The translations under genes and the position numbers were made by a program. The notes under the pieces are model-generated. The model saw nothing but the letters and a program-made list of their open reading frames with translations, had not been told where the DNA came from and searched no databases. From Candidatus Nitrosopumilus sp. (GTDB lineage: Archaea > Thermoproteota > Nitrososphaeria > Nitrososphaerales > Nitrosopumilaceae): 64,000 nucleotides of DNA. The DNA lies in NCBI GenBank assembly GCA_014384555.1, contig JACNFR010000050.1, forward strand, positions 1 through 64,000, read 5' to 3'. Positions 1-64,000 of this stretch are shown in pieces. Within the stretch, counting starts at the first letter, position 1; each line of letters opens with the position of its first letter.

Positions 1-53
1 TTTGTGGAGTTATTGTATAATTACCTACTTTACTATACATAATAGGCGATAGC

Positions 54-626
54 ATGGTATTGAGATCAAAATATTCTGCATTAACAGTTACAAAGCAAAA
101 AGTGAATGAATTACCCATTACAAATAATCAAAAAGCTGCAAGAACCCGTAGACAGAGAGGGTATCAATGGGAAGATACCATAGTAAAACGATTCAACAGT
201 GTAGATAATTGGAAAGCATTTCGATTAGGTTCTCCAAGTATCGCATTACCTGATGTATTGGCAGTAAACAATGGTAATAGTACAATCTTTACCATTGAGG
301 CAAAATCAGGTACAAGTACATCTCTTCCAGTGCCAGCAGACCAAATTGAACGGTGCCTGTCATGGATTAAGACTTTTGATATTTACAAAAAAAGAAATGT
401 TCTATTAGCATTCAAATTTTTATCAAAGAAAAGAATTGACATTGGAAAATATGAAAGTCGAGAATTAAGAGAATATTTCAAAATATGGGATGAATCTTTA
501 GAGATAACGGACTGTGTGTGTACATATGAAGGTAAATTTTATGCAAAAATAGATGGGTCTAGAAAAGAACTATCTCTCAAAGAATGTAAAATGCCATTTA
601 AAACTAAACAGAGAACTAGTGCCTAA
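54..626 (+). CDS. hjc: Archaeal Holliday junction resolvase Hjc-like nuclease
   Basis: ORF with RGYQWEDTIVKRF...LPDVLAVNN...FTIEAKSG, matching the E/D...ExK resolvase core. Confidence 0.7.
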   Translation: MVLRSKYSALTVTKQKVNELPITNNQKAARTRRQRGYQWEDTIVKRFNSVDNWKAFRLGSPSIALPDVLAVNNGNSTIFTIEAKSGTSTSLPVPADQIERCLSWIKTFDIYKKRNVLLAFKFLSKKRIDIGKYESRELREYFKIWDESLEITDCVCTYEGKFYAKIDGSRKELSLKECKMPFKTKQRTSA

Positions 627-662
627 CTAGACTTATTTCTTCAAATCGTTTTTAAGGATAAG

Positions 663-1127
663 ATGACTAGTGTATGTATGTCTGAAGAAAACTCCAACAC
701 AGAATCTACTGATAAAATTACAGAATCTTTGTTAGAGACAGTCTCGGATGCAGAGGTTAATTCAAGAATAAGTTTTGAAGAATTTACAGATGAAAGAGCA
801 CTAATCAGTCATGATGCGTTTGGAAAAAAGCAAATGAAGATCAAAGTATTAGAAGTATCAGATGAAAATCCTGTACTGAAATGGAAATTCGGTGATCGTG
901 TAAAAGTAACAAAAATTTTGGTTACAGTGAAACACCTTACAACCCAACAGGTCGAAGAAGCTGAATTTGATATTGAATCAATAGAAAGAGAATTAGCTGA
1001 AAAAAGACATTATTCTTCAACAAACAGATGGATCCCTGCAGAAGATATCAAAAATGGCTATGTGGTAGGTTCAAAACATACCAGATTAATCAGCGATGCT
1101 TCTGCACTAGATTACATAATATTTTGA
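663..1127 (+). CDS. Hypothetical protein
   Basis: 154 aa ORF, plausible codon usage, no recognised family. Confidence 0.6.
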   Translation: MTSVCMSEENSNTESTDKITESLLETVSDAEVNSRISFEEFTDERALISHDAFGKKQMKIKVLEVSDENPVLKWKFGDRVKVTKILVTVKHLTTQQVEEAEFDIESIERELAEKRHYSSTNRWIPAEDIKNGYVVGSKHTRLISDASALDYIIF

Positions 1128-1198
1128 TCATAAATCAGATCTAGTATTGTTAATTTTTACCTGAAAACATTATAAACATCAGAAATTGAAAAGGCATT

Positions 1199-1510
1199 AT
1201 GAGTTCAAAAGAATTTGATGTGAATGGTACGGATTACAAAATAATAATAACAGAACAAGTAATCGGCCACGTTAATTCGCTCAAGGATCTTTACAATGCA
1301 GCATATGAAGATCCTGAAAGTTTTGAAGATGTCAGTACAGAGATATCTTCTACAATTAAGGAGATAGCCAGTACGGTTGAACCAGAAGCAGAAGATAGTG
1401 ATTTGGATGGAATTATTCAAGAGATTATCAAAGCTGTAGACCACAAAGCTGACGAAATCAAAAAAGAGCTTGAAGACAAACCTGCAAAAAAGTCAAAATC
1501 TAAAAAATAA
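1199..1510 (+). CDS. Hypothetical acidic protein with Lys-rich C-terminus
   Basis: 103 aa ORF, preferred over the antisense ORF 1205-1444. Confidence 0.6.
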   Translation: MSSKEFDVNGTDYKIIITEQVIGHVNSLKDLYNAAYEDPESFEDVSTEISSTIKEIASTVEPEAEDSDLDGIIQEIIKAVDHKADEIKKELEDKPAKKSKSKK

Positions 1511-1580
1511 TCCCCATTTTGACCTTAAACTCATAAAAAATTGGTTGAAAAATTATATGGCCAAATAAATATTCAATATC

Positions 1581-1697
1581 ATGTCAAAAAGCTGTGAATG
1601 TGGAATATGTGGCCATCATAGTGAATCCGAGTGTTTGGAAAAAGAATGCAAGTGTTGTTTAAATTTTCATGAAAGATCAGGACCTAAACGAAAATAG
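1581..1697 (+). CDS. Cys-rich putative zinc-binding microprotein (38 aa)
   Basis: Read directly: MSKSCECGICGHHSESECLEKECKCCLNFHERSGPKRK*, with 8 Cys; below the ORF track cutoff. Confidence 0.55.
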   Translation: MSKSCECGICGHHSESECLEKECKCCLNFHERSGPKRK

Positions 1698-1807
1698 TTA
1701 TTTCAAACTCTCTTTATCATAACAACTACATTTTTTTGCCATATGTCTATTACATCCAAAAATTTTATGATCACGACATCCACAAATTATGCATTTTTTC
1801 TCATCAG

Positions 1808-2182
1808 TCATATCTGCTCTATCAAATCCTCCATACTCTCAATCATTTTTTTGTCTTCCAAGGCTTCAATAATTTTAAATCTCATATTTTTTATTCGATA
1901 TGTATCATTAGAGTATAATGGAGCCATAGTCTCTATCTCTTTTTCAAAAAAGTAATTATCCAAATAATTGTTACATTTGGATTTTAATTTTTTAAAATCA
2001 GATTGAGGAATTTTATACTCATCGATATTGTTTGTGACTACATTTAAGAAGCCATTAATTTTTAGCATTTCTTTCTTGAGGATGTCAAGATCTCCAGGTT
2101 TGTCTTGAATTTCTTTTAACAGGTAATACGATTCTATTATTTGAGAAAGAATTTTCTTTAAATGTTCGCCATATGACACCAT
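1808..2182 (-). CDS. Hypothetical protein
   Basis: 124 aa ORF, charged/helical. Confidence 0.55.
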   Translation of the reverse strand: MVSYGEHLKKILSQIIESYYLLKEIQDKPGDLDILKKEMLKINGFLNVVTNNIDEYKIPQSDFKKLKSKCNNYLDNYFFEKEIETMAPLYSNDTYRIKNMRFKIIEALEDKKMIESMEDLIEQI

Positions 2183-2288
2183 AGTTTCAGTTAAGATGCA
2201 TCTAATCTAAAGTTTAGCAAAAATAGCTTTAACTTGAACAATTTTTACAGTATTTCCTTTAAATTATCACCGTTTATCTGTAATTACG

Positions 2289-3626
2289 ATGCAGGGCGAT
2301 TCCTATCTCAAATGTATTGATCCTCAATGCGGATTAGAATATCCTATTGAATACACCAATGTTCAGTGTGAGAAAGGGCACATGCTTGATGTAAAATATA
2401 AAAATAAACCCCCAACATCACTCAAAGAAGTTTTTTACGAAAGAATGAATTCCAAAGGCAGTATTTTCAATGAAAGTGGAGTTTGGAGATTTAGAGATTT
2501 ACTAAATTTTTGTCAAATAGATACAGAAAATCTGGATGAATGTTCAAAGTATCTCGTATCCCTTGATGGAGCAGAAGGTAGACAATCAAAACCATATCAA
2601 ATGTCAAGAGCTGCAGAATTTGTTGGAATTTCAAATAATAAATTATGGTTACAGCCTGAAGGTTACAATCCAAGTGGTTCCTTCAAAGATAACGGTATGG
2701 CAACTGCAGTTACTCATGCAAAGATGATAGGTGCAAAGAAAATTGTTTGTGCATCTACTGGAAATACATCAGCATCTGCAGGAATGTTTGCAGCAAATGA
2801 GGGAATGGATTGTGACGTGTATATCCCTGCAGGTCAGATAGCTCCTGGAAAACTAAGTCAAGCATACCAATTTGGAGCACAAATTGTAGAAGTTGATGGG
2901 AATTTTGATGACGCATTAAAACAATCACTAGATGATGCACAAAATCATGATGGATATACCGTAAACTCTGTAAATCCATTTAGAATTGAAGGACAAAAAA
3001 CAATTCCATTTAGAGCAATAGAATATTTGAATTGGGAAGTTCCAGATTGGATTGTATATCCTGGAGGAGCATTAGGAAATACATCAAGTTGTGGTAAAGC
3101 TTTGATGGAATTATATGAATGGGGATGGATTAAAAAAATTCCAAGAATTGCAGTAATTAATTCTGAAGGTGCAAGTACATTATCTGATTTGTATAATGGT
3201 AAATTTGAAGGAGAGGAGCTACGATGGAATAAAGGAAAACCAAACACAGAACTTATCTCAAGATATTATGATCATTTGGATAAAGAAGGATTAAAACCAA
3301 AAACTAAAGCAACAGCAATACAGATAGGCCGACCTGCAAATATTTTGAAAGGTTTACGAGCACTCGAATTTTCAAATGGAGTTTCTACAACAGTCACTGA
3401 TTCTGAAATGTTAGATGGAATGTCAGTTGTAGGTCTAAATGGATTTGATTGTGAAATGGCATCAGGTGCATCAGTAGTTGGAATTAAAAAATTAATGAAT
3501 GAGGAGATTATCAAAAAAGATGATGTAGTAGTGGGCATACTTACAGGAAGACAAAAAGACGCCATGATACCTGTAGATTATCACAGAAATCCAGAAAACA
3601 GGTTTGCAAACCCTCCAAAAAATTAG
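2289..3626 (+). CDS. thrC: Threonine synthase
   Basis: PLP fold-type II motifs NPSGSFKDNGMA, STGNTSASAGMFAA, GGALGNTSS. Confidence 0.88.
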   Translation: MQGDSYLKCIDPQCGLEYPIEYTNVQCEKGHMLDVKYKNKPPTSLKEVFYERMNSKGSIFNESGVWRFRDLLNFCQIDTENLDECSKYLVSLDGAEGRQSKPYQMSRAAEFVGISNNKLWLQPEGYNPSGSFKDNGMATAVTHAKMIGAKKIVCASTGNTSASAGMFAANEGMDCDVYIPAGQIAPGKLSQAYQFGAQIVEVDGNFDDALKQSLDDAQNHDGYTVNSVNPFRIEGQKTIPFRAIEYLNWEVPDWIVYPGGALGNTSSCGKALMELYEWGWIKKIPRIAVINSEGASTLSDLYNGKFEGEELRWNKGKPNTELISRYYDHLDKEGLKPKTKATAIQIGRPANILKGLRALEFSNGVSTTVTDSEMLDGMSVVGLNGFDCEMASGASVVGIKKLMNEEIIKKDDVVVGILTGRQKDAMIPVDYHRNPENRFANPPKN

Positions 3627-3758
3627 CCTTGTTTTTAGACTTGCCAAAATTTTAACATCTCAAGCCTTAAATCCCAGTTTTAGAAATCAAGTATACCAAA
3701 AGATGGTGCAAAAAAACTAAATGGTTGATTATTCTAAGAAATTTTTTAGGAGAATATT

Positions 3759-5012
3759 ATGGTAGATTTATGGATTGAAATTGCAGCCCTAGCTGTACTC
3801 ATAGGATTATCTGGATTTTTCAGTGGATTAGAAGTGGCACTTGTCGGAGTAAGAAAATCCAAAGTTGTGCAGTTATTCAATAAAGGTAAGAAAGGCTCTA
3901 AAGCACTTCATAAATTAAAAATGAATCCAAGTTGGATGATGTCAAGTGTAAATCTTGGTAATAATTTAGTAAATGTTGGAGCGTCAGCTCTTGCTACAAG
4001 TTTGGCAATTAGACTATTTGGTGATGACGGATTGGGAATTGCAGTAGGAATCATGACCTTTGTAATTCTAGTATTTGGAGAAATTACTCCAAAAACATAC
4101 TGTAATGCAAATTCTACTAAAATTGCATTAAGATATGCTCCAGTATTACTTGTATTTAGCTATGCATTCTATCCAGTTGTAAAGTTCTTTGAAATTATTA
4201 CTAGAGGTGTTGTAAAAATGACTGGAAGTAGTTATGCCCCACCTCCAATTACCGAAGAAGAGATCAAAGGAGTAATTGATCAAGGTTTAGAAGAAAAAGC
4301 CCTGGAAAGAGAAGAGATGGAGCTAGTACATGGTGCGCTAAAATTTGATGACACTGTAATCCGTTCTGTGATGACTCCGCGAACAAAGATGTTTTCATTA
4401 AATTCTAAAATGCTGCTCTTTGAAGCATTACCACAAATTAATCAAATGGGACATTCAAGAATTCCAATTTACGGAGATACAAGTGACGATATTGTAGGCA
4501 TAATTCATGTAAGAGATGTTCTCAAAGAATTAGAAAAAGACAACAAAATGGCCAGTCTTGAAGAAATAGCAAGAAAGCCAGTATTTGCATCACAAGAAAA
4601 AATGGTCAGTGCTTTGTTAAAGGAGATGAAAGGTAGGAAAACCCACATGGCAATAGTAGTAGATGAACACGGAGGAGTTGAAGGATTAGTTACATTAGAA
4701 GACTTGCTTGAAGAGATAGTTGGAGAGATTGAAGATGAGACAGATTTGACCAGACATATAGGATATGAAAAAATTGATCAAGACACGATAATTACAAATG
4801 GCGATATCGATATTGATACTATTAATGAAATTTTTAAAACAAGAATTCCCGAAGGTGACGATTATGCATCACTTAATGGATTGTTACACGAAAGACTACA
4901 AGATATTCCTCAAGAAGGAGATAAAGTAGAAGTAGATGAATTAAGGATTATTGTTGAAAAAGTTTCAAAAAATATTCCTAAAAAAATCAGAATTGAAAAA
5001 ATTAGGACCTAA
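3759..5012 (+). CDS. CNNM/HlyC-CorC family protein (DUF21 + CBS pair + CorC_HlyC)
   Basis: N-terminal membrane DUF21 region, CBS region with VMTPRTKM and [11 protein letters not shown], and [28 protein letters not shown]. Confidence 0.85.
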
Positions 5013-6061
5013 TTATTTTTTGCAAAATGTTCTTCTAGTTTTTGTTTTTTCTCTTGCATATGAAATATAGATTCAGTATGAGTGAATGCATCTTGATATG
5101 ATTTTCCAAACAACATTGCTTGCAGTAACATGTGATTTTCAGGAATTACAATGCCTGTTTGATCATCAGAATACATTATTTGCACAGTATCACCGATAGA
5201 GGTAGTCATGTTTGCATGTATGTGTATCATGTTGGTGTCTGTAAAATTAAATCCCATGTTTTGGGCATAATCTCTAACATCTTTAGTTCCTTTAGCAGTC
5301 CATAGTGTTGCAACACCAAATTCATTTGTAAATATATCGTGGATTTCAGATGGCTTTGGAGCAGTACCTTTGAATCTAATATCCATAATGTGCAAATGCA
5401 TTTGTCTTGTTGGAACCTTGATTGCACGTACGTACAGAGGAGCATCTTTACCAAAGTATAATTTTACATCATCACCATGATGTGGTTTTTCAGTCATCTC
5501 TATGGTGTCAGATAATTTCTTTTCAGTTTGTTCAATGTCTGCCCATCGTCTAACAAGAGTAACATCAAATCTAACTAGTTGATCACCGAACTTATCACGT
5601 AGTGGCTCCAAGATCCTACCCATACCGGTAACATTACAGCTTCCTTGCATGACATGATATTTTCCTAAAGCTTGATCATAATTTGCTCTAGAATTAAATA
5701 ATAAATCAGATACTGCTTCAGAACCCATAGTAGATTCACCGCCCTGATAAATTGCAGGGATGTTTTTTGGCTCATAGAGATTTTTTTTGTTTTTGTAACC
5801 ATGTCCTCCAGGTGCAGCATCAATAACTAAATCTGATTTATCTAAGGCAGATTCAATAGAACCTGAAATTTTATAATTTGAGAAAGCATCTAGTTTTGAT
5901 TCTGGAACATATACGTCAAGTCCTTTAGAAATGGCCTCTTCAACTTTTTCATCAGGAGAATATTTTCCAATCCCAACAACTTCAATTTCAGAATCATCTT
6001 TTAGAAATGAAACAATTCTACTTCCAATAGAACCATATCCATTAACAAAGACTTTCTTCAT
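5009..6061 (-). CDS. gap: Archaeal type II glyceraldehyde-3-phosphate dehydrogenase
   Basis: MKKVFVNGYGSIGSRIVSFLKDDSEIEVVGIGKYSPD and catalytic region VMQGSCNVTGMGRIL; start placed at the internal Met, so the track ORF 5009-6184 is over-extended. Confidence 0.87.
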   Translation of the reverse strand: MKKVFVNGYGSIGSRIVSFLKDDSEIEVVGIGKYSPDEKVEEAISKGLDVYVPESKLDAFSNYKISGSIESALDKSDLVIDAAPGGHGYKNKKNLYEPKNIPAIYQGGESTMGSEAVSDLLFNSRANYDQALGKYHVMQGSCNVTGMGRILEPLRDKFGDQLVRFDVTLVRRWADIEQTEKKLSDTIEMTEKPHHGDDVKLYFGKDAPLYVRAIKVPTRQMHLHIMDIRFKGTAPKPSEIHDIFTNEFGVATLWTAKGTKDVRDYAQNMGFNFTDTNMIHIHANMTTSIGDTVQIMYSDDQTGIVIPENHMLLQAMLFGKSYQDAFTHTESIFHMQEKKQKLEEHFAKNN

Positions 6062-6136
6062 AAATTCAATATTATGTGCCCATTTATTTAGATTCCAATC
6101 CATACTCTTAAGTTCAAAAATATACTCAGATAGATA

Positions 6137-6286
6137 ATGGGATTTTTTGAAAAATTCAAAGGTAAACAGAATGTACCAGTACACCTATCAATGAAGCACA
6201 AAAGATGTACAAATTGCAATCGCCTATTATCAGAACACACTAAGAAGGAACTATGTTATTCCTGTGACAAAGAAAAGACAGTATAG
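6137..6286 (+). CDS. Zinc-ribbon microprotein (49 aa)
   Basis: MGFFEKFKGKQNVPVHLSMKHKRCTNCNRLLSEHTKKELCYSCDKEKTV*, CxxC...CxxC; CTTAAGTT box 23 bp upstream. Confidence 0.65.
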   Translation: MGFFEKFKGKQNVPVHLSMKHKRCTNCNRLLSEHTKKELCYSCDKEKTV

Positions 6287-6335
6287 ACTCTAAACCCATC
6301 AACATGCTTAAGTTAATAGTAAATTTAGAAAAAAT

Positions 6336-6524
6336 ATGAATTGCTTTGTATGTTCAAAAAACAAAAAAGATTTTGAAGTATGGCATAACAAAATAATAAT
6401 AGCCGCAACATATGATTCAGAATTCCAAGATGATGAACAAATACAAAAAATGTCCGATAATTCCATAATTTGTCATGACTGCATACAATCAATCAAAGAC
6501 AAAGTTGATGAAAAAAGAAAATAA
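6336..6524 (+). CDS. Small Cys-containing putative zinc-binding protein
   Basis: 62 aa, CxxC...CxxC; CTTAAGTT box 22 bp upstream. Confidence 0.65.
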   Translation: MNCFVCSKNKKDFEVWHNKIIIAATYDSEFQDDEQIQKMSDNSIICHDCIQSIKDKVDEKRK

Positions 6525-6574
6525 ATTCAAAAATTGATTAACACTCTTAAGTTGATTATCTGCCATTAACAGGC

Positions 6575-6892
6575 ATGGTAAAATCATTAGGGGACTATAA
6601 TAAAGAGAAATCATCCTCATACGATACAAAAAATATCAAATGGTCCAAAAAAAACCCATTAGATTTAGATAAATCTAAAAAGAAAAAAAGTACAAAAAAG
6701 AAAATATCTCCATTAAACATAATTCCACGAAGTAAAAATGAAAAAACAGTTGAAAAAGAAGAAAGAATCTTCAAAGTTGAAGAAGATTCAGATGAAGATA
6801 AATCTAAAAACCAAATCTTGAACAGGAAATTTGAAAAATCTTCTGTGTCAAATAGTAAAATTGAACCAGGGTTCAAAAGGAAAGCAAGATAG
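6575..6892 (+). CDS. Lys-rich hypothetical protein
   Basis: 105 aa; CTTAAGTT box 22 bp upstream; antisense ORF rejected. Confidence 0.6.
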   Translation: MVKSLGDYNKEKSSSYDTKNIKWSKKNPLDLDKSKKKKSTKKKISPLNIIPRSKNEKTVEKEERIFKVEEDSDEDKSKNQILNRKFEKSSVSNSKIEPGFKRKAR

Positions 6893-6959
6893 TCGTTAAA
6901 GCTTTTGAAGTTAAAAAATATGCCAATACTCTTAAGTTCATTATTTACATATTGAATTT

Positions 6960-7085
6960 ATGAATGAGGAAGAATTCTACATTTGTAAAAACTGTGGAAC
7001 AGAATTTCCATCAAAAGAGATTAGACTCTATTGTAAAGTGTGTAAATCAAATTTAGATAAAACAGGAAATTTGCCAAAACTTTAG
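6960..7085 (+). CDS. Zinc-ribbon microprotein (41 aa)
   Basis: MNEEEFYICKNCGTEFPSKEIRLYCKVCKSNLDKTGNLPKL*; CxxC...CxxC; CTTAAGTT box 22 bp upstream. Confidence 0.65.
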   Translation: MNEEEFYICKNCGTEFPSKEIRLYCKVCKSNLDKTGNLPKL

Positions 7086-7126
7086 TTACTAAAACGATTA
7101 TAATCCTGATAAATTATACAAATCTC

Positions 7127-7198
7127 ATGTCTTCATTTATGAAAATATCTATTGCAATAGTGATAGTTGCATTCGTCATAGTGTTTGTAACCCTTTAA
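7127..7198 (+). CDS. Possible single-span membrane micropeptide (23 aa)
   Basis: MSSFMKISIAIVIVAFVIVFVTL*. Confidence 0.35.
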   Translation: MSSFMKISIAIVIVAFVIVFVTL

Positions 7199-7221
7199 TC
7201 ATAGAATTACAATATTTTAAC

Positions 7222-7536
7222 ATGGGTTTTTTATCAAATTTAAGGAAAAATATCAATTCTACTAAAAGAGAAAAAGCTGCCAAAAGGAATGGTAAGCAAC
7301 TTAAAGGATTGTTAAAAAAATTCAAAGAAAAAAGAGATAGAACAGAAAAAGAGACAGGTATCAGACCTCAAATTGATCAAAGCACCCAAATGTTTATGCA
7401 AAAAGTGCTTAACGCATGGATTGATGAAGGGCGATTCATTGATGAGGAAAAGTTTTGGAGAGAAGTAGATTACAATAGACAGTTTACCCACCCTGTAGAA
7501 TATTATGAGATTGAGCATCATAAATTCCAAAATTAG
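7222..7536 (+). CDS. Hypothetical protein
   Basis: 104 aa ORF, basic N-terminus. Confidence 0.6.
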   Translation: MGFLSNLRKNINSTKREKAAKRNGKQLKGLLKKFKEKRDRTEKETGIRPQIDQSTQMFMQKVLNAWIDEGRFIDEEKFWREVDYNRQFTHPVEYYEIEHHKFQN

Positions 7537-7579
7537 TTCATAGAAACTGTTTATACCCAAAAAATAGCGATATCACAGT

Positions 7580-8296
7580 ATGAATTTCCATATCATTACA
7601 ACATGTATTTTTGTTTTAATTGTCAGTTCGTTTACAACAAATTATGCATTAGGACAAATAGATCCTCTAACTGAAATTGAATTTTTACAATCAGGTTCAA
7701 TTTATTCAGATAAGAATGAGTTTAACATTAGCAATGACATTGACATTAGAGAATTTTTTAACGGAAATATTATTCGGGTTTCAGGACAAACAATTGAAGG
7801 TTTTCCATACATTACATATTCAAAAGTGTCAGATGAAAATATAGATACTCATGGTATAATTTTCATCGATAATCAATTTGTTAAATTGTCTTTTGATAAA
7901 AAATCGATTCAAGTCGAAGAAATCATTGATAAAATGGATGATCTTACACTAGCAGTTCAATATACTCAACGAGCACATTCAAAACAATTCATTTCCATTG
8001 ATGTTAAAGTTTTTGAGAAGGAACAAAATTACTACAGTAACTACAATCAAAATTACGGATACATTCCTAACACAAACATCAACATAATAATTACTGATAA
8101 AGAAAACAATGAAATATTTTCATCAATTGGAATTACAAATGATAAGGGATCATTTGAAACAAAATATATGATTCCAGATAATTCAAAAAGAGAAACACTA
8201 ACAATTACAATAAATGCTGAAGATGAAAATTCATCATCCACAAAAATTCTACAAACATTTGCTTTAGGCAATATCCCCGCTGATGGTGGACCTTAG
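7580..8296 (+). CDS. Secreted hypothetical protein (signal peptide, beta-rich)
   Basis: N-terminal hydrophobic signal MNFHIITTCIFVLIVSSFTTNYALG. Confidence 0.65.
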   Translation: MNFHIITTCIFVLIVSSFTTNYALGQIDPLTEIEFLQSGSIYSDKNEFNISNDIDIREFFNGNIIRVSGQTIEGFPYITYSKVSDENIDTHGIIFIDNQFVKLSFDKKSIQVEEIIDKMDDLTLAVQYTQRAHSKQFISIDVKVFEKEQNYYSNYNQNYGYIPNTNINIIITDKENNEIFSSIGITNDKGSFETKYMIPDNSKRETLTITINAEDENSSSTKILQTFALGNIPADGGP

Positions 8297-8335
8297 AACA
8301 AAAGACTAAATGTATCAAAAAGACTTTGAAAACTA

Positions 8336-9040
8336 TTGATTCATGGTCCTTCACTTGCCATAGGAGCAATTATTGCATCAATTGCAATAATTATTGCATT
8401 TGTAGGGTTTGATAGTATTTCTAATCAAACAGAACTAGTTATCGAGCCCACACCAACAATTCAACAACAAGGGCCTACAAAAATTACAATAAACACATTC
8501 ATAGATAATGGTTCACCAGCACTTGGAAATCCAAATGCCCCAGTCACATTAGTTGAATTTGGAGATTATCAATGTCATTTTTGCAATGTTTTCTTTCATT
8601 CAACAGAAGATGATATTTTAAAGAATTATGTCGAGACAGGAAAAGTCAAAATGATTTTCAAAGACTACAACATAATTGGCCCTGACTCAGTCAATGCATC
8701 CCATGGAGCTCATTGTGCTAATGATCAAGAATTGTTCTGGGAATATCATGATATTTTGTATTCAAATTGGACTGGCGAAAATAATGGATGGGCATCATCG
8801 GAGAATCTTGGAAAATTTGCACAAGAAGTTGGATTAGATATGGATGAGTGGTCAGAATGCATGTTAAATGGATTACATTCACAAACAATTCTTGCAAGTA
8901 ATGACGACGCAAGAAGTTTGGAATTAACTGGAACTCCTGCATTTTTTGTGATTGGTCCTGATGGAAAAACTACAAAATTATTTGGAGCACAACCTTTTGA
9001 AACATTTGAGAAAGTTTTTGAAAATGAATTAAAAAAATAG
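8336..9040 (+). CDS. DsbA-family thiol-disulfide oxidoreductase, membrane anchored
   Basis: N-terminal TM helix and FGDYQCHFC...TGTPAFFVIGPDG; TTG start (ATG at 8343 is out of frame). Confidence 0.8.
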   Translation: MIHGPSLAIGAIIASIAIIIAFVGFDSISNQTELVIEPTPTIQQQGPTKITINTFIDNGSPALGNPNAPVTLVEFGDYQCHFCNVFFHSTEDDILKNYVETGKVKMIFKDYNIIGPDSVNASHGAHCANDQELFWEYHDILYSNWTGENNGWASSENLGKFAQEVGLDMDEWSECMLNGLHSQTILASNDDARSLELTGTPAFFVIGPDGKTTKLFGAQPFETFEKVFENELKK

Positions 9041-9151
9041 GATCTTGCGATCAATGTATGAATAGATTGTCAAAAAAAGTATAAAAATTCCCTTCCTAGT
9101 TACTTAGAATTTACCCAATATCCTTATTAATGAAATTCCGGGAGCTAGCTT

Positions 9152-10546
9152 ATGGCAGCTGGAATAGATGACATTGCGATATACATCCCTAGATTGTATA
9201 TTGATGCAGCTGATTTTGCAGATAATAGAGGACTAGACCCAGTAAAATTACAAAAAGGTCTAGGAGTTTCTCAAATGGCCATTGTAGATGCTAATCAAGA
9301 CCCTGCATGTCTTGCAGCAAATGCATGTTTACGAATTATGCAGAAAAACAAACTATCACCAGATGACATTGGCAGACTATACGTTTCAACAGAATCAGCA
9401 TTTGATGAATCAAAAGCAATGAACTCATATGTTATTGGAATGCTAGAGCAAGTTTATGGTCAAGGGGCATTTGAGCACTGTGGTGGTGTAGAGACCAAAT
9501 TTGCATGTGTAAGTGGTTCTTATGCACTTTATGACAATACAAATTGGATTAGAGCAGGAGAAGCTGAAGGGAAACATGCCCTGGTAGTAGTTTCAGATAT
9601 TGCAAAATACGATATGGGTTCAAGTGGAGAAATGACCCAAGGTGCAGGAGCAGTAGTTATGCTTCTCAATGATGACCCAAGATTACTAGCATTTGATCCT
9701 AAAGTAACATCAACATCGATTAAAGACGAATATGACTTTTACAGACCTTTCGGAAAGGAAACACCAATCGTGCATGGACAGTATTCTAATTTGCTATATA
9801 TGATTCAAGTAAGAAAAGCACTAGAGGCATACAAGAAAAAAGTGGTCTCATCTGGATTAATCAAAATGGAACCTGATGAGACAATTTTGGATCATATGGA
9901 TTACATCAACATGCACTTGCCTTATAGTAACATGGGAAAGAAAGCTTTAGCATATCTAGTTAGACATGAATGGCGACAACTACCACGTTGGAAAAAAATA
10001 CAACAAGAAATTGGAATGGAAGAACCAGTACCAAAAGATCCACGAGGAACAATTGAATCGGTATTAGGAGATGCAGAATTCATGGCAAAAGATCACGAGT
10101 TTACAAAATTATTCACTAAAACTCAAGAGTATCAAGAAGTTTACGAATCAAAACTGTCTAGTTCGCTTATTGCATCAAGTATGATTGGTAATTTGTATAC
10201 TGCATCATTGTATTTGGGCTTTAGAAGCAGTTTAGAATTTGAATATCAAAAAGGAATTGATTTAGAAGGTAAAAGAGTAGGATTCGGATCATATGGAAGT
10301 GGAAGTAGTGCAATGGTATTCAGCGGTGTCGTTCAACCAGCTTACAAAGAAATGGTAAAAGACATGAATTTGGAGGCAGAGATTGGTGATAGAAAACGAT
10401 TGACATGGGATGAATACGAAGAATTACACGAAAACAAATTAACTCCTGAAGAATCAATGGTTCATTCAAAGAAAGAGTTCGTCCTAGTACACATAGATAC
10501 TGAGAAAGAGTCTAGAGGCGAAAGACGTTACATCTATAACGAATAA
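9152..10546 (+). CDS. Hydroxymethylglutaryl-CoA synthase
   Basis: IDDIAIYIPRLYID...KFACVSGSYALYD; HMGCS family. Confidence 0.82.
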   Translation: MAAGIDDIAIYIPRLYIDAADFADNRGLDPVKLQKGLGVSQMAIVDANQDPACLAANACLRIMQKNKLSPDDIGRLYVSTESAFDESKAMNSYVIGMLEQVYGQGAFEHCGGVETKFACVSGSYALYDNTNWIRAGEAEGKHALVVVSDIAKYDMGSSGEMTQGAGAVVMLLNDDPRLLAFDPKVTSTSIKDEYDFYRPFGKETPIVHGQYSNLLYMIQVRKALEAYKKKVVSSGLIKMEPDETILDHMDYINMHLPYSNMGKKALAYLVRHEWRQLPRWKKIQQEIGMEEPVPKDPRGTIESVLGDAEFMAKDHEFTKLFTKTQEYQEVYESKLSSSLIASSMIGNLYTASLYLGFRSSLEFEYQKGIDLEGKRVGFGSYGSGSSAMVFSGVVQPAYKEMVKDMNLEAEIGDRKRLTWDEYEELHENKLTPEESMVHSKKEFVLVHIDTEKESRGERRYIYNE

Positions 10547-11094
10547 TGGATGAAGAGGTAAATCCAATCAAGGATTATTTGTTTGAGTATATTGAAAATT
10601 CAAAGACAATTCCTAAATTAATTATTGAGAAAAAATTCGATGAAATCATTCAAGAAATCACAGCAAACTGTCATGATAAAATAATTTCCATGGGTGAAAA
10701 AGACGAATCAGTTGGAATTTTAGCCACCGGACTATTACATTATCTCCTTACAAACGCCTTGATTACTAGTCAAAGAAAGGTAGAGTATGACAGAACCGAA
10801 CTGGATATAGTAGTTCCAGATGTCAAAACATTGAAAAAAGATCCAAAAAAGACACTGTTAATTTGCATTCCAAAGTCATCAGATGCTGCAATAATTAATG
10901 AGAAAATTTCAAAGTTAGAAAAAATTCAATCAGAAAAAGAAAACATTTGGGTGGTTTTATCTAAAGACATACCCGTAGGAAAAAAATCATTCATACTATC
11001 CAAAGAAAATAATACATTCTCGAAGATCATTTTTGAGATTGCTAAATTCAGCAATGTTAGTGGCTCAAATAAATTTAAAATTTTACGAATATAG
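10546..11094 (+). CDS. Hypothetical protein, start overlapping the HMG-CoA synthase stop
   Basis: 182 aa ORF; coupled start (TAATG). Confidence 0.6.
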   Translation: MDEEVNPIKDYLFEYIENSKTIPKLIIEKKFDEIIQEITANCHDKIISMGEKDESVGILATGLLHYLLTNALITSQRKVEYDRTELDIVVPDVKTLKKDPKKTLLICIPKSSDAAIINEKISKLEKIQSEKENIWVVLSKDIPVGKKSFILSKENNTFSKIIFEIAKFSNVSGSNKFKILRI

Positions 11095-11098
11095 AGAA

Positions 11099-11806
11099 TT
11101 ATTTCATTAATAATTTCAAATTGAGATTCTTTTTGAAAATTCGATTCAATGATGCATCACTCATATCCTTGATGAATGGAATAGAGCCTAAAACAGGAAC
11201 TCCAGTAAGGTTTTGCAAATCTTTTGTTAGGTCTTTGACAGGGTAGCCGTCTTCAAAATCATTAATTATGATTCCTTTGACTGGAATTTTGTATTTTTCA
11301 CACATCTGTACAGTCATTATAGTATGATTTACAGTTCCAACCTTACTTCTAGTTACAATTATTGTAGGAATTTTCATTTCTTTAATCAAATTTGTGATGT
11401 AATAGTCTTTGAGAATAGGAGTCATAATCCCGCCCATCCCCTCTACCAGTAACATATCATGAAGTTTTGATAATTTTTTAAAACTAGATAGAATTGTGGG
11501 GATTTTTGGTTTTGTTTTTAGTTTTTTCCATGCAGTGTACGGAGATGCAGGAATTGGAAAAAATTGTGGATTTACTAAATTTTCAGGATCACATGCATGT
11601 GCAGCACGAGATAAAATTTCAATGTCTTCGGATTTGTATCCCTTTTTTTGAACAGATCCTGCGGCAAATGGCTTCATCACCCCAACATCCACATCCATTT
11701 TTCGAAGTACAACTGCAAGTCCTGCTGTGACGTATGTTTTTCCTACATCAGTATCAGTTCCTGTAATAAAGAGAGATTTCAATAAAGAGTATTCAGAATG
11801 ATTCAT
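11099..11806 (-). CDS. bioD: Dethiobiotin synthetase
   Basis: LFITGTDTDVGKTYVTAGLA P-loop and EGMGGIMTPI. Confidence 0.9.
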   Translation of the reverse strand: MNHSEYSLLKSLFITGTDTDVGKTYVTAGLAVVLRKMDVDVGVMKPFAAGSVQKKGYKSEDIEILSRAAHACDPENLVNPQFFPIPASPYTAWKKLKTKPKIPTILSSFKKLSKLHDMLLVEGMGGIMTPILKDYYITNLIKEMKIPTIIVTRSKVGTVNHTIMTVQMCEKYKIPVKGIIINDFEDGYPVKDLTKDLQNLTGVPVLGSIPFIKDMSDASLNRIFKKNLNLKLLMK

Positions 11807-11855
11807 TGATTAATTCATCGGTTAATTATTAAGATCTGAAACTATACAAAATCCG

Positions 11856-13172
11856 TTGAAAAGTTCTGTCTGGCATCCAAACACTCAGATGAAAGAATGG
11901 GATTCCTTTGATAAAATTGTAAAAGCCAAAGGAGTATGGCTAATGGATACTAAAGGTAACAAGATGATGGATGCCGTTGCATCGATGTGGTGTAACGTGT
12001 GGGGGCATTCAAACCCACAACTAATCAAAGCCATTAATCAGCAAAGCAAGAAACTTCAGCATTCATCACAGTTTAATCTAACAACAGAGCCTGCAGAAAA
12101 ACTTGCAGACAGCCTTGTAAAGATATCACCTAGAATGCACAAGGTGTTTTATTCAGATAATGGTTCATCTGCAATGGAAATTGCAATCAAAATAGCACTA
12201 CAATATTGGAAAAATATAGGTGACAAAAAGAAAACAGAGATTGCAACATTAGAAAATGGATATCACGGAGATACATTTGGAGCAATGTCTGTAGGATATG
12301 TTCCAGAATTCTTTGGCAAATTTAAAAAGCAATTATTTTCAACAATACAATTTCCAGTTCCAAATAAATACAGAATACCAAAGGGATCAACCTTAACAGA
12401 CTATGAGAATCAATGTTTAGATAAAATTGAGAAAAGATTTTCTAAAAAAGACAATATTGCAGCATTTGTAATGGAAAGTGGTGCACAGGTTGCAGGTGGA
12501 GTCATAATTTATCCCAAAGGATTTCAGAAAAAGATCAGTCAACTATGTAAAAAATATGATGTATTGTTTGTTCTAGATGAAATAGCAACTGGATTTGGTA
12601 GACTAGGATCAATGATTCAATATGAAGAACAAAAAAGTATTCCAGATATTGTTGCATATGGAAAAATGTTAACTGGAGGATACCTCACCATGGCTGCAAC
12701 TCTAACAAATAAGAAAATCTATGATTCATTTTTGGGAGAGTTTAATGATTGGAGACATCTATTCCATGGACACACGTACACTGGAAATCCAATTGCAGCA
12801 GCAGTAGCGTATGAAAATCTGCAAATGTTCAAGAAAAATAATTTGATTAGAAAAATTCAAAAAACATCCAAAATATTTGAGAAATTCTATGATGAAATTT
12901 CAGAAATAGACATTGTTGGAGACATCAGACATAAAGGAATGCTCATGGGGATCGAACTAGTAAAGGATAAATCAAAAAAAATACCAATATCACCTAAAAA
13001 ATCAATAAATAAAATATTCTTTGAAGAAGGGAAAAAGAACGGAATCTATCTTAGAACACTAGGAAACATAGTCATGCTTGTTCCGCCTTTGGCAATATCT
13101 GAATCAGAATTGAAATTACTCCTAAAAAGAACAGTATCAACAATCAAATCCGCAAAATCAAAGGTAGTTTGA
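11856..13172 (+). CDS. bioA: Adenosylmethionine-8-amino-7-oxononanoate aminotransferase
   Basis: Class III aminotransferase; TLENGYHGDTFGAMSVG, FVLDEIATGFGRLG, HGHTYTGNPIA. Confidence 0.9.
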   Translation: MKSSVWHPNTQMKEWDSFDKIVKAKGVWLMDTKGNKMMDAVASMWCNVWGHSNPQLIKAINQQSKKLQHSSQFNLTTEPAEKLADSLVKISPRMHKVFYSDNGSSAMEIAIKIALQYWKNIGDKKKTEIATLENGYHGDTFGAMSVGYVPEFFGKFKKQLFSTIQFPVPNKYRIPKGSTLTDYENQCLDKIEKRFSKKDNIAAFVMESGAQVAGGVIIYPKGFQKKISQLCKKYDVLFVLDEIATGFGRLGSMIQYEEQKSIPDIVAYGKMLTGGYLTMAATLTNKKIYDSFLGEFNDWRHLFHGHTYTGNPIAAAVAYENLQMFKKNNLIRKIQKTSKIFEKFYDEISEIDIVGDIRHKGMLMGIELVKDKSKKIPISPKKSINKIFFEEGKKNGIYLRTLGNIVMLVPPLAISESELKLLLKRTVSTIKSAKSKVV

Positions 13173-13174
13173 CT

Positions 13175-13202
13175 GTTAACCCCCATACCAGTTAGGGTTA
13201 AC
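13175..13202. promoter_or_regulatory. Inverted repeat GTTAACC-N14-GGTTAAC, BirA-operator-like, upstream of the bioB TATA box
   Basis: Read directly; TTTTATAAAAT box about 11 bp downstream, bioB ATG 43 bp downstream. Confidence 0.6.
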
Positions 13203-13244
13203 CTTTCCAGTAATTTTATAAAATAGAATTATTTTAATCAAATT

Positions 13245-14222
13245 ATGAGTGCTCTGGAATTTATCAAAGAGTGTCAAGAAAAGGTATTTTCAGGAAATCA
13301 CATCACAGTGGATGATGCAAAAAAATTACTCAATATTCCCGAGGAGAATCTCAAAGATTTGGCAAGATGTGCAAATGAAATTACTCGAGATTTCAATGGA
13401 GATAAAGTAGATGTTGAACAATTAAACAATATTAAAAAAAATGCATGTAGTGAAGACTGTACATTTTGTGGACAATCTGCATTTTTTGATACAGGAATAG
13501 AGTCATATCAATTACCAACACCAGAAGAAGTTGTCATCAAAGCAAAAAAAGCAAAAGAAGAAGGAGCAGAGTCATATTGTCTTGTTGCAGCATGGAGAGA
13601 ACCATCAACTAGAGATTTTCAAAAAGTTTGCAAAATCATTACTGAAATTAACGACAAAGTAGGAATTAGTGTTGAATGCAGTTTAGGTTTTCTTACACCT
13701 GACCAAGCAAAAAAACTAAAAGAACTCAAAGTGAAAAGATATAACCATAATCTAGAGACTGCAAAATCAAAATTTTCAGAAATATGTACAACTCACACAT
13801 ATGAAGACAGATTGAAAACACTAGGCATTGCAAGAGATGCAGGATTGGAATTATGCACTGGTGGAATTATAGGATTGGGAGAAACACGTGAACAAAGATT
13901 AGAGTTGACATTAGAATTAGCTAGGCTATACCCAGAAGAAGTAACAATTAACATTCTGGTTCCAGTTCCAGGAACACCATTAGAATTACAAGCAGATTTA
14001 CCAAATTCTGAAATTGTCAGAATGTTTTCTGTGATCAGATTTTTGTTACCTGAATCAGTCATCAAAATTTCAGGTGGACGTGAAACAAATCTTGAGGATT
14101 CAGGAGAAGAATTACTTCAAAGTGGAGCAAATGGGATTATTACCGCAGGGTACCTCACCATGGATGGAAATGAGGCTGAAAAAGACCGAAAAATGATTGA
14201 AAGAATTGGCCTCCAAGCATAA
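13245..14222 (+). CDS. bioB: Biotin synthase (radical SAM)
   Basis: KKNACSEDCTFCGQSAFF radical SAM motif. Confidence 0.92.
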   Translation: MSALEFIKECQEKVFSGNHITVDDAKKLLNIPEENLKDLARCANEITRDFNGDKVDVEQLNNIKKNACSEDCTFCGQSAFFDTGIESYQLPTPEEVVIKAKKAKEEGAESYCLVAAWREPSTRDFQKVCKIITEINDKVGISVECSLGFLTPDQAKKLKELKVKRYNHNLETAKSKFSEICTTHTYEDRLKTLGIARDAGLELCTGGIIGLGETREQRLELTLELARLYPEEVTINILVPVPGTPLELQADLPNSEIVRMFSVIRFLLPESVIKISGGRETNLEDSGEELLQSGANGIITAGYLTMDGNEAEKDRKMIERIGLQA

Positions 14223-15339
14223 ACTAAATTTTGTAGATTCAGAATTAGAGAATCTTAAACGAAAGAATCTATATCGTAAAATGAGGTATGGAAAAGCCAA
14301 AGGCTCCAAAATAACTATCAAAGGTAAAGAACTTCTCAACTTGTGCTCAAATGATTATTTGGGTATGCCAACAACAAAAATTCAAATCAAACAATTACAA
14401 TCAAGTTCCCGACTGGTCTCAGGCAATGATGAATCTTATAAAAAATTAGAAGATGTACTTGCAAAACATAAATCTCATCAAAATAGTTTGATATATCCAA
14501 CAGGATATATGGCAAATCTTGGAGCAATCTCAGCAATTGCAAATAAAGGAGATTTGATTCTCAGTGATGAATTAAATCATGCAAGTATAATAGAGTCCTG
14601 TAAATTAACAGATGCCAAAATTTCAATTTACAAACATAATGACATGGAAGATTTGAACAAAAAATTAAAACAAAATGGAAAAAACAAATTTGTTATCACT
14701 GAAGGAATTTTCAGCATGGATGGTGATTTATCATCTTTGAAACAAATCACAGAAATTGCAGAGAAATCAAAAGCAATTACAGTTGTAGATGACGCACATG
14801 GTGATTTTGTTATCGGTAATGACGGTAAAGGGACTCCAGATTATTTCAAAGTTGCAAAAAAGATTGATTTGTACATTAGTAGTTTAAGTAAAGGTTTGGG
14901 ATCATTTGGAGGATACATCACGTCACAAAGAAATGTGGTTGATTTGTGTATCAATAAATCAAAATCATTTATCTATACATCTGCATTACCTTCTTTTTTG
15001 GTAGAGTATTCATTCAAAAGATTCCAGTCAAACAGAGAATTACAAAAGAAAAAACTGGAAAATAATACAAAACAACTCACAGAAGGACTCAAAGGAATTG
15101 GATATGAGATAAACTCCCATTCACAAATCATACCAATCATAATTGGAAATGAGAAAAAAGCCATGGAGTTTGGGAAATTTTTGTTTGATAATGGAGTTTA
15201 TGCCCAGCCAATAAGATACCCCACAGTTCCAAAAAACAAAGCCAGGCTAAGAATTTCAGTTACTGCATGGTTATCAGGTACAGATATTGAGAAATCACTT
15301 GTTACATTTGAGAAGGCATATAGAAAATTCTATAATTAA
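14197..15339 (+). CDS. bioF: 8-amino-7-oxononanoate synthase
   Basis: LNLCSNDYLGM, DDAHGDFVIG, overlaps the bioB 3' end. Confidence 0.9.
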   Translation: MKELASKHKLNFVDSELENLKRKNLYRKMRYGKAKGSKITIKGKELLNLCSNDYLGMPTTKIQIKQLQSSSRLVSGNDESYKKLEDVLAKHKSHQNSLIYPTGYMANLGAISAIANKGDLILSDELNHASIIESCKLTDAKISIYKHNDMEDLNKKLKQNGKNKFVITEGIFSMDGDLSSLKQITEIAEKSKAITVVDDAHGDFVIGNDGKGTPDYFKVAKKIDLYISSLSKGLGSFGGYITSQRNVVDLCINKSKSFIYTSALPSFLVEYSFKRFQSNRELQKKKLENNTKQLTEGLKGIGYEINSHSQIIPIIIGNEKKAMEFGKFLFDNGVYAQPIRYPTVPKNKARLRISVTAWLSGTDIEKSLVTFEKAYRKFYN

Positions 15340-15440
15340 CGCATACCATCAAAGCCACCAATTGCAGGTGAGCCAATAATTACTGCCACTAGAACAATAA
15401 TCCCTAAAGCAACTCCAACAATGATAAATCGCTTATTCAT
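15336..15440 (-). CDS. Single-span membrane microprotein (34 aa)
   Basis: MNKRFIIVGVALGIIVLVAVIIGSPAIGGFDGMR*, convergent overlap with bioF. Confidence 0.5.
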   Translation of the reverse strand: MNKRFIIVGVALGIIVLVAVIIGSPAIGGFDGMR

Positions 15441-15536
15441 ATCAAAAATAAGAACATCCCCGTTAAAAAGGGATTGAATTTAGTATAGGAAAAGATATGG
15501 AATAATCCTTTAAAGTAAAAATTAGGATATTCTCAT

Positions 15537-16268
15537 ATGGCAGAACTAACTATTGGGATAGCATTACTTGCAGGTCTAGGATCTTTTGTTGCACCATGTA
15601 TTTTACCGATGATTCCAGCTTTTCTTGCATATATTTCCGGAACAACAGTAACAGAACTGAATTCTAAAAACGGAACAATTCTTTCCATCAATAGAGCAAA
15701 TATTATTCTAAATACAATATTTTTTGTTTTAGGATTTTCAATCGTATTTTCCATATTAGGAGTTTTAATCAACAGTGTCCTTTCAAACGCTGCAGGAGAA
15801 TTAGTTGACAGTCTCAACATTGTTGGCGGAATAATCATTATGGCATTTGGAGTATTTTTGCTATTATCTACAAAAATTCGTTCATTAAATGTAGAGAAAA
15901 AATTCTTTCCTAAAAATTCAAAATCAAGTTATCCAATGTCGTTTGTGTTTGGTTTAGCATTTGCAGCTGGATGGACTCCCTGTGTGGGTCCCATACTTGG
16001 AACAATTCTAACTTTAGCTGCAACAACTCCATCAATGTCATTTAGTTTACTACTTGCATATTCATTGGGATTGGGAATTCCATTTATTTTGATGGGAATA
16101 TTTTTCTCAAGAGCCACTAGAATAATACGATCAATGACAAAACATCTGAAATATTACAATGTCATCTTGGGATCATTTATAATTATTTTAGGGATTCTGG
16201 TATTCACTAATCAACTTGCTTATATTGCAAACTTTCCACTTCTTAACGAATTGGTATTGCTAGGATGA
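15537..16268 (+). CDS. ccdA: CcdA-type cytochrome c biogenesis / DsbD-like membrane protein
   Basis: SFVAPCILPMIPAFLAYISG and GWTPCVGPILG. Confidence 0.87.
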   Translation: MAELTIGIALLAGLGSFVAPCILPMIPAFLAYISGTTVTELNSKNGTILSINRANIILNTIFFVLGFSIVFSILGVLINSVLSNAAGELVDSLNIVGGIIIMAFGVFLLLSTKIRSLNVEKKFFPKNSKSSYPMSFVFGLAFAAGWTPCVGPILGTILTLAATTPSMSFSLLLAYSLGLGIPFILMGIFFSRATRIIRSMTKHLKYYNVILGSFIIILGILVFTNQLAYIANFPLLNELVLLG

Positions 16269-16272
16269 TTTT

Positions 16273-17382
16273 ATGAATTCAGAAATTAAAACAGGATTAA
16301 TCTTTGGAGTCATAATTGCTGCAGGACTAGTCATGGTGGGAATGATATTTGCATCACTTGATGAAAAAGTAGATACAAGTACTGTCTTTGAAGAGGCTAA
16401 TTCACTTTCAAATATTGACAAATCTAAATTTAAAAAAGCACCAGAGTTAGTTGGAATTGCAAATTACCTAAACACAACACCTGAGGAATTAAGTAGAGAA
16501 ATAGAAGGAAAAGTTGTCCTGTATGATATTTGGACATACAGTTGCATCAACTGTATCAGAACACTACCATACATTACAGCATGGGATGACAAGTATTCTG
16601 ATCAAGGATTATTAATTATTGGAATTCATTCACCAGAATTTGAATTTGAAAAAGATCCAGACAATGTAAGAATAGCAATTGAAAAACACGGTATCAGTTA
16701 TCCCGTAGTTATGGACAACGATATGGAAACTTGGAAAGCTTTTGAAAATAGATATTGGCCAAGAAAATACATTGCTGATCATGAAGGGTTTCTAAGATAT
16801 GATCATATTGGAGAAGGAAGTTATCAAGAAACTGAAAAAATTATTCAACAATTATTAGAAGAAAGATCCATTGCATTAGGGATACAGATGGATTCTACAT
16901 CATCGTTTGTAGATATTGAAGAATTTCAACATTCAATGTTTAGAACACCTGAATTATATTTTGGTTACAAGTTTGCACAAAATAGAAATCAGTTAGGAAG
17001 TGAAGAAGGATTTCAACCAGGTAAAACCATATCATATTCAGAACCAGACAGTATTGATTTACACAAATTCTACCCAGTAGGAGATTGGAAAAACTATGAT
17101 GACAGTATGGAGCTAGTGTCAGACGAAGGAACTATCAAATTACTATACAATGCAAAAGAAGTAAATATTGTAACTGAGAATAATGCCGAATTAGAAATAC
17201 TTCTAGATGGAAAACCATTACCTGCAGAATATTCAGGAAAAGACATCACAAATGGTAACATATTACAAGTAACAGAGGCAGGGCTATACAACATCATAAA
17301 CAGTGATACTAGTTCATCTCATCTGATGCAAATTAATGTGAGCGGTAAAGGCTTTCAGATGTTCACATTTACCTTCGGATAG
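16273..17382 (+). CDS. Thioredoxin-like/TlpA (DipZ-type) protein, membrane anchored
   Basis: YDIWTYSCINCIRTLPYITAW redox motif, C-terminal beta domain. Confidence 0.8.
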   Translation: MNSEIKTGLIFGVIIAAGLVMVGMIFASLDEKVDTSTVFEEANSLSNIDKSKFKKAPELVGIANYLNTTPEELSREIEGKVVLYDIWTYSCINCIRTLPYITAWDDKYSDQGLLIIGIHSPEFEFEKDPDNVRIAIEKHGISYPVVMDNDMETWKAFENRYWPRKYIADHEGFLRYDHIGEGSYQETEKIIQQLLEERSIALGIQMDSTSSFVDIEEFQHSMFRTPELYFGYKFAQNRNQLGSEEGFQPGKTISYSEPDSIDLHKFYPVGDWKNYDDSMELVSDEGTIKLLYNAKEVNIVTENNAELEILLDGKPLPAEYSGKDITNGNILQVTEAGLYNIINSDTSSSHLMQINVSGKGFQMFTFTFG

Positions 17383-17417
17383 TGTAACTGTATCATAGTG
17401 TAACTCCAGTTACACTA
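17380..17417. promoter_or_regulatory. Operator-like array: TAGTGTAACT half-site plus TAGTGTAACT-CC-AGTTACACTA palindrome
   Basis: Read directly; 57 bp upstream of the CdvB-like ATG. Confidence 0.5.
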
Positions 17418-17473
17418 GCTACGGTGACAAATCTCTTTAAAAGAAAAAATTCAATGATTATTTGAATTAAAGT

Positions 17474-18124
17474 ATGATCAGTAACTCTTGGAACAAAACT
17501 GAAGGTGAAAGCATATCTCAAAAAGTAATGGGCAGAGTAAAGCCCGATGAGCCATTAAAAAACAAGATTGATTTTGCACAAAAGAAATTACAATTTCAAA
17601 TTTCAAAACTAGACGGAATTAATGATAAACTACAGAAAAAACATGATGTAATTTTTGAAAAAATAGTGAATGCACAAAGAAATAACAAACCAAGCTATGC
17701 TCAAGCATATGCAGGAGAATTAACACAAGTTAGAAAAATGAAAAACATGGTTAGTGGAGCAAAACTATCCATGGAGCAAGTTAAACTTAGACTAGATACA
17801 GTTTCAGAATTAGGAGATGTAGTAGTTACACTCAGCCCATGTATGGCAATCATTAAAGGATTAAGTCCATCATTGAGTGGAATTATGCCAGAAGCAAATG
17901 CATCCATGCAAGACTTGTCACAAATACTAGGAGATGTAATGTCAGGATCATCTGTAGGAATTGGAGACAGTATGAGTATGCCAACTGAAACAAATGCAGA
18001 TACATTAGCAATATTAGAAGAAGCACACAGTGTAATTGCAGGACAAACTAAATCATCAATACCAGATGTTCCAGATACACTCAAACAGCAAATTGCTCAG
18101 AGAAAAACAGATGTTTTTATCTAG
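17474..18124 (+). CDS. cdvB: ESCRT-III / CdvB-family (Snf7-like) protein
   Basis: Helical ESCRT-III core, AYAGELTQVRKMKNMVSGAKLSMEQVKLRLDTVSELGDVV. Confidence 0.78.
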   Translation: MISNSWNKTEGESISQKVMGRVKPDEPLKNKIDFAQKKLQFQISKLDGINDKLQKKHDVIFEKIVNAQRNNKPSYAQAYAGELTQVRKMKNMVSGAKLSMEQVKLRLDTVSELGDVVVTLSPCMAIIKGLSPSLSGIMPEANASMQDLSQILGDVMSGSSVGIGDSMSMPTETNADTLAILEEAHSVIAGQTKSSIPDVPDTLKQQIAQRKTDVFI

Positions 18125-18127
18125 ACA

Positions 18128-18469
18128 TCATTTAGATTTCTTTTTACTTTTCTGAATTAAAATTTTCTTTATTCTAGATATTGTAGGATAACTGTATCCA
18201 CGTCTACGATAATTAGCAATCATCATTTTCCAATTTTTTAATCTCCATTGAGCTTGTTCAGTAGTAACTGAATGAACTTCTTTTTGGATGATACTTTTTC
18301 TTCCAACCTTTAGAGTGCCAGCATCTTTTGCAGACCATCTATTTTTTGCAAATTTCAGTCCAGAGAGAATCTCTACCACAGGCATTTCCTTGAAATACTC
18401 TTTGAGTTTTTTTAATTCAACATCGGTAGGTTTTTTTGAAATAGGTAATTCAATCGTAGGTTTTACCAT
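18128..18469 (-). CDS. Hypothetical basic protein
   Basis: 113 aa, no recognised family. Confidence 0.6.
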   Translation of the reverse strand: MVKPTIELPISKKPTDVELKKLKEYFKEMPVVEILSGLKFAKNRWSAKDAGTLKVGRKSIIQKEVHSVTTEQAQWRLKNWKMMIANYRRRGYSYPTISRIKKILIQKSKKKSK

Positions 18470-18554
18470 GAAAAATAATCATATTCATGCTTTAAGAGAA
18501 TCATGCTAAAGGAGAATTAACTAAATCAGGAAATTGTGTAAAGAAATTAAAGAT

Positions 18555-18674
18555 CTAACAATTTATCGGGATGTTTGAATTTTTACAGATTGTCATATAC
18601 ATTCCAAATCCAATAATAATTGCCGCAAAAGTTGCCAATGGGATTAAAAGGAAAATGTTTGTTTTACGACCCAT
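18555..18674 (-). CDS. Single-span membrane microprotein (39 aa from internal Met)
   Basis: MGRKTNIFLLIPLATFAAIIIGFGMYMTICKNSNIPINC*. Confidence 0.5.
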   Translation of the reverse strand: MGRKTNIFLLIPLATFAAIIIGFGMYMTICKNSNIPINC

Positions 18675-18711
18675 AGCAGAAATCAAAGTATCGACTATAA
18701 AATTGTCAGTG

Positions 18712-19128
18712 TTACTCAACTGTAATAGTAAACAATCCAACAGTCTTTGGATCTTGTAATTGAGTCACCATATTACGAGGTAACAGATCAGATGCCTTGT
18801 CACATTTTACAGCAAGAGTTCTTGGGCAAATAAAATCACTTTTCCTAATAACAATATCTTCAGTATGAGTCAAGACAAGATCAGGATGACCATGCCCTTC
18901 AATAACAAAGTCATCATCCCCAACTTTGATTGAAAAAGTTACTTTGGACTCTGGGCTTTTGAGTTTATTTTTTAATTCTTCAGGCAAATCTGCACAACTA
19001 TATTTTGCATTCACACCTACAATGCAATCACCTTGCGGAGTCAAGTGAGATTCTTTGGTAATTTCTATTGTTTTTTGATGATTAGAACGAATATTTTCAT
19101 GACCTGAAAACTCAATTTCAAATTTCAT
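18712..19128 (-). CDS. DUF371 family protein
   Basis: FSGHENIRSNHQKTIEITKESHLTPQGDCIVGVNA. Confidence 0.75.
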   Translation of the reverse strand: MKFEIEFSGHENIRSNHQKTIEITKESHLTPQGDCIVGVNAKYSCADLPEELKNKLKSPESKVTFSIKVGDDDFVIEGHGHPDLVLTHTEDIVIRKSDFICPRTLAVKCDKASDLLPRNMVTQLQDPKTVGLFTITVE

Positions 19129-19262
19129 AAATCCATCATAAATTCAGTTTCAAATTAAGGTTTGATTAAGAATATTTCAAAGCACGCAGGCTCCGATCAA
19201 AGCAGTAATCAATCTCAATGGTGGGCATGGTTTAAATTGAATAATCAAAGCATTGCAATCAA

Positions 19263-20000
19263 ATGCTTCCTGCACAACAAGGTTACGATAGAGCAATTAC
19301 AGTATTCTCACCAGATGGTAGACTATACCAAGTAGAATATGCCATTGAAACCGTAAGAAGAGGAACAATTGCCGTCGGTGTAAAATGCAAAGAAGGAATT
19401 GTTATTGCAGTTGAAGAAAAACCAAGAAAATTACAAATATCAGATACCGCTCAAAAGATTTTCCAAATTGATGATCATGTAGGAGTAGCTGCAGCAGGAT
19501 ATATTCCAGATGCACGAAGTCAAGTAGATAATGCAAGATTCTTTTCTCAAAGTAACAAGATGGTTTATGATGAACCAGTTGAAGTTGAAACAATTGCTAA
19601 ACACTTAGCTGATCAAAGTCAACAATATACACAATATGCAGGTGTAAGACCATTTGGTGTTGCATTAATTCTTGGAGGCGTTGTCAACAACACACCTCAA
19701 TTGTATCTAACTGATCCTAGTGGAACATACATCTCTTATGATGCAATCGCAATTGGTTCAGGATCTGATCAAGTAACTGACTTTTTAGAAAAAACATACA
19801 AAGAAGATCTTTCACTAGATGATGCTGCAATATTAGCTTCTGCAGGAATTTACCTATCTAGTGAGGATAAAGAAGGAACAAGTCATATCAGAATGGCATG
19901 TATTAAAAAAGAAACAGGACTGTATGAATTAGTTTCAAACGAGCAGATTACAAAATACGCAAATGCTGCTAAAGAAAAATATCCACACGAGCAAAAATAA
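19263..20000 (+). CDS. psmA: Proteasome alpha subunit
   Basis: GYDRAITVFSPDGRLYQVEYAIETVRRGT. Confidence 0.95.
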   Translation: MLPAQQGYDRAITVFSPDGRLYQVEYAIETVRRGTIAVGVKCKEGIVIAVEEKPRKLQISDTAQKIFQIDDHVGVAAAGYIPDARSQVDNARFFSQSNKMVYDEPVEVETIAKHLADQSQQYTQYAGVRPFGVALILGGVVNNTPQLYLTDPSGTYISYDAIAIGSGSDQVTDFLEKTYKEDLSLDDAAILASAGIYLSSEDKEGTSHIRMACIKKETGLYELVSNEQITKYANAAKEKYPHEQK

Positions 20001-20031
20001 TTATTCAGAGTACTTGCGAGATTAAATTACG

Positions 20032-20838
20032 TTGAAATTATCTGTTGCAATTCCCGAGTCTGCATTATCAGATGAATCGCTAAAAATTGACAAAACTAGA
20101 AAAATTTCAGTTCTAGCTAGAGCATGTGCAATTTTTAAAATTGATACAATCTATGTGTATCAAGAAGGAAAAACCAAAACAGACCCAGGACTAATGATAA
20201 TGATTCTAAAATATTTAGAAACACCACAGTTTTTGAGAAGAAGATTATTTCCAAAAATGAATGATTTAAAATTTGCAGGAGTGCTACAGCCATTAAAAAT
20301 TCCAAGTCATGTCACACCGGTAAACTCTAAAAAAATTAAGGCAGGAGACATTAGAGAAGGGATTGTTGTAAGTATGAAGGGGAAGAAATTTGTCGACGTT
20401 GGAATTAATCAGATGATTCAATACTATGGAGATACAACAAATGGGAAAAGAGTGACAGTCAAATTCAAGGAAGGATATCCCAGATTATCAGTTAAAGATA
20501 TTGATAAAAGTGAAGTTCCGTCATATTGGGGATACTCTGTAAAAGAAAGAGCAAATTTGTTTTCAGTATTATCTGAATGGAAAGGAAACATCATCATAAC
20601 ATCAAGAAAAGGAAAACCAGTATCTAGCGAACAATTATCAAAATATACAAAATCAGATGAGCCCACTCTAGTTGTATTTGGTTCTCCTGAAAGGGGAGTT
20701 CATGAGATCATCGGGGGAAGAATGAACAAAGTTCAAAATGCAAAATCATTAAACTTTTTCCCAAACCAAGCAACTGAAACTGTACGTCTAGAAGAAGCAC
20801 TACTTGGAACATTAGCAATAATTAACGCTAATAGATAA
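20032..20838 (+). CDS. SPOUT-type RNA methyltransferase (DUF171/C9orf114-like)
   Basis: TTG start; DGLMI-like PGLMIMILKYLETPQFLRRRLFP and FGSPERGVHEI. Confidence 0.75.
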   Translation: MKLSVAIPESALSDESLKIDKTRKISVLARACAIFKIDTIYVYQEGKTKTDPGLMIMILKYLETPQFLRRRLFPKMNDLKFAGVLQPLKIPSHVTPVNSKKIKAGDIREGIVVSMKGKKFVDVGINQMIQYYGDTTNGKRVTVKFKEGYPRLSVKDIDKSEVPSYWGYSVKERANLFSVLSEWKGNIIITSRKGKPVSSEQLSKYTKSDEPTLVVFGSPERGVHEIIGGRMNKVQNAKSLNFFPNQATETVRLEEALLGTLAIINANR

Positions 20839-20845
20839 TCAAAAT

Positions 20846-20956
20846 ATGCCTGAAAGAAAAAATTTCTTGTTTATGGCAATAGGATTTGGAATCATTGGGA
20901 TCATTATTGGAGGATATACGATTTGGAATTCAGTGTCAGAATTAATTTCACCATAA
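20846..20956 (+). CDS. Single-span membrane microprotein (36 aa)
   Basis: MPERKNFLFMAIGFGIIGIIIGGYTIWNSVSELISP*. Confidence 0.5.
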   Translation: MPERKNFLFMAIGFGIIGIIIGGYTIWNSVSELISP

Positions 20957-20973
20957 CAAATTAGGCATAGTTG

Positions 20974-21001
20974 GTTAACCTAAATTTTTTTAGTGGTTAA
21001 C
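20974..21001. promoter_or_regulatory. Inverted repeat GTTAACC-N14-GGTTAAC upstream of rpl3
   Basis: Identical half-sites and spacing to the bioB-upstream site; rpl3 TATA (TTTAATAAA) follows. Confidence 0.6.
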
Positions 21002-21049
21002 GATACCGCACATGGTTTAATAAAGGGAAATCGATGATGCGTTTTAGTC

Positions 21050-22045
21050 ATGGGAGCTCGAAAACGACACCAACCACGTAGAGGAAGTCTTGCATACTCA
21101 CGTAGAGTACGTGCAAAATCTATGGAGGCAAGAATTAGAGCTTGGCCAACTAGATCATCATCTGAAGAACCAAAAATTTTAGCACATTGTGGTTTCAAAG
21201 CTGGATGTGTTCAGATTGTAAGTATTGATGATCGTGACAAAGTTCCAAACGCAGGAAAGCAACTAGTAAGTTTAGGAACAGTGTTAGTAACTCCACCAGT
21301 ATTGATTTTAGGAATCAGAGGATATTCAAAAGATCATGATGGAAAACATGCAGAGTTTGATGTTTATGCAGAAGACATTCCAAAAAGCATTGCAAAAGAA
21401 ATTACAATTAAAAACATTGCAGGATCAATTGAGAATGCAGAATCAAGATTAAAGAAAATTAAAGAAATTTACGCAATTGTTGCAGTATCTCCAAGAGCTG
21501 CAGGATTAGAAATGAAGAAACCATATATTTTTGAAGCAATGGTTAGCGGAGGAGATATTGAAAAACAATTTGCTCATGTTAAAGAATCACTAGGAAAAGA
21601 AATTAAAATTGAACAAATTTTTGAAACTGGTGCAACTGTAGATGTTGCAGCAATTACAAAAGGTCACGGATGGCAAGGTACAATGAGAAGATGGGGTGTC
21701 AAAAAGAAACAACACAAATCAAGAAAGACAGTAAGAGAAGTTGGTTCATTAGGCCCAATCTCACCACAGAGTGTCATGTATACAGTTCCAAGATCAGGTC
21801 AAACTGGATTCCATCAAAGAGTAGAATATGATAAAAGAATTATGATTATGGGAAATACTGAATCAGATGAAATTAAAATTAATCCAGACGGAGGTTACAA
21901 ACACTTTGGTTTAGTTAAAGGAGATTTCATTATTCTAAAAGGATCAGTTCCAGGAACTTACAAGAGATTAATCAAACTAAGAAGTCAAATCAGAAACGCT
22001 CCAGCAAAAGTTAACAAACCAAACATTTTGGAGGTTGTAATATAA
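21050..22045 (+). CDS. rpl3: Ribosomal protein uL3
   Basis: KGHGWQGTMRRWG, HKSRKTVREVGSLGP. Confidence 0.95.
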   Translation: MGARKRHQPRRGSLAYSRRVRAKSMEARIRAWPTRSSSEEPKILAHCGFKAGCVQIVSIDDRDKVPNAGKQLVSLGTVLVTPPVLILGIRGYSKDHDGKHAEFDVYAEDIPKSIAKEITIKNIAGSIENAESRLKKIKEIYAIVAVSPRAAGLEMKKPYIFEAMVSGGDIEKQFAHVKESLGKEIKIEQIFETGATVDVAAITKGHGWQGTMRRWGVKKKQHKSRKTVREVGSLGPISPQSVMYTVPRSGQTGFHQRVEYDKRIMIMGNTESDEIKINPDGGYKHFGLVKGDFIILKGSVPGTYKRLIKLRSQIRNAPAKVNKPNILEVVI

Positions 22046-22857
22046 TGAAGACAACAACTTACACAACAACTGGAACCAAAGATACAGAAATTGAATTACC
22101 AGTAATTTTCTCAACACCATTTAGAAGAGAGTTAATTCACAAAGCTGTTACCAATTTAACATCACACAAATTCCAAAAACAAGGAAGAAAACCAATGGCA
22201 GGTATGGATGTAGTTGCAGACTCTAACGATCCTCCAACAGGTCAAGGCGTATCCCGTGTTGCAAGAATGCAAGGTGGCGGGGGTGGAAGACAAGGGCAAG
22301 GAGCCGAAGTTGCATCAACTAGAGGTGGAAGACAAGCACATCCACCAATTGTTGAAAAAGTCATCTACAAAAAACTAAACAAGAAAGAAAACAAACTTGC
22401 ATTGTGTTCAGCAATTGCAGCAACTGCATCAAAAAACCTAGTGGAATTAAGAGGCCATAAAATCGAAGGTATTGAAACATTCCCAATTATTGTATCAGAT
22501 GATATCGAATCAATATCTAAAACAAATGAAATTACCAAAGTGTTAGAATCATTGAAATTATCACAAGACGTCAAAAGATTGAATGCAAGAAAACCACGTT
22601 CTGGTCAATCAAGACTTAGAGGAAGAAGCAAAAAAGTTGGAAAGAGTGTATTGTTTGTAACTGCAGATTCTTCTAACCTATCAAAAGCAATAGGTGCACT
22701 ACCAGGCGTAGAAGTAAGAAATGTAAAAGAACTAAGTGTTCTAGATTTGGCCCCAGGTTCTGATCCAATTAGATTAACAGTATATTCAAAATCCGCAATT
22801 GAGGAAATTGGAAAAATAAAATCAACACATCTTGAAGTAATGGTGAAAAGACAATGA
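22045..22857 (+). CDS. rpl4: Ribosomal protein uL4
   Basis: GVSRVARMQGGGGGRQGQGAEVASTRGGRQAHPP. Confidence 0.93.
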   Translation: MKTTTYTTTGTKDTEIELPVIFSTPFRRELIHKAVTNLTSHKFQKQGRKPMAGMDVVADSNDPPTGQGVSRVARMQGGGGGRQGQGAEVASTRGGRQAHPPIVEKVIYKKLNKKENKLALCSAIAATASKNLVELRGHKIEGIETFPIIVSDDIESISKTNEITKVLESLKLSQDVKRLNARKPRSGQSRLRGRSKKVGKSVLFVTADSSNLSKAIGALPGVEVRNVKELSVLDLAPGSDPIRLTVYSKSAIEEIGKIKSTHLEVMVKRQ

Positions 22858-23120
22858 ATGTAGATCAAGCAATGAGAATAATCATCAAGCCATACATTAC
22901 AGAGAAAACCTTTGCAATGGTTGAAAACGAAAGTAAAATTTGTTTCATAGTAGAGATATCAGCTAATAAATCAGAAATTTCAGAAGCAGTAACTACACTT
23001 TACAAACAAAAGGTCAAAAAAGTAAACACTGCAAGAACAATTTACGGCAAAAAAGCATTTGTTCAGTTTGAAAACACCGAAAAAGCCAGAGACTTGGCAA
23101 CAAAGATAGGAATGCTATAA
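22854..23120 (+). CDS. rpl23: Ribosomal protein uL23
   Basis: IIKPYITEKTFAMVE and cluster position. Confidence 0.92.
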   Translation: MNVDQAMRIIIKPYITEKTFAMVENESKICFIVEISANKSEISEAVTTLYKQKVKKVNTARTIYGKKAFVQFENTEKARDLATKIGML

Positions 23121-23161
23121 TATGGACCATAAAACTCGAAGACTAACAGAGGAAATAAGAA

Positions 23162-23557
23162 ATGGTTAAAGAATTTTTATACAGAGGTATTCCAAAAGAG
23201 GAATTAGACAGCTTATCCCTTGAAAAATTATTCTTATTATTCAATTCTAGACAAAGACGATCACTTACAAGAGGAATTACAGATGGAAAAAGAAAATTAA
23301 TTGAAGAAATTAAATCAGCAAAAGCAGGAAAATTAAAAAATCCTATCAAAACTCACGTCAGAGATTTGATTGTTCTACCATACATGGTAGGAATTACAGT
23401 AAACACATTCTCAGGAAAAGAATTCCAACCAGTTCTAATTACAACAGAAATGATTGGACATTATTTGGGAGAATATGTAATAACAAACAAGAGAGTTTCA
23501 CACGGTGCCCCAGGTGTAGGTGCATCAAGATCCAGTCTCTACGTGCCACTCAAGTGA
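23162..23557 (+). CDS. rps19: Ribosomal protein uS19
   Basis: RRSLTRGITDGKRKL; HYLGEYVITNKRVSHGAPGVGASRSS. Confidence 0.92.
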   Translation: MVKEFLYRGIPKEELDSLSLEKLFLLFNSRQRRSLTRGITDGKRKLIEEIKSAKAGKLKNPIKTHVRDLIVLPYMVGITVNTFSGKEFQPVLITTEMIGHYLGEYVITNKRVSHGAPGVGASRSSLYVPLK

Positions 23558-23562
23558 TTATT

Positions 23563-24021
23563 ATGGGTAGATTCAATTACGCTTTCCAAAATTACGACCC
23601 AACTAGACATGTACGTTCTTCATTAAGAGAAAAAGACATTTCACACAAACATGCACGTGAAGTCGCAGTATCAATTAAAGGACTATCAATTGAAAAAGCA
23701 AGAGACTATCTCATTGCAGTAATAAATGGAAAAAGAGCAGTACCATTTAGAAGATTTAAAAATCAAGTTGGTCATAGACCAGACCCAGGAGTAATGTCAG
23801 GGCGATATCCACAAAAAACAGCAAAAGAGTTTATCAAAGTTTTAGATAATTTAGAATCAAACGCAGAATACAAAGGAATGGATTTAGATAGATTAAGAAT
23901 TGTAAACGCAACTGTTCACAAAGGAGTCATTGTAAAAAGATTCATCCCAAGAGCAATGGGAAGAGCAACTCCAAAGAACAATGTATTAACTCATGTAGAA
24001 TTGGTGGCAAAGGAGATTTAG
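23563..24021 (+). CDS. rpl22: Ribosomal protein uL22
   Basis: [20 protein letters not shown]; start moved to the in-frame ATG within ORF 23554-24021. Confidence 0.92.
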
Positions 24022-24023
24022 AA

Positions 24024-24824
24024 ATGTCTGCAGTCAAAAATGTAATCAAAGACAACTACAACATGATGTTACTCAAAGACTATCTTAGAGAAGCAATCAA
24101 GGATGCAGGATTCTCACATGCAGAAATTTCAAAAACCCCTGTTGGAACAAGAGTTGCATTACACGTAACAAGACCAGGAATTGTAATTGGTAGAAAAGGA
24201 TCAGGTATTAGAGCATTAACGGATAAACTTGCATTAGACTTTGGATTAAAAAACCCACAAATTTCAGTAGTTGAAATTGAAAAACCAGAACTCGCACCTA
24301 GTGTAATGTGTAATCGAATGGCATCACACCTAGAAAGAGGAACTGCATTTAGAAGAGCTACCATGTGGACATTAAAACAAATTATGGAAGGTGGAGCAAT
24401 GGGAGTTCAAATCACAATTTCAGGAAAACTTAGAGGAGATCGTTCAGCATTTGAAAAACACACTCAAGGAATTTTACCAAGAGCAGGTCATCATGCAGAA
24501 GTTGTCGTAGATGAAGACATTGCACATGTAAAAACAGCAATGGGATTAATCGGAGTTAGAATTAGAATTGCAAGAAAAGAAAGACTTATTCCAGAATTTG
24601 AAATGAGGGCAGATAAAACAAAGAAAGTAAAACAAGAACAAAAAACAGATAGTCCTAAAAAAATTAAAGTAGAAGAGATTGAAGTTGAAGGATCTAAAAT
24701 TGAAGTTGTTAAAGTTGAAGGCAAAGAAGATACAGCCAAATCAGAATCAGAAAGAATAGCACTTGAAGCAAAGAAGATGGAGCACATTGAAACACTAGAA
24801 GAAGAGGAGGCCAAATTGAAATGA
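24024..24824 (+). CDS. rps3: Ribosomal protein uS3 with charged C-terminal extension
   Basis: [22 protein letters not shown] domain. Confidence 0.93.
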
Positions 24825-25027
24825 CCAGACTAAGTATGAAAACAATTAATCAATTAAATGAAAAAGATCTTAAAAGTAAAATTCAAGAAACAAGAAGTGA
24901 ACTTGCTAAACTAAGAATTGACGGATCCAAAGGAACATTGAGAAAAGAGAGCGGTAAACTAAAACCATTACGTCACGACATTGCAAGAATGTTGACAAGA
25001 TTAACAGAATTGAGGAGAGAGAAATGA
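24821..25027 (+). CDS. rpl29: Ribosomal protein uL29
   Basis: [27 protein letters not shown]. Confidence 0.9.
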
Positions 25028-25290
25028 TCACTTTGGACAATATTACTTCACACGAATTCATTGGATTAGACACAGAGATCATACAATCAACCAACCCACA
25101 AGTAGTAGGATTAAATGGAAGAATCATAAATGAAACAAAATCAATGTTCACAATAAATACAGAAAAAGGGTTAAAATTAATTGCAAAGTCTACAAATAAT
25201 TGGAAATTTTCAATTAAGGGTCAAGACATTGTTGTAGATGGCAGTAAAATTGCAAAGAGACCATTTGACAGAATAGGAGGAAAACAATGA
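25024..25290 (+). CDS. rnp1: RNase P protein component 1 (Rpp29/Pop4)
   Basis: HEFIGLDTEIIQSTNPQVVGLNGRIINETKSMFTI; conserved location between uL29 and uS17. Confidence 0.87.
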   Translation: MITLDNITSHEFIGLDTEIIQSTNPQVVGLNGRIINETKSMFTINTEKGLKLIAKSTNNWKFSIKGQDIVVDGSKIAKRPFDRIGGKQ

Positions 25291-25610
25291 CTCAAAATAT
25301 AGGATTAAAGGTAAAAGAACCAACCAGAGAATGCGAAGATAAACACTGTCCATTCCATGGAGGTATGTCGATAAGAGGAAAATTATTCGATGGTAAAGTA
25401 ACCGGAAGCAAAGCAAGACAAACCATTACTTTGCAAAAAGATGCACCAATTTACTTTAGCAAGTTTAAGAGATATGCAAGAGGAACAAGTACAATTCACG
25501 CACATGTTCCTGGTTGTATTGATGTTGAAACAGGTGATCATGTGTTAACTGCAGAATGCAGACCAATATCAAAATCTGTTTCATATGTAGTTGTGGAGGT
25601 TAAAGCATAA
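25287..25610 (+). CDS. rps17: Ribosomal protein uS17
   Basis: CPFHGGMSIRGKLFDGKV. Confidence 0.92.
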   Translation: MTQNIGLKVKEPTRECEDKHCPFHGGMSIRGKLFDGKVTGSKARQTITLQKDAPIYFSKFKRYARGTSTIHAHVPGCIDVETGDHVLTAECRPISKSVSYVVVEVKA

Positions 25611-26032
25611 TGGCAAAGCAAGCAGGTAAAGGAGTAGAAGAATTCCGACCATATGTTACTAAAGTAATTCCAATTGGAGCAAATATTGTATGTGCAGATA
25701 ATTCAGGTGCTAAAATTTTAGAAGTAATTAACGTACCAAGACATCATACTAGATCATCAAGACTTGCATCAGCATCTGTCGGTGATTTTTGTAATGTTGT
25801 AGTAAAGAAAGGTCCTGCAGAATTAAGAAAGCAAGTTTATGGTGCAGTAATTATTAGACAAAAATATGCAGTTCGTAGATTAAACGGTGTAAGAGTTTGT
25901 TTTGAAGATAATGCAGCAGTACTAATCACTCCAGAAGGAGAAACAAAAGGAACAGACATCAAAGGACCAGTAGCAGCAGAAGCTTCAGAGAAATGGCCAA
26001 GAGTAGCTAACTTGGCATCAATGGTGGTATAA
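25610..26032 (+). CDS. rpl14: Ribosomal protein uL14
   Basis: [21 protein letters not shown]-like [12 protein letters not shown]. Confidence 0.93.
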
Positions 26033-26036
26033 TAAA

Positions 26037-26504
26037 ATGAAACCAACTAAAATGCGCAACCAAATGATTTACCAGGCAACATTCCAAACAAAAAGTAAAC
26101 AACTTGGAAGTGCACTTTCAAAAGAACTTCATAAAAAATATGGTAAAAGAAGTGTAAGAGTAATTGAAGGAGACAGTGTCACCATTCTAAGAGGAGAATT
26201 CAAAGGAGTAGATGGTAAAGTAGCTAAAGTATCAACTCAAAAAAGCAGCGTTGCAATTGAAGGAGTTAAAAAGGAAAAAACAAAGGGAGATAAATTTGAC
26301 GTTTACATTCACACATCCAATCTAGTTGTCACTTCACTTAATGGTGAAGACAAATGGAGAATTTCAAGATTAGAAGGAAAAGATCCAAGAAAACAACCAA
26401 AAACAACCACAAACAAAGATGAAACCAAATCAGAACCAGTTAAAGAAGCCACTAAAGAAACAAAAGTAGTAGATAAAGTCAAAAAAGAAGGAGATAAAGA
26501 ATAA
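26037..26504 (+). CDS. rpl24: Ribosomal protein uL24 with charged C-terminal tail
   Basis: [30 protein letters not shown] (KOW). Confidence 0.9.
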
Positions 26505-27220
26505 TGGTAAGCATAGCAGGTAGTAAAAAACTCAAACGACAAATGGCACCACAATTCTGGGGAATTGCCAGAAAAGACAAGAGGTTTGTAATTACAGTAA
26601 AACCCGGTCCACACAAAAAGAATCACTCCATACCAACAGCAGTATTTCTTAGAGACATGCTCAACATCGTTACAAGTCTTAGAGAAGCAAAAGCAGCAAT
26701 TTATTCAGGTAGAGTAAAAATTGATGGAGTTGTAAGAAAATCACTTCATCATGCAATAGGATTAATGGATGTTGTAGAATTAGAAGATGTTTCAGATATT
26801 TATCGTCTAGTTCCAACTGAAGACAAATTACTAAAACCAATCAAAATTAACGAATCAGAGAAATCTAAAAAACTTGTAAGAGTTACAAGCAAAACAACAA
26901 TCAATAAAGGAAAATTACAAATTGGATTCCATGACGGACGTTCAACAATTTCAGATACCAAAGTAAATGTTGGAGATTGTTGTCTAATACAAGTCCCAGA
27001 ACAAAAAATTATCGAAGTTATCAAATTAGAAACAGGTTGTCAAGGTTTAGTTACACGAGGAAATAATGCAGGTCAAATTGGTAAAATTGAAACCGTTGAA
27101 GAAGGAACATTCATTCTTCCAAAAAGAGTCATCCTTTCATTAGGAGATAGAAAAATCGAAATACCTGCAGATTTTATTATGCCAATTGGAAAAGGGGAGC
27201 CAATAATTCAATTAAAGTGA
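26504..27220 (+). CDS. rps4e: Ribosomal protein eS4
   Basis: LKRQMAPQFWGIARKDKRFVITVKPGPHKK. Confidence 0.93.
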   Translation: MVSIAGSKKLKRQMAPQFWGIARKDKRFVITVKPGPHKKNHSIPTAVFLRDMLNIVTSLREAKAAIYSGRVKIDGVVRKSLHHAIGLMDVVELEDVSDIYRLVPTEDKLLKPIKINESEKSKKLVRVTSKTTINKGKLQIGFHDGRSTISDTKVNVGDCCLIQVPEQKIIEVIKLETGCQGLVTRGNNAGQIGKIETVEEGTFILPKRVILSLGDRKIEIPADFIMPIGKGEPIIQLK

Positions 27221-27224
27221 TCAT

Positions 27225-27746
27225 ATGTCCCAAGTAACAGAATCCCCAATGAGAAAAATCTCTTTAGAGAAAGTCGTATTAAACATGGGTTTAGGTAAAT
27301 CAGGTGACGTAATCACCATCGCACAAAAAGCACTAGAACAAATTTCTGGAAAAAAACCATCTGTACGTAATGCAAAAGCAGCATACAGAGATTGGGGAGT
27401 TAGAAAAGGCGAACCAATAGGAGTAGCAGTTACAATTCGTGGAGAAGATGGTATGGCATTACTAAAAAGACTACTAGAAGCCAAAGGAAATACAGTTAAC
27501 GGAAGATCATTTGACAACTTTGGAAACTTTTCATTTGGAATTAATGAACACATAGACATTCCAGGAGTAAAATATGATCCACAGATAGGAATTTTGGGTC
27601 TTGGAATTTCAATAGCATTAACTAGACCAGGATATGGAATTAGAACACGAAGTAAACACAAAGCTAGTGTTGGAAAAACTCACATTATCAAAAATCAAGA
27701 AGCAAAAGATTATCTAGCAAAAGAATTTGGAGTGACAGTAACATAA
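27225..27746 (+). CDS. rpl5: Ribosomal protein uL5
   Basis: MRKISLEKVVLNMGLGKSGD; FGNFSFGINEHIDIPGVKYDP. Confidence 0.93.
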   Translation: MSQVTESPMRKISLEKVVLNMGLGKSGDVITIAQKALEQISGKKPSVRNAKAAYRDWGVRKGEPIGVAVTIRGEDGMALLKRLLEAKGNTVNGRSFDNFGNFSFGINEHIDIPGVKYDPQIGILGLGISIALTRPGYGIRTRSKHKASVGKTHIIKNQEAKDYLAKEFGVTVT

Positions 27747-27925
27747 TGGCAAAAGATAGATCCTACGAAACAACAGGTAGAAAGAAACATGACTTTGGTA
27801 GAGGTTCAAGATGGTGTAAAAGATGTGGAGATTACACCGCAGTTATTCAAAAATATGATTTAATGTTATGTAGACGATGCTTCAGAGAAGTCGCAACATC
27901 TTTAGGGTTCAGGAAAAATAAGTGA
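27746..27925 (+). CDS. rps14: Ribosomal protein uS14 (zinc-binding type)
   Basis: MAKDRSYETTGRKKHDFGRGSRWCKRCGDYTAVIQKYDLMLCRRCFREVATSLGFRKNK*, below the track cutoff. Confidence 0.92.
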   Translation: MAKDRSYETTGRKKHDFGRGSRWCKRCGDYTAVIQKYDLMLCRRCFREVATSLGFRKNK

Positions 27926-27931
27926 TATAAC

Positions 27932-28324
27932 ATGCCAGCAACAAACATCTTAGCAAATCTATTTGTCACACTTTACAATAATGAAGCCAGAAGGAAATCC
28001 GACTGCGTGATTCTCCCCACATCAAAATTGGGAATTGAAGTGTTAAAGACACTTCAAAAAGACGGCTATATCGGAGAATTTGAACATATTGATGATAAGA
28101 GAGGAGGAAAATTCAAAATCAAACTATTAGCAAAAATTAACAAATGCGGTGCAATATCCCCAAGATTCAAAGTCAAAAACGACGAATACAATAGTTGGGA
28201 GCAACAATATTTGCCTGCATACGACAGAGGAATGCTTCTTGTAACAACAAACCAAGGAGTAATGTCTCATCATGATGCATCACAGAAAGGAATTGGAGGA
28301 TTTTTGATAGGATATGTCTACTAA
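27932..28324 (+). CDS. rps8: Ribosomal protein uS8
   Basis: NILANLFVTLYNNEARRKSDCVILPTSKLGIEVL. Confidence 0.92.
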   Translation: MPATNILANLFVTLYNNEARRKSDCVILPTSKLGIEVLKTLQKDGYIGEFEHIDDKRGGKFKIKLLAKINKCGAISPRFKVKNDEYNSWEQQYLPAYDRGMLLVTTNQGVMSHHDASQKGIGGFLIGYVY

Positions 28325-28871
28325 ACAACAAGAAGAATTTGAAAATCAGGTAGATATTCCTGAAGGGGTCACAGTTACAGTAAACAAACACATGGTATCA
28401 TTTGTAGGACCTCTAGGAAAAACACACAAAAGTTTCAGAAGTATTCCAATAGATGTCAAAGTCAGTGAAGGTAAAATTTTACTCAGTGCAATTGAACAAA
28501 AGAAAAAAGATTATGCAATTCTACACACTGCAAGATCAATTATCAGAAACATTTGTGAAGGTTTAGTGACAGGATATACAATTAAAATGAAAGTTGTATT
28601 TTCCCACTTTCCAATCACAGTCAAAGTTGAAGGAAAAAATGTCTTAATTGAGAACTTTCAAGGAGAACGTGCACCAAGAATTACACATATTGTAGGTAAT
28701 ACCAAAGTAATTCCTAAAGGAGAAGACGTTGTTCTTACCGGAGAAGTGTGGACAGATATTACTCAAACTGCAGCAAACATTGAACTAAAATCCAAAGTAA
28801 AGAACAAAGATCATAGAGTTTTCCTTGATGGAATCTATGTATTTGAAAAGAAAAAAGGTATAGAAAAATAG
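28314..28871 (+). CDS. rpl6: Ribosomal protein uL6
   Basis: IPEGVTVTVNKHMVSFVGPLGKTHKSF. Confidence 0.92.
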   Translation: MSTKQQEEFENQVDIPEGVTVTVNKHMVSFVGPLGKTHKSFRSIPIDVKVSEGKILLSAIEQKKKDYAILHTARSIIRNICEGLVTGYTIKMKVVFSHFPITVKVEGKNVLIENFQGERAPRITHIVGNTKVIPKGEDVVLTGEVWTDITQTAANIELKSKVKNKDHRVFLDGIYVFEKKKGIEK

Positions 28872-28886
28872 AATTTTAATTTTCAA

Positions 28887-29174
28887 ATGACTCTAGACCC
28901 TGAATTTTCAAAACAGACAACTGATTTAATACAACAAACATTAGAGTTATACAAATCGGCAGGAGCATCTCCAAGAATTGGCGAAACATGGGAATGTGGC
29001 AACATTGGAGACTTTTTGTGTGGATTTTTTGTAGGAGAGATGGTCGGTTCTGCCCTAAGTGCATTCCAAATTGTTCATCAAAGAGAACCAACTGCAGATG
29101 AACATCTAGAAATCATAGAACTTGTTGAAAGTCATGCAAAAGAAATCAAAGAGTTTTTTGCAAAATTTAACTAA
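28887..29174 (+). CDS. Hypothetical protein
   Basis: 95 aa ORF; antisense ORF rejected. Confidence 0.6.
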   Translation: MTLDPEFSKQTTDLIQQTLELYKSAGASPRIGETWECGNIGDFLCGFFVGEMVGSALSAFQIVHQREPTADEHLEIIELVESHAKEIKEFFAKFN

Positions 29175-29245
29175 ACATATTCCAATTTTAGCTCATTTTG
29201 CATAGTCGCAAAGATTAAATCACTTTTGCCAAAGTCTTATCTTGT

Positions 29246-29319
29246 GCCTCCCTAGCTCAGCGTGGTAGAGCAACCGGCTGTTAACCGGTTGGTCACCAGT
29301 TCAAGTCTGGTGGGAGGCG
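29246..29319 (+). tRNA. tRNA-Asn (GTT)
   Basis: Acceptor GCCTCCC/GGGAGGC, anticodon arm ACCGG-CTGTTAA-CCGGT, T-arm CCAG-TTCAAGT-CTGG; no encoded CCA. Confidence 0.95.
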
Positions 29320-29325
29320 CTCTTA

Positions 29326-29347
29326 TTTCTAAACTCGAGTTTTGAAA
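29326..29347. repeat. 22-bp palindromic repeat copy 1: TTTCTAAACTCGAGTTTTGAAA
   Basis: Read directly; 6 bp after the tRNA-Asn. Confidence 0.8.
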
Positions 29348-29396
29348 CATTATTTTTACATACTTGCAGTATAATCAAGATACAAGATTAATTATA

Positions 29397-29418
29397 TTTC
29401 TAAATTCGAATTTAGAAA
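29397..29418. repeat. 22-bp palindromic repeat copy 2: TTTCTAAATTCGAATTTAGAAA (perfect palindrome)
   Basis: Read directly. Confidence 0.85.
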
Positions 29419-29509
29419 CATTGATCGGTTGTTAGCAATTAGTTTACACAATTAGACAACGTAGATCTAATACATGATCGCACATTAACAATAATGCAGG
29501 AGGTTTACA

Positions 29510-29758
29510 TTGGTCAGAACTAGAAGGGCCAACAGATATTGTGTGGATTGTAGTGCAAGATTGGTGTATTATCCAAGATTATCAAATCCAAAAGCACCAA
29601 ACGAACACAGAGTGCTAGTGTATGCATGTCCAGATTGTACAGATGACTTTGAAAAACCAAAAATGTTTTCTATAAAACGTAATCAGGTAGAAGATCCTTT
29701 AGAAACAGTTGAAATAGAAATTACACAGTTGCAGAAAAAAGCAATAGTCGCAAAATAA
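29510..29758 (+). CDS. Small zinc-ribbon protein
   Basis: TTG start; RYCVDCSARL...VYACPDCTDDF. Confidence 0.65.
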   Translation: MVRTRRANRYCVDCSARLVYYPRLSNPKAPNEHRVLVYACPDCTDDFEKPKMFSIKRNQVEDPLETVEIEITQLQKKAIVAK

Positions 29759-29770
29759 AGGTAAAAAATA

Positions 29771-29998
29771 ATGGCATATCCAGAAAAACCAAGAAGCAAT
29801 GTATGGTTTTTGTTACCAATTTTTTTCGGGGTTATAGGAGGAATAATTGCATTTTTTATTTTACGACATGACGATCCACGTAAAGCAAAAAATTGTTTGT
29901 ATCTAGGAATTGCTTTCATGATTTTTGGAATCATCCTGAATGTATTCATTGCAGCATCCATTCCAGGTTTAGATTCAGGCTTCAATGTAAACGTCTAA
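29771..29998 (+). CDS. Small two-TM membrane protein
   Basis: 75 aa, two hydrophobic helices. Confidence 0.6.
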   Translation: MAYPEKPRSNVWFLLPIFFGVIGGIIAFFILRHDDPRKAKNCLYLGIAFMIFGIILNVFIAASIPGLDSGFNVNV

Positions 29999-30035
29999 GA
30001 AGAAATCAATTGTTTTCAGGTAAAGGCAATCATTA

Positions 30036-30068
30036 TTTCTAAACTCGAATTTAGAAACATTCTAAATT
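30036..30068. repeat. 22-bp palindromic repeat copy 3 plus 3' extension: TTTCTAAACTCGAATTTAGAAACATTCTAAATT
   Basis: Read directly; nearly identical to copy 4. Confidence 0.85.
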
Positions 30069-30124
30069 TAGCATGGCAATCATTATGATTTAGAATCATA
30101 TAGAACTAGTTTGAGAGATTTTCT

Positions 30125-30574
30125 ATGAGTGCATCTAGAATGCGAGATAATGTTGAAAGATGGGTTATCCATGAAGGACTTTCTTTTGATGAAGTAAAAA
30201 ACCCTGAAAATAATTTTCAAATTCTCGTAAAACATGCAGGGCAATCTGGAATACCAGTAGATGTGTTTGAACCAAAAGGACAACCAGGAATTTTAGTTAT
30301 TGGAGCAAAAGTAGTAATGAAAAATAATCAAATTGCAAGATATTTAGGATTTAGTGCAGAAGAAAAAGAAAAATTTGAAAAAAAAGTTACTGATTTTTGT
30401 AATTCAATACAGGTAATTAGTAAAATAATCACCGAAGATGGAAAGCAAAAAGTTGGAGTTTATGTGGTTTTAGATGACAAAGAGAACATCAATCAACAGA
30501 CAATGCTTGAAGCAGTAGATAGTGTATCAGAAAAATACGATAAAACTGCCAGATTTTTGCTAAAAACATTTTAA
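30125..30574 (+). CDS. DUF2299 family protein
   Basis: VERWVIHEGLSFDEVKNPENNFQILV. Confidence 0.7.
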   Translation: MSASRMRDNVERWVIHEGLSFDEVKNPENNFQILVKHAGQSGIPVDVFEPKGQPGILVIGAKVVMKNNQIARYLGFSAEEKEKFEKKVTDFCNSIQVISKIITEDGKQKVGVYVVLDDKENINQQTMLEAVDSVSEKYDKTARFLLKTF

Positions 30575-30634
30575 AAAATAGACGATTTATCAGTCCTTCG
30601 TGGCTCTTTTATTATAAATTAACCAAGATATAAC

Positions 30635-30784
30635 ATGAAAACAACAATTATTACAAAAAAATACACAACAACATGCAAACCAAAAACAAGTTTCATTGAA
30701 AGCCAAATTTTAAGATTCAAGGCTTCAAAAAACAAGGTTTTTGTTTTGACAGTTATTGCAACTTTGATGGTGTTTGTAAAATGA
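30635..30784 (+). CDS. Micro-ORF 1 of cluster (49 aa, C-terminal hydrophobic helix)
   Basis: MKTTIITKKYTTTCKPKTSFIESQILRFKASKNKVFVLTVIATLMVFVK*; TATA-like TTATAAATT upstream. Confidence 0.45.
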   Translation: MKTTIITKKYTTTCKPKTSFIESQILRFKASKNKVFVLTVIATLMVFVK

Positions 30785-30903
30785 ATGCCTTCAACATCAT
30801 GCTCAGACATGCTACAAAAAAATACGAGATCAATGTAAGCATCAAAGTCAATAAACTACAACTTGAGAACCAGGCTACAAAATGGGAGGCAATTAAGAAT
30901 TGA
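30781..30903 (+). CDS. Micro-ORF 2 of cluster (40 aa)
   Basis: ATGA overlap with ORF 1; MNAFNIMLRHATKKYEINVSIKVNKLQLENQATKWEAIKN*. Confidence 0.45.
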   Translation: MNAFNIMLRHATKKYEINVSIKVNKLQLENQATKWEAIKN

Positions 30904-30971
30904 ACATCCTCAAAATGATAGACGAGATTCTTGAAACATATGAAGTCAAAGAGGTCCGAACAAATGAATAA
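30900..30971 (+). CDS. Micro-ORF 3 of cluster (23 aa, TTG start)
   Basis: TTGA overlap with ORF 2; MNILKMIDEILETYEVKEVRTNE*. Confidence 0.35.
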   Translation: MNILKMIDEILETYEVKEVRTNE

Positions 30972-31044
30972 TATCTTCAAAATGATTGGACTTGCCTTGG
31001 CAGTGCACTATATTGTAAAAACAGTCCACAAAGAATTGAAGTGA
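30964..31044 (+). CDS. Micro-ORF 4 of cluster (26 aa)
   Basis: ATGAATAA overlap with ORF 3; MNNIFKMIGLALAVHYIVKTVHKELK*. Confidence 0.4.
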   Translation: MNNIFKMIGLALAVHYIVKTVHKELK

Positions 31045-31057
31045 CAAATGAATAAAA

Positions 31058-31082
31058 CCCCTAAAAGGAGAAATTTTAGGGG
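31058..31082 (+). terminator. Perfect 9-bp hairpin CCCCTAAAA-GGAGAAA-TTTTAGGGG after the micro-ORF cluster
   Basis: Read directly; begins 14 bp after the ORF 4 stop. Confidence 0.5.
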
Positions 31083-31226
31083 AAATATCATTTATTCACA
31101 TCACAGCATATCACAACATATCATATGAAAAATAGAAAACAGATCATTCGCCGTTCTAAAAATATAGACAAAATACAACTTTGTGTCTAATTTTTCTTCT
31201 AAAACCCCCCTTATTTCACATCAAAT

Positions 31227-31436
31227 GTGTGTTCAAATGGACAAGCAACCAATGAAATCAAAAGTTATTCAAAATTAAACATGATAAACTCGGTTCTACA
31301 GATTAATGAGACTGCAATAAACGAGTCATTTGAATCCACAAATAACATATTTGATCAGTTCAGATTGTTTACATCCAGTGTATTTTCACAAATTTTTGAA
31401 GGAATTACCATGATGTTAGAAAACTTTCTAAAATAA
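31227..31436 (+). CDS. Hypothetical amphipathic protein
   Basis: 69 aa ORF; may start at the internal Met (MINSVLQINETAINESF...). Confidence 0.45.
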   Translation: MCSNGQATNEIKSYSKLNMINSVLQINETAINESFESTNNIFDQFRLFTSSVFSQIFEGITMMLENFLK

Positions 31437-31454
31437 ACAATTTTACAAAATTAA

Positions 31455-31554
31455 GCCTAGGCGTTAAACCCCCCCTGAAAAATACATGTTTTAGGCATAA
31501 TGTGAAAATTTCAAAATCAGGCGTTTTGTGGGGGGGGTTAACACTTGTGCCTAG
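31455..31554. other. Imperfect inverted repeat with poly-C/poly-G arms
   Basis: CTAGGCGTTAAACCCCCCC ... GGGGGGGGTTAACACTTGTGCCTAG. Confidence 0.6.
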
Positions 31555-31644
31555 ATACAATATGCAACCCCAATTCCACCAAGCTCTCCTAGCTAAAGGT
31601 GTATGATCTTTTAGTGTCGTGCGTAAAAGCTAAACCCCTCTAAA

Positions 31645-31950
31645 TTAATGAAAAAATAAAAGAAAAAAGTGGTTTATGTGAAACCAACTGGATCTACTGT
31701 AATGTTTACACCGTGTAGAAGTACAAACATTATCATCAACAACAGTAAATCCTACTGCCCCATCTAACTCGTCAAGAGTTACTCCTGCTTGATCAGATGC
31801 AATATTCAAACTCAAAGAATTACCTTTGATTTGAATTCCACCCTGAGATGTACCTAAACTCATAACACAGAAGTCAGAAGATTGACCTTCTTGTCCCAAT
31901 ACACCTGGGGGTTTTGAGGTAAAATTAGACACAAAAGAGGGCAGTTTCAA
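31645..31950 (-). pseudogene. Possible frameshifted or degraded small gene
   Basis: Coding-like ...LSLNIASDQAGVTLDELDGAVGFTVVDDN; a 1-nt frame change gives FVLLHGVNITVDPVGFT*. Confidence 0.4.
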
Positions 31951-31980
31951 CTATATACCAAAAATAATGCATTATCATTA

Positions 31981-32466
31981 ATGGGCGGAATTGGCATTGT
32001 AATAGTAATTGGAGCAATTGTAGCTTCAATGGGACTTGCAATGATAATGTATACACAGTATACAACTAATTTCATAGAGTCAACAGTTGGAGAAACAATA
32101 ACTGTAGGACCAGTAGAATATGTTGTGACTTTTGAGGGAACACATGAGGGAAGCAAAGAAGTTTCACCTGAAAACACATTTGTAATGATTGGAATCACTG
32201 CAAAAAACATCGGGGATGAAAAAACTCTGTTTTCAGGAGGTCAATTATACATTGTTGATGAAAAAGAACAGAAACATGAAGCAATTTATGGTGAATTTTC
32301 ATCCAAAGATCTACTAATAGAATGGTTAGAGCCAGGTGAATCAATTGAAAGAACAACACAGTTTGATATTCCATACGATGAAGAAAAACAATACAAGATA
32401 ATTATTCGTCCGCAAAAAGAACAATCAACTGTTGATACAGCTTTGATCTGTATTACAAATTGCTGA
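31981..32466 (+). CDS. Membrane-anchored DUF4352-like protein
   Basis: N-terminal TM helix; beta-rich domain VVTFEGTHEGSKEVSPENTFVMIGITAKNIGDEK. Confidence 0.6.
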   Translation: MGGIGIVIVIGAIVASMGLAMIMYTQYTTNFIESTVGETITVGPVEYVVTFEGTHEGSKEVSPENTFVMIGITAKNIGDEKTLFSGGQLYIVDEKEQKHEAIYGEFSSKDLLIEWLEPGESIERTTQFDIPYDEEKQYKIIIRPQKEQSTVDTALICITNC

Positions 32467-32568
32467 TCGTAAATTTTAAAAAAACAAAAAAAGTGTCAAA
32501 TTTTTCTATATGTGACGTAGTAATGTGTGACTTTTACCATATAACACAGATGATTTTTGCAAACAGTC

Positions 32569-32967
32569 ATGGCAGTATCCAAAGCCAAAAGAGCCGAAGC
32601 AGCTAAAAAAGCAGCAAGAACTCGAAAGAGGAATGCAGCTAAAGCAGCAGCTGAAGCATTAAAGGCCGCAGCAGCACGTAAGAGAAAGGCAGCAGCAACT
32701 CGAAGGAAGAATGCAGGTACAACTGCACCAAAGAGAAAAGCAGCAAAAAGAAAAGCCGCTCCAAAACGTAAAACTGCAGCTAAACGAAAAGCAGCTCCAA
32801 AGAGAAAGGCAGCACCAAAACGCAGAGCCGCTCCAAAGAGAAAAACTGCAGCCAAAAAAGCAGCTCCAAAGAGAAAGGCAGCAAAAAGAAAAGCAGCACC
32901 AAAAAGAAAAGCTGCTCCAAAACGCAAAGCCGCTCCAAAGAGAAAGGCAGCTAAACGTCGACGTTAA
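32569..32967 (+). CDS. Ala/Lys/Pro-rich histone H1 C-terminal-like protein
   Basis: Low-complexity (A)APKRKAAKRKAAPKRK repeats from ATG at 32569. Confidence 0.7.
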   Translation: MAVSKAKRAEAAKKAARTRKRNAAKAAAEALKAAAARKRKAAATRRKNAGTTAPKRKAAKRKAAPKRKTAAKRKAAPKRKAAPKRRAAPKRKTAAKKAAPKRKAAKRKAAPKRKAAPKRKAAPKRKAAKRRR

Positions 32968-33015
32968 GCTGTCTATGCTATCTTTTTTAAAATCCGCCCT
33001 ACTGAATGTATTATA

Positions 33016-33048
33016 TTTCTAAACTCGAATTTAGAAACATTCTAAATT
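33016..33048. repeat. 22-bp palindromic repeat copy 4 plus 3' extension: TTTCTAAACTCGAATTTAGAAACATTCTAAATT
   Basis: Identical to copy 3 over 33 bp. Confidence 0.88.
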
Positions 33049-33049
33049 A

Positions 33050-33457
33050 TCACTCTGACATCTTTAATTCAGGCAAGATGAAAACTTTGTTTGGTTTTAT
33101 TTTTAAAATTACTCTTTTTTCATCATCACGTTTGAAAGGATAATGTTCACGACCCATGTATTGCTGTGTTAGTTTGTCTGCATGTTTGTAATCATAATCT
33201 GGAATTAGTTCTTCCACAGTTCCGCGAATTGTTGTCATGTCAAGCGGATTATCTTTTGACACAACTGAAACTGCAACACGAGAATCACGTAAAACATTTT
33301 TGTGTTTAATTCTTCCCTCTGCAGTGTTTACCAAAACATATCCATCCTCATAATTTGCCCAAACAGGAGAAACTTGCGGAGAACCATCTTTCATGATAGT
33401 TGCAATAAAGACCAAGTTTTTTTCAGAAAATAATTTTACAACCTTCTCATCCATCAA
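33050..33457 (-). CDS. Pyridoxamine 5'-phosphate oxidase-like (PPOX class) protein
   Basis: VFIATIMKDGSPQVSPVWANYEDGYVLVNTAEGRIKHKNV. Confidence 0.82.
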   Translation of the reverse strand: MMDEKVVKLFSEKNLVFIATIMKDGSPQVSPVWANYEDGYVLVNTAEGRIKHKNVLRDSRVAVSVVSKDNPLDMTTIRGTVEELIPDYDYKHADKLTQQYMGREHYPFKRDDEKRVILKIKPNKVFILPELKMSE

Positions 33458-33606
33458 TTTTTACTATTTCATGCAGTTGATAATGGTTTTGGAATTTTGC
33501 ATTCAAAAATGGATTTTTTTGTCTCTTTTTTACATATTCTAGAAGAAAATCAAAATCAATGTTTGATCGATTTAAAACAATAGTAAGGAGAAATTAAATC
33601 CCAGAA

Positions 33607-34110
33607 TTATTTTTTGCCTGATTTTTCAAGAACATTAGTCATTGCTCTATTCATTATTTCCATTACCAAGTATTGTGAATATTCTTTAGATTTCTTGCCC
33701 TTGGATTTTGTCGTTTTTGGGGTCAATCCTTTGAGAATGTTCTCAATTTTATCAGACGTGTTGATGATGACTTTGGAATATGTAGAATCAAAATCCTCAG
33801 GAGTCTGAAAATCCAACAATTTTGTAGATGTGCTGTAGAATTTTGTAATTGCTCCACGGGATTCCTCAATTCTTGCAATTTCAATTAGTCCAGATGCTTT
33901 TAGAATTTCTAAATGATGACGGACAGTAGTTAGTGCTTTTTTGTATCCTGTCTTTTTTAGAGCAGTAGAAATCTGATCAGCTGATAATGCTTGATGATAT
34001 AGAATTTCAACGATTTTTGCCCGTGCAGGGTCTTCTATTGCACGTGCGTGTCCAGTACTTGTTGTAACGGTACGATTAACTTTGATTTGCTTTTCTAGTA
34101 ATGTAGACAT
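33607..34110 (-). CDS. ArsR-like winged-helix transcriptional regulator
   Basis: DPARAKIVEILYHQALSADQISTAL...TVRHHLEILKASGLIEIA. Confidence 0.78.
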   Translation of the reverse strand: MSTLLEKQIKVNRTVTTSTGHARAIEDPARAKIVEILYHQALSADQISTALKKTGYKKALTTVRHHLEILKASGLIEIARIEESRGAITKFYSTSTKLLDFQTPEDFDSTYSKVIINTSDKIENILKGLTPKTTKSKGKKSKEYSQYLVMEIMNRAMTNVLEKSGKK

Positions 34111-34238
34111 ACAGAATTACCTTTCAATCCGATCTAAAAGATCATCGTATCATATTTTTTTGTCTAATCGCATCAATTTTTGTTTACTCTAAGAACCATT
34201 GTACCGGTACCATAATCATGCTAACCAGTACAAAGTAT

Positions 34239-34275
34239 ATTGTAGTGCATCTAACAGGATTGAAAGCACTACAAT
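34239..34275. promoter_or_regulatory. 10-bp inverted repeat ATTGTAGTGC-N17-GCACTACAAT
   Basis: Read directly; upstream of the ArsR-like gene. Confidence 0.5.
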
Positions 34276-34456
34276 GAATATGGTATAGGTAGTATAATTA
34301 TTGTAACGGTTTTAAAAATTTCAAAAAATATCAAAAAAGGCAAATCCTGAAAACATTATCCCCAAATCACCTACCAGGACGATATTTTGCAAAGGGTCAA
34401 AAATAAAATTCGAGTTGTATACTAGCTTCTAGTCAACAATGAATTGACAATTGGAG

Positions 34457-35281
34457 TTACAGAGAATGTCCAGTTAGTTTCTCATATGCTGTGACATAAC
34501 GTTGTGTCATCTTTGAAATAATTTCTTGTGGGATTTCAGGAGCAATAGGTTCTTCTCCAGCATCACGTTGATCATCAAATTGTTTTTGGTATCCATTGGC
34601 AGTTAACCAATCTCGTAACAGTTGTTTGTCATATGCCTCTTGTATTTTTCCAACCTCAAAGGAATCTTTAGGCCATAATCTATATTCATCAGGTCCAATA
34701 GAATCACCCAATGTAATTTGACCGTCTAACAATCCAAATTCTAATTTTAAATCAGCCAGGATAAATCCCGCATCATCTGCAATTGTAGCCATCTTTTTGT
34801 AAATATCAATAGATGTATTTTCTAACCAATTGTATTGCTCTTCAGTAACTAAATTCATCTCCAATGCTTTTGTTTTATTTATTGGAATGTCATGTTCAGA
34901 TTTTGTAGTAGGATCAAATATCGGCTCTGGGAGTTTTGCAGCCAATGTAGTATCTGTTCCTTCAGGTACTGTTACCTCACCCTTTTTCCATCTGCTAACT
35001 AGACTTCCATAGAAATAGCCTCGAACCACACATTCTATTGGCAGCATTTTCATCTTTTTTACAACAATCTCAGTATCAGACTCTCTCCTAATGAAATGAT
35101 TTGGAACAGATAATTCGTTAAACCAAAACTCTGCAAATTTGCACAAAACTTCCCCCTTTTTAGGAATATCTTGTTTGAATTTTACATCATATGCAGATAC
35201 CCTATCAGAGAATTTGAATAAAATACTAGATTCATCCACATCGTAAAGATCCTTTACTTTGCCACTAGTAAGAAATTTCAA
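34457..35281 (-). CDS. purC: SAICAR synthetase
   Basis: GKVKDLYDVDESSILFKFSDRVSAYD; ECVVRGYFYGS. Confidence 0.92.
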   Translation of the reverse strand: MKFLTSGKVKDLYDVDESSILFKFSDRVSAYDVKFKQDIPKKGEVLCKFAEFWFNELSVPNHFIRRESDTEIVVKKMKMLPIECVVRGYFYGSLVSRWKKGEVTVPEGTDTTLAAKLPEPIFDPTTKSEHDIPINKTKALEMNLVTEEQYNWLENTSIDIYKKMATIADDAGFILADLKLEFGLLDGQITLGDSIGPDEYRLWPKDSFEVGKIQEAYDKQLLRDWLTANGYQKQFDDQRDAGEEPIAPEIPQEIISKMTQRYVTAYEKLTGHSL

Positions 35282-35364
35282 ACAATTATGGCTAATATTA
35301 ATAGAATTTAACTGCTAGTGGTATAATCAAGAAGAAATATACCAGTTTAGAGACAAATTAGCAT

Positions 35365-35568
35365 ATGAGTAACCTTGATGAATCAATAGGGAAAATACTT
35401 TTGGAACTTCAAAAGGATGATCCTGACACATTCAAAAAACTCATGAAGAAAGCTCAAGAGGAAAATCCAGAACTTTTTGATAATAGTCTTGATGAAGAAA
35501 ATAAAGAGATTGACGAGTATAATCGCAAAGTAGACGAATATAACGATAAGGTCGATAAAGAACAGTGA
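35365..35568 (+). CDS. Small acidic hypothetical protein
   Basis: 67 aa, acidic coiled coil. Confidence 0.5.
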   Translation: MSNLDESIGKILLELQKDDPDTFKKLMKKAQEENPELFDNSLDEENKEIDEYNRKVDEYNDKVDKEQ

Positions 35569-35588
35569 AAATGGGATTCGAATTTAAC

Positions 35589-35699
35589 TCAAATCTTACT
35601 TGAAAAATACTTGTTGGTATGAGCATCAAAACATCTCACAGAACAAAAAGTAGAACCTTTGAAAATACAATCATCTCCACAGTTTTTGCATTTTATCAT
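35589..35699 (-). CDS. Zinc-binding microprotein (36 aa)
   Basis: MIKCKNCGDDCIFKGSTFCSVRCFDAHTNKYFSSKI*. Confidence 0.6.
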   Translation of the reverse strand: MIKCKNCGDDCIFKGSTFCSVRCFDAHTNKYFSSKI

Positions 35700-35782
35700 T
35701 AACAAAGTATGAAATAATTATAATAATTAAGTATTATCATAATCAAATTTTATTCAAAACATTTTAGAAAGAAATTGCGGAT

Positions 35783-36061
35783 CTATTGGACTTTGACGCC
35801 GTTCCAAAAAGCCACCATTCCTTTGATTTTAGAGGCAGCATCGTTTGGTTCAGCATAATACCATGCACAATCCTTGTTTGTTTTTCCATTAACATCGACA
35901 GAATAGTAATTTGCCATTCCTTTCCAGCCACAAACAGTAGTCAATTCAGTCTTTTTGAAATATTCTTGTTTGATAGAGTCAAATGGGAAATAATGATTTC
36001 CATCTACCACAACTGTTTCATTACTTTCTGCAATTACTGTATCGTTCCAGATTGCTTGCAT
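35783..36061 (-). CDS. DUF427 family protein
   Basis: IWNDTVIAESNETVVVDGNHYFPFDSI...CGWKGMANYYSVDV. Confidence 0.82.
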   Translation of the reverse strand: MQAIWNDTVIAESNETVVVDGNHYFPFDSIKQEYFKKTELTTVCGWKGMANYYSVDVNGKTNKDCAWYYAEPNDAASKIKGMVAFWNGVKVQ

Positions 36062-36111
36062 GAATAAAGAATATTTTAAACCATATTTAATGAAATCTCC
36101 AAATAGAGATT

Positions 36112-37554
36112 TTAGATTTTTGCTTTAACTTGCTCACGTTTAGTAAAATCAGGCTCTATTCCCAATGAATCATAATTTCCTGAAGAGCATGTAAAGCACA
36201 TTGAATCCTTTGGCATTCCAACTGCATTTGCCAAATTTTCAGCATCATTATATCCCAAAAAATCAACACCAATACTTTGTCTTACCATCTCAGTGATTTC
36301 ATCACTTGTCATAGTTTTTCCATCAGTAAATGTAGCAAGCTCTTCTTGAGAGGGGAAATCAATTCCAGCATAGCAAGGATAGTTAATTTGTGGATATGTA
36401 ATCAACATGCTAATTTTTTTAGCACCTGCACGACGAAGTGCCTTGATAATAGCCTTAGAACTAGTACCTCTAACTAAACTATCATCAATTACTACCACGT
36501 GTTTGTCTTTGATAATTTCACTAATTGGAATAATCCAACGATTGATTTCAACTCTATCACTTTGATGAGGTTCAATGAAACTTCTCAAGGGACCTTTCTT
36601 GCTATATCTGTCTTTTAGAAGACCTTCGTCAAAAGACACACCGAGTTCTTGCGCATACCCCAATGCGGCAGGTCTGGCAGAATCAGGTACAGGGATTACT
36701 AAATCTGCGTCTTTGATTGGAAATTTCTTTGCCATGAATTGCCCAATTTTTTTTCTTGAAACGTAAATGTTGTGTCCTTCCATGTTACTTGACGGATGTG
36801 CAAAGTAAGTAAATTCAAAAGAACAATGTGCACGAGAAGTATCAGTTGAAAATAGTTCAGTCTCTAAACCAGCCTGACTTAATTTGATCAATTCGCCTGG
36901 AACTACATCTCTTTGTAAAGTTGCGCCAACAGCAGTGACTGCAGCTGATTCAGAAGTTACAATGTATGTATCATCAGATTCCTTGTGTCCTAAAACCATA
37001 GGGCGAAATCCCTTTGGGTCTCTAGCAGCATATACAGAATTATCATCAGAGATAAAAGTAAAACAATACGAACCTACCATTTCATTTTTTAGAATAGACA
37101 GCGCTTTTCCCATTTCACCATTTTCAGAAATTAGTGAAACAAGTCTTTGGGCTGCAACCAGAGTATCACTTGCATTTTGTGGAGTAAATGAACATCCTCC
37201 AACCAAGTTAGATAGTTCTTGCGCATTGGCAATAGTTCCGTTATGTGCAATGCAGAGATCCTTTACTTTCAAAGGTTGTGCATTATCCAGAGTACTGGTA
37301 CCCATTGTAGAATATCTAACATGTCCAATTACACATGGAGATGCATATTCTTTGGCAATTTTTTTAAATTCAGATGAAGAGTGAGATACCAATCCCACTT
37401 TTTTAAATGGAGGTTTGTTTGGAACTGCAAATCCCCAAGCTTCTTGGCCCCTATGTTGTAAAGCCCGTAAAGCATCAAAAACCATTGGAACAACATTCTG
37501 TCCAGTTAAACTGTAAATTCCAACGACTCCACAATTTTCCTTAACTTTAGGCAA
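36112..37554 (-). CDS. purF: Amidophosphoribosyltransferase
   Basis: CGVVGIYS...ALQHRGQEAWG; VVIDDSLVRGTSSKAI. Confidence 0.92.
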   Translation of the reverse strand: MPKVKENCGVVGIYSLTGQNVVPMVFDALRALQHRGQEAWGFAVPNKPPFKKVGLVSHSSSEFKKIAKEYASPCVIGHVRYSTMGTSTLDNAQPLKVKDLCIAHNGTIANAQELSNLVGGCSFTPQNASDTLVAAQRLVSLISENGEMGKALSILKNEMVGSYCFTFISDDNSVYAARDPKGFRPMVLGHKESDDTYIVTSESAAVTAVGATLQRDVVPGELIKLSQAGLETELFSTDTSRAHCSFEFTYFAHPSSNMEGHNIYVSRKKIGQFMAKKFPIKDADLVIPVPDSARPAALGYAQELGVSFDEGLLKDRYSKKGPLRSFIEPHQSDRVEINRWIIPISEIIKDKHVVVIDDSLVRGTSSKAIIKALRRAGAKKISMLITYPQINYPCYAGIDFPSQEELATFTDGKTMTSDEITEMVRQSIGVDFLGYNDAENLANAVGMPKDSMCFTCSSGNYDSLGIEPDFTKREQVKAKI

Positions 37555-37745
37555 TTCTAAAGAGTCTCCTTAACTACAAAAGATAAGAAAAGGTTAGAAA
37601 AAGTGTAAAACTCGGCTGAAAAATCAGATAATGACTCCATCCCCTGATGCATTACTAACTTTAAGCAATAAAAACGCTGATCACTTTAAGCGATCAGAAA
37701 TCTATTAGTTTTTCTTTGATTTTTTCTCAGTTGTCTTTTAAATTA

Positions 37746-39923
37746 TTAATTAGTTTTTTTACCGTGTAAAACTAGATTTGGAAGTGCATGTAGCCAAGTT
37801 TCATGTGCTTTCTCAACATCAAGATCAATTACAGATTTTGTACCGTTGTTGAATTGAATTTTTTTACCGCCAAACTGACCAATTTGAGCAAATGAAACAT
37901 TGTTCTCATTAAGAATACTTTGAATTTTTGAGAGATTTTCATTGTCAAAAGATATCAAATATCTAGAATGACTTTCAGAAAACAATATCCTGTCAACATC
38001 TAGTTTTTCACCAGGAACTTTATCCAATGATACATTACAGCCAATTTGATTAGTCATGCAAATTTCAGATACAGCAATTGCCAATCCTCCTTTTGAGCAA
38101 TCATGTGCTAATTTGATGAGATTTTTATCAATGATATCAAGAACAGATGTCATATTTTTCTTTGAATCTGCAAAGTTAACTGAAGGACATTTTCCACCTA
38201 CAAATTTGTGAACATATTCAAAGTATTCAGAACCGCCAAGTTCATCTTTAGTATCACCGATAATTAGTAGACAATCATTATTTGAGATTTTTTGAGGGAC
38301 AGAAGGTTTCTTCTCAATCAATCCAATAACGCCAATGACAGGAGTTGGCTTTATTGAGCCCTTAGGAGTCTCATTATAGAGACTAACCTTTCCACCAACA
38401 CATGGAATTTCAAAAGATTTAGCAAAATCGGTTAATCCCTTTAATGATTCTAAAAAGGTCCAGAAAATTTCAGGATCATTTGGATTACCAAATTGAAGAT
38501 GGTCAAGCATTCCAATTGGTTTTGCTCCAGTGCATACAACATTTCGGCATGCTTCCTCAAAGCAGCCAATTGCACCTTCGCGGGGATTAATGTAGCATTG
38601 TTTTGGATTACCATCAATTTTTGCAGAAAGATATTTTCCATTATCTAATCGCAATACAGAGGCATCGGCTCCAGGCTTTACGACAGTTCTAATCCCAACT
38701 TCATGATCATATTGTCCATAAACCCAAATCTTGCTTGCAATGTTTGGTGATGCAAGTAACTTCATCATTAGTTTAGAATAATCAGAGATAGATTCAAAAT
38801 TCTTTTCAGTTTCAATTGTTTTCAAATAAGTTGGTTCCTTTGAAGGTAAATCAAGTAAAGTGGCATTAGCTACAAAATCAGCAGGTAAATTAGCAACTGT
38901 TTTTTCGCCTTTTTTAATATGCACCTGATTATTAAAATTCACATCGCCAATCACAGAACAACCAATACGGAATTTGTTACAAATTTCTTCTAATTTTTTG
39001 AGTTTTGTTTTACTTGTAACAATTAACATTCTTTCTTGAGATTCAGAAACCATAATTTCATCTGGATTCATATCAGATTCACGAGTGTGAACCTTGTCAA
39101 CATCCATCTCAATCCCTATCTCCATGGCATCAGCAGTTTCTGAAATAGCGCAAGATAAACCACCACCGCCAAGATCCTTCATGGCATGAATCAATCCATC
39201 ACTTCGTGCTTGTAAAACTGCCTCAATGATTAATTTTTCAATAAATGGGTCAGGAATTTGAACAGCAGAACGGTCTTCAGATTCTAATGAATCAGATGCA
39301 AATTGAGATCCACCAATACCATCTCTACCAGTAGAACCACCCATTAATACAACAACATCCCCTTCCTCAACATGGTTTTTGATCAAATTTTCTTTTTTAC
39401 CAAAACCTAATGCAGCGACATCTACCAGTGCATAGTTTTCATAGCATTCATCAAACTCTACTTCACCACCAATGGTTGGAATACCTAAACAATTTCCATA
39501 ATCAGCAATTCCAGTAACAGCATTTTTGAAAAGCCATCTTGCTTGCAAATCATTTTCAATATTTCCAAATCGTAGTCCATCAAAAATTGCAATAGGTCTA
39601 GTTCCAGCAGATAAAATATCACGGATAACTCCCCCAACACCAGTTGCAGCACCACCATATGGCTCTACAGCAGATGGGTGATTATGACTTTCAATGTGTG
39701 CAGTTACCACATATCCATCACCAACATCTAAAACTCCAGAATCATATCCTTTCTCGTTAATTACAAGTGGTCCATCCATTGGCAACATTTTCAGATGTCT
39801 TTTTGAAGATTTGTAAGAACAATGCTCAGACCATTCAGCAGCTACAATCTGAAGTTCCGTAGAAGTAGGATCCCTGCCAATTTTTGATTTTAGTTCAGCT
39901 AATTCTCTTTCTTCTAGACTCAT
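37746..39923 (-). CDS. purL: Phosphoribosylformylglycinamidine synthase subunit PurL
   Basis: EWSEHCSYKSSKRHL; HIESHNHPSAVEPYGGAATGVGG. Confidence 0.93.
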   Translation of the reverse strand: MSLEERELAELKSKIGRDPTSTELQIVAAEWSEHCSYKSSKRHLKMLPMDGPLVINEKGYDSGVLDVGDGYVVTAHIESHNHPSAVEPYGGAATGVGGVIRDILSAGTRPIAIFDGLRFGNIENDLQARWLFKNAVTGIADYGNCLGIPTIGGEVEFDECYENYALVDVAALGFGKKENLIKNHVEEGDVVVLMGGSTGRDGIGGSQFASDSLESEDRSAVQIPDPFIEKLIIEAVLQARSDGLIHAMKDLGGGGLSCAISETADAMEIGIEMDVDKVHTRESDMNPDEIMVSESQERMLIVTSKTKLKKLEEICNKFRIGCSVIGDVNFNNQVHIKKGEKTVANLPADFVANATLLDLPSKEPTYLKTIETEKNFESISDYSKLMMKLLASPNIASKIWVYGQYDHEVGIRTVVKPGADASVLRLDNGKYLSAKIDGNPKQCYINPREGAIGCFEEACRNVVCTGAKPIGMLDHLQFGNPNDPEIFWTFLESLKGLTDFAKSFEIPCVGGKVSLYNETPKGSIKPTPVIGVIGLIEKKPSVPQKISNNDCLLIIGDTKDELGGSEYFEYVHKFVGGKCPSVNFADSKKNMTSVLDIIDKNLIKLAHDCSKGGLAIAVSEICMTNQIGCNVSLDKVPGEKLDVDRILFSESHSRYLISFDNENLSKIQSILNENNVSFAQIGQFGGKKIQFNNGTKSVIDLDVEKAHETWLHALPNLVLHGKKTN

Positions 39924-40600
39924 TTACTAACACCCATTTTTGTCAACAATGATTCAAAGATAAGAGAAGAAGGTTTGTTATCAACAGGATTGATATCAGA
40001 TTCTACGGCTCTTTCAGGATGAGGCATCATACCAACTACATTTCCAGCCTCATTACATACCCCTGCAATTCGATTTGCAGAGCCATTTACAACCTCAGAA
40101 TATCGGAAAACAATTTGATTTTTCTTTTTCAATTCTTTCATTGTATCGTCATCAACATAATATCGGCCCTCGCCATTAGCTATAGGGATAGGAATTTTAT
40201 CATTTAGTTTGAATTGATTTGTAAACGGAGTTTTGTTATTTTCAACAATCAGATTAGTCCATTCGCACATAAAATTCAGAGACTCATTTTTGAGCAATAC
40301 TCCTGGAAGTAATCCAGATTCCACAAGTATTTGAAATCCATTACACACACCCAAAATAGGAATTCCTTTTTCAGCCATTTTTTTAACATCTTTGATAATT
40401 GGACTGTGTGCTGCAATTACGCCAGCTCTTAATCGATCACCATAAGAGAACCCACCAGGAAGAATTACAGCGTCAATATTTGCAGGTAATTCTTTTTCAT
40501 GCCAATAATACTCGGCATCAAGATGAAAAACATCAGTTAGTACATGATACATATCCCGATCACAATTACTACCAGGAAAAACAACTACTCCAACTTTCAC
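39920..40600 (-). CDS. purQ: Phosphoribosylformylglycinamidine synthase subunit PurQ
   Basis: GVVVFPGSNCDRD; GGFSYGDRLRAG; GVCNGFQIL. Confidence 0.92.
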   Translation of the reverse strand: MKVGVVVFPGSNCDRDMYHVLTDVFHLDAEYYWHEKELPANIDAVILPGGFSYGDRLRAGVIAAHSPIIKDVKKMAEKGIPILGVCNGFQILVESGLLPGVLLKNESLNFMCEWTNLIVENNKTPFTNQFKLNDKIPIPIANGEGRYYVDDDTMKELKKKNQIVFRYSEVVNGSANRIAGVCNEAGNVVGMMPHPERAVESDINPVDNKPSSLIFESLLTKMGVSK

Positions 40601-40693
40601 AATTGTTTTAACATTTGGAGATACTAATACTATAGGATTAATTATTAATTAAATGATAAAGAAAACTCTTAAGATCATAGAAAATTTGTCATT

Positions 40694-40921
40694 GTGTTGA
40701 GTAATCGCCGTACGGGATTATCTTTGATAATAGCTTCAGCCATTATTGGAATAATTACTATAAGTTTGGATAGTTTACCAGAAATGGCAATTGTGCCACT
40801 TTTAGCAATTAGTAGTATTGGTTTTGTCAGTGGTGTAGTTCTGCTTAATTATAAAGCAAAACATTCCAAACGGGATAGAAGTAAATTCAAAAGAACAAAC
40901 ACCAAGTCTTGGGATTCTTAA
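40694..40921 (+). CDS. Small two-TM membrane protein
   Basis: Hydrophobic helices; TTG at 40697 would place CTTAAG box spacing at 22 bp. Confidence 0.55.
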   Translation: MLSNRRTGLSLIIASAIIGIITISLDSLPEMAIVPLLAISSIGFVSGVVLLNYKAKHSKRDRSKFKRTNTKSWDS

Positions 40922-41184
40922 TTTTCAAATACATCAAGAGTAACTTTGCTGACCATAGGATTGTATATTCTCAAATCATCACAAATTTCTTTAACTTTAG
41001 ACTGTGCAGATTCTTTATCTTTTTCTTGAATTGTGAATTTTAGCATTTTTGCAGTTTTGATTTTTGATACTGTTTCATGTGTTCCTTTGAGAACTAAATC
41101 ATTTAGAATAGTTTCCCCTTCAGGGTCACTAATGCCAGGCTTGTTTTCAATTGTCACATGAACACTAAAAGTTGCCATTAACAA
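40918..41184 (-). CDS. purS: Phosphoribosylformylglycinamidine synthase subunit PurS
   Basis: FSVHVTIENKPGISDPEGETILNDLVLKG; next to purQL. Confidence 0.85.
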   Translation of the reverse strand: MLMATFSVHVTIENKPGISDPEGETILNDLVLKGTHETVSKIKTAKMLKFTIQEKDKESAQSKVKEICDDLRIYNPMVSKVTLDVFEN

Positions 41185-41314
41185 GTTAAAAGACAGAATT
41201 GAGGTTAATCTATCTTCCGAATAATATTGTATTTTTATAGTTATTTTGAGATATAGACTAGGTTTTCAGAACTGAGGACTTGTGTTGTTATGATATCTCC
41301 CGGCCCAGTTTTGA

Positions 41315-41701
41315 TTACTCTGAATTCATATTTTCTTTTACAAACTCTGTATATTTTCGGTAAAGACCAGATTGATAATGAGGATTTTCAATTATCAGTA
41401 ATTTGTTTTTTAAATCTTCTTTTGATTGATACATCTCTTTCTCAAAAATTCCCTTCTCATCAAGAGTTATGCAGATATCTTGCCATGCAAATACTTCTTT
41501 GAAATTCCTGTTGGCAGTAGCATAATACACATACAGTAATCGAAGTTTGTTGTATTCATCCAAAGCCATCTGTTTGCCAAGAATGTAATTTCTTTTCAAA
41601 GTTTTAAAATAAATCAGACCTTCGGCAGTCAATACATAATCAAAGAGTTTTGGATAATCATCAATCTCTATTGGATATAGGGGATTTTTTGGAGATTGCA
41701 T
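41315..41701 (-). CDS. Hypothetical protein
   Basis: 128 aa ORF. Confidence 0.55.
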   Translation of the reverse strand: MQSPKNPLYPIEIDDYPKLFDYVLTAEGLIYFKTLKRNYILGKQMALDEYNKLRLLYVYYATANRNFKEVFAWQDICITLDEKGIFEKEMYQSKEDLKNKLLIIENPHYQSGLYRKYTEFVKENMNSE

Positions 41702-41745
41702 CTAATTAGAAATAGTGTTATCCTTGAATTATTTTTGTTTTTAAT

Positions 41746-41901
41746 CTAGATTTTGAATTTTTTTAACCCTTCATTTACAACTAAATTCAAGACGTGTGAA
41801 AAGCTAACAGATTTTGTAGATGATCTGATCATTTTTGCTTGAATGTTTCGTAGTTTTTCAGTATTCATAGTATCCAATACTATAGTTATTCTATTTCCCA
41901 C
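41746..41901 (-). CDS. Ribbon-helix-helix-like microprotein (51 aa, GTG start)
   Basis: MGNRITIVLDTMNTEKLRNIQAKMIRSSTKSVSFSHVLNLVVNEGLKKFKI*. Confidence 0.6.
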   Translation of the reverse strand: MGNRITIVLDTMNTEKLRNIQAKMIRSSTKSVSFSHVLNLVVNEGLKKFKI

Positions 41902-41939
41902 ACATCAATTACCTCGATTTACTATAAAAGAAGACCATT

Positions 41940-42461
41940 TTGTTCAGTCACATAGAGATGGAATTTATATCAGATAATTCTCAATATTTCATAATGGCAA
42001 AAGGTAGAATGAGATACTGGAAAATTACATCTGAGGAATTAGCAGGCTATGCATATGATGTAAAGAATTTGCTAAACTGGGAAATCAAATGTATTAGAGA
42101 GCCAGAAGACGAGGCTCATTTTATCGGTGTTTTCATGTATAGAAATGGAACAGCATATGATTATGAATCAGTCAAAGGAATCTGTTATTTTTACAACAAC
42201 ATTGACAGAAAAGAACTTCCAGAAATTACTAAATTCCTTCAAGGGAAATACAACGGTAAAGAAATGGAAAAAGGAGATAGAATCATCCTAAAAGGTTCTG
42301 ACGAAATCTATTCTGCAACAGACATTTCAAATTTGGCAAAAGAGATGGAGGCAAAATTCAATGTAAAAGCAGTCATATCATTGGAATTTGGAGACATTAC
42401 TGCTGAAGCACTCAAAGAAGCAGGACTGCCAGAATCAAAATTACTACCAATCCCGACATAA
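41940..42461 (+). CDS. Hypothetical protein
   Basis: 173 aa ORF; probable start at 41958 or nearby in-frame Met. Confidence 0.55.
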   Translation: MFSHIEMEFISDNSQYFIMAKGRMRYWKITSEELAGYAYDVKNLLNWEIKCIREPEDEAHFIGVFMYRNGTAYDYESVKGICYFYNNIDRKELPEITKFLQGKYNGKEMEKGDRIILKGSDEIYSATDISNLAKEMEAKFNVKAVISLEFGDITAEALKEAGLPESKLLPIPT

Positions 42462-42490
42462 TTATTATAGTTTAGAGTTAAAGAAAACAA

Positions 42491-43282
42491 ATGTCCGAAT
42501 TGGATGGCATTAATCAACATCTTGAAGAATTAAGAAAACGTCTAGTTAGAATTGTAATCGTTATTGGTGGAATTAGCGCAATTTTACTAATGTTTCATGC
42601 AGAGCCATTTCAAATTAATGAATTCACTTTGTATTATCCAACAATTGAACCAACTCACAATATGGCAGCACAAATCACAAATCATATGAGAATTAATCTA
42701 GTTCCAGAAAATGTAGATTTGATTCAAACAGCACCAGGACAAGCATTCTTTGCTCAAATGTATGTTGCAGCACTTGTCGGAGTTGTCTTAGGAATGCCAG
42801 TGATCATAAAAGAATTGGTAGGATTCATCAAACCGGCATTAAAAGAAAATGAAATCCATGTAAGCAGAAGCATTTCATTACCTGCATTAGGATTATTTGT
42901 TGCAGGTTGTGTATTTTCTTATAATTTTGTCATCCCATACATGCTAGATTTTTTGTATAGGTATGGTGAAGGAGCAGGACTGATTACTTTTCTTAATGTA
43001 ATGGAATTTGTAACATTTGTATTGCAATTTTTGCTGGCATTTGGTTTTTCATTTCAACTTCCTCTTGTAATGTATGCAGTATCAGCATCAGGGATAGTAG
43101 ATGCAGATTTTTGGAGAAAAAATATCAGATATGCAATAGTGATCATAGTGATCTTTGGAGCAGTAATTACTCCAGATGGAACAGGGGTAACAATGATGTT
43201 TGTTGCAGGTCCAATGATTGGATTGTATGCAGCAGGCATGATCATAATTGAGCGTAGAGCCCGAAAGAAGTCTAACACTTAA
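42491..43282 (+). CDS. tatC: Sec-independent translocase TatC
   Basis: HLEELRKRLVRIVIVI; FGFSFQLPLVMY; TPDGTGVTM. Confidence 0.92.
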   Translation: MSELDGINQHLEELRKRLVRIVIVIGGISAILLMFHAEPFQINEFTLYYPTIEPTHNMAAQITNHMRINLVPENVDLIQTAPGQAFFAQMYVAALVGVVLGMPVIIKELVGFIKPALKENEIHVSRSISLPALGLFVAGCVFSYNFVIPYMLDFLYRYGEGAGLITFLNVMEFVTFVLQFLLAFGFSFQLPLVMYAVSASGIVDADFWRKNIRYAIVIIVIFGAVITPDGTGVTMMFVAGPMIGLYAAGMIIIERRARKKSNT

Positions 43283-43308
43283 ATCTGAAATAAGCAAATA
43301 TTTTGTAA

Positions 43309-43515
43309 ATGCTAGGAACTACTGAGATTGTCGTATTAGTTGTAGTAATTGGCGTATTGATTTTTGGTGCAAAAAAGATTCCAGAATTAGCAAAAACATT
43401 TGGTAAGGCAAAAGGAGAATTTGAGAAGGGGAAAATCGAGGCAGACAAAGATCTAAAAGAATTCAAAGAAGAGATAGAAGGCACATCTAAAGATAAAAAA
43501 GTAAAATCAGACTAG
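43309..43515 (+). CDS. tatA: Sec-independent translocase TatA/E-like
   Basis: LGTTEIVVLVVVIGVLIFGAKKIPELAKTFGKAKGEFEKG. Confidence 0.92.
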   Translation: MLGTTEIVVLVVVIGVLIFGAKKIPELAKTFGKAKGEFEKGKIEADKDLKEFKEEIEGTSKDKKVKSD

Positions 43516-43940
43516 TTTTCAGCAAGTTTTACAAAATCATCCAATACAGCATCATAATTTTGTTTAAAGTTATTTTTCCCGAACATGACTGAAATCCTCA
43601 TTTTTCCTTTAAATTTCAAATCAACGTCCACTAAGACTTTGGTGCCATTTTCAAGTTCGACAAATTCTTGTTTGATTTTACTTCCTTTTGCATCACCGCC
43701 AATTACAATCATTTCATGCAAGAAGGGTTTTTGAGAAACATGTTTTGCCATAATTAGCAATTCAAGATCACCCAAAATCATATGTTCTTCAACTACAGAT
43801 ACATCGCCTCGCATAGAGCGAACGCGAATTGATGGATAATGTTGTGGGATTATTCTTTGATAATTTTGAAAATTTGAGAATATTTCAAATACATTTTCTC
43901 GATTACTGTTAACTGTTTTTTCTAAAGAAAATGTTGGCAA
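43512..43940 (-). CDS. SRPBCC / polyketide cyclase-like protein
   Basis: VNSNRENVFEIFSNFQNYQRIIPQHYPSIRV. Confidence 0.7.
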   Translation of the reverse strand: MPTFSLEKTVNSNRENVFEIFSNFQNYQRIIPQHYPSIRVRSMRGDVSVVEEHMILGDLELLIMAKHVSQKPFLHEMIVIGGDAKGSKIKQEFVELENGTKVLVDVDLKFKGKMRISVMFGKNNFKQNYDAVLDDFVKLAEN

Positions 43941-43947
43941 TTGTAGT

Positions 43948-44505
43948 TTAGAGAGTGCCCCATCTTGGGTATAAATTGTGCTCTATGTCAAACTGGTCTA
44001 AGCATTTACCAACACCATGGTTCACTATATCATCAATAGATTTTGGTTTTGTATAAAATTCAGTTACAGGAGGTAAAATAACAATTCCTAATCTAGCAAG
44101 CTTTAACATATTTTCCAAATGAATTGCAGAAAGAGGAGTTTCCCTAACCATTAAAATTAATTTTCTAGATTCTTTTATTGTAACTCCAGCTGCTCTTGCT
44201 ACCAAAGTATCATCATAGCCATTTGCAATAGCAGCTAATGTTTTCATACTACAAGGGGCAACAATCATGCCATCAATTCTATGAGTACCACTAGAAACAC
44301 TAGATGCCATATTTTTCTCATCAGAGACGTTTGTAGCAAGGGACTTTACATAATCAGCAGTGAAATCAGTTTCCATTGAAATACATTTTTCTCCCCATTC
44401 AGAAAGAATCAAGTGAGTTTCAATGCTTAACTTTTTGAGTGTTTCAAGCATTCTAATCCCATAGATTACACCAGTACTGCCAGTAATTCCAATTACGAGT
44501 TTCAA
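43948..44505 (-). CDS. ubiX: UbiX-type flavin prenyltransferase
   Basis: GITGSTGVIYGIRMLE; PCSMKTLAAIANGYDDTLVARAAGVTIKE. Confidence 0.9.
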   Translation of the reverse strand: MKLVIGITGSTGVIYGIRMLETLKKLSIETHLILSEWGEKCISMETDFTADYVKSLATNVSDEKNMASSVSSGTHRIDGMIVAPCSMKTLAAIANGYDDTLVARAAGVTIKESRKLILMVRETPLSAIHLENMLKLARLGIVILPPVTEFYTKPKSIDDIVNHGVGKCLDQFDIEHNLYPRWGTL

Positions 44506-44563
44506 TAATTAATTACTCAAAGTCACAGTATTTTATGTATTAGATAGGAGAGAGAAATTAACA

Positions 44564-44698
44564 CTAGATATTTGCAGAATCAGTATCAGGCAATTCTTGG
44601 TTTGCTTTTCTTCGTTTAAACCACAAAATGATGCCGGCAGCAAGCATTGCGGGAAGAAGGAGAACTCCAAGCATTTGGAGTTCAAAACTATACAGCAT
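44564..44698 (-). CDS. Single-span membrane microprotein (44 aa)
   Basis: MLYSFELQMLGVLLLPAMLAAGIILWFKRRKANQELPDTDSANI*. Confidence 0.55.
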   Translation of the reverse strand: MLYSFELQMLGVLLLPAMLAAGIILWFKRRKANQELPDTDSANI

Positions 44699-44793
44699 GA
44701 TTCGTATCAATCATTAATTGAAAAAAGTCTATTGATCAACCGATCTGAATAATCAAAAATTAGCTATATTAGATACCAATATGCAGGCACAAT

Positions 44794-45885
44794 GTGATTA
44801 AGAGCTCCGATATCAAGAAAATTGTTAATGATTATACCGATGTAAAAATAGGTGTTCTTGGGAGCCACTCAGCACTTGAAATAATGGATGGTGCAAAAGA
44901 TGAAGATTTTCAAACCAGAGTTTTCTGTCAAAAAGGCAGGGAAGGGCCATATCAAAGATTTGGACGTATTGCTGATGAGATTACCATATTAGATAAATTC
45001 AAAGATATGGCATCAGCCAAATATCAAAAAGAATTACGGGACTCTAGTACAATCATTGTTCCACACAGATCACTTACAGTATACTTAGGATACAAAACTA
45101 TCGAAAATTCATTTAAAGTCCCAATATTTGGAAATAGAAAATTATTCCAAGCAGAAGAAAGAACTGCCAAAAAAGGACAATACTATCTTTTAGAAAAAGC
45201 CAGAATAAAATACCCGAAATTATTCAAAGATCCTAAACGAATTAACAAACCATGTATTGTTAAAGTTCAAGAAAAGAAGAGACCGCTAGAAAGAGCATTC
45301 TTTACTGTTTCATCATACAAAGATTATGTAACAAAATCTGAAGAAAAAATTAAGCAAGGAGTAATTGCTAGAAAAGATCTTGAAAAAGCAAGTATTGAAG
45401 AATTGGCAATAGGAACATACATGAATTTTAATTTCTTCCACACCCCAATCTCAAATCAAGTTGATTTCATAGGGATTGAAAGAAGATTACAAACAAACAT
45501 TCATGATTACAATGCACTTCCAGCAAAAGAACAATTAGAGATGGATATTGATTTACAAAATATCGAAGTAGGACACACTCCTGCCAGCATTAGAGAATCA
45601 TTACTTGAAAAAGTACTAAAAATGGGAGACAAATTTGTGGCAGCAGTGAAGAAAGAATATTCTCCAGGAATTATTGGTCCATTTTCATTACAAAGTGTGA
45701 TAACAAAAGATTTGGAATTAATCGTATATGATGTATCATTAAGAGTTCCAGGAAATCCAATTGTTGCAACAACTAGTCCATATACAAAATATCAATATGG
45801 ACAAACATTTGGAGTAGGTAGAAGAATTGCCATGGAAATAAAACGGGCGCAAGAAGAAGACCGTTTAGATGAAATAGTTACTTGA
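44794..45885 (+). CDS. purP: FAICAR synthetase PurP
   Basis: VLGSHSALEIMDGAKDEDFQTRVFCQKGREGPYQRF. Confidence 0.9.
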   Translation: MIKSSDIKKIVNDYTDVKIGVLGSHSALEIMDGAKDEDFQTRVFCQKGREGPYQRFGRIADEITILDKFKDMASAKYQKELRDSSTIIVPHRSLTVYLGYKTIENSFKVPIFGNRKLFQAEERTAKKGQYYLLEKARIKYPKLFKDPKRINKPCIVKVQEKKRPLERAFFTVSSYKDYVTKSEEKIKQGVIARKDLEKASIEELAIGTYMNFNFFHTPISNQVDFIGIERRLQTNIHDYNALPAKEQLEMDIDLQNIEVGHTPASIRESLLEKVLKMGDKFVAAVKKEYSPGIIGPFSLQSVITKDLELIVYDVSLRVPGNPIVATTSPYTKYQYGQTFGVGRRIAMEIKRAQEEDRLDEIVT

Positions 45886-45932
45886 GAAAAATATCTAAAA
45901 TTTACAACATTCAACCTAAAGAAAACTAAAAG

Positions 45933-46025
45933 GCGCAAACCCCTAACTGCAGAACTCTGAGAGATTTCCTCTCGTGGTCAAACGTCTAAACGCCTGATTG
46001 CCTTTTTTGTTCTGCGGGGCAGCGC
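45933..46025. ncRNA. Candidate structured ncRNA (strand uncertain, minus favoured)
   Basis: GCGC/GCGC, CCCC/GGGG, GCAGAAC/GTTCTGC nested stems plus inner GAGAG/CTCTC hairpin; GC-rich in an AT-rich intergenic region. Confidence 0.5.
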
Positions 46026-46233
46026 GGTCTAATCGCCAGATTTTACAACTAACGACATCATATTGTATAGAACAAATAACTATTTAAGATTTAGTATTGA
46101 TTATTTCAATAAATATTCATAAATATTGAAAATTATACATCAGTATACACGATTAGTCTAATAAGGATACAACAAAATGTCAGAAAAAGAAAAACATACA
46201 GGTGTTTTAATATGAAATTCAGTCATTTCGCTC

Positions 46234-46374
46234 ATGTCGAAAAGAACAACAATTTTGATTGATGGGGATTTAGATAAAAAAATCAGAGAATATCAGGCAA
46301 AAATTATGAAAAAAACAAATTTGTCATACAGTTATTCAAAAGCAGTAAATGATTTACTAAGAAAAGTGCTCTGA
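46234..46374 (+). CDS. Ribbon-helix-helix-like microprotein (46 aa)
   Basis: MSKRTTILIDGDLDKKIREYQAKIMKKTNLSYSYSKAVNDLLRKVL*. Confidence 0.6.
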   Translation: MSKRTTILIDGDLDKKIREYQAKIMKKTNLSYSYSKAVNDLLRKVL

Positions 46375-46414
46375 CTAGTCCAAAAATATATTTTCAAGAA
46401 AAACCACAAAATAA

Positions 46415-46516
46415 TGTTAATTGGTTAGATTGGAAATATGCTGAATACCATTCGTTCTAATTTTGAATGATTAAAACGGTTTGACATTCAAAATGGAATG
46501 CTGATACCAATTAACA
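46415..46516. repeat. Nested inverted repeat element (MITE-like architecture)
   Basis: TGTTAATTGGT...ACCAATTAACA outer arms, ATTTTGAATG...CATTCAAAAT inner arms. Confidence 0.55.
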
Positions 46517-46552
46517 ATACAACTCATTAGTGGCCTTTTGAAATAGCAGATT

Positions 46553-46813
46553 ATGGGTAAGACAATTTTCATTAAAGAGATTATAACCATTTTGAAAGAA
46601 CCAAGATTATGCCCTACATGTCAAAAAGAAGACAGATTGGAAAAAGATTTGATCAGAGAAGAAAGATCAAATGGAAAAACTATCCTATGTTCAAGATGTG
46701 AGGCATTAATTATCATTACAAATCATAATCTAAAACAAGTTGATTTGTCATCTACTAGAGATGATACAATTATGCTAAAAGAACCATACTTGATCAGAAA
46801 GGTAGGTTATTGA
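46553..46813 (+). CDS. Small zinc-ribbon-like protein
   Basis: LCPTCQKEDRL...ILCSRCEALI. Confidence 0.6.
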   Translation: MGKTIFIKEIITILKEPRLCPTCQKEDRLEKDLIREERSNGKTILCSRCEALIIITNHNLKQVDLSSTRDDTIMLKEPYLIRKVGY

Positions 46814-47184
46814 TTAGATTTTTTTCTAATAGGTTTTTTTGTTGTGGGTTTTTTAACAGTAAATTTTTTGTTTGATAATCTCTTTCTAGTTTGATTTTCT
46901 GCACTATCAGGGGCCAACCGTGTTGATAGTAACCCTTCTTTGTCTTCAAGAAGCATAGAAATTATACGAGGTCGAATACACCTTGCAACTTCCCATTCAC
47001 GTAAATTTGCATTCTTTGATTCTTCTTTAATGATGAGACCGGCTAAGCCATCACTCCAAATATGCCGTTTAGTATCATAAACTTCAATTATTTTTCCATG
47101 TTTAGTAATTTTGATTGCCCCATGACATCTTTGAATTATCTGTTCAGCTACACTTTGATAGAGTTTTTCAAAATTGGCCATCAC
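46807..47184 (-). CDS. Hypothetical protein with basic C-terminus
   Basis: 125 aa ORF. Confidence 0.6.
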   Translation of the reverse strand: MMANFEKLYQSVAEQIIQRCHGAIKITKHGKIIEVYDTKRHIWSDGLAGLIIKEESKNANLREWEVARCIRPRIISMLLEDKEGLLSTRLAPDSAENQTRKRLSNKKFTVKKPTTKKPIRKKSNQ

Positions 47185-47342
47185 TGTAATGGAATTCCAT
47201 CATGTGAAAAAGCTTCTGATTTTTGCATGGAGTGATATTATATCCAAGACAATATGATAAAAAATGCTGATGATTAATCAACCTCTAAGCTATAACTGAT
47301 AGATGATGAGAATTGCCGAATTATGAAGCATTTTTTATTTAA

Positions 47343-47735
47343 TTAGATTTGACGTTCACTGACATTTACTATCATAGATAGTGGAGGAGATAGTGCTGAA
47401 GGGTGGTCAATACTTTCCCAAACATATACCTGGATATGATATGTTCCAGACTCAGTAGGTATCCATGATTGTGCAGGAGAAAAAGATTGTCTAGGAGACA
47501 AAGAACCAGTTAACCAAGATAAAGAAATTACAACACCTCCATCATTTTTTACTTGTGTGATGTATGCAAAATTTTGTTGTATGTCTTGAGTATTAGAAAT
47601 GTCAGCCATAATCATAATTTGTTCATCAACAAAATGCATTTTATCCTCATAGGAAGACTGGGAAGTTACAGGATCAGCAAATGCAAATCCCAATCCAGAG
47701 ACTAAAACAAGTAATGAAAGCATTAGAATTTTCAT
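47343..47735 (-). CDS. Secreted hypothetical protein
   Basis: Signal peptide MKILMLSLLVLVSGLGFAFA, beta-sandwich-like pattern. Confidence 0.65.
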   Translation of the reverse strand: MKILMLSLLVLVSGLGFAFADPVTSQSSYEDKMHFVDEQIMIMADISNTQDIQQNFAYITQVKNDGGVVISLSWLTGSLSPRQSFSPAQSWIPTESGTYHIQVYVWESIDHPSALSPPLSMIVNVSERQI

Positions 47736-47774
47736 AACCAGTATTAGTAGGATGTGTATTTAATCTATTTAATG

Positions 47775-47975
47775 GTAGAACTTCCAGAAAACTTTCCAGA
47801 ATATTCTATAATGTATAAAACATTATCAAACCAGATTAAAAAATTAGAGAAATCCAAAGAGAGCGTACGTGGGAAGGAAAGAGAAGAAATTCAATTAAAG
47901 ATTGAAAATTATCAATCAGAAATTATCAAAATCAAGAAAAAGTTTCCTGAAAACTTTTTTGAAGAATTAAACTAG
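47775..47975 (+). CDS. Small coiled-coil protein
   Basis: MVELPENFPEYSIMYKTLSNQIKKLEKS...; start at internal Met of ORF 47754-47975. Confidence 0.55.
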   Translation, partial: VELPENFPEYSIMYKTLSNQIKKLEKSKESVRGKEREEIQLKIENYQSEIIKIKKKFPENFFEELN

Positions 47976-48194
47976 TTATTCGTGAGCATGATCATGGCCA
48001 CAATCACAAGAGTGTTCATCACCTTTTTGAGACATTAATTTTTGCACCATTTCATCACGAATTTTAAGCAAATCTCCAACTTGTTGTTTTAGAGATTCTG
48101 AATCCCAACTACTTTGATGTAATTCTCGGACAACATCAATAATCTCAAGGTCCACATTCAATAGATTATCCATAAGTTGTTCTTGCTCATTCAT
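47976..48194 (-). CDS. Small helical protein with metal-binding C-terminus
   Basis: Ends HSCDCGHDHAHE. Confidence 0.6.
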   Translation of the reverse strand: MNEQEQLMDNLLNVDLEIIDVVRELHQSSWDSESLKQQVGDLLKIRDEMVQKLMSQKGDEHSCDCGHDHAHE

Positions 48195-48250
48195 GACATC
48201 TCATCAATATACTAGGAAAAAAACTATTCTAAAAATATTCATTTGTTAGG

Positions 48251-48688
48251 TTATTCTGCCTCTACACTTTCTTTTAGAAGGCTCTTCCGAACAAGAATCG
48301 GAATATTATAAAATGCTCCCAGCGCCATGGCATCTGATGCACGATAATTCCTCAACACCAAGTCTTTCTTTCCTGTAAAGTAGAGATTTGCACGTAGTAC
48401 TTCACCACTTTCATAGATTTTGACTTTAACTAGAACCAACTCGTTTTGCTCACAAATCTCCTCAATCATTTTGTAAATTGATGGAGGTGCCTCACCCTGT
48501 GTTTCGCCAAAACTTGAGATGTGTTTTGCAACCTCTCCAGAAAATGCCCTCATGTGAAATTCTTTTCCATCATCTGATTTTAGAACGACCATACCTTCAA
48601 CAGCATATGGATCTACAAATCCAACATAATCAATTTTTACAGAGTCGTAATCAGGCTCTTGTGCTTGATCAATTTCCATATTATGCAT
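48251..48688 (-). CDS. Bifunctional nuclease family (DUF151) protein
   Basis: LKSDDGKEFHMRAFSGEVAKHI; RASDAMALGAFYNIPILV. Confidence 0.8.
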   Translation of the reverse strand: MHNMEIDQAQEPDYDSVKIDYVGFVDPYAVEGMVVLKSDDGKEFHMRAFSGEVAKHISSFGETQGEAPPSIYKMIEEICEQNELVLVKVKIYESGEVLRANLYFTGKKDLVLRNYRASDAMALGAFYNIPILVRKSLLKESVEAE

Positions 48689-48824
48689 AACTTACGCTTC
48701 AGTGCTTATAAAGATAGCAAAAAGTTAGGATCAAACTAAAAACAAAAAAGGGTAAATTATTTTTAAACGATCAAGACTCACGCGTAACCCCAAATTATTT
48801 AAAATCCCTAACTAAGGTAGCTTA

Positions 48825-50639
48825 ATGTCAACTAATCCAGAACGTGCTGTATCATATGTTCTAAACAAATCAGTTACAAACTATATGGACAAAGACGTAT
48901 TGATTCTCAGTCTAAACACACAGACAAGGGAAGCAGCTAGAATGTTACGTCACTATGAAACAGATGACATTATTGTTACAGATGAAAAAAATTTTCCAGT
49001 CGGAATTGTTACAGATGAAGACATTTTAAGTAAAGTTAGTGACGTTACAGTTTACGCCGAAGCTACAACATTGAAAGATATCATGAGTACACCGCTTATC
49101 ACAATTAATGAAAAATCTACACTCCAAGATGCACTGCATAAAATGAGAGACAACAACATTAGAAAACTTCCAGTTTTATCAAAAAAGAATCAAGTAATGG
49201 GTATGATTTTTCAAACAGTCATTGCAAATGTTATCAGAGATGCAACAGCTACTGCTCCACGTCTTCTTAGTCCTCCAGTAAAAGCAATCTTAGGAAATTT
49301 GGGCTTTGTATTACAATTTGCAGGCGTATTACTTCTTGTACCTGCAATTGTGGCTACAATGTTAGAAGATACAACCACAGCTACTGGAATTTACCTGACA
49401 ACAGTACTTTTGCTAGTAACAGGCTTTTTTTTGAATTCATATGGTGAAAAATCTAGTTTAAATCTTCAACAAGCGTCAGTTCTAGTCTTTTCGAGCCTAT
49501 TTTTACTGACTCTTTTTGGAACTGTTCCGTATCTGTATGTGTTACCAAGCGATGAAACTGATGTAGAAGTATTTAGTAATGCATTCTTTTCAAGTGCTGC
49601 AGGATTTACCACCGGTGGAATATCATTGTTTGAGGAGCCAGAAAAACTCTCTCAGAGTTTCACTTTCTTTAGAAGTTATACCCAACTTGTAGGAGGAATG
49701 AGTTTCATTTATTTGGTAATTACAGCGTTTTATCCAGAATCAAAATTACAATCAATGCGCGGTTTCATATCAGGCAGAACACTTCATATGAAAGAACTAT
49801 TCTTAACAATCACAGTTATCTTTTCCATATACATTGTAATTGTTGCATCTTTACTACATCTATTTCACGGCGGAAACATTATAGATAATTTCTCATTAGC
49901 TATGAGTACACTTGCAACAGGTGGATTCACACCCACATCGACAATTCTTGAAGAATTAGTTTGGCAAGAACATATCATCTTAATGGGCGCAATGATTCTA
50001 GGCGCATTACCATTTACATTCCACTATGCATTTGTAAGAAAAAAATTCCTTTCACCAAAACTTGGAAAAGAAGTGTTAACTTATTTTGCAATATTAGGAA
50101 GTGCAATAATTTTGTTTATTGGAATAAGCGGACTAGATCCATTACAAAGTGCATTTTATTCAGTTTCAGCTAGCACTACTGCAGGACTTCAAATTGATAG
50201 TCTTGCAGGATTAAATGGAGGAGCACACACTATTCTGATAATTTTAATGTTCATAGGAGGATGTGGATTTTCAACAGCAGGAGGTTTGAAAATATTCAGA
50301 CTGTTTCATCTTAAAGATGTTAGAGCATTACTTAGTAAAGTAAAACGTGCAGAACTATCACCACAGGCAAAAAAAGAAGTCATATCAACCCTAATCATTC
50401 TAGCCTTGTTTCCCACAATCTCAGCAATCGCAGGATTGCATCTAGCAGAAATCGAAGAAGTGCCATTTCAAGATGCATTTTTTGAGGCTGCGGGAGTAAT
50501 TACCACAGGAGGTCTTTCAGCAGGAGTAATTGATTTTGATACAGATCCTGCAACAAAAATTGTATTAGGATTTTTGATGATTTTTGGCAGATTGGAAATT
50601 ATTGCAATTATCTACATTTTTGTTCCTAAACTCAGCTAA
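48825..50639 (+). CDS. CBS-domain/TrkH-family potassium transporter fusion
   Basis: N-terminal CBS pair; TrkH filters SSAAGFTTGGIS, STLATGGFTPTS, SASTTAGLQ, AAGVITTGGLS. Confidence 0.85.
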   Translation: MSTNPERAVSYVLNKSVTNYMDKDVLILSLNTQTREAARMLRHYETDDIIVTDEKNFPVGIVTDEDILSKVSDVTVYAEATTLKDIMSTPLITINEKSTLQDALHKMRDNNIRKLPVLSKKNQVMGMIFQTVIANVIRDATATAPRLLSPPVKAILGNLGFVLQFAGVLLLVPAIVATMLEDTTTATGIYLTTVLLLVTGFFLNSYGEKSSLNLQQASVLVFSSLFLLTLFGTVPYLYVLPSDETDVEVFSNAFFSSAAGFTTGGISLFEEPEKLSQSFTFFRSYTQLVGGMSFIYLVITAFYPESKLQSMRGFISGRTLHMKELFLTITVIFSIYIVIVASLLHLFHGGNIIDNFSLAMSTLATGGFTPTSTILEELVWQEHIILMGAMILGALPFTFHYAFVRKKFLSPKLGKEVLTYFAILGSAIILFIGISGLDPLQSAFYSVSASTTAGLQIDSLAGLNGGAHTILIILMFIGGCGFSTAGGLKIFRLFHLKDVRALLSKVKRAELSPQAKKEVISTLIILALFPTISAIAGLHLAEIEEVPFQDAFFEAAGVITTGGLSAGVIDFDTDPATKIVLGFLMIFGRLEIIAIIYIFVPKLS

Positions 50640-50675
50640 GATAGAATTTAATTTCATAGAAATAAAATCAAAATT

Positions 50676-51503
50676 ATGACTGTAGATAATAAAAGTACAG
50701 GTAAAGGGAAAAAACTAATTATTTTTGGATTTGTAACTATTGCAATTCTATTTTGGATGTATAATAGATATCAAGATCCTGAATTATTTACGCCAAGTGC
50801 AATTGATTCAATTCAAAGAATTGCATTTGGATTTTACATCGTACTGGCAGTGGCTTTTGGAGGTATTGCTTTTGGAATGTATAGATACCATAAAGAAAAA
50901 GTAGCAATCAAAGGAAAAGATCTTTCAACAATAATAGCTCTAACCACATGGAATTCTAAATCCCGAAAAATCTTTGTTGCGGTTTTTATCGGATATGGAA
51001 TATTCTTCTCATTGGTTTCAGGAACATTGGTGTACCAACCAGAAGTGAGTTTTTCTTATCATTATGGAGCAGAAATTCCATCAGGATTTATTGCACCATG
51101 TTGTGATGGACCAGGATACATGCCAAAGATAATCATTTACTTAACTGACCATATAGGATTACAAATCATTCCAATAAATTTAGTCCTACAAGTAATTGTA
51201 TCGTATCTAGTTGGATTAAATGCTGCAATTGCAGTAAGTGCATATTCAATTTCAAAAAAAGGACGAGGAGCAAGTTCAATAGGAGCTGCTGCAGGTCTAT
51301 TCATCGCATGTCCAACTTGTGCAGGGACCTTTTTATCAATATTCATTGGAACCGCAAGCGGAATTGCATTATCTATTGCATTAACACAATTACAAACAGT
51401 GTTTATTGCAATATCAATTCCAATATTACTTGTAACACCATACATTATGGCAAAAAAATTAAGAAATGCCGATGGAAGTTGTAAAATAGATAATACTAGA
51501 TGA
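50676..51503 (+). CDS. Polytopic membrane protein with Cys pairs
   Basis: Multiple TM helices; APCCDGPGY and CPTCAGTFLS. Confidence 0.65.
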   Translation: MTVDNKSTGKGKKLIIFGFVTIAILFWMYNRYQDPELFTPSAIDSIQRIAFGFYIVLAVAFGGIAFGMYRYHKEKVAIKGKDLSTIIALTTWNSKSRKIFVAVFIGYGIFFSLVSGTLVYQPEVSFSYHYGAEIPSGFIAPCCDGPGYMPKIIIYLTDHIGLQIIPINLVLQVIVSYLVGLNAAIAVSAYSISKKGRGASSIGAAAGLFIACPTCAGTFLSIFIGTASGIALSIALTQLQTVFIAISIPILLVTPYIMAKKLRNADGSCKIDNTR

Positions 51504-51747
51504 ATTTTTTTACTTCAGGATTTTTATGATTTCCAATATCATAGCCATCACGTCTAAGAAATTTTAGAGTCAATTTGTAAATAATCTCATCATGATCAAC
51601 CTTCTCCAATATTTCACTCCACAATACTTTTCCATTATCTTCTATGCGTTTTCTAAAATCAGGATTCATAGATTCTGCCATATCTCTACACTGATCAAAG
51701 GTTTTTCCATTTTTATAAGCACGAACTCGACTATCGCAGCTATCCAT
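51496..51747 (-). CDS. Hypothetical protein
   Basis: 83 aa ORF. Confidence 0.55.
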   Translation of the reverse strand: MDSCDSRVRAYKNGKTFDQCRDMAESMNPDFRKRIEDNGKVLWSEILEKVDHDEIIYKLTLKFLRRDGYDIGNHKNPEVKKFI

Positions 51748-51824
51748 GTTTAATTTTCGTCAAAATTGTAAATAAACCTAGTTTGTAGGCTTTCAAACAA
51801 ATACTAGCATTGAGATTCTAAAAC

Positions 51825-52058
51825 ATGGCAATCAAATCAACTGAAGAATACATTGATTTTTTCACCAATCTAAACATGGGAGAAAACGTTCCACTTTTGA
51901 GTTTTGTAAATAATGAAAGGATGGTACTCAAACAGAAATTAGAGTACAAAAATTTAGAAAAGGAGCCTATCCAGTTAGGAATTAAGATTTTAGAGGATTT
52001 AATTTTAGAAATTAACAAGGACGGAGAAAAAGCAGTACTAGAGAAATATCAAAAATAA
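51825..52058 (+). CDS. Hypothetical small protein
   Basis: 77 aa ORF. Confidence 0.5.
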   Translation: MAIKSTEEYIDFFTNLNMGENVPLLSFVNNERMVLKQKLEYKNLEKEPIQLGIKILEDLILEINKDGEKAVLEKYQK

Positions 52059-52073
52059 ATTTAGGAGAAAATA

Positions 52074-52640
52074 ATGGACAAAAATTCAGAGATTATTAAA
52101 ACAGAGATTATCAGAATACTAAACGAAAATGGAAAGACCAGAGGTACAGAACTTGCCAAAAGGGTAATTGAAAAAGTAGGTAATGAGAAAATAGTCTATA
52201 GAGAAATCAGTGCACTTGTAGAAGCAGGAGAAATTGACAAAAAAGTACACAGTAGATCCCATATTGAATATGAGTTGATCAACCTTTCTGAATCAGTCAG
52301 CACGCAACTCAAAAATTTGCATAAAGAAATAGAAATGATTTATGAAGAAATTGTAAGTTTTGAAATTAGAATAAAAGAAGAAAAATATTCATTTCATGAA
52401 AGGCTAAGATCAATCATTCATCAAATCAATATTGTACAGGCAACGGATGGAATAATGAAACTATTATCATATTATCCAGCTTTTAGAAAGGACCAAATGT
52501 ACTCACAAATTACCCGAAAAATTAATGATTGTTGGGAAACAATCATGAGCAGCATAATGCATCAACAAGAAGGAGATTTTCTTAACGAAGTTCTTGCAAA
52601 TTTAAGAATATCACAAACGGATTCAAAGAACGTCAACTAG
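52074..52640 (+). CDS. Hypothetical winged-helix-like/helical protein
   Basis: RILNENGKTRGTELAKRVIEKVGNEKIVYREISALVEAGEIDKK. Confidence 0.6.
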   Translation: MDKNSEIIKTEIIRILNENGKTRGTELAKRVIEKVGNEKIVYREISALVEAGEIDKKVHSRSHIEYELINLSESVSTQLKNLHKEIEMIYEEIVSFEIRIKEEKYSFHERLRSIIHQINIVQATDGIMKLLSYYPAFRKDQMYSQITRKINDCWETIMSSIMHQQEGDFLNEVLANLRISQTDSKNVN

Positions 52641-52909
52641 AAATTTTTTAATTTTTCAACAATTACTTTAAGGATTTCTTCATCATCAAGTAAAATTAAT
52701 GGGAAATTATTTTCTTCACTTGCCTTACGAAATTCAGTATCTTTTGTGACTATAATCATGTCATTTTCACGAGCATAGTTGATAATAGAGTAATCTGAAG
52801 CAAGTTTTTTTCCTTCTAGTTGCAATTTTCGTACACTATAAGCATCAAATCCCAATCCCTTTAGTTTCTCATCCATTCCATCTAAATTTTCATCAACTAG
52901 AATTTTCAT
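52637..52909 (-). CDS. DUF5615 PIN-like (toxin-type) protein
   Basis: MKILVDENLDGMDEKLKGLGFDAYSV...IIVTKDTEFRKA...PLILL. Confidence 0.75.
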   Translation of the reverse strand: MKILVDENLDGMDEKLKGLGFDAYSVRKLQLEGKKLASDYSIINYARENDMIIVTKDTEFRKASEENNFPLILLDDEEILKVIVEKLKNF

Positions 52910-52971
52910 ATCAATTAATTATTTAATTTCAATATTAGTGTAAAACATTTTCATACCAAACAAGATGAAAT

Positions 52972-53373
52972 TTAAAATCCGTGAAATTCAGACCACTGAT
53001 TGCCAAGTTTGTCAATTATCTTCCAACCAAGTCTATCAATGTTAACACCGGGTTCTGCAATTACCAAAACGACATGTTTCCCAAGAGGAAAGCTCATTAT
53101 CACAACTTTTTCTCTTCTAGAAGAAGAATACTTTACTCTACCCAAATTGGCATCAAATCCAGATCTATTTGCCACTCTATGAGCTAATTCCTGAAACATT
53201 TGTCGTCTTTCAGCATCACTTTCAAAAGGAACTAGTCCCGCCTTCATGTCACCTGCTACCAATTGACCAGAGCTATCAACGAGTCCACAAAATCTTATTT
53301 CAGGCTCTAACAAAATATTACTTATTTTACTTTTGATATCTTCAACTGGAAATTTTTCATCAGTCATGTACAA
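52972..53373 (-). CDS. DUF6659-like thaumarchaeal protein
   Basis: Paralogous to 54558-54935: EIRFCGLVDSSGQLV...RRQMFQELAHR...LGRVKYSSSRREKVVIMSFP. Confidence 0.6.
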   Translation of the reverse strand: MYMTDEKFPVEDIKSKISNILLEPEIRFCGLVDSSGQLVAGDMKAGLVPFESDAERRQMFQELAHRVANRSGFDANLGRVKYSSSRREKVVIMSFPLGKHVVLVIAEPGVNIDRLGWKIIDKLGNQWSEFHGF

Positions 53374-53477
53374 GTAAATATAATTTCATTATATTTAATC
53401 AAATTCACTTAAAATGTACATCTATGATATCAAAATGCATAACAGTCCATATAGGGGATTTTTACAGATGCAACATG

Positions 53478-53714
53478 ATACAAGGCGCACCAAAATATGT
53501 AATGATTGCATTTTTTGCATTAGGTGTTTTGTTTGTAGGATTTTCATTGTGGGCATTATTCCTTACGGACATTCCACAAGAACAATTTCTAGAAGATCCT
53601 AGATTTGAAGAAGAGTATGTGAAATATTACGAGTGGACTATTCTATTTGGTACGGCATTAATCGGAATTGGTTGGATTATTGCATTTTTAGGTCGTAAAA
53701 TGACACGAAGATAA
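53478..53714 (+). CDS. Small two-TM membrane protein
   Basis: MIQGAPKYVMIAFFALGVLFVGFSLWALFL...; internal start of ORF 53424-53714. Confidence 0.55.
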   Translation: MQGAPKYVMIAFFALGVLFVGFSLWALFLTDIPQEQFLEDPRFEEEYVKYYEWTILFGTALIGIGWIIAFLGRKMTRR

Positions 53715-53757
53715 AAAAACCACCAAGTACTTATTTTCAATTAAATCATAATTAGTA

Positions 53758-53991
53758 TTGGATGTAAAAGATGAGGATACATCAGAAGAATCTAAAAAAA
53801 ATCATATTTCATATTACAGATCACTCAATAAAGTAATCTCAGAAATTAAAGAAGAAAAAGAACAGGAAGGAGAACCCGCAATTAAAAATCACCTAGATAA
53901 AAGAATTGAAGCCATGGAGAAAGACAAAGAAAGAATAAGAGACATGTTTCCAAATATCAAAGAAGAGGAATGGAATGGCAACACCAACTGA
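53758..53991 (+). CDS. Small charged coiled-coil protein
   Basis: 77 aa; overlaps the next ORF. Confidence 0.5.
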   Translation: MDVKDEDTSEESKKNHISYYRSLNKVISEIKEEKEQEGEPAIKNHLDKRIEAMEKDKERIRDMFPNIKEEEWNGNTN

Positions 53992-54181
53992 GAAAAATCA
54001 CAACAAACATCTAGATTTACTTCACGATTACAAAATACACCTTGTAAAATACATAGAAATCTTAGAAAGAATGGATAAACAATCAGAATTTGCAAAAGAA
54101 TGGAATTTGACGACGATAAAAGAAAGAAAACAAGAAATACAAGTAATAGATAAAATCTTGAAAAATTTGATACGATTTTAA
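53975..54181 (+). CDS. Small helical protein
   Basis: 68 aa; start overlaps the previous ORF. Confidence 0.5.
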   Translation: MATPTEKNHNKHLDLLHDYKIHLVKYIEILERMDKQSEFAKEWNLTTIKERKQEIQVIDKILKNLIRF

Positions 54182-54531
54182 TGGTGATTTTTTTGAGTCA
54201 AATCATAAAGAGCAACACAGAATTCATCAAGATGTTCAGAAGATATTCCATCAAACCAAGCAAGTTCTTTATCAATACTAAATCCTTGGAAATCGAATTT
54301 TGTATTTGATTTAACATACTCCATTTCATTTTCAACTAGTTTTTGAATATCATCTTGTTCAGGTTTTGATAATTCATAGTCACAGGTCATCAAATCGATC
54401 TGAACAAAATAATTTTTGTGTGATGGACTGGTTTTTGCTTTGATGAACGGTTTGTTTTGTTGCTGACACTCACGATAATGTTTATCGTATTCAAACATTT
54501 TTGAATCACCCAAGTATTTGTGAAATGTCAT
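54178..54531 (-). CDS. Hypothetical protein
   Basis: 117 aa ORF. Confidence 0.55.
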   Translation of the reverse strand: MTFHKYLGDSKMFEYDKHYRECQQQNKPFIKAKTSPSHKNYFVQIDLMTCDYELSKPEQDDIQKLVENEMEYVKSNTKFDFQGFSIDKELAWFDGISSEHLDEFCVALYDLTQKNHH

Positions 54532-54557
54532 AGCGATAAATCTAAAATTTTAGACTA

Positions 54558-54935
54558 TTAAAGATCAGCAGTAATTTTTTTAATTTTGGTAATTAATCTG
54601 ATTTTGGTATTTATTGGCATTTCAGGCTCCATTGTAAAATATACAATATTTCTTTTAGTGTAAATTACCATCTGAGAAACTTTTTCTCTTTCAACATGAA
54701 CGTATCTCACTTTTCCAAGAGATCTATCAAATTCTTTTCTCATTGAACGTCTTTGAGCAACTTGTTTACAGAAATGCTCTTCTTCTTTTTGAGATTTAAG
54801 ATTAGTTTTTCCCATTTTCATAATGGCTTCTCGAATGTTACCTTTTGCATCTATAATAGCGGCAAATCTCATTTTAGTATCTAATTTGAGAATTTTTTGA
54901 ACTACATCAAGCAAATCGACTTTTTTTTCTGCCAT
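54558..54935 (-). CDS. DUF6659-like thaumarchaeal protein
   Basis: KMRFAAIIDAKGNIR...KQVAQRRSMRKEFDRSLGKVRYVHVEREKVSQMVIY. Confidence 0.6.
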   Translation of the reverse strand: MAEKKVDLLDVVQKILKLDTKMRFAAIIDAKGNIREAIMKMGKTNLKSQKEEEHFCKQVAQRRSMRKEFDRSLGKVRYVHVEREKVSQMVIYTKRNIVYFTMEPEMPINTKIRLITKIKKITADL

Positions 54936-55034
54936 AACTAGAAAAAATCTTTTACTAAATATAAGCTATCAAATGTTTCAAAAAAACAAATTTTTCAAGA
55001 CAGAATTAAATTTCATTATATACACATAGAAAAG

Positions 55035-55652
55035 ATGAGAGAGGCCATTTCAAATATTCTAGAAAAATTAGAAGAGCAATCCAGTCTTGAAAAAACAAGA
55101 AAAGTGGACATACCTCAACAGGACAGAATGCTTGCAATTACAAAAGAAACAGGCGAATTACTAAACATGATTTTACGCCTAAAAAATGCTAAAAATATGC
55201 TAGAAGTTGGTACATCTGCAGGATATTCTACAATATGGTGTGCAGAGGCGATTTCAGAAAATTCAGGAAAAATAATAACAATTGAACAAAATCCAGATAA
55301 AATTAAAAGAGCAAACGATAATTTTCAAAAAGCCGAGATAGCAGACAATATAATCATAAAAGAAGGAGCGGCGATCAATATACTAAAAAAATTAAACATA
55401 AAAGTGAAAAATCAGAATTTTTTTGATTTTGTTTTAATTGATGCAGATAAAGAGAACATCATAGAGTATTTTGATTTGATTTTACCAATGGTTGCTATCG
55501 GAGGAGTAATTATTACGGACAATATGTTATATCCTGAAAAATATAGACAAGAGATGAAAAAACTCTCAAATCATATAAAAAAAAATCCAAAAGTTAGAAC
55601 AACAACATCACCAGTTGGCAATGGTGAAGAAATCACGATCAAAATAAAATAA
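55035..55652 (+). CDS. Class I SAM O-methyltransferase
   Basis: MLEVGTSAGYSTIWCAEAI...FVLIDADKENIIEYFDLIL. Confidence 0.85.
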   Translation: MREAISNILEKLEEQSSLEKTRKVDIPQQDRMLAITKETGELLNMILRLKNAKNMLEVGTSAGYSTIWCAEAISENSGKIITIEQNPDKIKRANDNFQKAEIADNIIIKEGAAINILKKLNIKVKNQNFFDFVLIDADKENIIEYFDLILPMVAIGGVIITDNMLYPEKYRQEMKKLSNHIKKNPKVRTTTSPVGNGEEITIKIK

Positions 55653-57107
55653 TTATTTCTTTTCACTAGTTTTCTTTTGTACAGGTTTTTTAGTTGTCTT
55701 TTTTATTGAAGATTTTTTTGCAATAGATTTTAGTTTTTTATCTTTCTCATCAATCTGTTTTTTTAATTTTTGTTGTTTTTCTTTTAATTTTTTGTTTTTG
55801 ATTTTAATTTGAGATTCTATTTTTTCTCGTTTCTTTTTTAAAGATTCGTATAATTTTTCTTCATTTTTTATTTGTTTAGTTAGTTGAGTTTGAGATTTTA
55901 ATTTTAATTTTTCATCTTCAGTCTTTTTTGCGATTAATTCTTTTTCTTTAGCAATGACATTAAGGAGATTAAGCCTATTTTGTTTTGTTTTTATCAAACC
56001 CTGTTCCTGTGTAGCAATTAATTTTTTTAGCTTTTCAGATTCAGCAAATTTTACTTTTTCTTCATTCACTTGAGAGACAATATCATCATAATCTTGCTTG
56101 GTCTTTTCTAATTCTAATTGTTTTGATTTGATGTCATGGGCAATTTGTGCCTGCTCTAAAAGTCTAGATTTTTGCTCTGATGCCATTTTACCCAATAATT
56201 CCTGCTCACGAATAACCTGTTTTTCAATTTTCTCTTGTTCTAGTTGGGCTTGTACAAGTTGTCTTTTTTGTGACAAAAGATCTCTTGAAATTTTAATTTT
56301 TTCAGAATCGATTTTCTTAATAATTAAAGCACGTTCTTTTTTGACTTTTTCAAGCTCTTCTTTTTGTACGATAATTTCATGGGATAATTTTGTCTGAGTT
56401 TCAATTTTAATTCGCTCTTCTTTAATTTGTGATTCCAGTGAAGATTTTTCTTTAGTAATTTTTTCCTCATATTCTTTTCTATGAGATATCAACTGAGACA
56501 AGTTAGAACGTTGTAGATCAATTTCATTGTTAATTTTTATCTGAGTTTCAATTTTCTTTTGCTCATCTGAAATATTTTTAGAAATTTTTTCTAATTCTTC
56601 AGGTTTATTCTCAGGAGACCATCCTTTTGGCATTGAACCTGAAATTTTTTCTATAACTTTTGGCTCTGGAGTTTTTTCTATAACTTTTGATAAAACATTT
56701 TCAGGAGTTATTTCAACAATAGTTTCTGCAGCAGTTTCAATAATAGATTCAGGATTAGATGAGTTTATTTTTGATTCAAGATAAATTGTATCAGAGTTGT
56801 ATAATGGCTTGTTATTTAATAGTGCATCATAGATAGATTGTAATCTACCAGAATCTCCGTTGCCAGAATCAATAAGATCCTTAACTTTGGGAAGTATGTT
56901 ATTTTCTTCTTTAGGCTCTTCTTCAACAGAAAATGTAGAATTTAATTTATTTTCAAGATAAATTGTATCAGAGTTGTATAATGGCTTGTTATTTTTCAAG
57001 AATTCCAGTATATGGTATAATCGTCCAACATCACCATTTCCAGTATTGATAAGCGAATCAACTTTTGCAATTGTTTGTGAAAGGGACAGATGTTTTAGTT
57101 CAGTCAT
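55653..57107 (-). CDS. Long coiled-coil protein with two N-terminal repeat modules
   Basis: Two modules ...NNKPLYNSDTIYLE(N/S)K(L/I)NS... then Lys/Glu/Gln coiled coil. Confidence 0.7.
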   Translation of the reverse strand: MTELKHLSLSQTIAKVDSLINTGNGDVGRLYHILEFLKNNKPLYNSDTIYLENKLNSTFSVEEEPKEENNILPKVKDLIDSGNGDSGRLQSIYDALLNNKPLYNSDTIYLESKINSSNPESIIETAAETIVEITPENVLSKVIEKTPEPKVIEKISGSMPKGWSPENKPEELEKISKNISDEQKKIETQIKINNEIDLQRSNLSQLISHRKEYEEKITKEKSSLESQIKEERIKIETQTKLSHEIIVQKEELEKVKKERALIIKKIDSEKIKISRDLLSQKRQLVQAQLEQEKIEKQVIREQELLGKMASEQKSRLLEQAQIAHDIKSKQLELEKTKQDYDDIVSQVNEEKVKFAESEKLKKLIATQEQGLIKTKQNRLNLLNVIAKEKELIAKKTEDEKLKLKSQTQLTKQIKNEEKLYESLKKKREKIESQIKIKNKKLKEKQQKLKKQIDEKDKKLKSIAKKSSIKKTTKKPVQKKTSEKK

Positions 57108-57247
57108 TTCTCCTTCTGATTAATTTTTAATTGAATCTAGTAAAATAACTTTTTAAAAGTTATTCACTCAAAAATGAATTTTAGATGATTAATGTAGAAA
57201 ATTATGATCGTGAAGCAATCATGCCTATTTTTGAGACGATTTCAGAG

Positions 57248-58078
57248 TTAGATCTTTATTTTTGATTTTTGAGTCAGAATTATAATAGAAATAATAGATA
57301 TGACAAGAATCATCATAGTTATTGAACCAAATTCAGGAATTACATGTGCCCCCATGATTTTAATTTCTTTTGAATGAGGTAAGATTGGAATAATTAATTT
57401 TGTTCCAGTATTAGTTTCTTCAATTTCAAAATCAATCATTTCCCCATCCACCCATACAGTATTTGGATTCTCAATTAGTTCTGGAGGTAAAATGATGATT
57501 AATTGTTCATTATCAGTATCTCCTGAAATTGTAAATGTCAAAGTTTTTTCATCTGGATTTACATGAACAGCTTTTTGTAAATTAGTATCCAAGATGTATT
57601 TTATTTTAAAACCTAAGCCATCATCAGAGTATCCTGATGCCACTCCATCAATAGTTTGAACACTTCCAGGATTAGTTGTCACATGTACTACTCCATTCAT
57701 GTAAGGGTGAAGACTACAAAAATAGTAAAAATCTCCCTGATCATTGAATTGCCTAGTATACGATTTTCCTGCAGTAAAAAAACCACTATCAAATATACCA
57801 TCTACCTCAAAATCACCAGTTTCAATGCTTGATGCAGACACAGATGTTATGGTATGAAAAGCACTATCGCCATTACTCCAAGTAATAGAATCACCAGGAT
57901 ATATGGTAATTTCGCCAGTTGTTACCCCGGTGTTTTTCTCAGACCAAAAGAAAGGAGCCCCAGGATCTGATGCACCGCTAGGGATTTTAATCTCATGTTC
58001 TGTTTGTGCAAAAATCTCAATAGTAGTTGGGATTGTAAATAAAAATGCAATTGACAAGAAAATAAACAAATTATTCAT
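57248..58078 (-). CDS. Secreted cupredoxin with PEFG-CTERM sorting signal
   Basis: Signal peptide, FYYFCSLHPYMNGVVHV type 1 Cu motif, VIPEFGSITMMILVISIISIIILTQKSKIKI. Confidence 0.82.
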   Translation of the reverse strand: MNNLFIFLSIAFLFTIPTTIEIFAQTEHEIKIPSGASDPGAPFFWSEKNTGVTTGEITIYPGDSITWSNGDSAFHTITSVSASSIETGDFEVDGIFDSGFFTAGKSYTRQFNDQGDFYYFCSLHPYMNGVVHVTTNPGSVQTIDGVASGYSDDGLGFKIKYILDTNLQKAVHVNPDEKTLTFTISGDTDNEQLIIILPPELIENPNTVWVDGEMIDFEIEETNTGTKLIIPILPHSKEIKIMGAHVIPEFGSITMMILVISIISIIILTQKSKIKI

Positions 58079-58177
58079 AATGATTGAATTTCAAATTAAC
58101 TAAAAGAGGTTTCGATGTTCATTAAGGTACACATTTTTGTTCTTGTTATTTATTAATCAGAAAAAAACAATCAAAAT

Positions 58178-58402
58178 ATGAAAATGAGTATAGTAATTGC
58201 AATTACAGGGTTAGGCATGTTTGCTTCAGGTCTAATAATGTTCTATTCAATTGAATTGGGACAAACAGAAGAAGTACCGCGATTTATCAAAAATGCAGGA
58301 ACATTTGTAGGAATAAGTGGTATGGGGGTATTTCTAGCAGGAGTTTTGCTATATTTGATTAATAAAAACGAGCCACAAATAAAAGAACACTCTGATGTTT
58401 AG
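58178..58402 (+). CDS. Small two-TM membrane protein
   Basis: 74 aa hydrophobic ORF. Confidence 0.55.
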   Translation: MKMSIVIAITGLGMFASGLIMFYSIELGQTEEVPRFIKNAGTFVGISGMGVFLAGVLLYLINKNEPQIKEHSDV

Positions 58403-58514
58403 ATCAAAATGACAAATTCAAGTATTCGTCTAAATCGATAAATTAGAAACAAGCAAAACTATTTGAATTAATTTAAAAACTAAATTATACTAACACATAG
58501 AAAAAAAATAAGAA

Positions 58515-58940
58515 ATGTCTGAGAAACTGTGGTTAGGGGGGATATATCTAAAAGATGAAGGAGGGTACGACATAGTTCTAAAATCATTAAATCATTATAA
58601 AAATAGATTAAAAACAATAGAGAATAGCCCAGAATTAAAAGATGCAGCAGCAATGTTTGCTTCTGTTTTAAATCAACAAGCTAGAAAGACAGTTCCAAAA
58701 ATAAATGAAGTTATTGAAAAAATCCAAAGCAGTCTAAAAGACACACGTAGTATGAATAATCTTGAAGAAGAAAAACAATTTTTGGAAAAGGCACTATCAT
58801 GTTATGAATCAGATATTCACAAAGCTGAAGACATAGGCCACGAATATTTTATAAAATTAGTGGGAGATATGGTGCAAGCAAGAAAAGATCTCAAAAATAT
58901 CAAAATTGCTTTAGAGAAAATAAATGATTTTTCAGAATAA
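58515..58940 (+). CDS. Hypothetical helical protein
   Basis: 141 aa ORF. Confidence 0.55.
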   Translation: MSEKLWLGGIYLKDEGGYDIVLKSLNHYKNRLKTIENSPELKDAAAMFASVLNQQARKTVPKINEVIEKIQSSLKDTRSMNNLEEEKQFLEKALSCYESDIHKAEDIGHEYFIKLVGDMVQARKDLKNIKIALEKINDFSE

Positions 58941-58942
58941 TT

Positions 58943-59173
58943 TTACAATCCTTGCAAATACCAATCAAAATAAGGCAATAGTGCCTTGCATTGTTTTTTT
59001 TGCTCAGATTTATCAGATAAATCTAGGATTTTCTGTATTTTGCCCTCAAGATATTCAGAAATTAATTCATTTTTAAAATGAGGTTTTATTTGATTTAATA
59101 CATCAATAATTTTTTCAGATGATGTACTGTCGAAATTCTCTAGAATTATTTTTATTTCTTGTTCCAAAGACAT
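58943..59173 (-). CDS. Hypothetical protein
   Basis: 76 aa ORF. Confidence 0.5.
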   Translation of the reverse strand: MSLEQEIKIILENFDSTSSEKIIDVLNQIKPHFKNELISEYLEGKIQKILDLSDKSEQKKQCKALLPYFDWYLQGL

Positions 59174-59198
59174 GATATCAATTTAGAAAAACCCATTA

Positions 59199-59438
59199 TT
59201 ATTTGATAGAGTTGAGGACATCCTCATCATCCCATGTAAGACGAAATTTTCCCGTGACTCTAAACATATGCAGTTTGCCGCCTTCTTTGAAATTAAGTCT
59301 ATATGATTTATGAGAAGTGTCCTCAATTTCCAAACTTACATCATTTTTGATAGTTTCAAAAATTATAGGATTGTTAGAGATTTGCTTCCATTCATCATCT
59401 TCAAAATCCATGTAAAATTTTGTATAGAGTAAGCCCAT
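59199..59438 (-). CDS. Hypothetical protein
   Basis: 79 aa ORF. Confidence 0.5.
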   Translation of the reverse strand: MGLLYTKFYMDFEDDEWKQISNNPIIFETIKNDVSLEIEDTSHKSYRLNFKEGGKLHMFRVTGKFRLTWDDEDVLNSIK

Positions 59439-59482
59439 TTGATCAACATAAAATAAACCCGAATAAATAACTAGATGAAATC

Positions 59483-60064
59483 CTATTTATCCAATGAAAC
59501 TGGAGGCATGACAACTCCCAAATTACTAACAATTGTAGGAAAAATAATCTCAAAATCTTTGTCTTTTCGAATAATTTCAAAAACATGATTGAGTAATTGT
59601 TGAATTGTTAGGTGCTCATCATGATATAATGTCTTTTTGGGGTTTTTTGCAGAATCTAAAAGTGTAAATCCATTATCAACATAAATTAAATTTCTCAATA
59701 GAGAATTTGCAAGAGTTATTTTTTCATCAACATCTTTGTGAGAATAATCTGTATCTAATTTTTTAATTTTTAATTTTAAATCATGGTATGAATTATTGGT
59801 GTTTCGTTCAATTCTATGTTGTAATTTTTCCTCATAATTTTCAATTGGGATATAAAATTTCATATTCCCTCTGCTACTAACTGAGATGATTTCTTTTTCC
59901 AACAACGAATCTCTTGTTTTTTCAAAGGTTGTTTTTGCCATAAATTCAGGAACAATTTGTTTCAGTAATGCATTATGATGAAGTTCTGGATTATTTTTTA
60001 TCGTTTCAAGAACCACACGTTCACGCTCATACATTTCAGAATTAGGCTCAATTTGACTTATCAT
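59483..60064 (-). CDS. Winged-helix-like putative regulator
   Basis: VVLETIKNNPELHHNALLKQIVPEFMAKTTFEKTRDSLLEKEIISVSSRGNMKFY. Confidence 0.55.
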   Translation of the reverse strand: MISQIEPNSEMYERERVVLETIKNNPELHHNALLKQIVPEFMAKTTFEKTRDSLLEKEIISVSSRGNMKFYIPIENYEEKLQHRIERNTNNSYHDLKLKIKKLDTDYSHKDVDEKITLANSLLRNLIYVDNGFTLLDSAKNPKKTLYHDEHLTIQQLLNHVFEIIRKDKDFEIIFPTIVSNLGVVMPPVSLDK

Positions 60065-60067
60065 ATC

Positions 60068-60091
60068 TAGGTCGACCTATAATATACAGGT
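60068..60091. promoter_or_regulatory. Operator-like TAGGTCGACCTA palindrome plus AGGTC half-site flanking TATA
   Basis: Read directly, immediately upstream of 59483-60064. Confidence 0.45.
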
Positions 60092-60162
60092 CAACTATTA
60101 ATTAGTTACGGACATACCTCCAAAGAATAGAATTAGGCATAAAATATCAATATCATTTGAAT

Positions 60163-60288
60163 CTATGATTCAGATTCTGCAAGTTCATCGAGTTTCTTTC
60201 TGACAGCCTCAGCAACTTCTTGTTTAAGCTTGTCTTCTTCTTCAACTAGTTCTTTTTTGAAGCGTTTTTCCCAGTACCCTTTTACCAT
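60163..60288 (-). CDS. Small charged helical protein (41 aa)
   Basis: MVKGYWEKRFKKELVEEEDKLKQEVAEAVRKKLDELAESES*. Confidence 0.5.
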   Translation of the reverse strand: MVKGYWEKRFKKELVEEEDKLKQEVAEAVRKKLDELAESES

Positions 60289-60632
60289 TAGAAATCACAT
60301 ACTGTTTGATCAGGTTAGAAATAAGCTCTTCTAAGATGCAAGTAGACTCATGAAATAAGGAATATCAGCAAGGTCACGAATCAGGTGGAATTTACAAATT
60401 AACAGATTAAATTTTAAATTTTTAGAACATCGGTTTCAATGTATTTTTGAATTGCATGTTAGATACAATAGACATCTCAATAGGAGATAAAATATTCACT
60501 GATAAATCGTCCTTCAGGGTTAAATACAAATATTGAAAAGCAAGTTACCTAACACACCGTGGGGTTTGATGAGCAATCATCAAATTTCATGAATTTCATA
60601 AACTAGAAAATAAAAAAGAAAAATCAATCACA

Positions 60633-61046
60633 CTATTTTGTTTGTGCGAAAGGAGTTATCCATGATTGGATAATGTTTTTGTTTAATTCAGCAAAGGCAT
60701 TAACGTTGTCGTTAAATGTTTTGAAATTTTGAACAGTTGCATCAATGGTAGTTTTTACCAATTGGTTGTTGACTGTGCTTGCTTGAACAAATTGCTTGTT
60801 TGTATCAATGATTGCAGTTTTTGCAGCATCAGGAACTTCAGTGTTCATTCCAGATTTTTTTGCAAATTCTTGTTGCATTGAGACTGTAGCGTTAATTGTT
60901 TTTTGACAAGTTTTTACACATTCATTTTGCAATTCTGTTGCAGATTGAAAATATTGTGGTGTTAGTTTTGAAACATTTTCAAAGTATTTCTGAACATTTT
61001 GCTTGTACATTGCAAATGCGTCGCTGGTTTGAGGTTGTGTACTCAT
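60633..61046 (-). CDS. Phasin-like protein
   Basis: MSTQPQTSDAFAMYKQNVQKYFENVSKLTPQYFQSATELQNECVKTCQKTINATVSMQQEFAKKSG...; start revised from track ORF. Confidence 0.6.
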   Translation of the reverse strand: MSTQPQTSDAFAMYKQNVQKYFENVSKLTPQYFQSATELQNECVKTCQKTINATVSMQQEFAKKSGMNTEVPDAAKTAIIDTNKQFVQASTVNNQLVKTTIDATVQNFKTFNDNVNAFAELNKNIIQSWITPFAQTK

Positions 61047-61153
61047 GTTATATTGATTATATCGGGGGTATATAACTATTGGTAATGAGTGGTAATGATT
61101 GTCATTCATTGGTGTAAAATGACTGATTTTGGTTATTTTAGGCATGAACAATA

Positions 61154-61203
61154 TTGTTTGTTCAAATGAACAAATATGATTTTTGTTTGTTCAAATGAAC
61201 AAA
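61154..61203. promoter_or_regulatory. Tandem palindromic operator, 2 x TTGTTTGTTCAAATGAACAAA
   Basis: Two exact 21-bp copies, 29 bp apart. Confidence 0.65.
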
Positions 61204-61352
61204 CATTTCTAGGAATCAAAGATATCAGGATACTTCAAACTACGATCCCATACCAACTTGTGACCACCATCCATGCGGGCATTCTATATCATTAATTAGC
61301 ACTAGTAAATTTTCAGGTCCGAGATTATATAGCATATGAAAAAAATTTTGTT

Positions 61353-61511
61353 ATGAAATGTAAAAATTGCTCAAAGAATCTATTTGATCCTAGACAAAAA
61401 TTCTGCTCTATTGATTGCCAAGATGATTATATTATTAATTTAGAAGAAAGGATACGAGAAGCAGTGAAAAATGATCATTCGCATATTCAAAGAATGAGTC
61501 ATCTCGAATAA
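61353..61511 (+). CDS. Zinc-binding microprotein (52 aa)
   Basis: MKCKNCSKNLFDPRQKFCSIDCQDDYIINLEERIREAVKNDHSHIQRMSHLE*. Confidence 0.6.
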   Translation: MKCKNCSKNLFDPRQKFCSIDCQDDYIINLEERIREAVKNDHSHIQRMSHLE

Positions 61512-61554
61512 TCTACACTGTATAAAATTACTCGCAAAAGAGAGGCATCTAATG

Positions 61555-63747
61555 TTATACTTTATCGATAAATTCGTTAACACCTGGTGGTTCTGGGGCT
61601 AATCCTTTTCTCTTTCTAATATCAGCAACTGCTGGACCTAACAAAGATTTAGGAACTTCAGTCCATTCTTTGAATGAAGTATTCCAAGTTGCACGTCCTG
61701 CGGTTTGACCTCTCATTGCTTCAGAAAGTGTAAATGTTTCAGAAGCTGGAATCTCTCCAACAACAATACTTGATGCACCTTTTTGGGACATGTCAAGTAC
61801 TTTACCACGTTTACCAGAAAGTATAGTTGCTACATTTCCTACCAAATCAGTTGGAACACGAACTTCAATTGCCAAAGTTGGCTCTAATACGGCAGTACCT
61901 GCAGTTAGTAAAGCACCCATACATGCACGTCTTGATGCAGGACCTAATTGAGACAAACCTCTGTGTGCTGTATCTTCGTGAGGAACAAAGTGAGTAAAGA
62001 TGAATTTACAATCTCTCATCTGTTCTTTACAAAGAGGACCTTCTTTCATAACTTCTTCAAATCCGGAATTAATAGAATCAGTTGATTCTTGAACAAACTG
62101 AACACCTTTTGTTCCGTTAATCAAAACATTACCACGTGAATCAAATTTCATTACTCTCTTGATTGTGTCAGTATCCCATCCAGCACCTTTGAGCAAATCT
62201 GCGACTTGTTTCTTGTCTTTCAAATCACTAATTTCACCAGTTCTCAACATGTGTGCAATTTCTGGTTCAAGTGGCTCGACCTTCATGAAAATCTTATTGT
62301 GTCTGTTTGGTGATTTTGCCATGATTGGCTCACATCCACCTTTTACAGTTTCTCTATAGTTAATCAAAGGTTCAGATGTTATGATTTCACATTTTGCATC
62401 TTGGATTCGGTGTGTTGCAACATCAAGGTGTAACACACCCATTCCTGCTACAATTGTTTCACCGGATTCCTCATCAATTTTTACAACTAGATTTGGATCC
62501 TCAATTGTTAGTTGTTTTAGAATTTCTACTAGTTTAGGTAAATCTTTAGGATGTTTTGGTTCGATGGCAATTTGGACAACAGGTTCTGAAACATATTTGA
62601 CTCCTTCAAACATCGGAATTCCTTTGATTGAAGATAATGTATTTCCGGCCCTACATTCAGTCAATCCCAGTAAAGCTGGAATGTTTCCTGCACCTAGTTC
62701 ACCGACTTGTTCTCTTTGGTTACCCATAAAGAAATTGACTGATTGAACTCTGCCTTCTCTTTTCTCGTCTATAATGTGTAAAGTTTGACCGTCTTTGATA
62801 GTACCAGAAAATAATCTTCCAATTGCAACAGGACCTGCTGCAGGATCTAAAACCATGTTTACAACCATCATAATTGTTGGGCCGTCATCACTACCTGCAA
62901 GTAAAGCTTTGCCAATATCAGATTCTAAATCACCTTTCCAAATTTGTGGAATTCTATACTTGATTGCATCCTGAGGTGCTGGATGATGTTTTACAACCAT
63001 TCCAAGTACTGCATCAGCTAATGGTGCTTTCTCAATAAGGGCATCAAGTTTTTCTTCAGTATATGCATCAATGACATCTTTGAATGTAATTCCTCTTTCT
63101 TTCATTAAATCAGTGTTAATTGCCCATCTATCTTTTGCAGAACCAAATGTTACACTTGCATCCTGAATGGAAACTTTCCATTTAGATTTGTATTCTGGTT
63201 CAGCATATGTTTCGACTAATTGATTGAAATTTGAAACTACTTCTGCTAGTTGTGCTTGCATTTTTTCTGGAGTTAATCTGAGTTCTTTGATGAGTCGATC
63301 TACTTTGTTGATAAACAAAACTGGTTTGACTCTTTCCTCCAAGGCCATTCTGGTCACTGTTTCAGTTTGTGTCATGATACCTTCTACTGCATCACAAACT
63401 ACTACTGCACCATCAATTGCTCTAAGACTTCGAATAACCCTTCCACTGAAATCTACGTGGCCTGGGGTATCAATCATGTTAATTACATATTCTTGATCTT
63501 TTTGGGCAAAGAGCAAGGTAACGTTTGCTTGATAAATTGTAATTCCTCTTTCTTGCTCTTCTTTATCAAAGTCCATTGCAAGTGCTTTTCCAGCAGCAGA
63601 GGGGGCAATAATTCCAGAGTTTGCCAAAAGACTGTCACTCATTGTTGTTTTTCCATGGTCTACGTGTGCAATAACACCAAAGTTTCGAATATTGGACTTG
63701 TTCTTAATAATTTTCATTACCTCTGAAGTAGACTTGAATTTTGCCAT
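61555..63747 (-). CDS. fusA: Translation elongation factor EF-2
   Basis: NFGVIAHVDHGKTTMSDSLLA, DTPGHVDFSGRV, NKVD. Confidence 0.95.
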   Translation of the reverse strand: MAKFKSTSEVMKIIKNKSNIRNFGVIAHVDHGKTTMSDSLLANSGIIAPSAAGKALAMDFDKEEQERGITIYQANVTLLFAQKDQEYVINMIDTPGHVDFSGRVIRSLRAIDGAVVVCDAVEGIMTQTETVTRMALEERVKPVLFINKVDRLIKELRLTPEKMQAQLAEVVSNFNQLVETYAEPEYKSKWKVSIQDASVTFGSAKDRWAINTDLMKERGITFKDVIDAYTEEKLDALIEKAPLADAVLGMVVKHHPAPQDAIKYRIPQIWKGDLESDIGKALLAGSDDGPTIMMVVNMVLDPAAGPVAIGRLFSGTIKDGQTLHIIDEKREGRVQSVNFFMGNQREQVGELGAGNIPALLGLTECRAGNTLSSIKGIPMFEGVKYVSEPVVQIAIEPKHPKDLPKLVEILKQLTIEDPNLVVKIDEESGETIVAGMGVLHLDVATHRIQDAKCEIITSEPLINYRETVKGGCEPIMAKSPNRHNKIFMKVEPLEPEIAHMLRTGEISDLKDKKQVADLLKGAGWDTDTIKRVMKFDSRGNVLINGTKGVQFVQESTDSINSGFEEVMKEGPLCKEQMRDCKFIFTHFVPHEDTAHRGLSQLGPASRRACMGALLTAGTAVLEPTLAIEVRVPTDLVGNVATILSGKRGKVLDMSQKGASSIVVGEIPASETFTLSEAMRGQTAGRATWNTSFKEWTEVPKSLLGPAVADIRKRKGLAPEPPGVNEFIDKV

Positions 63748-63795
63748 ATTCGCAAAACTTTGGATTCAGGTATTAAACCTTAGTTTTTGAAAAGA

Positions 63796-64000
63796 TCAGT
63801 AGATCATATGGTTAGAAACATCACGGATCTTTTTTGCCGTAACAAAATGGCATTCTTTCTTTCCCTTCTTTTTGGCCTCATACAGAGTGATTAACTGAGA
63901 AAAGAAAGTGCAGAAAACCACCTGAGATAGTTTCTCAGAAGGGACAGAGGGATGAACTACATTAATCCCAACTTTTTTGAGATTTTTTCCCAGTTGTTTT
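63796..64000 (-). CDS. C-terminal part of a hypothetical protein, truncated by the window edge
   Basis: ...KQLGKNLKKVGINVVHPSVPSEKLSQVVFCTFFSQLITLYEAKKKGKKECHFVTAKKIRDVSNHMIY*. Confidence 0.5.
   Translation of the reverse strand, partial: KQLGKNLKKVGINVVHPSVPSEKLSQVVFCTFFSQLITLYEAKKKGKKECHFVTAKKIRDVSNHMIY

Follow-up and report, generated by a model that had tools for sequence, protein, structure and literature searches.

A candidate leaderless, serially coupled operon of four microproteins in Nitrosopumilus

Introduction

Short overlaps between genes support termination-reinitiation in archaea as well as in bacteria (PMC10666635; review PMC12548453), and gene pairs with such overlaps are enriched among the subunits of heteromeric complexes (PMC10666635). 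The coupled overlapping gene pairs described by Huber et al. (2019, 2023), archaeal pairs included, lie on the same strand and overlap by 4 nt of the NTGA type. The chain of ORFs considered here, found in a 64-kb stretch of DNA from Candidatus Nitrosopumilus sp. (the window), shares these traits. However, it is made of four consecutive ORFs of 23-49 aa without a family in the libraries, and what is available for it is a sequence signature.

Two other kinds of described systems come close. In leaderless archaeal small-protein genes, as in the chain, the ATG lies near the expected transcription start and is not preceded by a clear Shine-Dalgarno (SD) sequence. In contrast to these genes, the chain is polycistronic, its first ORF is followed by SD-led overlapping ORFs, and its long upstream box is common to other loci. 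Toxin-antitoxin modules and other exchangeable small cassettes also have small adjacent ORFs, opposite charges and horizontal exchange in common with the chain, for which, however, no homology to known systems was found.

Proteins of 23-49 aa fall under the usual gene-calling limits, and the chain represents a conserved, exchangeable set of them. With its fixed overlaps, it offers a clear test case for serial reinitiation in archaea. Moreover, the common box and the exchange of the cassette point to a small, directly testable regulon in abundant marine ammonia oxidizers.

Four overlapping ORFs and their conservation

The first-pass annotation of the window had described four tiny ORFs linked by start/stop overlaps, and reading the window again gave the same ORFs, lengths and overlaps (Table 1). 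In a single sequence, such a chain is weak evidence and unremarkable on its own: of 3000 simulated regions of 1.4 kb, 39 (~1%) contained a chain of four, and other chains of 4-5 ORFs occur elsewhere in the window. The significance of the present one thus comes from its conservation among relatives and not from its structure in one sequence.

Table 1. Features of the chain and its upstream region in the window
Feature	Length	Position	Strand	Remarks
DUF2299 gene		30125-30574	+	invariant 5' neighbour of the cassette site
Conserved promoter box and BRE/TATA-like stretch		30584-30612	+	22 nt separate it from the ORF1 ATG; the window's box is diverged, with 3 mismatches to GATTTATCAGTTCTACGCGG
ORF1	49 aa	30635-30784	+	hydrophobic helix at the C-terminus (residues 34-48), N-terminus basic; clear SD absent; dN/dS 0.33
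ORF2	40 aa	30781-30903	+	polar; ATGA overlap with ORF1; dN/dS 0.14
ORF3	23 aa	30900-30971	+	acidic; start TTG; TTGA overlap with ORF2; GGAG(G) upstream; dN/dS 0.20
ORF4	26 aa	30964-31044	+	hydrophobic helix; most conserved of the four; ATGAATAA overlap with ORF3; dN/dS 0.10

A DNA search matched almost the whole chain in 17 other genomes of the genus at 71-86% identity. With an ORF1 profile, the chain was found in 25 of the 96 genus genomes, the source genome included, with one strong match in each; Candidatus Nitrosopumilus salaria BD31 (locus L155) is among its bearers. Twenty-three copies are intact and two, in G046 and in G009, are degraded, the latter coming from an assembly with 9% contamination. 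The cassette is dispensable, since these two copies have decayed. Among 251 genomes of the order, no convincing chain was found outside the genus. Weak outside matches came up in G303 and G304 and, in another family, in G268 and G288; the two that were read are G304, with a KASKNK-like stretch and the rest of the chain absent, and G303, where reading gave nothing convincing.

Short stop/start overlaps between same-strand genes, as in a coupled operon, are retained at all three junctions across the 23 intact copies, one of which has a 2-nt gap. In G007, G060 and G123, a 1-nt insertion shifts the ORF3 stop, and the shifted stop overlaps the ORF4 start all the same. Likewise, ORF3 and ORF4 begin with TTG, GTG or ATG depending on the copy, with unchanged overlaps. 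The own frames of the four ORFs are open in all 23 intact copies, most other frames having stops in most of them. Frames and overlaps, whose comparison among relatives had been proposed as a check, are therefore both kept.

The same holds for selection at the protein level: pairwise NG86 estimates on aligned orthologous loci gave dN/dS of 0.10-0.33 (Table 1), the pairs being non-independent and those with dS of at least 3 or not computable being excluded. These values and the open frames indicate purifying selection in the proposed frames, as in protein-coding genes, and codon-position bias was counted as further coding support for the four ORFs. It had been considered that antisense ORFs might be the translated ones; they are interrupted by stops in 17 and 21 of the 23 copies. 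Judged from this conservation, the four micro-ORFs are real genes.

Among the peptides, a hydrophobic helix had been noticed in the first and the last, and it is visible in their hydropathy, with 15-residue peaks of ~2.5 in ORF1 and ~2.1 in ORF4. ORF2 and ORF3 are polar, ORF3 being acidic and the adjacent ORF4 basic and hydrophobic. AF2 modelling, applied to ORF1 and ORF2 since ORF3 and ORF4 fall below the length minimum of the tool, predicted helices in both (pLDDT 67 and 75, a low to moderate confidence). For the peptides tested, no notable match was obtained in Pfam, NCBIfam, PHROGs, PADLOC or the PDB.

Exchange of cargo at the DUF2299 site

In every copy whose neighbourhood was checked, the chain lies directly 3' of the DUF2299 gene, a family on which no literature was found. 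Across the genus, this site holds the chain (cargo A), an unrelated 50-aa gene (cargo B), or neither, and at no locus do A and B occur together. The genome that we take to be that of N. maritimus SCM1 (G102) bears B. On a tree built from DUF2299 and up to 900 nt upstream of it, at least six changes between A and B are required. In the tree of the chain, G007, G009, G060 and G123 are grouped at 100/100, a grouping that the flanks reject (AU p = 1e-6, for a group picked after both trees were seen). In G060 and G123, the upstream region and DUF2299 have 82-86% identity to B-type genomes and the cargo has 82-86% identity to G007 and G009, the identity switching at the promoter. Because the trees conflict and the identity switches at the promoter, the data indicate exchange between species, in which the chain and another small gene replace each other at this one site. 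The same pattern may also have been produced by recombination that moved the flanks instead of the cargo.

A small ORF of 51 aa (MINSVLQINETAINESF..., window positions 31281-31436) is conserved 3' of both cargo types and has its own conserved stretch upstream.

Promoter and translation signals

Upstream of ORF1, relatives have the box GATTTATCAGTTCTACGCGG; at most loci read, the TATA-like stretch that follows it ends 22-23 nt from the ATG. An own promoter had been proposed for the chain on account of a TATA-like element placed 20-28 bp before the first ATG. A promoter of its own is supported, but the position has to be corrected: the element then named, TTATAAATT, occupies positions 30612-30620, 15-23 bp before the ATG, whereas the TATA position common to relatives is 30606-30612, 23-29 bp 5' of the ORF1 ATG. 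The notion of an undescribed micro-operon is likewise supported.

A 20-mer of the box has a match with at most 3 mismatches in 56 of the 96 genus genomes, and an extended pattern gave 36 matches in 18 genomes, versus 1 for the reversed control; these counts are descriptive and not an independent test, because the pattern was written after such sites had been seen. In the genome of the window, whose copy has diverged, the extended pattern had no match at the threshold used.

In leaderless genes, the TATA element lies ~26 bp upstream of the transcription start. The ORF1 ATG is at such a distance from the conserved box and TATA, and comparison with the archaeal anti-SD sequence yields no clear SD before ORF1 in the 23 copies, at most short matches. 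This geometry and the absent SD fit a leaderless transcript. As for the following ORFs, a weak GGTG precedes ORF2 in 16 of the 23 copies, a GGAG- or GAGG-type match precedes ORF3 in all of them (GGAG-type in nearly all), and a GAGG-type match precedes ORF4 in most.

The box recurs before other leaderless-looking genes, mostly small. In many relatives (L136, L129, L126 and others), the same promoter box is followed by a gene for a 55-aa zinc-ribbon-like protein. Small proteins beside a TFB-like gene and, at a spacing of 30 nt, a cysteine-rich protein of 71 aa also come after it. Since secreted-looking proteins of ~195 and ~222 aa follow it too, the box is not restricted to tiny proteins. At L099, L095, L084 and L107, a short ORF of the kind MKTKTTQSREVTLTVDKVW... 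stands under the box, with an in-frame stop in the L095 copy; it is possibly related to cargo B.

A model for the chain and its alternatives

Translational coupling had been suggested from the three successive overlaps, and the sequence signature, that is short overlaps and conserved junctions, agrees with it. We infer that the chain is transcribed and translated with coupling, and that its products are located at the membrane and form a complex. In this model, the conserved upstream box and TATA would start a leaderless mRNA at or beside the ORF1 ATG. A ribosome ending one ORF would begin again at the start codon that overlaps its stop, with the SD-like motifs as an aid before ORF2-4, and termination-reinitiation would give linked output of the four peptides. 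ORF1 and ORF4 would probably reside in or on the membrane, with ORF2 and ORF3 as their probable partners. Because overlaps of this size are known from termination-reinitiation and from subunits of complexes, we favour a serially coupled, membrane-associated complex: the chain is probably a four-gene, leaderless microprotein operon, carried as an optional cassette, whose products would form a small complex at the membrane. More tentatively, and with some doubt on our part, one may imagine that Nitrosopumilus has an undescribed regulon in which a single long promoter box would precede leaderless genes, most of them small, and within which an exchangeable site would carry either the four-microprotein membrane complex or the unrelated single microprotein.

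Two cargos that exclude each other at one site, with repeated A/B switches on the flank tree, and the acidic ORF3 beside the basic, hydrophobic ORF4 would also suit an exchangeable conflict cassette. In such a case, the hydrophobic peptide or peptides would be toxic or antimicrobial, the acidic ORF3 or the polar ORF2 would neutralise them, and the 50-aa gene would be a rival allele. This seems unlikely to us, since PADLOC gave no match for ORF1, ORF2, ORF4 and cargo B, the four that were scanned, and ORF4 is the most conserved of the peptides rather than a fast-evolving one. No homology to a toxin-antitoxin family appeared in the family libraries either.

It might also be that only some of the ORFs, for example ORF1 and ORF4, matter as proteins and that the others mainly place ribosomes. 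ORF2 and ORF3 are indeed short and polar, and the overlaps could be regulatory; their dN/dS values of 0.14 and 0.20 nevertheless argue against this idea, which we hold to be rather improbable. As to decayed DNA, the first-pass annotation had envisaged a mobile-element remnant, and chance ORFs could be put forward as well, given the frequency of four-ORF chains in simulated regions and the patchy distribution. Purifying selection, conserved junctions and open own frames make a remnant or a chance assembly very improbable, and searching phage and plasmid collections with ORF1 gave no match. The cassette nevertheless appears to move between species.

Downstream sequences

The 9-bp hairpin downstream of the chain, which had been taken for its terminator, is present at 31058-31082. 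This role is not supported: conservation stops at the ORF4 stop, the T-run that would suit a terminator lies on the minus strand, and only G012, G036 and G105 have a comparable hairpin among relatives.

Farther downstream (window positions 31455-31640), there is a non-coding element of ~205 nt with GCCTAGGCGTTAAACCCCCC-type repeats, present in 75 of the 96 genus genomes and in single copy in nearly all. As a structured RNA it found no support from covariation, and Rfam gave no match above the gathering score; it is possibly a DNA element to which a protein binds. The genes that flank it are mostly convergent on it, and the cumulative GC skew of the window peaks in its vicinity.
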